From Actinobacteria bacterium 21-64-8 (GTDB lineage: Bacteria; Pseudomonadota; Alphaproteobacteria; Sphingomonadales; Sphingomonadaceae), in assembly GCA_903970225.1 (NCBI GenBank), contig CAJCHR010000266.1, forward strand, positions 1 through 36,346: a DNA stretch of 36,346 bases, read 5' to 3'. Position numbers and translations under genes: made by a program. The notes beneath the pieces were generated by a model. That model did not search any database. It was not told the DNA's origin and saw only the letters and a list, made by a program, of their open reading frames with translations. Shown here in pieces: positions 1 to 36,346 of the stretch; the first letter of the stretch is position 1; each line of letters opens with the position of its first letter.

Positions 1-482
1 CGATCAACAGCGCGAGCGGATCGGTAGCGGCAACCGCGGCGCTCGGCGCAGGGGCCACCCAGGCGCTCAGCGGCACGATCACCGGCGCGGACGGCTGCGT
101 CATCCCGTTCGCGCTGTCGCTGACAGGTGCCGTCGCGGCCCCGACCGTGCCGGCGGCGCCGACGACGGTCTCGCTCACACCGGGGGATGGCCAGGTCAGC
201 ATCACCTGGGCAGACGGCGCAAACGGCGGCTCGGCGATCACCGGGCACAAGCTCTATCGCGGCACCGGTGCCGGCATCGAGAGCCTGATCGGGATGATCG
301 CCAGCGCCTCGCCTTACATCGATGCCGGGCTGACCGACGGCACCGCCTATTTCTACAGGCTCTCGGCGGTGAACGCCGTCGGTGAGGGGGCACTGTCGGC
401 CGAGATGAGCGCGACGCCCGCCAGCGGCGCCCTCGTCGCCGCACTGCGGTTCAACGCCGCTCGCAACAGCATGTATCTCTAA
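1..482 (+). CDS. Fibronectin type III domain protein, 3' part (partial)
   Basis: The reading frame is open from the first complete codon at position 3 through to the TAA at 480-482, so the gene starts outside the window; the GTG at 147 is only an internal codon. About 48 residues rich in Ala, Gly and Ser precede a fibronectin type III-like domain that begins PAAPTTVSLTPGDGQ and contains the typical ITWAD and YFYRLSAVNAVGEG strands. FN3 domains are common in phage tail, tail-tip and fibre proteins and in secreted enzymes, where they act as spacers or surface-binding modules. Two further genes of fibre type follow on the same strand with short gaps, which supports a tail-associated or surface-binding role, but the N-terminal part that would settle this is missing. 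Confidence 0.75.
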   Translation, partial: INSASGSVAATAALGAGATQALSGTITGADGCVIPFALSLTGAVAAPTVPAAPTTVSLTPGDGQVSITWADGANGGSAITGHKLYRGTGAGIESLIGMIASASPYIDAGLTDGTAYFYRLSAVNAVGEGALSAEMSATPASGALVAALRFNAARNSMYL

Positions 483-497
483 GAGAGGATCTCACAA

Positions 498-1199
498 ATG
501 GCAGACAATTATGGTGTCCTCGACGGCTCGGGGAACGCGCTGACGAAGGCAGGCAAGGACATTGGTTCGGGCGTGCAGGCGGACAAGGCCTATCTCCTCG
601 ATACGGCTTTGGCCGAGCCGTTCGGCAGCAAGACCGATGCGGCATGGGGCGGCTCGGGCACGCTGGCGGGCCTGTATTCGCTCTTCAAAGGCATTTACGT
701 CGCGCTCGTCGCGCCGACGCCGGCAGGCACGAACGTGATCGGCGGTATCCTCGGGCGCGCCTCGAAATCAGTCGCGGCGCCGGTAGTCACCGCAGCGGCC
801 TACGCGGCGGGCAACGTCGTGGGCGGCCTGCTCACGTTCACCAACGTCTTCGACGGGGCACTGAGCGGATATCTTCAGGACATCGTCGTTCGCACCGCAT
901 CGGCGCAGACCACCGGGTATAAGCTCTACCTGTTCAGCGATAACCCCACCGCCACCACGTTCACCGACAAGACCGCGCTGCCGGCGCTTGCCGCCGCAGA
1001 CAGGGCAAAGCTGCTTGGCGTCTTCTCGCTCGGGGCGGCCGACAACTCGCTCACGACGACGCTGAACCAGAGCGACGGCCTGGCTACCCGCATCTACGGG
1101 GTGAGCAGTTCGGTCTACGGCGTGCTGGTCGTCCTGGGAACGCCGACTTACGCCAGCACGTCCGACATCTCGGTCGAACTTCGCGCCGACAAGGACTGA
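498..1199 (+). CDS. Unknown protein of tail-fibre/structural type, 233 aa
   Basis: I do not recognise a named family. The protein starts MADNYGVLDGSGNALT, has no signal peptide, is acidic and rich in Ala, Gly, Thr and Val, and looks largely beta-stranded. Such low-complexity beta-rich proteins, lying between an FN3 protein and an SGNH hydrolase, are typical of phage or GTA tail-accessory modules. The ATG is preceded by AGAGGA about ten bases upstream, which supports this start. The gap to the upstream gene is 15 bases and to the SGNH gene only 5 bases, so the three are probably one transcript. The function is inferred from context only. Confidence 0.6.
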   Translation: MADNYGVLDGSGNALTKAGKDIGSGVQADKAYLLDTALAEPFGSKTDAAWGGSGTLAGLYSLFKGIYVALVAPTPAGTNVIGGILGRASKSVAAPVVTAAAYAAGNVVGGLLTFTNVFDGALSGYLQDIVVRTASAQTTGYKLYLFSDNPTATTFTDKTALPALAAADRAKLLGVFSLGAADNSLTTTLNQSDGLATRIYGVSSSVYGVLVVLGTPTYASTSDISVELRADKD

Positions 1200-1204
1200 G
1201 CCCG

Positions 1205-2395
1205 ATGGCTGCTTCAGGCTCTCGCCGGGCATCGGCGCTTCGCGGGAATCAGCTCGTCCCAGGGCTGCCCCCTTATTACGTGAACTTTACGAGAGCCAAC
1301 ACGGCCCGTTTGAGGGCGATGAAAGCAGCGGCGATCGCCGGCACCGGGCGTGGGCGCGTGCTTGGCGGCATGGACAGCTTCATGGCCGGATACGGCGCGA
1401 CCGCGAGCACTACCGACGAATGGAACGACACCTTCGTCGGTTCGACGATGAGCCGCGTGACCGACTTTCTCAATGCCAAGGCGACGCCTGTTCCCTCGAC
1501 CAGGAGCTTCGCATGCTCGGATCTTGGCACATCCAATATGACCAACCTGCTGAGCGCGGACCCCCGCTATGCCTATGGTGGCTCGGTCGTGCCGCTGGCC
1601 AATTACCCGGTACTCGGCGGCATCCCTCTCAGAATCAGCGCCGCCGGCTGGATCGAATTCACACCGGGGATAGCGTTCGACACGATCGATCTGATGGTCA
1701 TGGTCAATACCGCCGCGGGCACGCTCGGCGTATCGATCGATCACGGCACGACCAACCTCCAGACGCTCAACGTTCAGGATACGACGAAATATGTGCGCCG
1801 CCTTTCCGTCGCCTGCCCGGCGGGGAGCACCACGGTTCGTCTTACCGGGCTGACCGGCACGCCATGCCTGGTCATGATCGGCACGCGCAATGCGACGGAC
1901 AGGAAGATCGAGTTCGTCAATGCCGGCATGCTCGCGCGCAAGGCCGCCGACATCAATGTGATACCGGGCAGCGTCGCCAACACCGACTGGAACTGGATCG
2001 CGGGGTTGGCTCCGTTCTTCGACGGCAACGCGATCAACGCCTGCCTTCTGGAAGCGGGTTTCAATGACTGGAACAACAACGGCAACAACAGCGCCGCCGC
2101 CGCCGCGCAGGTGACCACCGCGATCCAGAACCTGCAGGCGCGGAACGTAGACGTCGTCTATTTGACTTACGGCAATCTGAACGTACCGGCCTGGGTGACC
2201 GGCGGCGCACAGCAGGCTTGCATCAGCGCGGCGATCGCCGCCGGAATTCCGGTCATCGATGCACGCCAGCTGATGGGTCCATTCGCCGCCGAGGGCGGGA
2301 TCTCCGCGAGCGGCTGGTACGACAATTACCACATGCGCACCCGCCTGCAGGACCTGGTAGCGCAAGCCGTGGCCAATATCTTCGACTACCTCTGA
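1205..2395 (+). CDS. SGNH/GDSL-type hydrolase-like protein, 396 aa
   Basis: The three catalytic blocks of the SGNH hydrolase superfamily can be seen. Block I reads GGMDSFMAGYGA, with Ser58 as the probable nucleophile and an unusual Met in place of the usual GDS spacing. Block III reads EAGFNDWN near residue 284, giving the Gly-x-Asn-Asp signature. Block V reads YDNYHMR, with Asp373 and His376. Between blocks I and III lies a roughly 200-residue beta-rich insert, probably a carbohydrate-binding-like sandwich, as in phage-encoded deacetylases. Family members remove acyl groups from polysaccharides or lipids. Directly behind an FN3 gene and a fibre-like gene, the likely job is deacylation of a surface polysaccharide. 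The 3' end overlaps the convergent glycosyltransferase gene by 10 bases. Confidence 0.7.
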   Translation: MAASGSRRASALRGNQLVPGLPPYYVNFTRANTARLRAMKAAAIAGTGRGRVLGGMDSFMAGYGATASTTDEWNDTFVGSTMSRVTDFLNAKATPVPSTRSFACSDLGTSNMTNLLSADPRYAYGGSVVPLANYPVLGGIPLRISAAGWIEFTPGIAFDTIDLMVMVNTAAGTLGVSIDHGTTNLQTLNVQDTTKYVRRLSVACPAGSTTVRLTGLTGTPCLVMIGTRNATDRKIEFVNAGMLARKAADINVIPGSVANTDWNWIAGLAPFFDGNAINACLLEAGFNDWNNNGNNSAAAAAQVTTAIQNLQARNVDVVYLTYGNLNVPAWVTGGAQQACISAAIAAGIPVIDARQLMGPFAAEGGISASGWYDNYHMRTRLQDLVAQAVANIFDYL

Positions 2396-3489
2396 TCCGC
2401 ACCCGACAGCGCGACGACACCCTCTACGAAGCACGGCACATCGCCGCGGTAGCTGTCCTCGGCTGCTGCGGCGGCCATGCGTGCCCATGCCGAAGGATCC
2501 TGATCGAGCATCCTCATTGCTGCGATCAAGGCCAGAGGCGACGACGGATCGACGATCCATCCGTTTACCCCGTTGTCGATCATCTGCTCGACCGCGCCTG
2601 CGTTCGACGAGACCAGCGCGGGAACGCCCATCGCCATCGCCTCGATCACGACCAGGCCGAACTGCTCCTCGGTGCTCGGAAGGATCAGACACAGCGCGCG
2701 AGACAGCGCTTCGCTCACCCGCACCGTCTGGACGAAGCCTTCAAAAACGACGCGGTCCCCGATGCCAAGATCACGCGCCAGCCGGCGAAGCGGCTCCTCG
2801 CATTCGCCCGAGCCCAGGATACGCAACTTGCGCAAGCTGCCTTGCAGTTCGGCGAACGCCCGCAAGGCAAGCTCGATGTTCTTCTTCGCGACCAGCCGCG
2901 CTACGATCAGAAAGTCCCGCTCGGCGTGGCCAGGACCTTCGGGCGCAGGCGGACCGGGCGCCTGCGCGCGGATGCGGCTTACCGAAATCGTATCGTACCC
3001 TTGCGCAATCGGCCGCCGCGCGAAGCCAAGATAATGAAGATAGAGCCGGCTGCGCGCCGCACTCACGAACGCGCCGCTGTACGGCAAGAACAGCAGCAGT
3101 TTGCGGGCATCCCGCCAGAGCGTGCGCGGATAGTCATCGAATTTGGAATCGATCATGCAGAACACGCGCACGCCGCTTAGCCGCAGCAACAGCGCCGCAA
3201 CGAACACTGCGAACAGATTGTAATGGCACAGATAAACCTCACGCGCGCGCAAGCCGCGACAGGCGCGAAACAGTTTCCACCCGAACCGGAAACCGAGCCG
3301 GTCCGCCACCGACGGCAAAAGCGTCCACGTCGGAACGTGGTGAACGTCAGCATCCCATGCGTAAGCGGCGCTGCTCGGCCAGAACTGGATCGCCGCCACC
3401 TCACCGGGAAAGCGCTCGCCGATCGCTGCGAGCCTGTCCTCGTGCGTTGGTCCCAGGTTCTCCCAGACGAAGACGAAACGGTGTGGCAA
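2386..3489 (-). CDS. Glycosyltransferase family 4 protein, 367 aa
   Basis: This is a two-domain GT-B enzyme of the GT4 type. The N-terminal acceptor half begins HRFVFVWENLGPTHEDRL. The C-terminal half has the nucleotide-sugar domain starting near DFLIVARLVAKKN, followed by LRILGSGECEEPL and the ExxxxxxxE-type motif STEEQFGLVVIEAMAMG that binds the donor phosphate and ribose. GT4 enzymes transfer a sugar with retention, usually in synthesis of cell-surface glycans; the substrate cannot be told. No ATG fits: the frame is open upstream to a stop near 3601 without an ATG or GTG, and the chosen start is a TTG at 3489 with AAGG about eight bases upstream. The gene is alone on its strand and converges on the SGNH gene, with a 10-base overlap. 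Confidence 0.85.
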   Translation of the reverse strand: MPHRFVFVWENLGPTHEDRLAAIGERFPGEVAAIQFWPSSAAYAWDADVHHVPTWTLLPSVADRLGFRFGWKLFRACRGLRAREVYLCHYNLFAVFVAALLLRLSGVRVFCMIDSKFDDYPRTLWRDARKLLLFLPYSGAFVSAARSRLYLHYLGFARRPIAQGYDTISVSRIRAQAPGPPAPEGPGHAERDFLIVARLVAKKNIELALRAFAELQGSLRKLRILGSGECEEPLRRLARDLGIGDRVVFEGFVQTVRVSEALSRALCLILPSTEEQFGLVVIEAMAMGVPALVSSNAGAVEQMIDNGVNGWIVDPSSPLALIAAMRMLDQDPSAWARMAAAAAEDSYRGDVPCFVEGVVALSGADQR

Positions 3490-3671
3490 GCAGCGGCCTT
3501 GATGATGGTCATGCGGCTTTGCCCGAGCCGACCAGGGCTGACAACCGACGAACCGCCCAGGATGATCGCCCGGGCGCCTAGCCAGACGGCCGCATGCTCG
3601 TCATGATACGATCACGAATCAGGTGCAGGTCTTTCGGGTAGCATCCGGGCGAAGCGCCAGAAGGAGCCCAA

Positions 3672-4988
3672 ATGTCGTCACCACCCAGAGATCAGAACCG
3701 CCGCCGCAATCCGCTCGACCGGGTCATCGGCTCACGGCTGGGGAAGTTGCTGTCACGCATCGGCGTGGCACCGCGTCCGGCCAGCGGTGAGGGATTGCTG
3801 GAAATCGCCGGCGCGCTGCTGTCGCTGCGCGGCCGCGCCTCGGGCCCCGCGCTCGCCTCTGCGTTCTTCGATCTTTATGAGGCCAGTGATCTGGACGCTC
3901 GTCATACGTTCCTGTCGCAAGTCCATGATGCGCACCCGCGCGACGCGGCGGCTGTCGACAAAGCCATCGCGGCCTGGACTGCCAAGCGCGACGAGAACGC
4001 CGCACAGGCGCTTCACGAGGTATCGGAGTCGTCGAGCCAGAAGCTGATTCGCCAGCTCAACCTTGCGCCGCAAGGTACGCAGCGGCTGATCGCGATGCGC
4101 TCCGACCTGCTGTCGGCGCCCGAGCAGACGTCCGGCCTCAAGGCGCTCGACCGCGAGTTCGAGGATGCGTTCACCGCCTGGTTCAACGCCGGTTTCCTCG
4201 AACTGCGCCGGATCGGCTGGGATTCGCCCGCGCGGCTGCTTGAGCGGATCATCCGTTACGAGGCGGTGCACTCGATCGACGGCTGGGACGACTTGCGCCG
4301 CCGGGTCGAGCCGATGGACCGGCGGTGCTACGGCTTCTTCCATCCTCAGATGGAAGACGATCCCTTGATCTTCGTCGAAGTTGCGCTGACCGAAGAGCTG
4401 CCGAGCGGCATCGCAGGCATCATCGCCGAAGAGCGCGACATCATCGATCCGCGGCAGGCGACGCACGCGATCTTCTATTCGATCTCGAACTGCCAGGAGG
4501 GCCTGCGCGGCATTCCTTTCGGCAACTACCTGATCAAGCGCGTGGTTGGCCTGCTCCAGGCCGAGCTACCGCAGCTTCGCCGGTTCGCGACGCTCTCGCC
4601 GACGCCCGGCTTCGCCAAGTGGCTCTCGAAGGAACTGGCCGAAGGCGAGGAGATCCCGGCAGGCGACGCGCTTCGCCAGCAAGCGGCGCGCTATCTCACC
4701 ACGGGGCGGCGCAAGCCGGGACTGCCGCTCGACCCGGTCGCACGGTTCCACCTCGGCAACGGCGCGCGGCTCGAGGCGATCCATTCGGACGCCGATCTAT
4801 CGAAGAAGGGCCTGAAGCAGGCGCACGGAATCATGGTCAATTATGTCTACGACCTGGCCGAGATCGAGACGAACCACTTCGCCTTGACCGAGCTGGACAC
4901 AGTTGCGTCATCCAAGGCGGTGCAACAGCTCGCCGATGAAACGATCTCGGGCGGGGCGACCAGCGGAAAGCGCAAGCGCGCGGCCTGA
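3672..4988 (+). CDS. Malonyl-CoA decarboxylase, 438 aa
   Basis: Malonyl-CoA decarboxylase converts malonyl-CoA to acetyl-CoA and CO2 in the cytoplasm. The sequence has the helical N-terminal domain (about residues 1-165) followed by the acetyltransferase-fold catalytic domain. The conserved blocks are clear: YEAVHSIDGWDDLRRR, the RCYGFFHPQMEDDPLIFVEV segment and FYSISNCQEGLRGIPFGNY. The length is close to that of other bacterial enzymes. The ATG at 3672 follows GGAGCCC, a plausible ribosome binding site. The gene is monocistronic as far as can be seen: a divergent glycosyltransferase lies 182 bases upstream and the convergent apt stop lies 7 bases downstream. Bacteria use it to clear malonyl-CoA or to grow on malonate; no malonate transporter or CoA ligase is next to it here. 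Confidence 0.92.
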   Translation: MSSPPRDQNRRRNPLDRVIGSRLGKLLSRIGVAPRPASGEGLLEIAGALLSLRGRASGPALASAFFDLYEASDLDARHTFLSQVHDAHPRDAAAVDKAIAAWTAKRDENAAQALHEVSESSSQKLIRQLNLAPQGTQRLIAMRSDLLSAPEQTSGLKALDREFEDAFTAWFNAGFLELRRIGWDSPARLLERIIRYEAVHSIDGWDDLRRRVEPMDRRCYGFFHPQMEDDPLIFVEVALTEELPSGIAGIIAEERDIIDPRQATHAIFYSISNCQEGLRGIPFGNYLIKRVVGLLQAELPQLRRFATLSPTPGFAKWLSKELAEGEEIPAGDALRQQAARYLTTGRRKPGLPLDPVARFHLGNGARLEAIHSDADLSKKGLKQAHGIMVNYVYDLAEIETNHFALTELDTVASSKAVQQLADETISGGATSGKRKRAA

Positions 4989-4996
4989 CTTGCGCT
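4969..4996. terminator. Inverted repeat at the convergent MCD/apt junction
   Basis: An 8-base perfect stem, AGCGCAAG pairing with CTTGCGCT, encloses a 12-base loop that contains the malonyl-CoA decarboxylase stop codon. Its position between two convergent genes suits a shared bidirectional terminator, but neither strand shows a T-run after the stem, so this is a weak call. Confidence 0.35.
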
Positions 4997-5532
4997 CAAT
5001 GCCCCGGAAAATCGAGCAGGGCTTCGACGACCACTCCGGCCTCGCGCAGCCGTGCGGCTCCGGCGAGGTCGGGCAGGTCGATCACGAACAGCGCGTCTTC
5101 GACCGTGCCGCCCGCGATGCGTAGAAGCTCGACCGCTGCGAGCGCAGTACCTCCGGTCGCGATCAGGTCGTCGATGACGACGAAGCGCTGTCCTGCGCCG
5201 ACCGCGCCCGGATCGATCTCGAGCGTCCCCCTACCGTACTCAAGCGCGTAATCGACGGCGAGGACCGGCACGGGGAGCTTGCCGGGCTTCCGCACAGGAA
5301 CGAACGGCAGCACGAGACGCGCCGCCACCGCCGCCCCGAAAATGAACCCCCGCGCTTCGATGCCCGCAATCGCATCGGCACCAGCGCGCTGCGCCTGTTC
5401 GGCAAGCAACGCGACCGTTGCCGCAAAACCGGGCCCGTCAGCAATCAGTGTCGTGACGTCTCGGAACAGGATGCCCGGCTTGGGGAAGTCAGGCACCGTG
5501 CGGATCAGCCGGGCAAGCGCTTCTGCGTTCAT
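4996..5532 (-). CDS. apt: Adenine phosphoribosyltransferase
   Basis: Apt salvages adenine by joining it to PRPP, giving AMP and pyrophosphate, in the cytoplasm. The 178-residue length is normal. Visible signatures are VPDFPKPGILFRDVTTL near the N-terminus, IAGIEARGFIFGAAVA around residues 57-70, the flexible-loop region YALEYGRGTLEI around 95-106, and the PRPP-binding loop FVVIDDLIATGGTA at about 117-130 with the adjacent Asp121 and Asp122. The ATG at 5532 is the only sensible start; the ribosome binding site is weak. The gene lies just 13 bases downstream of the T-run that ends the pet operon, which leaves little room for its own promoter after the terminator. Either a promoter lies inside petC or apt relies on read-through. 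Confidence 0.95.
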   Translation of the reverse strand: MNAEALARLIRTVPDFPKPGILFRDVTTLIADGPGFAATVALLAEQAQRAGADAIAGIEARGFIFGAAVAARLVLPFVPVRKPGKLPVPVLAVDYALEYGRGTLEIDPGAVGAGQRFVVIDDLIATGGTALAAVELLRIAGGTVEDALFVIDLPDLAGAARLREAGVVVEALLDFPGH

Positions 5533-5545
5533 GAGACCGGCTCGA

Positions 5546-5582
5546 CAAGAAAAGACCCTCGCACGCTGAACGCGCGAGGGTC
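5546..5582 (-). terminator. Intrinsic terminator of the petABC operon
   Basis: On the minus strand a 9-base perfect stem, GACCCTCGC with GCGAGGGTC (5554-5582), encloses an 11-base loop and is followed by TTTTCTTG (5546-5553). This is a classical intrinsic terminator, 25 bases after the petC stop and just before apt. Confidence 0.85.
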
Positions 5583-5607
5583 CGTTGTTTCGGAAAAGGC
5601 GAAGGCG

Positions 5608-6441
5608 TCAGTGCTTCTGGTTACGCCAGACGTTGCGGTACGCAAAGTAACCCAGAACCGTGGCGAACAGCAGGAAGCCGAGCACCGGCCAGCCAGTCTG
5701 CTTGCGCTTTTCGAGCTTGGGTTCGGCCGTCCAGATCAGAAACGCAGACACGTCTTTCGCCATCTGATCGACCGTTGCCTTGGTGCCGTCGGAATAGGTC
5801 ACCTGCCCATCGGCGACCAGCGGAGGAGGCATCGCGATGTTGAGATTGGCGAAGTACGGGTTGAAGTGCAGCCCCGTCGGCGTCTTGGCGTCTGGGAACT
5901 CCTTCAGCAGTTCTTCGCCCTTGTCGTTCTTGTAGCCGACCTGATCCGCATAGCCCGTGATCAGCGAATAGGGGTATCGGCCGCCGCCCTCACGCGCCTT
6001 GGTGATCAGCGAGAGGTCGGGCGGTGAGCCCTGGCCGCCGTAAACCACCGGGGGGAAGTGATCGGTGGGCAGGCCCGGATGGCTTTTAACCTCGCCAGTC
6101 GCGGCATTGTACGCCGGGATCTGCTGCTTCAGGGCGATCGCCTTCACTTCATCGTCGCTATAGCCCAGCGCTTTGAGATCGCGGAACGCGACGCGGCTCA
6201 GCGAGTGACATGCCGAGCAGACTTCCGAATAAACCTGAAAGCCGCGCTGCAACTGCTGACGATCGAACCGGCCGAATGGGCCGTCGCTCGCGAAGCTGAC
6301 GTCTTTCACCTCTTTGTGGAACGCGTGCTCGACCGTGTGCGGGAGACCGTCATGCGAAACGGTGATCGCGCCCAGAAGGAACGACCAGAACAGCGCAGCG
6401 GCAAACAGCAGACCAACGACGATCGAAGTAAGGCGGATCAT
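5608..6441 (-). CDS. petC: Cytochrome c1 of the bc1 complex
   Basis: Cytochrome c1 carries electrons from the Rieske protein to soluble or membrane cytochrome c in complex III. Starting at 6441 the protein has 277 residues. It opens with a hydrophobic signal-like segment (residues 4-27), has the haem c attachment motif CSACH with Cys75, Cys78 and His79, the axial-Met region NIAMPPPL, and a C-terminal membrane anchor (GWPVLGFLLFATVLGYFAY). The frame remains open to 6534, but those extra codons overlap the petB end and have no c1 character; GGAAAG lies about ten bases before the ATG at 6441, so that start was chosen. It is the last gene of petABC, 43 bases after petB. Confidence 0.94.
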   Translation of the reverse strand: MIRLTSIVVGLLFAAALFWSFLLGAITVSHDGLPHTVEHAFHKEVKDVSFASDGPFGRFDRQQLQRGFQVYSEVCSACHSLSRVAFRDLKALGYSDDEVKAIALKQQIPAYNAATGEVKSHPGLPTDHFPPVVYGGQGSPPDLSLITKAREGGGRYPYSLITGYADQVGYKNDKGEELLKEFPDAKTPTGLHFNPYFANLNIAMPPPLVADGQVTYSDGTKATVDQMAKDVSAFLIWTAEPKLEKRKQTGWPVLGFLLFATVLGYFAYRNVWRNQKH

Positions 6442-6484
6442 GGCTTTGCGTCTTTCCGTATCGTCATTTGGCTCAATCGGGGGC

Positions 6485-7789
6485 TCAAGCAGGAAGACCC
6501 GGCGCGGAGTCCGGCAAGCCCACGGGTGCCGCACTTTCTCCGTGCCCGAGAACCGCCTCGGTGATCGAGGACGGCAACGGATCGGTCTTCTCGATCGTCG
6601 AGACGATCGGAAGGATTACGAAGAAGTGCAGGAAGTAGTACATCGCCGCGATCTGGCTGATCATCACGTATGGCTCTGCGGCAGGCGATCCGCCGCAGTA
6701 ACCGAGCACCGCCACGTCAACCACCAGTGCCCAGAAGAACTTGCGAAACAGCGGGCGATAATTGCCCGAGCGGATCGGCGAACGATCGAGCCAGGGCATG
6801 AAGAACCACACCAGAATCGCGCTGAACATGGCGAGGACGCCCATCAGCTTGGCGGGAACAAAGAAGAAGTCCTGGGTGAACGCACGCAGGATCGCGTAGA
6901 ACGGCCAGAAATACCATTCCGGAACGATATGCGCGGGCGTGCTCATCGGGTTGGCCGGAATGTAGTTGTCCGGATGGCCCAGCGCGTTCGGGAAGAAGAA
7001 CACAAGGCCGCAGTAGAGGAACAGGAACGCGCCGACCGCCCAGCCGTCCTTGGCGATGAAGTATGGGAAGAACGGGATCGTGTCGCTTTCGGTCTTCACG
7101 TCTACGCCGGTCGGGTTCGAAGAACCCGGAATGTGCAGCGCCCAGATATGCAGTACGACCGCGCCCACGATCACGAACGGCAGCAGATAGTGCAGCGAGA
7201 AGAAGCGGTTGAGCGCGGCGTTGCCCGGCGCAAACCCACCAAGCAGCCATTCATGCAGCGCGTTGCCAATCAGCGGGATCGCGGAGAACAGTCCCGTGAT
7301 GACCTGGGCGCCCCAGTAGCTCATCTGCCCCCAGGGAAGCACGTAACCCATGAACGCAGTGGCCATCAGCAGCAAAAAGATCACCACGCCGAGCAGCCAG
7401 ACCATCTCGCGCGGCGGCTTGTACGAGCCGAAGTAAAAGCCGCGGAAGATGTGAATGTAGATCACGACGAAGAACGCCGAAGCGCCGTTCGCGTGCGCAT
7501 AACGCAGCAGCCAGCCCCAGTTTACGTCACGCATGATACTCTCGACCGAGCCGAACGCGACGGCCTCGTTCGCGGCATAATGCATGGCCAGCACCACGCC
7601 GGTCACGATCTGGATCGTCAGGCATACGATCGCCAGGATCCCGAAGTTCCAGAGGTAATTGATGTTGCGCGGCACCGGATAGCCGGCGCCGAGGCTGTTG
7701 TAGACGAGACGCGGCACCGGCAGCTTCTCGTCCAGGTAAACCATGAACGGGTGGCTCGGCTTGTACTCTTTTGCCCAGGGGAAGCTCAT
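6485..7789 (-). CDS. petB: Cytochrome b of the bc1 complex
   Basis: Cytochrome b is the quinol-oxidising membrane core of complex III and carries two b-type haems. The 434-residue length and the many membrane helices fit. Key signatures are visible: the first helices with GVVLAMHYAA, the second haem-ligand region HIFRGFYFGSYKPPRE, the quinol-oxidation site motif PEWYFWPFYAILRAF, and LPWGQMSYWGAQVI. The extra C-terminal helices after PEWY are present, so it is a full-length, non-split cytochrome b. It follows petA by 5 bases, which implies coupled expression. Confidence 0.96.
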   Translation of the reverse strand: MSFPWAKEYKPSHPFMVYLDEKLPVPRLVYNSLGAGYPVPRNINYLWNFGILAIVCLTIQIVTGVVLAMHYAANEAVAFGSVESIMRDVNWGWLLRYAHANGASAFFVVIYIHIFRGFYFGSYKPPREMVWLLGVVIFLLLMATAFMGYVLPWGQMSYWGAQVITGLFSAIPLIGNALHEWLLGGFAPGNAALNRFFSLHYLLPFVIVGAVVLHIWALHIPGSSNPTGVDVKTESDTIPFFPYFIAKDGWAVGAFLFLYCGLVFFFPNALGHPDNYIPANPMSTPAHIVPEWYFWPFYAILRAFTQDFFFVPAKLMGVLAMFSAILVWFFMPWLDRSPIRSGNYRPLFRKFFWALVVDVAVLGYCGGSPAAEPYVMISQIAAMYYFLHFFVILPIVSTIEKTDPLPSSITEAVLGHGESAAPVGLPDSAPGLPA

Positions 7790-7794
7790 GGACC

Positions 7795-8361
7795 TCAGCC
7801 TACCTTGATTGCGGTGTCGGACGTGAATTTGACGGGCGGAACCTCGAGGTTCCGCGGTGCCGGGCCCTTACGGATGCGCGCGGCGGTATCGTATTGTGAC
7901 CCGTGGCACGGGCAGAAATATCCGCCGAACTCGCCGCGGTTCTCATCGCTGGTGATGCCCAGCGGAACGCAGCCGAGGTGCGTGCAAACGCCCATGGTGA
8001 TCAGCCATTGCTTCTTGCCGGGCTGGGTACGGTCATCGAGCGTTGCCGGATCGCGCAGGGAGGAGACCGGCACGGCATCGGCCTTTGCGATCTCCGCATC
8101 GGTGAGGTGGCGCACGAACAATGGCTGCGAGCGGAACACCGCCTTGATGCCCGAACCCGCCGCGATCGCGGAAAGGTCAACATCGGTCGAGGAGGCGGCG
8201 AGCACGTCGGCCGAGGGCGCCATCTGGCTGATCAACGGGACCAGAACGGCAAGCCCCCCCACGCCGGCAGCGCTGATTGCGGCGATGTTGATGAAATCGC
8301 GCCGCCGCACTCCGTCTTCCGTGACCAGTTCCGGAGTATCAGACACCGCTTCGCTCACCAT
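7795..8361 (-). CDS. petA: Rieske iron-sulfur protein of the bc1 complex
   Basis: This protein carries the 2Fe-2S cluster that takes the first electron from quinol in complex III. It has 188 residues. The N-terminus shows a twin-arginine-like stretch (RRRDFI) before a membrane anchor of about 22 residues, as usual for Rieske proteins exported folded by the Tat route. The two cluster-binding boxes are CTHLGC and CPCHGSQYD, providing two Cys and two His ligands. The ATG at 8361 is the first gene of petABC. The 200-base stretch upstream should hold the operon promoter. Confidence 0.96.
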   Translation of the reverse strand: MVSEAVSDTPELVTEDGVRRRDFINIAAISAAGVGGLAVLVPLISQMAPSADVLAASSTDVDLSAIAAGSGIKAVFRSQPLFVRHLTDAEIAKADAVPVSSLRDPATLDDRTQPGKKQWLITMGVCTHLGCVPLGITSDENRGEFGGYFCPCHGSQYDTAARIRKGPAPRNLEVPPVKFTSDTAIKVG

Positions 8362-8461
8362 GATCGACCTTGCCCTACCAAGCAGCCCGCAATCGCCAAC
8401 CGACGATCCGAGCCTTTAATCTGTCGGTGCTATGCCTGGTTTGCCCTGGCAGCCCCTCCCT

Positions 8462-8483
8462 CCGCCGCGGTTATACGCGGCGG
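8462..8483. promoter_or_regulatory. Perfect GC-rich palindrome upstream of petABC
   Basis: An 8-base perfect inverted repeat, CCGCCGCG with CGCGGCGG, flanks the hexamer GTTATA. Read on the minus strand the centre gives TATAAC, which could serve as a -10 element for petABC about 110 bases before petA. No convincing -35 is seen 16-18 bases further upstream, and neither side has a T-run, so a terminator is unlikely. An operator or a structured leader is possible. Confidence 0.35.
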
Positions 8484-8528
8484 TGATCCCGCCCATTGGG
8501 ACCCAGTGTTGCAGGCCTGATAAACATG

Positions 8529-8560
8529 AAAAAGACCGCTGCCAACGCCTTTTTGGCGGT
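8529..8560 (-). terminator. Probable intrinsic terminator of the dksA-pgeF gene train
   Basis: Directly after the pgeF stop, the minus strand can fold GCCAA with TTGGC, extended by ACC with GGT across a three-base bulge, and is followed by C-TTTTT (8529-8533). The stem is imperfect, but the position and the T-run fit a terminator. Confidence 0.6.
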
Positions 8561-8563
8561 GAC

Positions 8564-9343
8564 TCAGAGGTTTTGCCGCAGTGCAATGAGAGATATCTGG
8601 CGACCATACGCAAGCTCGCCGCGATGCGTGGCGCGGCGGAACGAATAGAACCGTTCTTCTTGCGAATATGTATCGAGTCCGAGATGTTCGATCGCCCGCA
8701 CGCCCGTCTCTTTCAAGCGTGCTGCGACGCACCCTTCGAGATCGAATTGGTAGTGCGTGGGACGTCCCGTGATGAAGAACCGCGCGTTCGCGGCGTCACT
8801 GTCGACAAAGCGCTGGCGAAAGGCGTCGTCGACCTCATAGCTGGCCTGACCGATACATGGGCCTATCGCGGCCGCGATCGCATCACGGCTTGCGCCAAGC
8901 CGCTCCATCGCCTCGACCGTCCGGGCGATCACGCCATCGAACGCGCCGCGCCAGCCGGCATGGGCAGCGCCGATCACGCCTGCATTCGTATCGACGAGCA
9001 GCACAGGCGCGCAATCGGCGGTGACGATGCCGAGGAGCACGTTCGGACGATTGGTGACCATTGCGTCGGCCTGCGGTCTCGCGTCGTCGCTCCAGGGTTC
9101 GTCAACAATCACGCAATCGGGGGAATGCACCTGATAGACACCGACCAGCCGCGCGCCGGGCAGGACTGCATCAACCGCGCGCGCGCGGTTGATCGCCACC
9201 GCAGCGCGATCGTCGCCCGAGCCCAGGCCTGCATTGAGCCCCGCAACCGCCCCGCTCGAGATGCCGCCGCCGCGCCCGAAGAAGCCGTGCGGCACCGTGC
9301 CCAGCGCCGCGGCGCGGATCTTCTCGACCGGCCCGTCAACCAA
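8564..9343 (-). CDS. pgeF: Purine nucleoside phosphorylase / laccase-domain protein (YfiH family)
   Basis: Members of this family (DUF152, YfiH, LACC1-like) act as purine nucleoside phosphorylases, and the E. coli protein also edits misincorporated L-Ser during peptidoglycan synthesis. The conserved blocks are VPHGFFGRGGG, VYQVHSPDCV, DAMVTNRPNVLLGI, TADCAPVLLVD, GAAHAGWRGA and AIGPCIGQASYEV; the His and Cys residues in them bind the metal at the active site. At 259 residues the length is normal. The start appears to be a TTG at 9343, overlapping the pepN stop region by 8 bases; no ATG or GTG precedes the conserved part in frame. The gene ends the minus-strand train with pepN. Confidence 0.88.
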   Translation of the reverse strand: MVDGPVEKIRAAALGTVPHGFFGRGGGISSGAVAGLNAGLGSGDDRAAVAINRARAVDAVLPGARLVGVYQVHSPDCVIVDEPWSDDARPQADAMVTNRPNVLLGIVTADCAPVLLVDTNAGVIGAAHAGWRGAFDGVIARTVEAMERLGASRDAIAAAIGPCIGQASYEVDDAFRQRFVDSDAANARFFITGRPTHYQFDLEGCVAARLKETGVRAIEHLGLDTYSQEERFYSFRRATHRGELAYGRQISLIALRQNL

Positions 9344-11969
9344 GGCTCTTGGTCACCTGCTCCAGCGTGTCGCGCGACAACGAGGGTGCAGCGGCGATCC
9401 GCTCCAGCTCAGCGCGCATCAACGCCGATCGCGCGGGCTCGATCCGGCGCCAGCGTCCGAGCGGCGGCACGAACCGTGCAGCGGTCTGCGCATTGAGCGG
9501 ATCGAGGGCCAGGATGAGGTTCCCGACCAGCCGGTACCCTTCGCCGCTGGCGACATGGAATGCGCCCGCGTTGACCGCGAATGCCATGTAGAGCGCACGC
9601 ACGCGGTTGGGGTTGTTCAGCTTGAAGTCGGGATGATCTGCGAGCGTCTTGACCTGCTCGACTACGTCCGGATGGAGCGAGGCGGCCTGCATCGAGAACC
9701 ATTTGTCGATGACCAGCGCATTGCCCGCGTAACGATCGTGGAAATCGGCGAGCCGTGCCGCACGCTCAGGTGCGGAAAGCCCGGCGAGCACAGTCAGCGC
9801 GCCTTGCCGGTCGGTCATGTTATCGGCAGCATCGTACTGCGCGGCGGCGCGCTTAGCGGCTTCGGCGGGACGGCCGGCGGCGAGGTACACCAGCGCCTGC
9901 GTCTTCACCTTGCGCGCTCCCCGCGCCGCGGCGTCACGTGAATATGGCACGACGCTCGCGCGATCGTGAAGCGCGGTGAACTGCGCGAACAGTGTGTCGC
10001 CAAGCCACGCCTTGAGGCTCTCGCGTTCACGGCGGATCGCCACAGGGTCTGCTGCGGCGAGCTGCTCGGCGATGTAGCTTTCGGCGGGGAGCATGATCAG
10101 CTCGCCGCGCATCAGGTCGTCGAGGGCGCCGTCTTCGAGCACCGCCGCCAGCGCGCCGGCGATCGCCTCTCGTCCTGTCCGGCGCGCAGTATCGTCAAGC
10201 ACGCCTTCGACCGCGGTGACCAGATGGCGCAGCACGAGGCCTTGCATCGCTTCGTACCGCGCAAAGGGATCGTCATCGTGCGCCGCGAGGAACACAAGAT
10301 CTTCGACCGACTGCTCGGACGCGACCGCAACCGGCGCGGAAAACCCACGATTGATAGACAGCACCGGCGGTTTGCTGAAGCCCTCGAACCGGAACTCGCC
10401 CGCGGAATCCTCCAGGACGACCAACTGCTCGCCGGTGCTCTTGCCGCTGTCGCGGTCGAACAGCGAGATGCGTAACGGGATCGGCATCGGGGCCTTTTCG
10501 GGCTGGCCGGGCGTGGGCGGCACGGTCTGCGCGAGCTTGAGCGTCGTGGTGTCCCCGTCCTGCTCCATTTCGACCTCAACGCGCGGCGTACCCGCTTGCG
10601 AATACCAGCGGCGGAAGCGTTTGAGATCGAGATCGGCACCCTCTTCGATCGAGGTGACAAAATCTTCGCAAGTCGCGGCCTCGCCGTCGTGCTGCGCGAA
10701 GTAGAGGTCGGTGCCCGTGCGGAAGCGCTCGAGGCCCGCCATCGTGCGCATCATCCGGATCACTTCCGCGCCCTTATTGTAGACAGTCGCGGTGTAGAAG
10801 TTGGAAATCTCCTGATAGCTGTCAGGCCGGATCGGATGTGCGAGCGGGCCTGAATCCTCGGGAAACTGCGCGGAACGCAAGACCCGCACATCCTCGATCC
10901 GCTTGACCGGTGCCGATCCCATCGCCTCGCTGAACAGCTGGTCGCGCAGAACGGTGAAACCTTCCTTGAGGCTCAGCTGGAACCAGTCGCGGCAGGTGAT
11001 CCGATTGCCCGACCAGTTGTGGAAATACTCGTGCGCGACAACGCTCTCGATTGCGTCATAATCTCCGTCGGTCGCGGTCTCCGGATCGGCGAGGATGTAG
11101 CGCGTGTTGAAGACGTTGAGGCCCTTGTTCTCCATCGCGCCCATGTTGAAATCGGACACCGCAACGATGTTGAACAAATCGAGATCGTACTCGCGGCCGA
11201 ACGCCTCCTCGTCCCACTTCATCGAGGCCTTGAGCGAATCCATCGCGTGCTGCGTGCGATCGAGATCGCCCGGCCGGACCCAGATATTGAGATCGACCTT
11301 GCGGCCGCTCATCGTGGTGAAGGTATCGTGGTTGGCGACGAGCTCGCCCGCGACCAGCGCGAACAGGTAGCACGGCTTGGGCCAGGGATCGTGCCATTCG
11401 GCCCAGTGACGGCCGTCATCGCTCTCGCCTTCGGCAAGGCAGTTGCCGTTCGAAAGTAGCACCGGGAACTGATCCTTCGACCCTTCCATTCGCACACTGT
11501 AAGTAGAGAGCACGTCGGGCCGATCGGGAAAGAAGGTGATCCGGCGGAAGCCCTGGGCCTCGCACTGCGTGCAGAGCATCCCGTTCGAGGCGTAGAGCCC
11601 CATCAGCTGGCTGTTGGCATCCGGCTGGAGCAACGTCTCGATCTCGACGTGATGCTCACTGCCGGCGAGGTCGATCAGCAGATCGTCGCCCTCCATGCGC
11701 CAGTCGTTGATCGCTTGCCCATCGACTTTCACGCTGCGCGCGGCAATGCCGTCGCCATTAAGGCGCAACATCGTGCCTCCACTGCCCGCCGGATTGCGCT
11801 CGACCTTTAGATTCGCGGTGACGCCGGCCTCGGATACGCCAAGGTCGAACGCCAGGGCGATCTCGGGGACCAGCCACTCGGGCGGCTGATAATCCTCGCG
11901 GCGAATGATCGGCGGATGATGCGGGGCAGGCGCGGCGTCCGCAGTCTCAGGGTTGGTAGCGATGTCCAT
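9336..11969 (-). CDS. pepN: Aminopeptidase N (M1 family zinc metallopeptidase)
   Basis: PepN removes N-terminal residues from peptides in the cytoplasm. At 877 residues it matches the PepN branch of family M1. The exopeptidase motif GAMENKGLN and the zinc site HEYFHNW, followed 18 residues later by the Glu of KEGFTV, are intact. The region after the catalytic domain corresponds to the DUF3458 Ig-like and C-terminal alpha-helical repeat domains of bacterial PepN. The ATG at 11969 gives a normal N-terminus. It lies 62 bases after the DUF4112 gene and overlaps pgeF by 8 bases. Confidence 0.96.
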   Translation of the reverse strand: MDIATNPETADAAPAPHHPPIIRREDYQPPEWLVPEIALAFDLGVSEAGVTANLKVERNPAGSGGTMLRLNGDGIAARSVKVDGQAINDWRMEGDDLLIDLAGSEHHVEIETLLQPDANSQLMGLYASNGMLCTQCEAQGFRRITFFPDRPDVLSTYSVRMEGSKDQFPVLLSNGNCLAEGESDDGRHWAEWHDPWPKPCYLFALVAGELVANHDTFTTMSGRKVDLNIWVRPGDLDRTQHAMDSLKASMKWDEEAFGREYDLDLFNIVAVSDFNMGAMENKGLNVFNTRYILADPETATDGDYDAIESVVAHEYFHNWSGNRITCRDWFQLSLKEGFTVLRDQLFSEAMGSAPVKRIEDVRVLRSAQFPEDSGPLAHPIRPDSYQEISNFYTATVYNKGAEVIRMMRTMAGLERFRTGTDLYFAQHDGEAATCEDFVTSIEEGADLDLKRFRRWYSQAGTPRVEVEMEQDGDTTTLKLAQTVPPTPGQPEKAPMPIPLRISLFDRDSGKSTGEQLVVLEDSAGEFRFEGFSKPPVLSINRGFSAPVAVASEQSVEDLVFLAAHDDDPFARYEAMQGLVLRHLVTAVEGVLDDTARRTGREAIAGALAAVLEDGALDDLMRGELIMLPAESYIAEQLAAADPVAIRRERESLKAWLGDTLFAQFTALHDRASVVPYSRDAAARGARKVKTQALVYLAAGRPAEAAKRAAAQYDAADNMTDRQGALTVLAGLSAPERAARLADFHDRYAGNALVIDKWFSMQAASLHPDVVEQVKTLADHPDFKLNNPNRVRALYMAFAVNAGAFHVASGEGYRLVGNLILALDPLNAQTAARFVPPLGRWRRIEPARSALMRAELERIAAAPSLSRDTLEQVTKSLG

Positions 11970-12031
11970 CGCAGTCTAGTGATCCCAACCGCCGCGCCCC
12001 GCAACCCACCTTTCTTGGGGATTCGCGAGGA

Positions 12032-12457
12032 TCAGGCCTCGACGATTTTTGTCTCGGGGTGATGCCGATCGAGATGATCGACGATGATCTTGAGGTTGCG
12101 GCTGTTCGACCGGAACAGCAGGTCTGGGACGAAGCCGACCACCGGGATCGCGCCGAGCGCAGCGTTGACCGCGATGTTGCCGAACATTCGCGCCATCTTC
12201 CAGCGCGAAAGACCCAGGTTTCGGGCTTCCCAGACCAGAACCAGGCCGAGCACCGCGCCGATCGCATCGCCAATGACGGGAATCAGATCGAGCATCGCGT
12301 CGAGGCCGACCGGTTGCTTGGTGCCGGGGATCACGAACAGACGCTCGAGAACTTTCTCCATCAATTCGATCCGGCGCCGCACATCGGCCGGCGTCCGGCC
12401 GAGCGGAAGGTCGAAACCCATCGGGAGAGCGGTGTTGAAGCTTGCCATTCCTGTCAT
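12032..12457 (-). CDS. DUF4112 family membrane-associated protein, 141 aa
   Basis: The core of this protein (VGLDAMLDLIPVIGDAIG, then WKMARMFGNIAVNAALGAIPVVGFVPDLLFRS) matches the DUF4112 pattern: two hydrophobic hairpin-like segments each beginning with a Leu-Ile-Pro or Ile-Pro-Val-Val-Gly element. The biochemical role of the family is not known; the hydrophobic parts suggest membrane association. The ATG at 12457 overlaps the stop of the solute-binding protein gene as ATGA, so the two are translationally coupled. A second ATG lies three codons in. Confidence 0.85.
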   Translation of the reverse strand: MTGMASFNTALPMGFDLPLGRTPADVRRRIELMEKVLERLFVIPGTKQPVGLDAMLDLIPVIGDAIGAVLGLVLVWEARNLGLSRWKMARMFGNIAVNAALGAIPVVGFVPDLLFRSNSRNLKIIVDHLDRHHPETKIVEA

Positions 12458-13941
12458 CTGGGTAGGATCGCGAGCGGCATCAAGGGATGGAAACCGAGCC
12501 GGTTGATCGAGAAGCCGACCACATTGCCGCGCACCAGCGACCAGCGCATCGGCAACGCCAGCGGAATGAACACATTCGCCGCGGTCAGCGAGGCTTCCGC
12601 TTCTCCCGTCAGGCGATCGCGGGTCGCCTCGTCAGTGCTGGCGCGAACCTGATCCATCAGAGCATCGCTGCCCGGATCACACGCACCGTGGTTCAGGGCG
12701 CAGTTGAACTGGTTGAGATACCAGCTGGCCGCGCCGTAGCGCGCGACCTCATCCATCAGCCGCAGGTCAGCCTTTGCACCGATCGCAACGCGCCGGGTCG
12801 GAACCCCGATCACGGCGAGGTCAGACGACACCCGCCCGAAGATCAGGTCGGCGCCCGGCCCGACAGGCAAGGCGATTCGCAGCACCGGCACGGTCCTGCC
12901 GCCGGCCTGACGCCATTGCGCGATGGCCAGGCGCGCCTTGTCTCGGCGGTCATCGAGGCTGAGGCCCGCCCATCGCTCTCCGCCGGGGCCCAGTCCTCCC
13001 TCGGCATCCGCCGGAACGACGCGCACGGCGGGGGCCCACCCGGTCACGCCGAAGGAGCCGACCAGCGCATCGCGATCGATCGCCATGGCGAGCGCCTCGC
13101 GCGTTGCCGGATCGGCGAGAAGGCCCTCTACGCCCGTTACTTGCAAGCCGAACAGACCCGAGACGGCATCCATCCGGATCGCGCCGCGCCCGATTCCCAA
13201 TGATGCGGCGAGCGGGAACTCGATCGCGGTTCCGCCGACGACCAGATCGGCATCACCGCTACGGAACCGCTCAACCGCCGACGGACCGCTCAGCGCGACA
13301 AGCCTGAGCGCGCGAACCTGGTCACTCCAGTCCCGGATCGCCGGGAGTCCGAGTTTCTCCGGACGGATCGCCGAAAGCCCTGCCGATGCGCTTTCGCGAA
13401 CCATCGCCATAGGGCCGGCGCTATCCTCGCGGTAGGTCAGCCCGAGTTCGGGTTGGGCGAGGAGCTGAAGCAGATCGGGCATCGGCTGTCGCAGACGAAT
13501 TTCGATCACCCGGGCTGACATGACACGGATATCCTCGACCGCCGACAGATCGAGCCCGAGCGCCGTGTGCTTGAGGCGACCGAGAGCCTCCTGCAGCGCG
13601 ATCTGCGCGGACAATGCGCTCAGCGGCCGTCCGCTTCGCCAATTGCCCTCACGCAAACGAAAAATGTAGCTTTGCCCGTCGTCGAGCACGATCCAGCGAT
13701 CGGCGAGACCCGGGACGACTCGGCCTTCGGCATCGAACCCGAGCAAGCCCTCGGCGGTCGCCGAGCGTAACAGGGCTGCCGGTGTGCTGGCCGGATCAGC
13801 GGCCGAGAAGAGCTCGACCCCATCGCCCACTGCGACCACCTGGAGCGTCGCCTCGTGCCGCGACCCGCAGCCGGCGAGAAGCAACGCGATGATCGGAACG
13901 ATCAGCCTTGCGGCCATCACCGTTGGCGCACGCATGCGCAA
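12454..13941 (-). CDS. ABC transporter substrate-binding lipoprotein (family 5), 495 aa
   Basis: The N-terminus carries a lipoprotein signal: a basic start, a hydrophobic stretch (ARLIVPIIALLLAGCG) and a lipobox LAGC with Cys about residue 25. The mature part has the layout of solute-binding protein family 5 (oligopeptide/nickel type): LADRWIVLDDGQSYIFRLR near the N-terminus and the domain region GLFGLQVTGVEGLLADPATREALAMAIDRD in the middle. Such proteins capture peptides or similar solutes in the periplasm for an ABC importer. No permease or ATPase gene is next to it, so it is an orphan and could have another role. It lies 72 bases after dksA and overlaps the DUF4112 gene by 4 bases. Confidence 0.82.
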   Translation of the reverse strand: MRMRAPTVMAARLIVPIIALLLAGCGSRHEATLQVVAVGDGVELFSAADPASTPAALLRSATAEGLLGFDAEGRVVPGLADRWIVLDDGQSYIFRLREGNWRSGRPLSALSAQIALQEALGRLKHTALGLDLSAVEDIRVMSARVIEIRLRQPMPDLLQLLAQPELGLTYREDSAGPMAMVRESASAGLSAIRPEKLGLPAIRDWSDQVRALRLVALSGPSAVERFRSGDADLVVGGTAIEFPLAASLGIGRGAIRMDAVSGLFGLQVTGVEGLLADPATREALAMAIDRDALVGSFGVTGWAPAVRVVPADAEGGLGPGGERWAGLSLDDRRDKARLAIAQWRQAGGRTVPVLRIALPVGPGADLIFGRVSSDLAVIGVPTRRVAIGAKADLRLMDEVARYGAASWYLNQFNCALNHGACDPGSDALMDQVRASTDEATRDRLTGEAEASLTAANVFIPLALPMRWSLVRGNVVGFSINRLGFHPLMPLAILPR

Positions 13942-14013
13942 AGACCTGCCCGAGATCGGGTTTGCTGTCCATGCCGCAACGGTCCATCCGCACGGCGACG
14001 GCTGGCCATCGGA

Positions 14014-14472
14014 TCAATCGTCGCGCGAGATCTTTTCGCGCCGTTCGTGAGCGGCCTGCGATTCGACGGTCATCGTCGCGACCGGCCTTGCGATCAAGCG
14101 CCCGATGCCGATCGGCTCACCGGTGACTTCGCAGTACCCGTACTCGCCTTCCTCGATCCGGCGCATCGCGGAATCGATCTTGTTGATCAGCTTGCGCTGA
14201 CGATCGCGGGTGCGAAGCTCGATGCCCCAGTCGGTCTCGCTCGAGGCGCGATCGTTGGGGTCCGAATCGGTGATCGGTCCGTCCTGCAATTGCGCCAGGG
14301 TACCCTCGGCGGCGTCGATGATCGAACGCTTCCAGGCGAGCAACAGCTTCCTGAAGTAATCGAGTTGCGCCGGGCCCATGTAGGGCTCGTTTTCACTGGG
14401 GATGTAATCCCCGCCGATGGTTCGCTTCGCTTTGGCAAGTACGTCGATTTCGTCAACAAGTGCCGTTGGCAT
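14014..14472 (-). CDS. dksA: RNA polymerase-binding transcription factor DksA (zinc-cysteine-poor form)
   Basis: DksA binds in the secondary channel of RNA polymerase and, with ppGpp, adjusts rRNA and amino-acid promoters. The ATG at 14472 gives 152 residues; the frame is open for 93 more codons upstream, but these look random. The coiled-coil tip motif is intact as D71-P-N-D74-R-A76, the same positions as in E. coli. The C-terminal globular part reads GYCEVTGEPIGIGRLIARP and keeps only the first zinc cysteine, Cys114; positions 117, 135 and 138 are Thr, Thr and Ser. Loss of these cysteines is known among alphaproteobacterial DksA proteins. It is the first gene of the minus-strand train and is divergent from the Sel1-like gene. 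Confidence 0.93.
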   Translation of the reverse strand: MPTALVDEIDVLAKAKRTIGGDYIPSENEPYMGPAQLDYFRKLLLAWKRSIIDAAEGTLAQLQDGPITDSDPNDRASSETDWGIELRTRDRQRKLINKIDSAMRRIEEGEYGYCEVTGEPIGIGRLIARPVATMTVESQAAHERREKISRDD

Positions 14473-14765
14473 CTGAAACTCCGCCGCGTTTCCGTCCCTT
14501 GGCTGCTGGATTCTGCAACGCCGGTTCTGCCGGTCGCCTGCCAAGCACCTTGGTGAGCGCGCCCATATAGAGGCGGACTCGCGCGCACAAGCGGGAAAGG
14601 CGTTTCGCTCCGCGCTTGGGAGCGGCCGAAAAATCATTTGGCGGGGCTGCGCAAATCCGCCTCCGCACAGAAGTTTGCGGCGCTTAACTTTTTGTTGACC
14701 GCGGGCGGTAATCATAAGGCCATCGGCGGAACCACACCGTCGCTCTTTCAACAGGGAGTACGGAC
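14473..14765. promoter_or_regulatory. Divergent intergenic region, dksA / Sel1-like gene
   Basis: This 293-base stretch separates two divergent starts and must hold both promoters. On the plus strand a TTGACC at 14695-14700 could be a -35 for the Sel1-like gene, but no good -10 lies 16-18 bases downstream. No hairpin or repeat of note was seen. Confidence 0.35.
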
Positions 14766-15104
14766 ATGAAAGCAGTCTGGGTCAATCCGCAAATTGGTTC
14801 CCCCGCGCCGACACCGGCGGATGCGTTCATCGCCTGCAGCCTCGCCGCAGCGCAGGCCGGCGACGTAACCGGCTACTTCGATCTCGGCGTCGCGTTGTCG
14901 ACCGGCACCGACGGGTTATCTTGCGATTTCATCGAGGCGCACAAGTGGTTCAATATCGCGGCCACCTCGGGCCACGAGGAATCGGCGCTGTGCCGTGCCG
15001 ATGTCGCCTGCGAGATGACCCCGCGCGAGATCGCCGAGGCCCAGCGCCGCGCACGCCACTGGATCGCGAACTCATACCGGCCGACGTTCAGGAAAGCGGC
15101 CTGA
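14766..15104 (+). CDS. Small Sel1-repeat-like protein, 112 aa
   Basis: The middle of the protein reads CDFIEAHKWFNIAATSGHEESA, which has the A-x-x-W-F-x-x-A-A pattern of a Sel1-like repeat, a helical hairpin of the TPR class used for protein-protein contacts. A preceding half-repeat (YFDLGVALSTG) and a trailing helix (MTPREIAEAQRRARHWI) complete it. There is no signal peptide, so it is probably cytoplasmic. GGGAG lies seven bases before the ATG. It is divergent from dksA and converges on the acyltransferase gene, with 5 bases between the stops. The binding partner is unknown. Confidence 0.75.
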   Translation: MKAVWVNPQIGSPAPTPADAFIACSLAAAQAGDVTGYFDLGVALSTGTDGLSCDFIEAHKWFNIAATSGHEESALCRADVACEMTPREIAEAQRRARHWIANSYRPTFRKAA

Positions 15105-15109
15105 GACGC

Positions 15110-16249
15110 TCAGCCCTGGCGGAAAGGCGTATGCGCTCCGAGCAGTTCCTGCTCCTGCGCCACACCTTCTCGCTCACGGCGCAGGAAATCGGCGACCGCC
15201 TCGCGGAAACTGCGGTTAACGATGAAGTGCGCCGACGTGGTGCGGACGGGTTCGTAACCCCGCGCCAGCTTGTGGCCCCCCTGAGCACCGGCCTCGACGC
15301 GATCGAGCCCCAGCGCGATCGCGGCATCGATCGCCTGATAGTAGCACAGCTCGAAGTGCAGGAACGGCTTGTCCACCACCGCGCCCCAGTATCGCCCGTA
15401 TAAGGCGCGGTCGCCGATGAAATTGAGCGCACCGGCGATGGGCTTGCCGTCGAGGACCGCGAGAATCAGCAACACCCGGTCGCCCAGCCGCTCGCTGAAC
15501 AAATCGAACGCCGCGCGCGTCAGGTACGGTGTTCCCCATTTGCGGGCGCCGGTGTCCTGATAAAACCGCCAGAAGGCGTTCCAATGCTCCGGCAATATCG
15601 CGGCCCCGCGCAAGTGTAGGATCTCGACGCCCTCCTGCGCCGCGGCGCGCTCCTTGCGGATGTCCTTGCGCTTGCGTGACGACAGCGCGCCGAGGAAATC
15701 ATCGAAGCTTGCGTAGCCACGGTTGTCCCAATGGAACTGGATGTCGTTGCGGATCATCCACCCGGCCGCTTCGAACAGCGAAACCTGCCCGGGCTCGACG
15801 AATGTCGCATGCGCCGACGAGATGCCGTTGGTCTCGCAAAACTGCTCAGCGCCGCGCAGCAGTGGCAGCGCGAGTTCCGGATCGCGCGTCAGCACACGCG
15901 GGCCAGTCGCGGGCGTGAACGGCACCGAGATCTGGAGCTTGGGATAATAGCTTCCGCCCGCGCGGTGCCATGCGTCGGCCCAGCCCTGGTCGAACACGTA
16001 TTCGCCCTGGCTATGCGACTTGAGGTAGGCAGGCAGCGCGGCCGCCAACCGGCCTTCCCCGCTCTCGATGAGCAGCGGCACAGGATCCCAGCCACTACGC
16101 TGGCCGACGCTGCCCGACTCTTCGAGCGCGCTCAGGAAGGCGTGGCTGACGAAGGGATTGGCCTCGGCGACAAGCGCGTCCCACTGCTTGGGATCCAGCT
16201 CGCCGACCGATTCGCCCACGCGTACGGTGTAGCCGCTGCCGTCGCTCAC
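15110..16249 (-). CDS. FemAB/GNAT-like acyltransferase family protein (COG3146 type), 379 aa
   Basis: The protein matches the long GNAT-fold family often annotated as peptidogalycan biosynthesis or DUF482: it starts with DPKQWDALVAEANPFVSHAFLSALEESGS, has KSHSQGEYVFDQGWADAWHRAGG, YYPKLQISVPFTPATGPR, the FSSRKRKDIRKER-like stretch, and the C-terminal FHFELCYYQAIDAAI- and HKLARGYEP-like signatures. The substrate is not established; the fold suggests transfer of an aminoacyl or acyl group. The frame is open to 16327, but that extension lies inside ridA; the GTG at 16249, ten bases after the ridA stop, gives the natural N-terminus. It is the last gene of the train from DUF3572. Confidence 0.82.
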   Translation of the reverse strand: MSDGSGYTVRVGESVGELDPKQWDALVAEANPFVSHAFLSALEESGSVGQRSGWDPVPLLIESGEGRLAAALPAYLKSHSQGEYVFDQGWADAWHRAGGSYYPKLQISVPFTPATGPRVLTRDPELALPLLRGAEQFCETNGISSAHATFVEPGQVSLFEAAGWMIRNDIQFHWDNRGYASFDDFLGALSSRKRKDIRKERAAAQEGVEILHLRGAAILPEHWNAFWRFYQDTGARKWGTPYLTRAAFDLFSERLGDRVLLILAVLDGKPIAGALNFIGDRALYGRYWGAVVDKPFLHFELCYYQAIDAAIALGLDRVEAGAQGGHKLARGYEPVRTTSAHFIVNRSFREAVADFLRREREGVAQEQELLGAHTPFRQG

Positions 16250-16259
16250 GCGGACCCGC

Positions 16260-16730
16260 TCACTCCGGCGATACCGCAACGATCGCGTCGACCTCGACCG
16301 CCGCGCCGAGCGGAAGCACGGGCACACCCACCGCGCTGCGTGCGTGGCGGCCTGCGTCGCCGAACACCGCCGCCATCAGCTCCGAGGCGCCGTTGACGAC
16401 TTTGGGCTGATCGGTGAAATCGCCTGTCGAGCTCACGAAGCCGCCAAGCTTGACCACGCGCTCCACCCGCGAGAGCGAACCGAGCGCCGCGCGGAGCTGC
16501 GCCAGGATCATCAGGCCGCAGGCCTTCGCGGCGGCGGTGCCGTCCTCGATCGAGACGTCCTCGCCCAGCCTGCCTTTGACCAGCACGCCGTCGACGAAAG
16601 GCAACTGACCCGAGACATAGGCAAGGCCGCCGGCGATCACGACCGGCACATAGGCCGCGACCGGCGCGGCCGGCTGGGGCAAGGCCAGACCCAGCGCGGC
16701 GAGCTTGGCGTCGATTTCAGCGTCGGTCAT
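16260..16730 (-). CDS. RidA family protein (YjgF/YER057c/UK114), 156 aa
   Basis: RidA-type enzymes hydrolyse reactive enamines and imines formed by PLP enzymes; this one belongs to a longer, less studied subgroup. Visible signatures are GGLAYVSGQLPFVDG, the helix ACGLMILAQLRAALGSLSRVERVVKLGGFV and the end ARSAVGVPVLPLGAAVEVDAIV, where the Arg and the final Glu sit at the positions of the substrate-binding residues of RidA. The gene starts 9 bases after the HAD hydrolase stop and is followed by the acyltransferase 10 bases later, so all are probably one transcript. Confidence 0.88.
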   Translation of the reverse strand: MTDAEIDAKLAALGLALPQPAAPVAAYVPVVIAGGLAYVSGQLPFVDGVLVKGRLGEDVSIEDGTAAAKACGLMILAQLRAALGSLSRVERVVKLGGFVSSTGDFTDQPKVVNGASELMAAVFGDAGRHARSAVGVPVLPLGAAVEVDAIVAVSPE

Positions 16731-16739
16731 ATCGTTCCT

Positions 16740-17387
16740 TCAGGCAGGTTCGGTCTGGTGGAGCTTTTCGAGCAGCCAGGGCAGCGCATCGTCCCAGGTA
16801 TCGATCCGGGCGTGAGCATGTCCTGCCTGATGCGCGCAGGTGATGTGCGGAGCAATCAGCGGTTCACCGCACAAGTGCAGCCGCATGACGTGCGGTGCGG
16901 TCTCTGCGACAGAACCGTGATGTTGCGCCAGATCATCGATAAACACCGCGCGGCTCGGCTTATATTCCTCGAGGATCGCCTGGAGGGCCGGGCCCTTTGG
17001 GCCCTGATTGGTAAAGACCCTCAGATCGATTCCATGCCCCGCAAGCTGCTGAGTGCGTGCCTCCTGACGGAAATCGAGCAGATTGGTAAGGACGACGATA
17101 TCCGCGTGGCGCCCGATCTCCCCAATCGCCTCGGCGGCGCCTGAAATGGGAAACTGACGGTGCATTTGATCGTCGAAGAACAAGTTGAGCAGCCGCCAGA
17201 TCTCGGGCTGCTCGACCTTCACGCCGGTATCGAGATACGTCAGTGCCCTGCCGAAATCACCGCCGCCCATATCAAAGCGAATGCCGTGAGCTTCGAGCAG
17301 CCAGTCGCGGAACGGTGCGACCATATGCAGCAGCACTTCATCGCAATCGGTGATGATGAGCGGGCGATTGGCCGCCTGGACGCTCAT
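16740..17387 (-). CDS. HAD superfamily hydrolase, 215 aa
   Basis: The haloacid-dehalogenase motifs are all present: motif I ITDCDEVLL with the nucleophile Asp and the general-acid Asp two residues on, motif II VVLTN, the motif III Lys in NQGPKGPAL and motif IV AVFIDDLAQHH. A small helical cap lies between motifs I and II (about residues 20-90). Such enzymes are mostly phosphatases for small metabolites; no substrate can be named. The start ATG overlaps the stop of the DUF3572 gene by 4 bases. Confidence 0.87.
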   Translation of the reverse strand: MSVQAANRPLIITDCDEVLLHMVAPFRDWLLEAHGIRFDMGGGDFGRALTYLDTGVKVEQPEIWRLLNLFFDDQMHRQFPISGAAEAIGEIGRHADIVVLTNLLDFRQEARTQQLAGHGIDLRVFTNQGPKGPALQAILEEYKPSRAVFIDDLAQHHGSVAETAPHVMRLHLCGEPLIAPHITCAHQAGHAHARIDTWDDALPWLLEKLHQTEPA

Positions 17388-17659
17388 CGCGCGAGCACTT
17401 CGCGAGCGCAGACCAGTGCGTCGGGCGCGACGCCGAGCGCATCGGCCGCCGCGATCAGATCAGGCTCGTGCGCGCAAAGGAAGTCGAGCACCGCCGTGAG
17501 CATCGCCGGGTCACCCAGACCCGCGCGCAGTGCCTCCGGGGTGAGCCCGGTCAGCGACAGCAACCGCTCCGCGCGGGCAACGTCTGCAAGCAGCCAGCCG
17601 AGCGCGCCGAGCGCTAGCGCCTGCGGATCGGGCACGGAAGTGGTTCTATCGCGAAGCAT
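17384..17659 (-). CDS. DUF3572 family protein, 91 aa
   Basis: The short helical protein LALGALGWLLADVARAERLLSL...GLTPEALRAGLGDPAMLTAVLDFL matches the pattern of DUF3572, a family restricted to Alphaproteobacteria whose role is unknown. It has no signal peptide or membrane helix. It is the first gene of a minus-strand train with the HAD hydrolase (4-base overlap), ridA and the acyltransferase, and is divergent from the sphingolipid pair acp-spt, 163 bases away. Confidence 0.8.
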   Translation of the reverse strand: MLRDRTTSVPDPQALALGALGWLLADVARAERLLSLTGLTPEALRAGLGDPAMLTAVLDFLCAHEPDLIAAADALGVAPDALVCAREVLAR

Positions 17660-17822
17660 GTCTCAGTCCTCTTGGTCCCAAAGATCGAGAGCCATCGGCC
17701 CGCGCGCAAGTGAAATGATCGACCCGGATCGACTGCGTGCGCCTTGACAGTGCGTGACAGCGCCGCTTTTGCGCCGCATTCCTCGGCCATCGGGCCGCCT
17801 CATGCCCCTTGGAGCCTGCCAG

Positions 17823-18062
17823 ATGGACCGTAACACCACCGAAGAGCGCATCGCCTCGCTGATCGCCCCGTTCAACAAGAAAGAGATCGCGATCACGGAT
17901 GCGTCGACTTTTTCGGGCGATCTCGAGTTCGACAGCCTGACGGTGATGGATTTCGTGGCGGCGATCGAAGATGAGTTCGACATCATCATCAGCATGAACC
18001 AGCAGGCCGAGATCGAGACGTACGGGCAGCTGATCGATTCCGTCGTCAAGCTGACGAGCTGA
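17823..18062 (+). CDS. Acyl carrier protein of the sphingolipid pathway
   Basis: This 79-residue acidic protein has the phosphopantetheine attachment site LEFDSLTVMDFV, with Ser38 in the Asp-Ser-Leu motif, and the helix-rich acyl carrier fold. It lies 10 bases before serine palmitoyltransferase. In Caulobacter a dedicated acyl carrier protein supplies the acyl thioester to this enzyme, and the same role is inferred here. The frame is open to 17754, but the ATG at 17823 has GGAG about nine bases upstream and gives a normal N-terminus. A TTGACA at 17744-17749 may be part of the promoter, although the matching -10 is poor. Confidence 0.9.
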   Translation: MDRNTTEERIASLIAPFNKKEIAITDASTFSGDLEFDSLTVMDFVAAIEDEFDIIISMNQQAEIETYGQLIDSVVKLTS

Positions 18063-18072
18063 GGACAACCGC

Positions 18073-19293
18073 ATGACCGAAACCATCAGCGCACCGATTG
18101 ATCTTCTCGCCAAGTTCGACAGCCTGATCGCGATGCGAGAAGGACTGCTCGCGACAGGGGTCGAGGATCCGTTCGGACTTGTCATGGAGCGGGTGATCTC
18201 GCCGACCGTGGCGGTTTGCAACGGGCGCGAGACGATCCTGCTCGGCACGTACAACTACATGGGCATGACGTTCGATCCCGATGTGATCGCGGCCGGCAAG
18301 CAGGCGCTCGACGATTTCGGCGCGGGGACCACCGGCAGCCGCGTGCTCAACGGCACCTACGCCGGTCACAAGGCGGTCGAGCAGGCGCTCAAGGACTTCT
18401 ATGCCATGGATCATGCCATGGTGTTCTCGACCGGGTACCAGGCCAACCTGGGCATCATCAGCACGATCGCCGGCAAGGGCGACTACATCGTGCTCGACAT
18501 CGACAGCCACGCTTCGATCTGGGACGGCTGCAAGATGGGCGACGCCGAAGTCGTGCCGTTCAAGCACAACGACATCGTCGCGATGGAAAAGCGGCTCAAA
18601 CGCATTCCCGAGGGCGCTGGCAAGCTGGTGATCCTTGAAGGCGTGTATTCGATGATGGGCGACATCGCGCCGCTCAAGGAGATGATCGCGGTCGCCAAGG
18701 CCAACGGCGCGACGGTGCTGGTCGACGAGGCCCATTCGATGGGCTTCATCGGCCCCAATGGCCGCGGCGTCGCCGAGGACCAGGGCGTGCTGGACGACGT
18801 CGACTTCGTGATCGGCACGTTCTCGAAAAGCGTCGGCACCGTGGGCGGCTTCTGCGTCTCCAACCACCCCAAGTTCGAGATCCTGCGGCTGGTCTGCCGG
18901 CCGTATGTGTTCACCGCCAGCCTGCCGCCGAGCGTGGTCGCGACCGCCGCGACGTCGATTCGCAAGCTGATGCAAGGCAGCGCCAAGCGCGCGCACTTGT
19001 GGGAGAATTCCAGGACATTGCACGCAGCGCTCAAGCAGCGCGGCTTCACGCTCGGCACGGAGACCCCGCAAAGCGCCATCATCGCGGTGATCATGCCCGA
19101 TCTCGAACGCGGCGCGGCGATGTGGGAAGCGCTGCTTCACGAGGGGCTTTATGTGAACTTGGCGCGGCCGCCTGCTACGCCAGCCGGAATGACCCTGCTG
19201 CGCTGCTCGCTATGTGCCGAGCACTCGGCCGAGCAGGTCCAGACGATCATCGGTATGTTCGAGCGGGCCGGCGCCGCAGTCGGGATCATTTGA
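18073..19293 (+). CDS. spt: Serine palmitoyltransferase
   Basis: This PLP enzyme condenses serine with a long-chain acyl thioester to give 3-ketosphinganine, the first step of sphingolipid synthesis. The 406-residue sequence closely follows the soluble Sphingomonas paucimobilis enzyme: LLGTYNYMGMTFDPDVIAAG, the cofactor-stacking His146 in DSHAS, the VDEAHSMGF block, the PLP Lys252 in GTFSKSVGTVGG, and the C-terminal ARPPATPAG loop. The spacing between His146 and Lys252 equals that in the S. paucimobilis enzyme as I recall it. It has no membrane segment. AGGA lies seven bases before the ATG. Ketosphinganine reductase and other pathway genes are not in this window. Confidence 0.97.
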   Translation: MTETISAPIDLLAKFDSLIAMREGLLATGVEDPFGLVMERVISPTVAVCNGRETILLGTYNYMGMTFDPDVIAAGKQALDDFGAGTTGSRVLNGTYAGHKAVEQALKDFYAMDHAMVFSTGYQANLGIISTIAGKGDYIVLDIDSHASIWDGCKMGDAEVVPFKHNDIVAMEKRLKRIPEGAGKLVILEGVYSMMGDIAPLKEMIAVAKANGATVLVDEAHSMGFIGPNGRGVAEDQGVLDDVDFVIGTFSKSVGTVGGFCVSNHPKFEILRLVCRPYVFTASLPPSVVATAATSIRKLMQGSAKRAHLWENSRTLHAALKQRGFTLGTETPQSAIIAVIMPDLERGAAMWEALLHEGLYVNLARPPATPAGMTLLRCSLCAEHSAEQVQTIIGMFERAGAAVGII

Positions 19294-19308
19294 AGCCGAT
19301 ATCTGCAC

Positions 19309-19578
19309 TCAGTTGATCGAAATAATCCCATCCACCGCGCGCCATTCGCTCGGGCCGATCAGGTGGCAATGCGCGACGCGGACCGAGTGAAGCGCCGCGT
19401 CGATTTCGCGACGCCAGAAGTCGAGGAAGCTCTTGAGCTGCGGGAAGCGGGGGGCGACATCGTATTGCTGGAGGACGAACTGCTGCAACAGCCAGGGATG
19501 GTCGGGCATGTAATAATGGATCTCGATGGTCGCGAGGCCGTAGCCTTGAAGCTGCCTGATGAAATCCTGGCTCGCCAT
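19309..19578 (-). CDS. usg: Usg family protein, 89 aa
   Basis: The sequence from GYGLATIEIHYYMPDHP to LDFWRREIDAALHSVRVAH matches the Usg family, first noted in the Caulobacter trp region and still without a known function. The frame is open to 19728, but the ATG at 19578 has a perfect GGAGG directly upstream and removes a random-looking 50-residue extension. It converges on spt with 15 bases between the stops and lies 67 bases after the NTF2-like gene on the same strand. No trp gene is present nearby. Confidence 0.85.
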   Translation of the reverse strand: MASQDFIRQLQGYGLATIEIHYYMPDHPWLLQQFVLQQYDVAPRFPQLKSFLDFWRREIDAALHSVRVAHCHLIGPSEWRAVDGIISIN

Positions 19579-19645
19579 AGTCCTCCGTCCGCATGGGCCG
19601 TTTCGCTGCGCTGCAGCGCGAAGGATGACACAGCGATTACGCCAG

Positions 19646-20221
19646 TCAAGATGGCGGCGAATCAGACCCCTCATGTCGAGGCGCCTGATCCGGGCGGCGC
19701 GGCACGGGCGGGCGGTGATAGCTGACATCGTTAAGGTCGCGTGCCGCCTGGCATGGTGCTTCGGCAGTATAGGCGGTCAGCGGATCGGGTGCGTTTGAGC
19801 GGGGCAGATCGTATGTGCCCTCTATGATTGTCACGCGGTTGGCGATGCGCCACTCGCCGCCGCGCTTCTGGAAATGATCAACATAGCGGCCGACAGATCC
19901 GAAGTGAGGGCCTTCGGCGGCGATGCCGGTGAATTGGTAGTACGTCTCGCAGTAAGCATCGTCGCCCCGAAGATCGCAGACATGGTTGAGGATCGCGTGC
20001 TGGGTGGACAGGAACATCAGCGTGGTGCCGTCGGCCCAAGGGATGAAATCCTTGGGCGAGCCGACGAATTGGCCGTGGTCCTCTGTTGCATCGTCCCAGT
20101 AGCACGACGCAGCGAGTGCGTTATCCAGCCGATCCAGACCCCGCCCATAGCGCAGCATCACCTGCTGAATTTCGTGCTTATCGGCAATCTCGGCAAGCTT
20201 GGCCTCGAGCGCTGCGTCCAT
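19646..20221 (-). CDS. NTF2-like / SnoaL-type protein, 191 aa
   Basis: The N-terminal helix KLAEIADKHEIQQVMLRYGRGLDRLD and the sheet region AILNHVCDLRGDDAYCETYYQFTG then GGEWRIANRVTIIEGTYDLP are typical of the SnoaL-like cone fold found in ring hydroxylase small subunits, dehydratases and isomerases. These proteins bind small hydrophobic substrates. Start: the ATG at 20221 has GGGAGAGA five bases upstream; the ATG five codons earlier would place this site inside the gene. The C-terminal tail (YHRPPVPRRPDQAP) is Pro- and Arg-rich. It sits downstream of an alpha/beta hydrolase and a TauD-like dioxygenase, so a catabolic role is likely but the substrate is unknown. Confidence 0.82.
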   Translation of the reverse strand: MDAALEAKLAEIADKHEIQQVMLRYGRGLDRLDNALAASCYWDDATEDHGQFVGSPKDFIPWADGTTLMFLSTQHAILNHVCDLRGDDAYCETYYQFTGIAAEGPHFGSVGRYVDHFQKRGGEWRIANRVTIIEGTYDLPRSNAPDPLTAYTAEAPCQAARDLNDVSYHRPPVPRRPDQAPRHEGSDSPPS

Positions 20222-20307
20222 TGTGTTCTCTCCCATGCGAATGGCGCTGCTTGCCGCCGCGCCTTTGGCGGCAGGCTAGCGGACCGTCGCTCGCGGGTGA
20301 AGCTGCT

Positions 20308-21174
20308 TCAGCTCCTGAAAAACTCCAGCACTGGTGGCGCGATCAGCGGCCAACGCTCGAACCGGCCGCGCCGGTTGGCCGGGTCGATCGGGAAGGTGGA
20401 GACATAGTTCCACTCGCCGTCGCCCCACGGCGGCTCCTGCAAGGTCGCGTTGGGAAGCAGTTCGTGCACCCATTCGCTGGTGCGGCGGGTATGCGCCATG
20501 TCGCTCTTGCCGGAACGGAAGACCAGGACCGGCATCGTCAGCTTGGCAAAATCCGCCGCGGTGATGCCCGGCATCGGCGTTTCGGTACTGTAGTTGAACG
20601 CCGCCGCCCAGCGCTGCATCGTGTCGATGTAGGTGTCCGGGTCTTGCGCGAGCAGGATGTCGCGAATCTTGGGGTTCTTGCCGATCTGCTCGGCCCAGCT
20701 CGGCAGCTTGACCACCTCTTCCATGCCGCCCCTGGCTGCGGCAGCCACCTGATCGCCGCAATAATACCAGGCGAGCATGGCGAGAGCGATCGCACCGCCG
20801 CTTAGCCACCACACCGCGATCTTCTTCACGTTCTCGGGCATGCGCGTGGCGGCCATCAGCGAGATGCGCGATCCAGCCGATCCGCCGACCAGTGTCACGT
20901 CCTTGAGGTCGAGCGCCCTGATCAGGCCGACCGCCGCCTCGCAGTTCATCACCGATTCGCTCGGCGCTGTAAATCCGATGTCGGAAGCGCCGCAGCCGGG
21001 GCGATCCCACAGCAACACACGGTAACCGGCGTCTGCGAAAATCCTGCCGAGTTCGGGGACACCCGCAGTGTCGCGCGGGTAGCGCCCGCCCGGCGTCAGC
21101 ACGAGCGGCGGCGCGCCTTCGTCGCCCAACAGCTCGTAGTCGAGCGTGAGCCCGTTCACATCGATCTTGGCCAT
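20308..21174 (-). CDS. Alpha/beta hydrolase, 288 aa
   Basis: The fold is clear: PPLVLTPGGRYPRDT with the oxyanion-hole Gly pair, YRVLLWDRPGCGASD, and the nucleophile elbow LVGGSAGSR with Ser99. The acid Asp is probably in VFRSGKSDMAHT. After the last strand, where a catalytic His normally stands, the sequence reads TLQEPPWGDGEWNYV and contains no His; the only late His residues are in SDMAHT and EWVHEL. It may therefore use an altered triad. The ATG at 21174 follows GGGAGAGA and was preferred to one four codons upstream. It lies between the dioxygenase and NTF2-like genes on the same strand, each with a short gap. Confidence 0.85.
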   Translation of the reverse strand: MAKIDVNGLTLDYELLGDEGAPPLVLTPGGRYPRDTAGVPELGRIFADAGYRVLLWDRPGCGASDIGFTAPSESVMNCEAAVGLIRALDLKDVTLVGGSAGSRISLMAATRMPENVKKIAVWWLSGGAIALAMLAWYYCGDQVAAAARGGMEEVVKLPSWAEQIGKNPKIRDILLAQDPDTYIDTMQRWAAAFNYSTETPMPGITAADFAKLTMPVLVFRSGKSDMAHTRRTSEWVHELLPNATLQEPPWGDGEWNYVSTFPIDPANRRGRFERWPLIAPPVLEFFRS

Positions 21175-21205
21175 GGTCTCTCCCAATTGCCGCTTTTGCG
21201 GCTGA

Positions 21206-22165
21206 TCACATTGCCGCTGCGAGCGCCTTGTCGCTGGCGCCCTGCGTTTCCCAGCGCCCCAGGCCGTAATCGCCCGCGATCGTGGTACGATACATCAACC
21301 GCGAGTCCTCAGGATTGTTACCCGAGACGCAGTGCAGCATCCGGGTGTTGTCCCAGATCACCATATCCTGCGGGCGCCACTTGTGGTGGTAGCTGGCGGT
21401 CGCGGCGATCGAGCGGATTGCCTGGCAGACCTCCTCGAGCAAAGCGTCGCCCTCGGCATTCTCCTGCCCGACCAGACCCTCGGCCATGTAACTGGAAACG
21501 TGCAGCACCTTTTCTCCGGTCGGCCGGGTCCAGACCGCGGGATGGATCGCGCGCGACATGCTGGCCGACTGCGCCTTGAACGCGTCGGTGATCGGCTTGA
21601 GCTCGATGACCTTGTACCGCTCTGGCCGGCCGAACTTGAGATGATCGTACTGGGTGCTCAGCGTGTAGAGCACGTCCTGCCCCTCGATCCGCGCGCGCAG
21701 ATCCTCGGGCAGCGCCTTGTAGGCGGCGATCCCGTCGAGGAAGCCGGTCAGCCCGCCTTCCTCGACCCGCTCGACCGAGCGCAGCACGCCGGCGCGGTTG
21801 AGCTCGTCGTTGTAGCAATGGTCGAAATGCCACGGCAGCCAGTGCGACACCTGCTTGCCATCGACCTCAACGATGCCGACGCCGGGTTTGGTGCGCAGCT
21901 CGATCACGCCGGGCAGACGATCGCTGTCGACGCGCGTGAGCGACTTGACCGGATGCTCCTTCAAGGGGCCGAAGCAGTTGCTGATCGCGAGCTGCATCTC
22001 GTCCGATTGTTCGACATCCTCGAACACGATCATCCCGTGCTCGACGAACAGCTGGTCGATCGCCTCGCGTGTCGCCTGGTCGTCAAGCATGGCTCGGGTA
22101 AGTTCGCTGATGCGGATGCCGAACGGCAGCGTGGGATCGAGGGGCCTGACGGCGAACTCAGCCAT
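21206..22165 (-). CDS. TauD/TfdA family 2-oxoglutarate-dependent dioxygenase, 319 aa
   Basis: Enzymes of this family use Fe(II), O2 and 2-oxoglutarate to hydroxylate compounds such as taurine, alkyl sulfates or phenoxyacetates, often cleaving the product. The iron ligands are visible as His113 and Asp115 in LPWHFDHCYND and His278 in NTRMLHCVSGN; Arg289 or Arg293 in DSRLMYRTTI should bind 2-oxoglutarate. The ATG at 22165 has GGAGA seven bases upstream, and the seven extra codons of the longer form overlap this site. It is the first gene of a minus-strand group with the hydrolase and NTF2-like protein and is divergent from an IclR regulator. The substrate is unknown. Confidence 0.92.
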   Translation of the reverse strand: MAEFAVRPLDPTLPFGIRISELTRAMLDDQATREAIDQLFVEHGMIVFEDVEQSDEMQLAISNCFGPLKEHPVKSLTRVDSDRLPGVIELRTKPGVGIVEVDGKQVSHWLPWHFDHCYNDELNRAGVLRSVERVEEGGLTGFLDGIAAYKALPEDLRARIEGQDVLYTLSTQYDHLKFGRPERYKVIELKPITDAFKAQSASMSRAIHPAVWTRPTGEKVLHVSSYMAEGLVGQENAEGDALLEEVCQAIRSIAATASYHHKWRPQDMVIWDNTRMLHCVSGNNPEDSRLMYRTTIAGDYGLGRWETQGASDKALAAAM

Positions 22166-22218
22166 GATCATCTCCATTCCTGCCAACCCGTTGCAATCGG
22201 ATTACCATGTGATATAAG

Positions 22219-22231
22219 ACTATCGAATAGT
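22219..22231. promoter_or_regulatory. Candidate IclR-type operator between the dioxygenase and iclR-like genes
   Basis: The 88-base divergent region is AT-rich compared with its surroundings and contains ACTAT-CGA-ATAGT, a palindrome with 5-base arms. Partial symmetry extends outward (CATGTGAT to the left, ACATGAT to the right). IclR regulators often bind such sites in divergent promoters. This is inferred from position only. Confidence 0.4.
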
Positions 22232-22253
22232 GACATGATAAAACGGAGGCCCG

Positions 22254-22973
22254 GTGCCGGTCAAGCGCAGCCTGAGCGCAACGCGCATGCTCAGGGTGTT
22301 CGAGGCGATCGCCGAGGCGCAGCCGATCGGCGTCAGCGCGCTCGCGCGCCAGCTCGATGCCGACAAGAGCGCGGTCCAGCGCGACCTGATGACGCTGAGC
22401 GATGCCGGCTGGATCCGTACTGTCGCCAGCAGCGGCGGCCGCTGGGAGCTGACGCCGCGCGTGCTCACGCTGGCGCACACCCCGTACAGCAGCAACGGTC
22501 TGCGCCAGCGCGCGCGGCCAACGCTGGAGGAGCTTCGCGCCGAGACCGGGGAGACGGCATACCTGACCGTGCCGGATGGCGATCACTTCGTTGTGATCGA
22601 CGCGCTCGAAAGCCCGCACGTGCTGCGGATGGTGCCCCCGGTCGGGCTGGTCATTCGCTTGGAGGGAAGCGCCACCGCGCGCGCCGTGCTCCCGCATCTA
22701 TCCGCGGCGGAACAGGCGCGGTTGCTGGGCCATGCTCCATCGGCCAAGCTCGCTGCCGAGTTCGCGCGCACCCGCGAACTGGGGTTTGCGGTCAACGACG
22801 AGGACATCGTGCCCGGTGCGATCGCGATGGCCTCGGCGATCCTGGGGCCGGGCACTACGGTGCTCGGCGCGCTGGTGCTGACCGGGCCGACCGATCGCCT
22901 GCCGGCGTCGCGGCGCGGATCGCTCGGCGCGGCGCTGCAGCGCGCCGCGCAGCGACTGTCGCTGGCGGCTTAG
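22254..22973 (+). CDS. IclR family transcriptional regulator, 239 aa
   Basis: The N-terminal winged helix-turn-helix (about residues 8-65: SATRMLRVFEAIAEAQPIG, then VSALARQLDADKSAVQRDL) and the C-terminal ligand-binding domain (TLEELRAETGETAYLTV, ARAVLPHLSAAEQARLL, ELGFAVNDEDIVPGAIAMAS) are those of IclR regulators, which sense aromatic and other catabolic substrates. The start is a GTG at 22254 with GGAGG four bases before it. It is divergent from the dioxygenase gene, so it most likely controls that group and itself. Its 3' end overlaps the VTT protein gene by 4 bases. Confidence 0.92.
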   Translation: MPVKRSLSATRMLRVFEAIAEAQPIGVSALARQLDADKSAVQRDLMTLSDAGWIRTVASSGGRWELTPRVLTLAHTPYSSNGLRQRARPTLEELRAETGETAYLTVPDGDHFVVIDALESPHVLRMVPPVGLVIRLEGSATARAVLPHLSAAEQARLLGHAPSAKLAAEFARTRELGFAVNDEDIVPGAIAMASAILGPGTTVLGALVLTGPTDRLPASRRGSLGAALQRAAQRLSLAA

Positions 22974-23608
22974 ACAGGCGCGGAGGCGATGGTGACGGCC
23001 TCGCACCTGTCGTTCTTTCCGCCGTGCCCGGTCAGCATCGTTGCCGCGACGAACCCGACCACCACGAGCACGACGAAGCCGATCGTAACCCACACCAGAT
23101 ACTTGTCGATGAACGCCTTGATCGGTGCGCCGAACAACCGGAACAGTACGCCCACGATCATGAAGCTGATCCCGCGCGAGATGATGCTAGCGCCGATGAA
23201 GATCAGCAGCGGCATCCCGATGAACCCGGCGGTGATCGTCAGCAGCTTGAACGGGATCGGCGTCGCGCCTTTGACGATGATGATCTCCGCACCGTATTCG
23301 CGCAGGTAGCAGGCAGCCTTGGGGAAACTGGCGGTCAAGTGCAGCAGATCGAGCAGGCTGGCGCCGACGGTCGCGTACAGGAAATGGCCGATCGCATAGC
23401 CGAGCAGACCGCCGGTCACTGATCCGGCAGTGGCGATCGCGGCATATCGGATCGCCTTCTTCGGTTCGGCCAGGCACATCAGCCCGAGCAGCGGATGCGG
23501 CGGCACCGGGAAGAAGCTCGCCTCCATGAACCCGAACAGGAACAGCCACCAGCCGGCACGCGGGTCCGCCGCCTTGGCCAGAACCCAGTTGTATAAACCG
23601 CGCAGCAT
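22970..23608 (-). CDS. VTT/DedA-like membrane protein (YqaA type), 212 aa
   Basis: The protein has the features of the VTT (DedA/SNARE-associated) family, YqaA branch: FLFGFMEASFFPVPPHPLLG near the N-terminus as the re-entrant helix, then VTGGLLGYAIGHFLY and IIIVKGATPIPFKLLTITAGF, where the Gly-Ala-Thr-Pro-Ile-Pro-Phe-Lys element corresponds to the second re-entrant loop. Several membrane helices follow, ending with YLVWVTIGFVVLVVVGFVAAT. DedA relatives move lipid carriers across the inner membrane; the substrate of this branch is not known. It converges on the IclR gene with a 4-base overlap and is divergent from the GTA cluster. Confidence 0.88.
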   Translation of the reverse strand: MLRGLYNWVLAKAADPRAGWWLFLFGFMEASFFPVPPHPLLGLMCLAEPKKAIRYAAIATAGSVTGGLLGYAIGHFLYATVGASLLDLLHLTASFPKAACYLREYGAEIIIVKGATPIPFKLLTITAGFIGMPLLIFIGASIISRGISFMIVGVLFRLFGAPIKAFIDKYLVWVTIGFVVLVVVGFVAATMLTGHGGKNDRCEAVTIASAPV

Positions 23609-23690
23609 TGCCCGCCCCCGTATTGCGACGCAGCAGGGCTTAGGGGCCGACTAGGGAAGCGGCAAGGCCGACGATCTCCATCTTACGCAA

Positions 23691-23701
23691 ACCAATTTGG
23701 T
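23691..23701. promoter_or_regulatory. Palindrome just upstream of the GTA promoter
   Basis: ACCAA-T-TTGGT is an 11-base palindrome nine bases upstream of the candidate -35 element. This position suits an activator-binding site. No known regulator can be assigned from the sequence. Confidence 0.35.
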
Positions 23702-23710
23702 ACATTGCGC

Positions 23711-23739
23711 TTGACATCATGTGGCTCTTTCGGTACAAA
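23711..23739 (+). promoter_or_regulatory. Candidate sigma-70 promoter of the GTA cluster
   Basis: TTGACA (23711-23716) is a perfect -35 hexamer, followed after exactly 17 bases by TACAAA (23734-23739), a 4 of 6 match to the -10 consensus. It lies about 70 bases before the first GTA gene in a 199-base divergent gap and is the best promoter seen in the window. Confidence 0.65.
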
Positions 23740-23747
23740 ACAAGAAC
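23733..23747. promoter_or_regulatory. Candidate LexA (SOS) box overlapping the GTA -10 element
   Basis: GTAC-AAAACAA-GAAC fits the alphaproteobacterial LexA box GAAC-N7-GAAC (read as GTTC-N7-GTTC on the other strand) with one mismatch in the first half-site. It covers the candidate -10, where a bound repressor would block transcription. The match is imperfect and a chance occurrence cannot be ruled out. Confidence 0.45.
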
Positions 23748-23807
23748 ATCGCGAGGCATCGAGTCGCTGACGGCTCCATCTCAGCGAACCGCAACAAAAC
23801 AGGATGA

Positions 23808-24305
23808 ATGATGGCGAATGGCGCAAATCAGCCTGCGCGCGGTGCGGAAGCACCATCGCGCAAGCGTCCTTTCACCAGTTGGAGCAAAGACTTCATCAAC
23901 CACCTGGCAGCCACATCGAACGTCGCTGCCGCGGCGCGAGGCGCCGGGATCGACACCGGCGCGGCGTACCGAGCAAAACGCACCAACCCCGAATTCAACC
24001 GTCAGTGGCGGCAGGCTTTGTGCGAGGGTTATGACCTGCTTGAAATGGAGCTGCTGCAACGGCTGCGCGCGGGCGCACCCGTTGCAAGCGACGGCAAGCG
24101 CGCGACGCCGACGCACGACAACGCAATCGCCTTCAGGTTGCTGGTCGCGCACCGCGCAGAAGCGGCGCGCCAGCGGGCAGTGCGCGACAATCAGGACAGT
24201 GAAGCGATCCTGCTGTCGATCAACGCCAAGATCGAAAAGATGCGTCAGCGCCGGCTTGCGGCGTCGGGACTGCCAGACACGCCGGAGGCCGATGAAGACG
24301 AGTAG
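23808..24305 (+). CDS. GTA small terminase-like protein (RcGTA gp1 position), 165 aa
   Basis: The first gene of the cluster lies where RcGTA encodes the small terminase. Residues about 25-65 (FINHLAATSNVAAAARGAG then TGAAYRAKRTNPEFNRQWRQAL) form a helix-turn-helix of the type used by small terminases to hold DNA, followed by helical segments suited to oligomerisation and a basic then acidic C-terminal tail. Small terminases recognise DNA and stimulate the packaging ATPase; in GTAs, sequence specificity is largely lost. Two ATG codons are adjacent (23808 and 23811); AGGA at 23801-23804 is better spaced for the second. The stop overlaps the terL start region by 14 bases. Confidence 0.82.
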   Translation: MMANGANQPARGAEAPSRKRPFTSWSKDFINHLAATSNVAAAARGAGIDTGAAYRAKRTNPEFNRQWRQALCEGYDLLEMELLQRLRAGAPVASDGKRATPTHDNAIAFRLLVAHRAEAARQRAVRDNQDSEAILLSINAKIEKMRQRRLAASGLPDTPEADEDE

Positions 24306-25611
24306 GCTCCTCAAGGAGCTGATGAATCTTGAGGAAGGCCAAAGGCTGATAGAGCTTCGGGGGCTATCCGAAGAGGAAAGAAAGGAACTCCGGTATCATT
24401 GGCAAGTCTGGGCGCGTTCCTCACAAATCTCGCCGAAAAGCGACTGGCGCGTCTGGCTTATTCTTGCAGGTCGCGGTTTCGGCAAGACTCGTGCGGGGGC
24501 CGAATGGGTTCGCGCCATGGCGAGAGATCCCGAAGCGCGGATCGCGTTGGTCGCAGCGTCGCTCGGCGAGGCACGCGCGGTTATGGTCGAGGGAGAGAGC
24601 GGTCTGCTCGCGATCAGCCCGCCGACGGCTTACCCGGATTTCGAACCATCACTTCGCAGACTGACCTGGCCCAACGGCGCATTCGCAACACTTTATTCCG
24701 CCGCCGAGCCCGAAAGCTTGCGAGGCCCTCAACATAGCCACGCCTGGTGTGACGAGATCGGCAAATGGGAGAACGCCTCATCCCGCGCGGTCAGCGGCTG
24801 GGACAACCTGATGCTCGGCCTGCGGCTTGGCGATGCGCCGCAAGTGGTCGCGACCACCACCCCGCGTGCGGTGCCGCTGGTGCAGCGGCTGATGAAGGAC
24901 ACGCACATCGAATTCACCCGCGGCAAGAGTGAAGACAATGGCGATCACCTGCCCGCGCGGTTCCTTGAGGATATGCGCGAGCGGTACGGACAATCGCTGC
25001 TCGGGCGCCAGGAACTCGACGGCGAGCTGATCCTCGATCTGCCGGGCGCATTGTGGACGCGCACCCTGCTCGAGACGTGCCGGGAAGCCAGCGCATCGTC
25101 CGCGCCGGTGCGCACGGTCATCGGCGTCGATCCGCCGGCTTCGGCGAATGGCGATGCCTGCGGGATCATCGTCGCAGCGCTGGGCGAAGATGGCCTGGGG
25201 CGCGTGCTTGCCGACGCGTCGGTCGAGAAGCCGACGCCCGAGACTTGGGCACGCGCGGTTGCTGCGGCGGCGCAGGCCTGGGACGCCGACAGGGTCATCG
25301 CCGAAGCCAACCAGGGTGGGGCGATGGTCGAGAGCGTGCTGCGCGCCGCCGATGTGTCGCTGCCGCTCAAGCTGGTTCACGCGAGCCGCGGCAAGGCTGC
25401 GCGCGCCGAGCCGATCGCGGCTTTGTACGAAGTCGGACGCGTCCGCCATGCGGGTACCTTCCCGGCGCTCGAAGACGAGCTGAGCGGGATGATGGTCGGC
25501 AATGGTTACCAGGGCCCAGGCGATTCGCCCGACCGTGCCGACGCGCTCGTCTGGGCCCTGACCGAACTGATGCTGACTCCTGCGCGAACGCCCCGCATCC
25601 GGATGGCGTGA
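24292..25611 (+). CDS. GTA terminase large subunit (RcGTA gp2)
   Basis: TerL packages DNA into the prohead using ATP and cuts it when the head is full. Walker A is ILAGRGFGKTRAG with Lys65, Walker B ends in AWCDE with Asp154 and Glu155. The C-terminal RNase H-fold nuclease shows Asp280 in VIGVDPPAS, Glu338 in VIAEANQGG and Asp414/Asp417 in SPDRADALVWAL. Both activities look intact, so the packaging machine should be functional. The frame is open far upstream inside the small terminase gene; the ATG at 24292 has GGAGG three bases before it and gives a normal 439-residue protein. Confidence 0.95.
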   Translation: MKTSRLLKELMNLEEGQRLIELRGLSEEERKELRYHWQVWARSSQISPKSDWRVWLILAGRGFGKTRAGAEWVRAMARDPEARIALVAASLGEARAVMVEGESGLLAISPPTAYPDFEPSLRRLTWPNGAFATLYSAAEPESLRGPQHSHAWCDEIGKWENASSRAVSGWDNLMLGLRLGDAPQVVATTTPRAVPLVQRLMKDTHIEFTRGKSEDNGDHLPARFLEDMRERYGQSLLGRQELDGELILDLPGALWTRTLLETCREASASSAPVRTVIGVDPPASANGDACGIIVAALGEDGLGRVLADASVEKPTPETWARAVAAAAQAWDADRVIAEANQGGAMVESVLRAADVSLPLKLVHASRGKAARAEPIAALYEVGRVRHAGTFPALEDELSGMMVGNGYQGPGDSPDRADALVWALTELMLTPARTPRIRMA

Positions 25612-25649
25612 GCCGCCAAGGCTGCTCCTGAATCACAGAAAGGCTCTTC

Positions 25650-26810
25650 ATGTCCTTCCTTCAGACGCTGGCCGCCGCCTTCAAGGGCGGGGCCGGGCGC
25701 GTGCCGCTGGCGCGCGGGTTCAACTCGCCGTGGTACTTCGCCGATGGCGCCGGCGCGCGCGATTGCTTCAATTATCCCGTCGCGGTTCGGCGCGCTTACC
25801 TCGACAACCCGGTGGCGCAGCGTTCGGTGCGGCTGGTGGCCGAGGGAATCGGCGGTGCGCCGCTTCTTCCGGCCGATCCCGAACTGCTCGCGCTGGTGAC
25901 AGCGACGAGCGCGGGCCAGTCCCTGCTCGAAACGCTCGCTTCCTATCTGTCGCTGCACGGCAACGGTTACGTCCAGATCATGAAGGACGCGCGCGGTCGT
26001 CCGGTGGAGCTGTTCGCGCTGCGCCCCGAGCGCGTGACGATCGTCGCGGGCCCCGATGGCTGGCCGGCTGCTTATGCGTACCAGGTCGGCGGGAATACGC
26101 TTACGATCCCGGTGCTCGATGGCGACGCCTCGCCGAACATCATCCACATCCGCCACTTCAATCCGGCGGACGACCATTATGGGGCAGGCTGCCTGAGCGC
26201 TGCCGGGCAAGCGGTCGCGACGCATAGCGCCGCGGCGAACTGGAACCGTTCGCTGCTGGAAAATGCGGCACGGCCCTCGGGCGCGCTGGTCTACGACAGC
26301 GGCGATGCGGGCGCGCTGACGACCGACCAGTTCGATCGGCTCAAGGCCGAACTCGAACGCGCGTTCGCAGGGGAGATAAACGCCGGGCGGCCGATGCTGC
26401 TCGAGGGCGGGCTCAAATGGCAAGGCATGAGCATGAGCCCGGCGGACATGGACTTCGCAACGCTCAAGGCGGCCGCGGCGCGCGACATTGCGCTCGCGTT
26501 CGGGGTGCCGCCGATGCTGCTCGGGATGCCGGGCGATTCGACTTATGCGAACTACAAGGAGGCCAACAAGGCGCTGTGGCGGCTGACGCTGCTGCCGCTG
26601 GCGAACAAGATCCTTTCGGCGATGGTCGAGGGCCTGGCGACCTGGTTTCCAGACGCGCGGCTGGCGATCGATCTCGATCGCGTGCCCGCGCTGGCGGAGG
26701 ACCGCGAGGCGCTTTGGTCGCAGGTCAAGGGCGCGACATTCCTCAGCGATGCCGAGAAACGCGCGCTGCTCGGCCTGCCCGAGGTTCCGGCTTCGGGGAC
26801 AGCATCGTGA
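25650..26810 (+). CDS. GTA portal protein, HK97 family (RcGTA gp3)
   Basis: The portal forms the ring at the capsid vertex through which DNA enters and leaves. The 386-residue sequence has the HK97-type portal pattern: NPVAQRSVRLVAEGIGGAPL, SYLSLHGNGYVQIMKD, the FALRPERVTIVAG strand, the IHIRHFNPADDHYGAGCLS segment, and the tunnel-helix region DIALAFGVPPMLLGMPGDSTYANYKEAN. The ATG lies 38 bases after terL. The last codons overlap the next start as GTGA. Confidence 0.95.
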   Translation: MSFLQTLAAAFKGGAGRVPLARGFNSPWYFADGAGARDCFNYPVAVRRAYLDNPVAQRSVRLVAEGIGGAPLLPADPELLALVTATSAGQSLLETLASYLSLHGNGYVQIMKDARGRPVELFALRPERVTIVAGPDGWPAAYAYQVGGNTLTIPVLDGDASPNIIHIRHFNPADDHYGAGCLSAAGQAVATHSAAANWNRSLLENAARPSGALVYDSGDAGALTTDQFDRLKAELERAFAGEINAGRPMLLEGGLKWQGMSMSPADMDFATLKAAAARDIALAFGVPPMLLGMPGDSTYANYKEANKALWRLTLLPLANKILSAMVEGLATWFPDARLAIDLDRVPALAEDREALWSQVKGATFLSDAEKRALLGLPEVPASGTAS

Positions 26811-27115
26811 GCCGCGAGGCAATGCTCGCGCAGCTGGTCGCGCAGGCGGTCGATGGCGGCGGCGATCTCGTCACGCTGCGCGCGATCATCGAGGAAGCCA
26901 GCGAGCTTAGCGTCCAGCGCGTGCTCGCGCGCATGGGCCTCGATGACGAGGACGCGCACGAGGATCTCAACGAACTGCGCCAGCTGCTCAACGCCTGGCG
27001 CGATGCCAAGCGCAGTGCGCGCCGCGCGGTGGTCGAATGGATCGTGCGCGGGCTGCTCGCGCTGCTGCTGATCTGTATCGCTTACCGCTTCGGATTCCCC
27101 GAGGCGCTTAAGTGA
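26807..27115 (+). CDS. Small GTA protein with C-terminal membrane helix (gp3.5 position), 102 aa
   Basis: This gene lies between portal and protease and starts with a GTG that overlaps the portal stop as GTGA. The N-terminal 60 residues are helical and acidic (MLAQLVAQAVDGGGDLVTL, LARMGLDDEDAHEDLNEL). A basic stretch (RDAKRSARRAVVEW) precedes one membrane helix, IVRGLLALLLICIAYRFGF. It resembles the small DUF6127-type proteins found at this place in GTA clusters, whose role is not known. A membrane anchor in a head-morphogenesis operon hints at assembly near the inner membrane, but that is inference. Its stop overlaps the protease start, again as GTGA. Confidence 0.8.
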   Translation: MSREAMLAQLVAQAVDGGGDLVTLRAIIEEASELSVQRVLARMGLDDEDAHEDLNELRQLLNAWRDAKRSARRAVVEWIVRGLLALLLICIAYRFGFPEALK

Positions 27116-27582
27116 GGGGCGGGCAAGCGAGCCTGCGCTTTGCCGGTTATGCCGCGCTGTTCGATGCCCGCGATGCGGGACGCGACGTGATCCGCAAGGG
27201 TGCGTTCACGCGCACGCTGGCGGTGCGCAAGGACCCAGTGCCGCTCTATTGGCAGCACCGCCCCGACCAGCGGATCGGCTGGATCGAATCGGTCGCCGAG
27301 GATGCGCGCGGCCTGCGCGTGATCGGATCGATCGACAATCCCGAAGGCGGCGCCGGGCAAGCGCTGCAGCACCGCAAGATCTCGGGTCTGAGCTTCGGCT
27401 ACGTCGCCAAGGACAGCCGCCGCGACCAGAACGGGCGCGAGCTGCTCGATGTCGACCTGTTCGAAATCAGCTTGGTCTCGCACCCGATGCAACACGGCGC
27501 GCGCGTCCATTTCGTCGGCCCGGCTTCTACCCTGTTCGAAGCGGCGCCTCAGATCGCAGAACCTCAGGCCGCCGCTGCCTGA
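27112..27582 (+). CDS. GTA prohead protease, HK97 family (RcGTA gp4)
   Basis: This serine protease removes the N-terminal delta domain of the capsid protein during head maturation. The herpes/HK97 protease triad can be placed: His49 in LYWQHRPDQRIG, Ser94 in KISGLSFGYVAK, and Glu118 in LFEISLVSHPM. The N-terminus (FAGYAALFDARDAGRDVIRKGAF) is also typical. At 156 residues it is a compact form with no added scaffold domain. The start is a GTG overlapping the upstream stop by 4 bases. Confidence 0.93.
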   Translation: MRGGQASLRFAGYAALFDARDAGRDVIRKGAFTRTLAVRKDPVPLYWQHRPDQRIGWIESVAEDARGLRVIGSIDNPEGGAGQALQHRKISGLSFGYVAKDSRRDQNGRELLDVDLFEISLVSHPMQHGARVHFVGPASTLFEAAPQIAEPQAAAA

Positions 27583-27597
27583 TCCCTCTTTTGACCC

Positions 27598-27616
27598 GGC
27601 CGCCTTTGGGGCGGCC
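27598..27616 (+). terminator. Stem-loop between protease and capsid genes
   Basis: GGCCGCC-TTTGG-GGCGGCC is a perfect 7-base stem with a 5-base loop, in the 56-base gap between protease and capsid, followed by TTCCTTG. The weak T-run makes it a poor terminator. It could be an RNA stability or processing element protecting the capsid message. Confidence 0.45.
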
Positions 27617-27638
27617 TTCCTTGAAAGGTGAATGCCCC

Positions 27639-28778
27639 ATGGAAATGCCAGTTGATGGTGAGGCGCTTGGCGCCTCGTTCGATATCGTCGCGCGTCAGGA
27701 CGCGGCCGACCAGGCGCTGGACGCGCTGCGCGGCGATTTCGCCGAAGTGAAGATGAACCTCGAGAAGATGGCGCGCTCGTCCGCCGGACGTCCTGCGCTC
27801 GAAGGTGCGGGCTCGCTCAGCCCCGAGCGCAAGGGCTTCGTCGATGGCTATATCCGCCAGGGCCGCGACGCCGAACTCAAGTCGTTCTCAATCGGCTCGC
27901 CCTCCGACGGTGGCTATACCGTTCCGCGCGAGATCGATGCGGTCATCGCCGCGCGGCTTAAAGCGATCAGCCCGATCCGTTCAATTGCGCAAGTCGTCCA
28001 GACCGGCACCTCTGGCTATCGCAAGCTGATCAACATCGGCAACACCACCAGCGGCTGGGTCAGCGAGACCGTAGCGCGCCCGAACACCAACACGCCCAGC
28101 TTCGCCGAGATCGTGCCCCCCTCGGGCGAGCTTTACGCGAATCCGGCGGCGACCCAGCAGATGCTCGACGATGCGGCGTTCGATGTCGAAACCTGGCTCG
28201 CCGACGAGATCGCGCGCGAATTCGCCCGGGCCGAGGGTGCGGCGTTCGTCAATGGCACGGGCACCAACCAGCCGTCGGGCTTCCTCAATGCACCGACCGC
28301 GAACACCAACGATGCCAACCGCGCGTTCGGGACGCTGCAATACACCGTCACCGCCAACGCCAGCACGCTGGGGACCACGCCCGAGCTCAAGCTGGTCGAC
28401 CTGGTCCATTCGCTCAAGGCCGCGCATCGCCAGAACGGCACCTGGGTGATGAACTCGGGGACACTCGCAGAGGTCCGCAAGCTCAAGGATTCGACCGGCG
28501 CATTCCTGTGGCAGCCGGGGCTTCTTGCCGGTCAGCCGAACCTGTTGCTCGGCTACCCGGTGGTCGAGGCGGCGGATATGCCCGATATCGCCGCGAACGC
28601 TTTCCCGATCGCGTTCGGCAACTTCCAGGCCGGCTATATCATCGCCGAACGCCACACGACGACGATCCTGCGTGATCCGTTCACCAACAAGCCGTTCGTG
28701 AACTTCTACGCAACCAAGCGGATCGGCGGCCAGGTGCTCGACAGCGATGCGATCAAGCTCCTGAAGATCTCGACCTAA
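27639..28778 (+). CDS. GTA major capsid protein, HK97 family (RcGTA gp5)
   Basis: This is the shell protein of the particle. Residues 1 to about 85 form a helical delta-type domain (DAADQALDALRGDFAEVKMNL) expected to be cut off by the protease. The HK97 core starts near SIGSPSDGGYTVPREIDAV and contains ISPIRSIAQVVQTGTSGYRK, the E-loop region with SGWVSETVARPNTNTPSFAEI, the GAAFVNGTGTNQPSGFLN segment and the end FVNFYATKRIGGQVLDSDAIK. The frame is open upstream to 27249, but those codons lie inside the protease gene; the ATG at 27639, after AAAGG, gives 379 residues. A strong terminator follows. Confidence 0.95.
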   Translation: MEMPVDGEALGASFDIVARQDAADQALDALRGDFAEVKMNLEKMARSSAGRPALEGAGSLSPERKGFVDGYIRQGRDAELKSFSIGSPSDGGYTVPREIDAVIAARLKAISPIRSIAQVVQTGTSGYRKLINIGNTTSGWVSETVARPNTNTPSFAEIVPPSGELYANPAATQQMLDDAAFDVETWLADEIAREFARAEGAAFVNGTGTNQPSGFLNAPTANTNDANRAFGTLQYTVTANASTLGTTPELKLVDLVHSLKAAHRQNGTWVMNSGTLAEVRKLKDSTGAFLWQPGLLAGQPNLLLGYPVVEAADMPDIAANAFPIAFGNFQAGYIIAERHTTTILRDPFTNKPFVNFYATKRIGGQVLDSDAIKLLKIST

Positions 28779-28815
28779 GCGCTCCCCTGCCGGAGCGCGG
28801 TGCGCGCCGGCTCCT

Positions 28816-28871
28816 TGCACCCGCGCCGCGTCGCTTTTCCCCTTTTGCCGGGCGGCGCGGGTGCATTTTTT
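28816..28871 (+). terminator. Strong intrinsic terminator after the capsid gene
   Basis: A 14-base perfect stem (28816-28829 with 28852-28865; core GCACCCGCGCCGC with GCGGCGCGGGTGC) encloses a 22-base loop and is followed directly by TTTTTT (28866-28871). It lies 38 bases after the capsid stop and 28 bases before the next GTA gene, inside the cluster. Confidence 0.85.
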
Positions 28872-28898
28872 CTAGCTGCCTTGGAAACGGAGACCGCC

Positions 28899-29447
28899 AT
28901 GAAGCGGGCAATCTTGACGCCGGTCGTCCCGACGGCCTCCGCGCTTGCCGATCTCAAGACCTGGCTCGGCATCGCCACCACGCGCGACGACGCCGAACTG
29001 ACCGACCTGCTGCAGGCCTGCCTCGAAACCTGCGAGGCGTTTACCGGGATCATGCCGGTGAGTGCGACGTGCGAAGAGGTGCTGCCGGTCTGTGCCGGCT
29101 GGCAGGCGCTTTCGGCGCAGCCGGTGCAGGCGATCACCGCGGTCGCGGCGCTCGACCTTACCGGTACGCGGACCACGCTGGCGCCATCGATCTACCAGAT
29201 CGACATTGCGCCTGACGGTGTCGGCTCGGTGCGGCTCGGTGCGCCGGACGCGCGGGGCCGGATCGTGGTCACTTATACCGCAGGCCTCGCCGCCAATTGG
29301 GATGCACTACCTGAAGGTCTGCATCACGGCATCATGCGCCTCGCCGCGCATCAGTACCGCGAGCGTGACGGCACCGCCGCCGGCCCGGTGCCACCCGCGT
29401 CGGTCGCCGCATTCTGGCGACCTTGGCGCCGGGTGAGGCTGGCATGA
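28899..29447 (+). CDS. GTA head-tail connector protein (RcGTA gp6), 182 aa
   Basis: The protein matches the HK97 gp6-like / phiE125 gp8-type connector family: the N-terminal helices ADLKTWLGIATTRDDAELTDLLQAC and ETCEAFTGIMPV, then a beta region (IYQIDIAPDGVGSVRLG, GRIVVTYTAGLAANWDALP) and a last helix GIMRLAAHQYRERDG. It forms the adaptor ring below the portal. The frame is open across the terminator to 28800, but the ATG at 28899 with GGAGA upstream is the natural start and lies downstream of the hairpin. Its stop overlaps the next gene as ATGA. Confidence 0.9.
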   Translation: MKRAILTPVVPTASALADLKTWLGIATTRDDAELTDLLQACLETCEAFTGIMPVSATCEEVLPVCAGWQALSAQPVQAITAVAALDLTGTRTTLAPSIYQIDIAPDGVGSVRLGAPDARGRIVVTYTAGLAANWDALPEGLHHGIMRLAAHQYRERDGTAAGPVPPASVAAFWRPWRRVRLA

Positions 29448-29620
29448 TCGAGACCAACGCGGACAGCGCGTTTCAGGCGTTGGAGAGCCAGCTCGAAGCG
29501 CAAGCCGCCGCGCTCGCCGAAGCCCGTCGGCAGAGTTCTCAACTTGCCAATGCGGGTGACCCGACGCGCTGGCGCCGACCCGACCTGCTCTGGCCCACGT
29601 TCACGGGAGGACAAAGATGA
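29444..29620 (+). CDS. Small unknown protein at the gp7 position, 58 aa
   Basis: This short ORF is coupled on both sides by ATGA overlaps, which supports its reality. It consists of one long Ala-, Gln- and Glu-rich helix with coiled-coil character (AFQALESQLEAQAAALAEA) and a basic, aromatic tail (DPTRWRRPDLLWPTF). In RcGTA this place is taken by gp7, a head-closure protein of roughly twice this length, of which no trace is visible here. It may be a lineage-specific replacement or an unrelated small assembly protein. Confidence 0.7.
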   Translation: MIETNADSAFQALESQLEAQAAALAEARRQSSQLANAGDPTRWRRPDLLWPTFTGGQR

Positions 29621-30009
29621 TCGAAGTTCTCCTGCGCGCTGCGCTGATCGCATGGCTCGCGGCTGACGCGACGCTGGCGGGCTTGCTCAACTCGGTCACC
29701 GAGGAAGTGCCATCGCGCACCGCGCTGCCGTGGCTGGCGATCGCCACCAGCGCGAGCACCGACTGGAGCTGCAAGAGCAACGCCGGCCGCGAAGTGCGCG
29801 TCGCCCTCGAACTCCATTGCCGCGGCGATGCACCGGATACCGCCGCAAGCTTGGTCTCGGCGATCGAGCAATCGGTTGCCGCACTGCCAAGTGCCCAGCC
29901 GACATACGACATCGTGACCACCCAGTTCATCCGCGCCCGCGCCGAACAGCGCCCCGCGAATACCCGCGCGATCCTGCTCGAATATCGCTTCCGCCTTCTG
30001 GCGCACTAG
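29617..30009 (+). CDS. GTA tail terminator, DUF3168 family (RcGTA gp8), 130 aa
   Basis: The pattern LLRAALIAWLAADATLAGLL, the LPWLAIATSASTDWSCKSNAGREVRV strand region and the end FIRARAEQRPANTRAILLEYRFRL are those of DUF3168, the family of tail-completion proteins that cap the tail tube and join it to the head. It overlaps the upstream small gene by 4 bases and is followed by the major tail protein after 23 bases. Confidence 0.9.
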   Translation: MIEVLLRAALIAWLAADATLAGLLNSVTEEVPSRTALPWLAIATSASTDWSCKSNAGREVRVALELHCRGDAPDTAASLVSAIEQSVAALPSAQPTYDIVTTQFIRARAEQRPANTRAILLEYRFRLLAH

Positions 30010-30032
30010 CCCTCACGCGAAAGGACAAGCCC

Positions 30033-30440
30033 ATGCCAGCCGAACACGGCGCCGCGTTTCTGCTCAAGATCACCGACGGCTCAGCCATTCCGAACTTTCA
30101 GACCGTGGCCGGCCTGCGCACCACGCAGATGTCGATCGCGGGCGACATGGTTGTCGTCACCAGCAAGGACAGTGCCGGCTGGCGTGACCTTCTGTCTGGC
30201 GCCGGCGCGCGTTCGATCTCCGTCTCGGCGACCGGTATCTTCCTGGCCAGCGCCGCCGAGATCCGTGTGCGCGGCAATGCGCTGACGGGTGTGCTCGACA
30301 CGTATCAGCTCAGCTTCGAGAGCGGCGACAAGCTGACCGGCAAGTTCCTGGTCCAGCGTCTCGAGTACGCCGGCGATTTCAACGGCGAACGCAATTACAC
30401 GATGCAGCTCGAAAGCTCGGGCGTGGTGACGCCGTCTTGA
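30033..30440 (+). CDS. GTA major tail tube protein (RcGTA gp9), 135 aa
   Basis: The 135-residue protein matches the phage major tail protein family of the TP901-1 type: GAAFLLKITDGSAIPNFQTVAGLRTTQMSI at the start, then SKDSAGWRDLLSGAGARSISVSATG and the YQLSFESGDKLTGKFLVQRLEYAGDFNGERNYT end. It polymerises into the tail tube. The frame is open from 29730 inside gp8, but the ATG at 30033 has AAGGA upstream and starts the conserved part. The stop overlaps gp10 as TTGA. Confidence 0.93.
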   Translation: MPAEHGAAFLLKITDGSAIPNFQTVAGLRTTQMSIAGDMVVVTSKDSAGWRDLLSGAGARSISVSATGIFLASAAEIRVRGNALTGVLDTYQLSFESGDKLTGKFLVQRLEYAGDFNGERNYTMQLESSGVVTPS

Positions 30441-30751
30441 ACGATCCTGCGAACACGCTGCGCGGCGAGGCGAGCCTTGTCGTACGGGGCATGGCGCGCG
30501 TGCTGCGCCCGTCCTTCAACGCGCTCGTCGCCGCCGAGGAGGAGCTCGGCCCGCTGTTCGCGCTGGTCGACCGGGCGGCTTCGGGCCAGCTCAAGCTCAG
30601 CGAGTTAACCGCACTATTCTGGCACTGCCTTGCCGAACGCGGGGACATCTTGCGGGAGGACATCTCCCATGCAGTGGTGGAAACCGGCCTTGCCGGCGCC
30701 GCCAAGCCGTTGCGCGCGCTTCTTGCGCAGATCCTTCAGGGCCGGGGATGA
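30437..30751 (+). CDS. GTA gp10-like tail assembly protein, 104 aa
   Basis: The sequence LRGEASLVVRGMARVLRPSFNALVAAEEELGPLFALVDRAASGQL is that of the GTA gp10 family, a gene found between the major tail protein and tape measure and thought to be a tail assembly chaperone. The start is a rare TTG at 30437, whose last two bases are shared with the tail-protein stop (TTGA); no other start codon precedes the conserved region. Re-initiation from the very abundant tail-protein message would keep its level low. It overlaps the next gene as ATGA. Confidence 0.88.
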   Translation: MNDPANTLRGEASLVVRGMARVLRPSFNALVAAEEELGPLFALVDRAASGQLKLSELTALFWHCLAERGDILREDISHAVVETGLAGAAKPLRALLAQILQGRG

Positions 30752-30951
30752 GCGAAGCTTTCGGCAGGGCAGCACTGCGCCTCGCCGCGCACGCCGCGCA
30801 GGCTCTTGGGTGGCGCCCCGCCGAATTCTGGGCCGCGACCCCCGCCGAACTCGCGACTTCGCTCGGCCTTGCCGATGCCGATCCGGGCGCGATGCTCGAT
30901 CGCAGTCAGCTCCAACGCTTGATGGACACAGACAATGACCGACCAGGTTGA
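30748..30951 (+). CDS. Small tail assembly chaperone (gp10.1-like), 67 aa
   Basis: The fragment GRAALRLAAHAAQALGWRPAEFWAATPAELATSLG is the hallmark of the small phage tail assembly chaperone that follows gp10 in GTA clusters (the Trp-x-Pro-x-x-Phe-Trp-x-x-Thr-Pro-x-Glu-Leu pattern). It should bind the tape measure before tube assembly. It starts at an ATGA overlap with gp10 and its 3' end overlaps the tape-measure gene by 17 bases. Confidence 0.88.
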   Translation: MSEAFGRAALRLAAHAAQALGWRPAEFWAATPAELATSLGLADADPGAMLDRSQLQRLMDTDNDRPG

Positions 30952-31504
30952 TTCGCTGCTGATCGACGTGCGCGCGAGCACGCAAGGCTTCGCGCAGGAT
31001 GTCGCGACGATGCGTACGGCGTTCGACGGCACGCTCGTCGGCGGCTTCACGCAAGGCGGGGCCGTACTCGACAAGAGCCTGACGAGCGCGATCCAGAAGG
31101 GCAGCTCGGGCTTTGACGATCTCAAGCGAACGGCGCTCTCGGCGCTGAACGAGATCGCGGCGCAATCGTTGCGCAGCCTGTTCGGCGGCACATCGGGCGG
31201 CACGTCCTCCGTGACAGGCGGCCTGCTGGGATCACTTCTCGGCCTTCCTGGCCGCGCGAGCGGCGGGCCGGTTTCTCCGGGCGGCGCCTATATCGTCGGT
31301 GAGCGCGGACCCGAAGTCTTCGTGCCCTCCTCGGTGGGCCGGATCGATAACGGCTCCGGCTCGGCGAACGCCACCGCGGCCGCACGTGACGTGCGTGTGG
31401 CGATCAATCTGAGCAGCCCCATGGGATCGAGCGTGCCGCAATCGCTCGAGCGTTCGTCGCGCCAAGTGGCCGCTGCCGTGCGCCGCGCGCTGGTCACGCG
31501 CTGA
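30935..31504 (+). CDS. Short tail tape measure protein (RcGTA gp11-like), 189 aa
   Basis: The C-terminal part RASGGPVSPGGAYIVGERGPEVFVPS is a motif of phage tape measure proteins, and the first 90 residues are helical (DVRASTQGFAQDVATMRTAFDG, LKRTALSALNEIAAQSLRSLFGG). Tape measure length sets tail length, so 189 residues imply a very short tail, as in RcGTA, whose gp11 is also short. The ATG lies 17 bases inside the chaperone gene, and the stop TGA shares one base with the gp12 ATG. Confidence 0.9.
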   Translation: MTDQVDSLLIDVRASTQGFAQDVATMRTAFDGTLVGGFTQGGAVLDKSLTSAIQKGSSGFDDLKRTALSALNEIAAQSLRSLFGGTSGGTSSVTGGLLGSLLGLPGRASGGPVSPGGAYIVGERGPEVFVPSSVGRIDNGSGSANATAAARDVRVAINLSSPMGSSVPQSLERSSRQVAAAVRRALVTR

Positions 31505-33843
31505 TGGCGTTCTGGCTGGCGAGCCAACGCGAAGGGCAGGCGCGCGACTGGATCCAGCGCTTCGATCCGCGCTTCTGGACGGTCAACTTCCCACGCCCGA
31601 TGTGCGCGGTCGTGGTGAGTACCGCGCCCGACGCGCTGCGCGTCGATGCGGTGTTCATGAACCAGGCGGACCTCGCCGGGCTGATCTGGGCCAGCGAGGA
31701 CACGATCGACCACCCGCTGCTGCGCTATGCAACGAAGCGTGATTATTCACGCTGCACGCTGAGTTTTCACTGGAAGTCGTCGGGATTGATCCCGCTCGAC
31801 GCGGTGAACGGCCCGACGCTCACGATCGAAGGACGCGATAACACCGGCGCCGCGCGCAGCTGGTACGTGCGACTTTGGAACTATGCGCAAGGCACCAATA
31901 CCGACGCGCAGATCACGCTGCCGTTCTCGGCGCTCGCAGGCGGCTACCTGCTGCCGGCCGAGGCCGATCCCGTGTGGCCCGGCGACGTCGACCGGATGTT
32001 CATTTCTTTGGTGCCGCCGGGGTATAATCCGTCGAGCACTGCGGCACTGACAACCTCGCTCGAGGCTTGGGCCGAACTGACTGCGATCGCATGCGACGGC
32101 AACAGTGCGGTGATCCCGATCGGCGATGTGATCGTACCGCCCCACGGTCTCGCGATTGCCACCGACTTCGACGACAGCGGTGTACAGACGCCTGCCCGGC
32201 TGCTGCGCGGCATCCGCCAGCTCGGCTATCGGGGAAGCATCGTCCACTACGTGGGGATGAGCCATTTCTTCCGGCTCACCGCGAGTGGCGGCGGTTTCAT
32301 CGCCGGATCGGGTGCAAGCGTGCTGAACACGCCGTCGCAAGCGTGGCACGCCGGTTTTTTTGCGGAATGCGCGCGTCGCGGGTTCTCACCGATCGTGTCG
32401 TTCTCGTACGAGTTGCTGGCACAATATTGCCCCTCCGATTGGCAACAAAGGGCCTTCAACGGCGACCCTGCGTTGACGGGTTACATGCCGCCGTCGGTCC
32501 TCCTCTCGCCCGCGAGTACGCCAGCGATGGCCTGGCTTCAGACGGCCGCTCGCGAGTTTGTCGCGCTGATGGTCGCAGCGGCAGTCCCAGTACGGGTGCA
32601 GGTCGGCGAGCCATGGTGGTGGGTCGCCACCGATGGCCGCCCCTGCCTTTACGATGCCGCTGCGCGCGCGGTGCTCGGCGGCGCTCCCGTCGAGATCCAA
32701 AGCATGCGCCAGCCATTGACGAGTGCGCAGACCGCACTGCTGGACGCAGCCGGTGCGCTTCTCGCCTCCTCGACGGCTGCATTGGTCGGCGCCGTGCGCA
32801 CCGCCGCCGCGCCCGCAGGGGCCGAGACACTCCTGCTCGTGTTCACACCGACGGTTCTCGATCCCGCGACACCCGAGGCTCGGCGCGCCAACCTGCCGAT
32901 CGGCTGGACGTCGCCCGCGTTCGACCGGTTGCAACTGGAGGACTACGACTGGCTGACCGGAGGTGACAACGCGCCGCGACGCGCCGCGTACACGGTCATC
33001 AATCAGCGCCTCGGCTATCCGCCCGCCCAGCAGGACTATTTTGCCGGCTTCGCGACTGATCCGGCAACGAGCCAGCCCGCCTGGCAACGCATCGACGCCG
33101 GGATCGACGAGGCTGCGTACCGTACCCCGCACGAGACCTTTGTCTGGGCGCTGCCGCAGATCTGCCGTGACGGATACGTGCGGCTCCCGCCCCCTTCGGA
33201 GAGCGACGACATGCAAGCCTTCGATGATATCAGCTATCCGCTCGCGCTCGGCATGGACGCGTCGATCGCCCCCGAGTTCTCGACCAGCATCTCGGTCACC
33301 GCGTCGGGCTTCGAGCGGCGCAACAGCTTGTGGACCGACGCAAGGCTGCGTTTCGATGTCGGGCCCGGCATCCGCTCGGATCAGGAGCTGGGAACCCTGA
33401 TCGCGTTCTTCCGCGCACGGCGCGGCGCGGCGCGCGGGTTCCTGCTGCGCGACCCGTCGGACAACACTTCGAACGGAATGACCGATCCGCCGAGCGGGCT
33501 CGACCAGCTGCTCGGGATTGGCGACGGGATCCAGACCGACTTTCCGTTGATCAAGGCTTACGGGGACAGCGCTGCATCGCAGACGCGGCGGATCACGCGT
33601 CCGCTCGCCGCGTCGATCCTGGTGAGCGTCGCGGGAACTGCGCTCACGTCCGGCTGGTCGCTCGGCACCGCAGGCGTTCTGAGCTTGGCCACCCCGCCCG
33701 CCAGCGGCGCCGAAGTTCGCGCCGGGTTCGTGTTCGACGTCCCGGTCCGCTTCGCCGATGACAAGCTCGATATCGCCGGCGCCGCGTTTGCTGCAGGTGA
33801 AGCACCCAGCGTGCCGGTCGTCGAAATTCGTGAAGCATCATGA
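31504..33843 (+). CDS. GTA distal tail protein, DUF2460 (RcGTA gp12), with large N-terminal extension, 779 aa
   Basis: Residues about 571-779 are DUF2460 (FDDISYPLALGMDASIAPEF, ASGFERRNSLWTDARLRFDVG, LIAFFRARRGAARGFLLRD), the distal tail protein of RcGTA, which alone is about 210 residues long. About 570 residues are added at the N-terminus. Of these, 1-200 look like a beta-sandwich (YSRCTLSFHWKSSG, SWYVRLWNYAQG). Residues about 210-500 resemble a glycosidase-like TIM barrel, with GLAIATDFDDSG, SPIVSFSYELLAQY (Glu303), VRVQVGEPWWWVA (Glu369) and LQLEDYDWLTGG as candidate strand ends. An enzymatic or wall-binding role is inferred. The two parts form one uninterrupted frame. It is joined to gp11 and gp13 by overlaps. 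Confidence 0.88.
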   Translation: MAFWLASQREGQARDWIQRFDPRFWTVNFPRPMCAVVVSTAPDALRVDAVFMNQADLAGLIWASEDTIDHPLLRYATKRDYSRCTLSFHWKSSGLIPLDAVNGPTLTIEGRDNTGAARSWYVRLWNYAQGTNTDAQITLPFSALAGGYLLPAEADPVWPGDVDRMFISLVPPGYNPSSTAALTTSLEAWAELTAIACDGNSAVIPIGDVIVPPHGLAIATDFDDSGVQTPARLLRGIRQLGYRGSIVHYVGMSHFFRLTASGGGFIAGSGASVLNTPSQAWHAGFFAECARRGFSPIVSFSYELLAQYCPSDWQQRAFNGDPALTGYMPPSVLLSPASTPAMAWLQTAAREFVALMVAAAVPVRVQVGEPWWWVATDGRPCLYDAAARAVLGGAPVEIQSMRQPLTSAQTALLDAAGALLASSTAALVGAVRTAAAPAGAETLLLVFTPTVLDPATPEARRANLPIGWTSPAFDRLQLEDYDWLTGGDNAPRRAAYTVINQRLGYPPAQQDYFAGFATDPATSQPAWQRIDAGIDEAAYRTPHETFVWALPQICRDGYVRLPPPSESDDMQAFDDISYPLALGMDASIAPEFSTSISVTASGFERRNSLWTDARLRFDVGPGIRSDQELGTLIAFFRARRGAARGFLLRDPSDNTSNGMTDPPSGLDQLLGIGDGIQTDFPLIKAYGDSAASQTRRITRPLAASILVSVAGTALTSGWSLGTAGVLSLATPPASGAEVRAGFVFDVPVRFADDKLDIAGAAFAAGEAPSVPVVEIREAS

Positions 33844-34658
33844 CGCGCGCATGGTTTTCCGGCGATCTGGAGACGGTCGCCACCTTCTGGCGCGTGCTTC
33901 GCTTGGACGGGGTCACGCTCGGCTTCACCGCGCACGACCGCGATCTGTGGATCGACGGCGTGCTCCATGCCGCCAATCCCGGCATGGTCGCCTCCTCGCT
34001 TCGCCGTTCGGCCGGGTTCGATGCCGACAGCGCCGAAGTGACCGGCGCGCTCAGCCACGCCTCGATCACCTCGGAGGACATGTCCGCCGGACGATACGAC
34101 GGCGCACAAGTCCGCATCGGCTTGGTCGATTGGGAGACTGGCGAGAACGAAATCCTCTATGCCGGCACGATCGGCTCGGTCAGCGAACAGGACGACCGGT
34201 TCACTGCCGAACTCGTCTCGCGCAAGGCCGACCTCGCGGTCGATCCGATCCCGCGCACGAGCCCGGCCTGCCGCGCCGAATTCTGCGGCGAGGGGTGCGG
34301 CCTCAGCACCGCGCGCTTCACGCATGACGCGCTGGTCTCCACGATCGATCCTGCAAGCAACGCCGTGCAGTTCATGATGGCGCCTGCGCCAGCCGATTGC
34401 GTCGGAGGCACCTTGCGCTGGCTGGATGGACCGCACGCGGGGCAAACGATGGCGATCGCCGCGAGCGGCGTGACGGGTCTGGTACTCGATCATCCTTTAT
34501 CGCCCACCCTCACCGCCGGCGCGCGCGCGATGGTCCGTGAAGGCTGCGATCACACGATTGGCACCTGCGCGGCGCGGTTCGCAAACGGTGTCAACTTCCA
34601 GGGCGAGCCATTCCTTCCGGGCAACGATCTGCCCACCCGCTATCCACCGCCCCAATGA
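33840..34658 (+). CDS. GTA hub protein, DUF2163 (RcGTA gp13), 272 aa
   Basis: The protein shows the DUF2163 pattern: FWRVLRLDGVTLGFTAHDRDL near the start, RRSAGFDADSAEVTGALSH, the hub segment VRIGLVDWETGENEILYAGTIG and the Cys-rich end RTSPACRAEFCGEGCGLS with GCDHTIGTCAARFANGVNFQGEP. In RcGTA this protein builds the tail hub and its cysteines bind an iron-sulfur cluster. Five cysteines can be seen in the C-terminal part here, so the cluster may be kept. It overlaps both neighbours as ATGA. Confidence 0.93.
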   Translation: MTRAWFSGDLETVATFWRVLRLDGVTLGFTAHDRDLWIDGVLHAANPGMVASSLRRSAGFDADSAEVTGALSHASITSEDMSAGRYDGAQVRIGLVDWETGENEILYAGTIGSVSEQDDRFTAELVSRKADLAVDPIPRTSPACRAEFCGEGCGLSTARFTHDALVSTIDPASNAVQFMMAPAPADCVGGTLRWLDGPHAGQTMAIAASGVTGLVLDHPLSPTLTAGARAMVREGCDHTIGTCAARFANGVNFQGEPFLPGNDLPTRYPPPQ

Positions 34659-35068
34659 GCGGCACGGCTTTGGCAGAAGCAGCGCACGCGCTGGTCGGAA
34701 CGCGCTTCCGGCTGCAGGGACGCGATCTGTCTACGGGACTCGACTGTATCGGTGTTCTCGCCGCATCGCTGGATGCGGTCGGGAAACCCGCCGCGCTGCC
34801 TTTTACGTACCGTTTGAAGACACTCGGTGCCTGCGACGCCGAAAGCTGGGCGAGTGCGAGCGGCCTAAGCCAGGCATCCGGCGCCGTGATCGCTGGCGAT
34901 GTCCTGCTCGCCCAAATCTCGCCATGTCAGTTTCATCTGCTGATCGCGCTGGGGCAGGAATCGTTCGTCCATGCGCACGCGGGCCTTCGCGGCGTCGTGC
35001 GTCACGACGGCGCGCTCCCATGGCCGATCGCCGGTCACTGGCGTCTCATCGAAGAGGACCCTTTCTGA
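34655..35068 (+). CDS. GTA NlpC/P60 family peptidase (RcGTA gp14), 137 aa
   Basis: This is a papain-like endopeptidase domain that cuts peptidoglycan cross-bridges so that the tail can reach the cell membrane. The catalytic Cys31 lies in GLDCIGVLAAS and the His is probably His94 in CQFHLLIAL, with SFVHAHAGLRGVVRH after it. There is no signal peptide, as expected for a protein built into the tail. It overlaps gp13 by 4 bases and is followed by gp15 after one base. Confidence 0.9.
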   Translation: MSGTALAEAAHALVGTRFRLQGRDLSTGLDCIGVLAASLDAVGKPAALPFTYRLKTLGACDAESWASASGLSQASGAVIAGDVLLAQISPCQFHLLIALGQESFVHAHAGLRGVVRHDGALPWPIAGHWRLIEEDPF

Positions 35069-35069
35069 C

Positions 35070-36346
35070 ATGGCCACCATCGTATTCGGCGCGGTCGGCT
35101 CGCTGCTAGGCGGTCCGATCGGCGGCAGCATCGGCGCGCTGCTCGGCCGTCAGGTCGACGGCGCCATCTTCGGCAACGGCAATCGCGACAGCGGCCGCCT
35201 AAAGGACCTGACCGCCACCACCTCGACGTACGGCGACGCGATACCGCAGGTCTTTGGCCGGATGCGGATGCCCGGCTCGATCATCTGGTCGACCGACCTG
35301 GTCGAGCATTGGGATCGCACGAGTTCCGGGAAGAGCAGCGCCACGGTTACGAGCTACACGTACACGGTCTCGTTCGCGGTTGCGCTTTCCAGCCGCCCGA
35401 TCGTCGATATCGGACGCATCTGGGCCGACGGCAATCTCCTGCGCGGTGCCGCGGGCGACCTCAAGGTCGGCGGTTCGATCCGCATCCATACGGGTCAGCA
35501 TGACCAGGCGGCCGATCCGCTGGTCGCCGCCGCCGAGGACGCAGGCCGAACGCCGGCGCATCGCGGGCTGGCTTACGTCGTATTCGAGGACCTCGACCTA
35601 GCGACCTTCTACAATCGCATCCCGACCCTGAACTTCGAGGTTATCGGCGACGAGGCGCGGCTATCGCTGGCGGAGGTCCTTGCCGGGGTGGACGATCTCG
35701 AGTGCGAGGTTCCGCTGGACGAACTGGTGGGTCTGTCGAGCGAGGGCCCGTACCAGGATATCCTGAGCCAGCTCGATACGTTCTACCCGGTCGCCTGCGA
35801 TGCGAACGGATCGGGCATCACGATCGCGCGCGAGCTGTTCCAATCCGCCCCGCTTGCTCTCGCCGAGGCGGCCATCTCGGTGCGGAACGATGCATTCGGC
35901 GGCGCAACGGGCTTTACCCATAACCGCAACCCGGTTCCGGTGCAGCCGCCGGAGATCCTGCGCTATTACGACATCGATCGCGACTATCAGCCGGGGTTAC
36001 AGCGCGCCTTGGGGCGGAGCGGTCCCGGACAACCGCAGACCACCGATTTTCCCGCAACGATGAACGCTGCGAGCGCCCGCGCACTGGTCGAGCGGATGGC
36101 GCGCAAGGCGGACTGGTCGCGCGATACGATCGCCTGGCGCACCGCCGAACTCGACACGCGCTTCGCACCCGGCAGCGTCGTGACCGTTCCAGATCAGGAC
36201 GGACAATGGCGAGTCGCGGATTGGGAGTGGCGTGACGGCGGCGTCGAGTTCACCCTGACGCGCGTCATGCCGTCGAGCGCCGATCCGACGGCGTACCCGG
36301 CAGACGGCGGACGCGCGGTCGTGGCGGTGGATGCCGCGGTCGGCGC
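35070..36346 (+). CDS. GTA tail-tip / host-specificity protein (RcGTA gp15), 5' part (partial)
   Basis: The frame runs open from the ATG at 35070 to the window edge, giving about 425 residues. The Gly-rich hydrophobic N-terminus (GAVGSLLGGPIGGSIGALLG) and TYGDAIPQVFGRMRMPGSIIW are those of gp15-type proteins, followed by TYTVSFAVALSSRPIVDIGRIW. The phage-tail_3-like region with RYYDIDRDYQPGLQRA begins near residue 298, directly after a short hub-like domain. In RcGTA a TIM-barrel domain lies between these two regions; no such insert is visible here. The missing C-terminal part would carry the receptor-binding domains. Confidence 0.9.
   Translation, partial: MATIVFGAVGSLLGGPIGGSIGALLGRQVDGAIFGNGNRDSGRLKDLTATTSTYGDAIPQVFGRMRMPGSIIWSTDLVEHWDRTSSGKSSATVTSYTYTVSFAVALSSRPIVDIGRIWADGNLLRGAAGDLKVGGSIRIHTGQHDQAADPLVAAAEDAGRTPAHRGLAYVVFEDLDLATFYNRIPTLNFEVIGDEARLSLAEVLAGVDDLECEVPLDELVGLSSEGPYQDILSQLDTFYPVACDANGSGITIARELFQSAPLALAEAAISVRNDAFGGATGFTHNRNPVPVQPPEILRYYDIDRDYQPGLQRALGRSGPGQPQTTDFPATMNAASARALVERMARKADWSRDTIAWRTAELDTRFAPGSVVTVPDQDGQWRVADWEWRDGGVEFTLTRVMPSSADPTAYPADGGRAVVAVDAAVG

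Follow-up and report, generated by a model that had tools for sequence, protein, structure and literature searches.

RcGTA is the best studied gene transfer agent (GTA) particle, and its distal tail protein (Dit), gp12, has 210 residues. In the stretch of DNA analyzed here, a window of 36,346 nucleotides, the gene at the equivalent cluster position encodes 779 residues, which raises the question of what the additional part is and what it would do on the particle. All coordinates are positions in the whole window, all features are on the + strand, and residue numbers are those of the 779-residue gp12. The genes and domains are as follows.

30935..31504, + strand: gp11 by place, directly upstream of gp12; weak tape measure relative (NF058675, E 2.5e-6, below the curated cut-off)
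31504..33843, + strand: long gp12, 779 aa; non-contractile tail sheath (NCTS) module joined to the distal tail protein of the GTA (Pfam and model)
31552..32124, + strand: NCTSP_N (PF23844), beta-sandwich, residues 17-207 (Pfam E 2.2e-97)
32137..33177, + strand: TIM-barrel_NCTSP (PF23845), residues 212-558 (Pfam E 7.1e-162)
33178..33222, + strand: linker, residues 559-573, with low model confidence at 567-570
33223..33831, + strand: DUF2460/TIGR02217 distal tail domain, residues 574-776 (Pfam, TIGR02217 and RcGTA gp12 match)
33840..34658, + strand: gp13 baseplate hub, its own gene here (profile matches)
34655..35068, + strand: gp14 by place, NlpC/P60-like (Pfam E 0.024, below cut-off)
35070..36346, + strand: gp15 megatron, first 425 aa, where the contig ends; Phage-tail_3 at 230-387, GTA_TIM match absent

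No Pfam match was obtained for gp11. The gp12 reading frame starts with ATG and contains zero internal stops. NCTSP_N scores 324.3 bits and TIM-barrel_NCTSP 538.7 bits, each against a cut-off of 27, and the barrel profile is matched in full (1-348 of 348). DUF2460 and TIGR02217 are both over cut-off, the gene directly precedes that of the hub gp13, and residues 572-776 align to residues 2-209 of RcGTA gp12 (Rcc01695, 6tba_6B), which is devoid of the sheath module. The long gp12 has further PDB relatives in N4 gp64 and N4 gp65. The boundary between module and DUF2460 lies at about 33177-33222, and the N-terminal extra amounts to about 570 residues when compared with DUF2460 alone. A sequence-only reading of this DNA had taken DUF2460 for the C-terminal part of the protein and the added residues for a beta-sandwich plus a TIM barrel, and had pointed to a possible relation to a family of non-contractile tail sheath proteins with such a barrel; the profiles bear out each of these points. 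It had placed the feature at 31504-33235, of which the start holds, but the end falls about 12 bases inside DUF2460.

The AF2 model of the long gp12 (pLDDT 90.9, pTM 0.84) agrees with the profiles: a beta-sandwich precedes a (beta/alpha)8 barrel that is complete, and the linker is short and weak. Strands of the barrel are at residues 217-221, 245-249, 295-301, 364-368, 441-447, 475-479, 510-513, and 544-547. Comparison with VIA-align matches the barrel to gp64 of phage N4 with a Z score of 29.6 (rmsd 2.5, 300 aligned residues, 28% identity), followed by GH42 (1kwg, Z 23.0), PgaB of GH153 (4p7l, Z 22.4), and the GH14 beta-amylase 3voc (Z 22.2). The sandwich model (residues 1-211, pLDDT 92.7) matches residues 37-370 of N4 gp65 with a Z score of 18.9. 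Next after N4 comes an assembly factor of complex I (7zkq, Z 9.8, rmsd 7.0; 7zkp, Z 9.6), and CBM11 (Z 9.7) and GH50 agarases (Z 8.2) also lie far below N4 gp65. Because the assembly factor scores on a par with CBM11, the term "CBM-like" denotes a likeness in fold only. Foldseek matches to chains described as GH31 enzymes and as an isoamylase were set aside, with an rmsd of >20, and the PHROGs label "glycoside hydrolase" (phrog_2913) was discarded because its match falls on DUF2460 and not on the barrel. Judged by the profiles and the predicted fold, the long gp12 is an N4-type non-contractile tail sheath module joined to a GTA distal tail protein. The median dN/dS over 129 pairs is 0.101 for the sandwich, 0.106 for the barrel, and 0.093 for DUF2460.

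Among the 246 genomes of the order Sphingomonadales that were searched, 132 contain DUF2460, and 129 of these also contain the NCTSP barrel. The barrel lies in the open frame of DUF2460 in 125 of the 129; the remaining four have an interrupted frame, as read from two tables. Only a partial barrel is present in G098, G144, and G213, which belong to the 125. A full-length fused frame occurs in 80/80 retained relatives; this and the barrel's presence in 129/132 genomes exclude a frameshift or assembly error, which the sequence-only reading had named as what would undo the fusion. The gp12-fused barrels group together. The long gp12 is thus a lineage trait of the Sphingomonadales, as had been suspected from the single protein.

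RcGTA also has a TIM barrel on its baseplate, the peripheral barrel of the megatron gp15 (GTA_TIM, PF13547), so that a barrel sits on gp15 in RcGTA and another on gp12 in the sphingomonads. According to an excerpt of PMC13420450, the gp15 barrel protrudes from the baseplate and its exact function is unknown. Homology of the two barrels was undetectable by profile-profile comparison; GTA_TIM has no profile match on the long gp12, and the hhalign probability is 0.6%. GTA_TIM is over cut-off in 0/246 genomes of the order and in 30/49 DUF2460-bearing genomes outside it, and a further 18/49 of the latter have neither barrel. Both barrels over cut-off in one genome were found in none of the sampled genomes, in or outside the order. 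For gp15 of locus L003 the alignment jumps from RcGTA residue 202 to 787, with about 584 residues missing, and the median length of gp15 is 731 aa (83 complete of 89 loci).

With a barrel present on gp12 and missing on gp15, one arm seems therefore to have replaced the other. The NCTSP module apparently takes the place of the megatron's peripheral barrel, and we infer a functional replacement. The gain in gp12 and the loss in gp15 could instead be independent chance events in the history of the sphingomonads. They form a single clade whose gp12-fused barrels group together, hence maybe only one gain and one loss took place, and the 18 genomes outside the order live without either barrel; the two barrels, however, co-occur over cut-off in none of the genomes sampled, and the lost part is close in size to the gained part, both being baseplate barrels. 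We regard such a coincidence as unlikely. It would concern the replacement only and would be compatible with any function of the arm. The clade-wide pattern of gp12 and gp15 may represent a single historical event.

The acidic residues of the barrel that bear on a possible enzyme role are located as follows.

32170..32172, + strand: Asp223, directly after barrel strand 1; no substitution in aligned rows
32410..32412, + strand: Glu303, directly after barrel strand 3; no substitution in aligned rows
32608..32610, + strand: Glu369 in QVGEPWWW, directly after barrel strand 4; no substitution in aligned rows
32938..32940, + strand: Glu479 in LQLEDYDW, final residue of barrel strand 6; no substitution in aligned rows

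Glu303 and Glu369 had been proposed to lie at strand ends, and in the model they come very shortly after strands 295-301 and 364-368. Conservation was counted by origin of the loci, which replaces a choice of proteins by a GEPW motif that was biased for Glu369. The three glutamates are present in 43/44 and 14/16 of the HMM-found rows, with gaps in the remainder, and these loci were chosen by the whole profile, which also favors conserved columns but less than peptide patterns do. All three are kept in N4 gp64. Together with Asp223 and W371/W373, they are unchanged from GTAs to widely differing phages, N4 among them, with a residual bias in that the scans for relatives used patterns containing Glu369 (for example QVGEPWWW, Q[IV]GEPWW, and QIGEPWWW) and one scan also used QIEDYDWI, which contains Glu479.

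In glycosidases of the GH14/GH42 type, strand 4 ends in a catalytic Glu, and the second such Glu follows at the end of strand 7. No conserved acid is found at strand 7 of the gp12 barrel (510-513), where the nearby conserved columns are Y512, G515, and F516, and the Pfam search of the protein gave no match to a GH family. The enzyme proposed by the sequence-only reading withstands the refutation which that reading had set, in that the barrel is there and its acids are never substituted in the aligned rows, but the strand 7 acid is missing and a catalytic role is putative.

Dit forms a single hexamer at the tail end of RcGTA, and the sheath of N4 is six-fold, as published for those two particles; six arms would therefore be expected around the short tail of the sphingomonad GTA, as the sequence-only reading had supposed with its six or more modules. 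Each Dit would bear one N4-type sheath unit at its N terminus, so that an arm would consist of a CBM-like sandwich, a glycosidase-like (beta/alpha)8 barrel, and the short weak linker. The arms would bind, and probably cleave, polysaccharide of the recipient surface or biofilm, with Glu303, Glu369, Glu479, and Asp223 lining the pocket, and in this way the particle would reach the outer membrane. That Dit-fused sheath arms acting in place of the gp15 barrel do this is the reading we favor with moderate confidence. Glycan recognition by the six arms is likely, and catalysis by the barrel, as a putative activity, is plausible; we infer the copy number of the arms and their position on the particle, as well as their substrate and catalysis. 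According to an excerpt of PMC7296036, the N terminus of RcGTA Dit (Ala2) is located where hub and megatron meet, and any bulky arm attached to it has to get past that contact. A bolder form of the proposal is more tentative, and we place it somewhat short of even chances: the NCTSP barrel would represent a family of glycoside hydrolases not described before, whose Glu303/Glu369/Glu479 active site is kept even in N4-type split barrels, and the Sphingomonadales GTAs would have exchanged the megatron barrel for one on the Dit ring, going from a three-copy to a six-copy arm that clears the particle's way through the polysaccharide of the recipient.

The arm might instead retain a glycosidase pocket and only hold the sugar, binding a receptor in the manner of N4 gp65. 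Excerpts of PMC12633501 and PMC5862860 describe gp65 as the receptor-binding protein, and the former has gp64:gp65 heterodimers forming a six-fold sheath; in part of PMC8669472, the Gp64 tail fibers and Gp65 sheaths of N4-like phages are called highly variable, as would suit proteins that bind receptors. The CBM-like fold of the N-domain and the lack of a conserved strand 7 acid point the same way. The invariance of the three glutamates, Asp223, and W371/W373 is, however, more constraint than expected for a mere receptor binder, and we consider non-catalytic binding rather doubtful. The description of the N4 module as sheath and receptor binder in the excerpt of PMC12633501 counts against the enzyme view; "tim barrel" and "glycos" have 0 occurrences in the main text of that paper. 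A purely structural role, in which the module packs against the tube, lends rigidity to a very short tail, and does not touch sugar, would suit the family name and the six-fold N4 sheath around the tube (PMC12633501, in part). The module also adjoins tail genes in several kinds of phage, the family occurring in phi92, Loki, and rv5-like phages. Such a role leaves unexplained both the acids that stay invariant where the barrel strands end on the C-terminal side and the missing gp15 barrel, which in RcGTA protrudes from the baseplate (PMC13420450, in part), and we think it quite improbable.

The megatron barrel is absent from a whole bacterial order, whose GTAs have a glycosidase-like barrel of another kind on a second ring of the baseplate. 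A barrel missing on gp15 yet present on gp12 suggests that the particle benefits from a peripheral barrel, and this pattern offers a way to test what the peripheral GTA barrel does. A single assay would shed light on several adsorption machines, since the family is that of the N4 receptor-binding sheath and of the phages named above. Among the literature matches listed, no paper deals with the long gp12 or the gp15/gp12 exchange; a paper from 2017 about an ancient prophage of the Sphingomonadales, cited in PMC6821227, may mention the gene. The terms "g12" and "gp12" are absent from PMC9836097 and PMC10883770.

Compared with known enzymes, the barrel resembles GH42, GH14, GH35, and GH153 in fold (Z 18.6-23.0 among the glycosidase matches listed) and in an acid at the end of strand 4 like Glu369, but identity is only about 7-13% and gp12 differs at strand 7. 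The likeness to the C-terminal domain of PgaB (GH153) is likewise one of fold; an excerpt of PMC5933820 gives D474 as the essential pocket acid of the Bordetella protein. In related clusters that resemble prophages (L133-L137) and in viral contigs (L239-L246), the NCTSP module likewise lies among the tail-tip genes, next to the gene for the distal tail protein. There it is fused to a gp13-type hub (PF09931, PF09356), unlike the gp12 fusion, and DUF2460 is a separate gene of 208-237 aa where the frame is not longer. ORF17 of Acinetobacter phage Loki contains the module and follows the annotated distal tail gene, with a recognized hub domain absent. Among the closest known systems, the gp64:gp65 sheath of N4 (PF23845/PF23844) has both domains of the module in the long gp12. 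Tandem phage sheath genes had been considered as two barrels per phage, and this was rejected, as the HMM coordinates describe one barrel over two genes. In N4 the barrel is divided between two proteins, model positions 6-48 being in gp65 and 65-356 of 356 in gp64, and neither is fused to Dit, whereas the sphingomonad module forms one chain with Dit.

The window is the entire contig C266 of its genome, and an RcGTA-type head-tail cluster, whose gene numbers were assigned by place and similarity, runs on its plus strand from about 23.8 kb to the window end. Positions 31504–33843 form a single frame of 779 codons and a stop that encodes gp12, the distal tail (Dit) protein of the gene transfer agent (GTA). 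Three adjoining Pfam domains cover nearly the entire chain:

gp12 residues 17–207, plus strand, NCTSP_N (PF23844)
gp12 residues 212–558, plus strand, TIM-barrel_NCTSP (PF23845)
gp12 residues 574–776, plus strand, DUF2460

NCBIfam matches the last part only (phage distal tail protein, Rcc01695 family). In a search against PDB sequences, residues 572–776 matched RcGTA gp12, residues 272–563 matched phage N4 gp64 (E 8.7e-35), and residues 15–89 matched N4 gp65, a non-contractile tail sheath protein (E 1.7e-11). The sequence-only reading had named a non-contractile tail sheath family with a TIM barrel as a possible relative, and this is borne out by Pfam and both N4 matches. Median dN/dS is similar for the sandwich (0.101), the barrel (0.106), and DUF2460 (0.093) over 129 pairs of 80–99% identity, indicating that the three parts are kept alike.

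An AlphaFold2 model built from a 62-row alignment (mean pLDDT 90.9, pTM 0.84) predicts, in order, a β-sandwich, an eight-stranded barrel, a short weak linker (pLDDT under 50 at residues 567–570), and the distal tail domain, which has a weak stretch at 595–611. The modelled barrel strands are as follows:

gp12 residues 217–221, 245–249, 295–301, 364–368, 441–447, 475–479, 510–513, 544–547, barrel strands 1–8

On a second look at the Foldseek matches with VIA-align, the top match of the barrel was N4 gp64 (Z 29.6, rmsd 2.5, 300 residues), followed by the GH42 β-galactosidase 1kwg (Z 23.0, rmsd 3.4, 309 residues); further matches were PgaB of GH153 (4p7l, Z 22.4), β-amylase 3voc (22.2), and GH35 enzymes (about 20). 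The N-domain modelled by itself (pLDDT 92.7) matched residues 37–370 of N4 gp65 (Z 18.9, rmsd 4.0, 195 residues), with a complex I assembly factor (Z 9.8), CBM11 (9.7), CBM30 (8.7), and GH50 agarases (8.2) far below. Such likeness of fold to known proteins is no proof of function.

In the model, Asp223, Glu303, and Glu369 lie directly after strands 1, 3, and 4, and Glu479 at the end of strand 6. Each of the three glutamates is kept in all of the best 80 of 404 genome-contig relatives, in 43 of 44 HMM-found loci (L082–L124, one gap), and in 14 of 16 among loci L133–L152 (two gaps). The counts for Glu303, Glu369, and Glu479 are 6, 5, and 6 of 8 phage records found by tblastn and 240, 241, and 242 of 249 viral contigs, the remainder being gaps. 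No aligned row of the five sets substitutes any of them; fragments account for gaps in the HMM-found set and in the phage set, and selection of the pattern-scanned sets was biased for Glu369. In GH14 and GH42 the second catalytic Glu is at strand 7. The alignment contains no conserved acid at barrel strand 7, so by active site the gp12 barrel is not a GH14 or GH42 member. PgaB, which has the same fold neighbors, offers a precedent for a glycosidase lacking the usual catalytic pair: according to PMC5933820, catalysis most probably falls to D474, and related enzymes have a second residue that PgaB lacks.

In N4 the barrel is built by two proteins, with gp65 covering HMM model positions 6–48 and gp64 covering 65–356:

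L156:1484–5632, N4 gp65, sheath heterodimer
L156:5665–6918, N4 gp64, sheath heterodimer

N4 gp65 carries DD after strand 1, and gp64 carries the three Glu. The heterodimer appears to form one barrel, with strands 1–2 from gp65 and the rest from gp64. The same split occurs in seven viral loci (L307, L329, L331, L332, L336, L338, and L342; L307 and L332 share a contig).

The window's order was identified as Sphingomonadales from those genome-contig relatives that bear names. DUF2460 is present in 132 of 246 genomes searched in this order, and PF23845 exceeds the cut-off in 129, all with DUF2460. The barrel lies in the open frame of DUF2460 in 125 genomes, with only part of it in G098, G144, and G213. 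The fused frame is interrupted in four (contigs G010:C31, G035:C4, G072:C52, and G140:C3), perhaps as decaying GTAs, and the barrel is absent from three genomes with DUF2460 (G021, G039, and G065). A sample of 337 genomes from the class has DUF2460 in 53 of them (in G511 below the cut-off) and PF23845 in five, namely G402 and four that belong to the window's family. Outside the order, one of 49 genomes with DUF2460 has the barrel, and there not on gp12. Most of the best 80 of the 404 relatives have Novosphingobium or another Sphingomonadales name in their titles. Two gp12 relatives (L060, L038) come from short MAG contigs with the titles Rhodobiaceae and Marivivens, perhaps mis-binned sphingomonad contigs. 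Two genomes of one genus group, G047 (L144:5994–8210) and G214, have a gp12 of about 735 residues whose barrel lacks profile positions about 177–206.

GTA_TIM (PF13547), the peripheral barrel of the megatron gp15, exceeds the cut-off in none of the 246 genomes of the order, the sole weak match (G239, E 0.001) being below it. It does so in 34 of the 337 class genomes, of which 30 belong to the 49 with DUF2460 outside the order; 18 of these 49 have neither barrel, and no sampled genome has both. Novosphingobium marinum gp15 (L003) aligns to RcGTA gp15 at 20–202 and then at 787–1284, so that about 584 residues are absent and about 23 stand in their place. In the 83 of 89 loci where gp15 is complete, its estimated median is 731 residues (range 584–756), and open frames carrying GTA_TIM are mostly of 1160–1510; Phage-tail_3 starts at residue 230 of the window's gp15. 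Profile comparison found no similarity between TIM-barrel_NCTSP and GTA_TIM, so the gp15 barrel appears to have been replaced by an unrelated or very distant one on gp12. The clade-wide pattern may represent one single event. One GTA_TIM match (G298:C1:1672792–1673700) lies within an open frame of 32612 residues, which is too long for an ordinary gene; masked sequence or an unusual genetic code may be the cause.

In a tree built by a quick method from 88 barrel rows, with a midpoint root and SH-aLRT as the only support measure, all 53 gp12 fusions fall within one 57-row set (support 96), together with L188, L189, and L211, whose frames are cut at locus ends, and L251. The last (L251:3932–6283) encodes 783 residues, of which about 210 at the end have no Pfam match, DUF2460 included. 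The eight fusions to the baseplate hub gp13 form another set (support 99). Four genomes of the order have this hub fusion of NCTSP_N and the barrel in a second cluster (L133–L136), and it is also present in G402 (L137), with DUF2460 in a separate, small gene upstream:

L133:6203–9097, module on gp13
L134:2818–5616, module on gp13
L135:4278–7544, module on gp13
L136:5893–9159, module on gp13
L137:8805–11504, module on gp13

Of the viral loci, fifteen carry the hub fusion, on eight contigs that reach 41.4 kb, and 183 carry the gp12 fusion, on contigs no longer than 20.9 kb. The contig sizes would fit a hub fusion of phages as against a gp12 fusion of GTA clusters, but several loci share a contig. 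Many IMG/VR "viral" contigs of 4–17 kb that match gp12 (L159–L238) resemble sphingomonad GTA clusters more than phages. An unverified 5.4-kb "Bacteriophage sp." record from human faeces (L155, MT840053.1) is about 52% identical to gp12; given its broken gp12 frame and the hub gene next, it probably represents part of a bacterial GTA. Phage relatives of the module include phi92 gp142, EAb13, FFH2 ORF33, and Loki ORF17, which adjoins the distal tail gene of Loki. Phage records annotate the sheath protein variously as tail fiber, as capsid and scaffold, or as hypothetical, and PHROGs names a DUF2460 family "glycoside hydrolase"; the names given to the sheath family are unreliable.

The Dit of RcGTA is one hexamer in the published structure, and six arms, each the sheath part joined by a weak linker, would encircle the end of the particle's tail. 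Catalysis by the arm is putative, on a predicted glycan substrate, and its geometry is likewise a proposal. According to PMC12633501, the sheath of N4 has its units in six-fold arrangement, receptor binding is the role of gp65, and some of the units may come loose and swing outwards. RcGTA has a separate biofilm-degrading spike, TspA, seated on the tail tube, the Dit insertion domain, and the megatron, and reported absent from alphaproteobacteria outside Rhodobacterales in PMC13420450. We infer that the sphingomonad arm recognizes glycans, and probably also cleaves them, at the position that TspA has in RcGTA.
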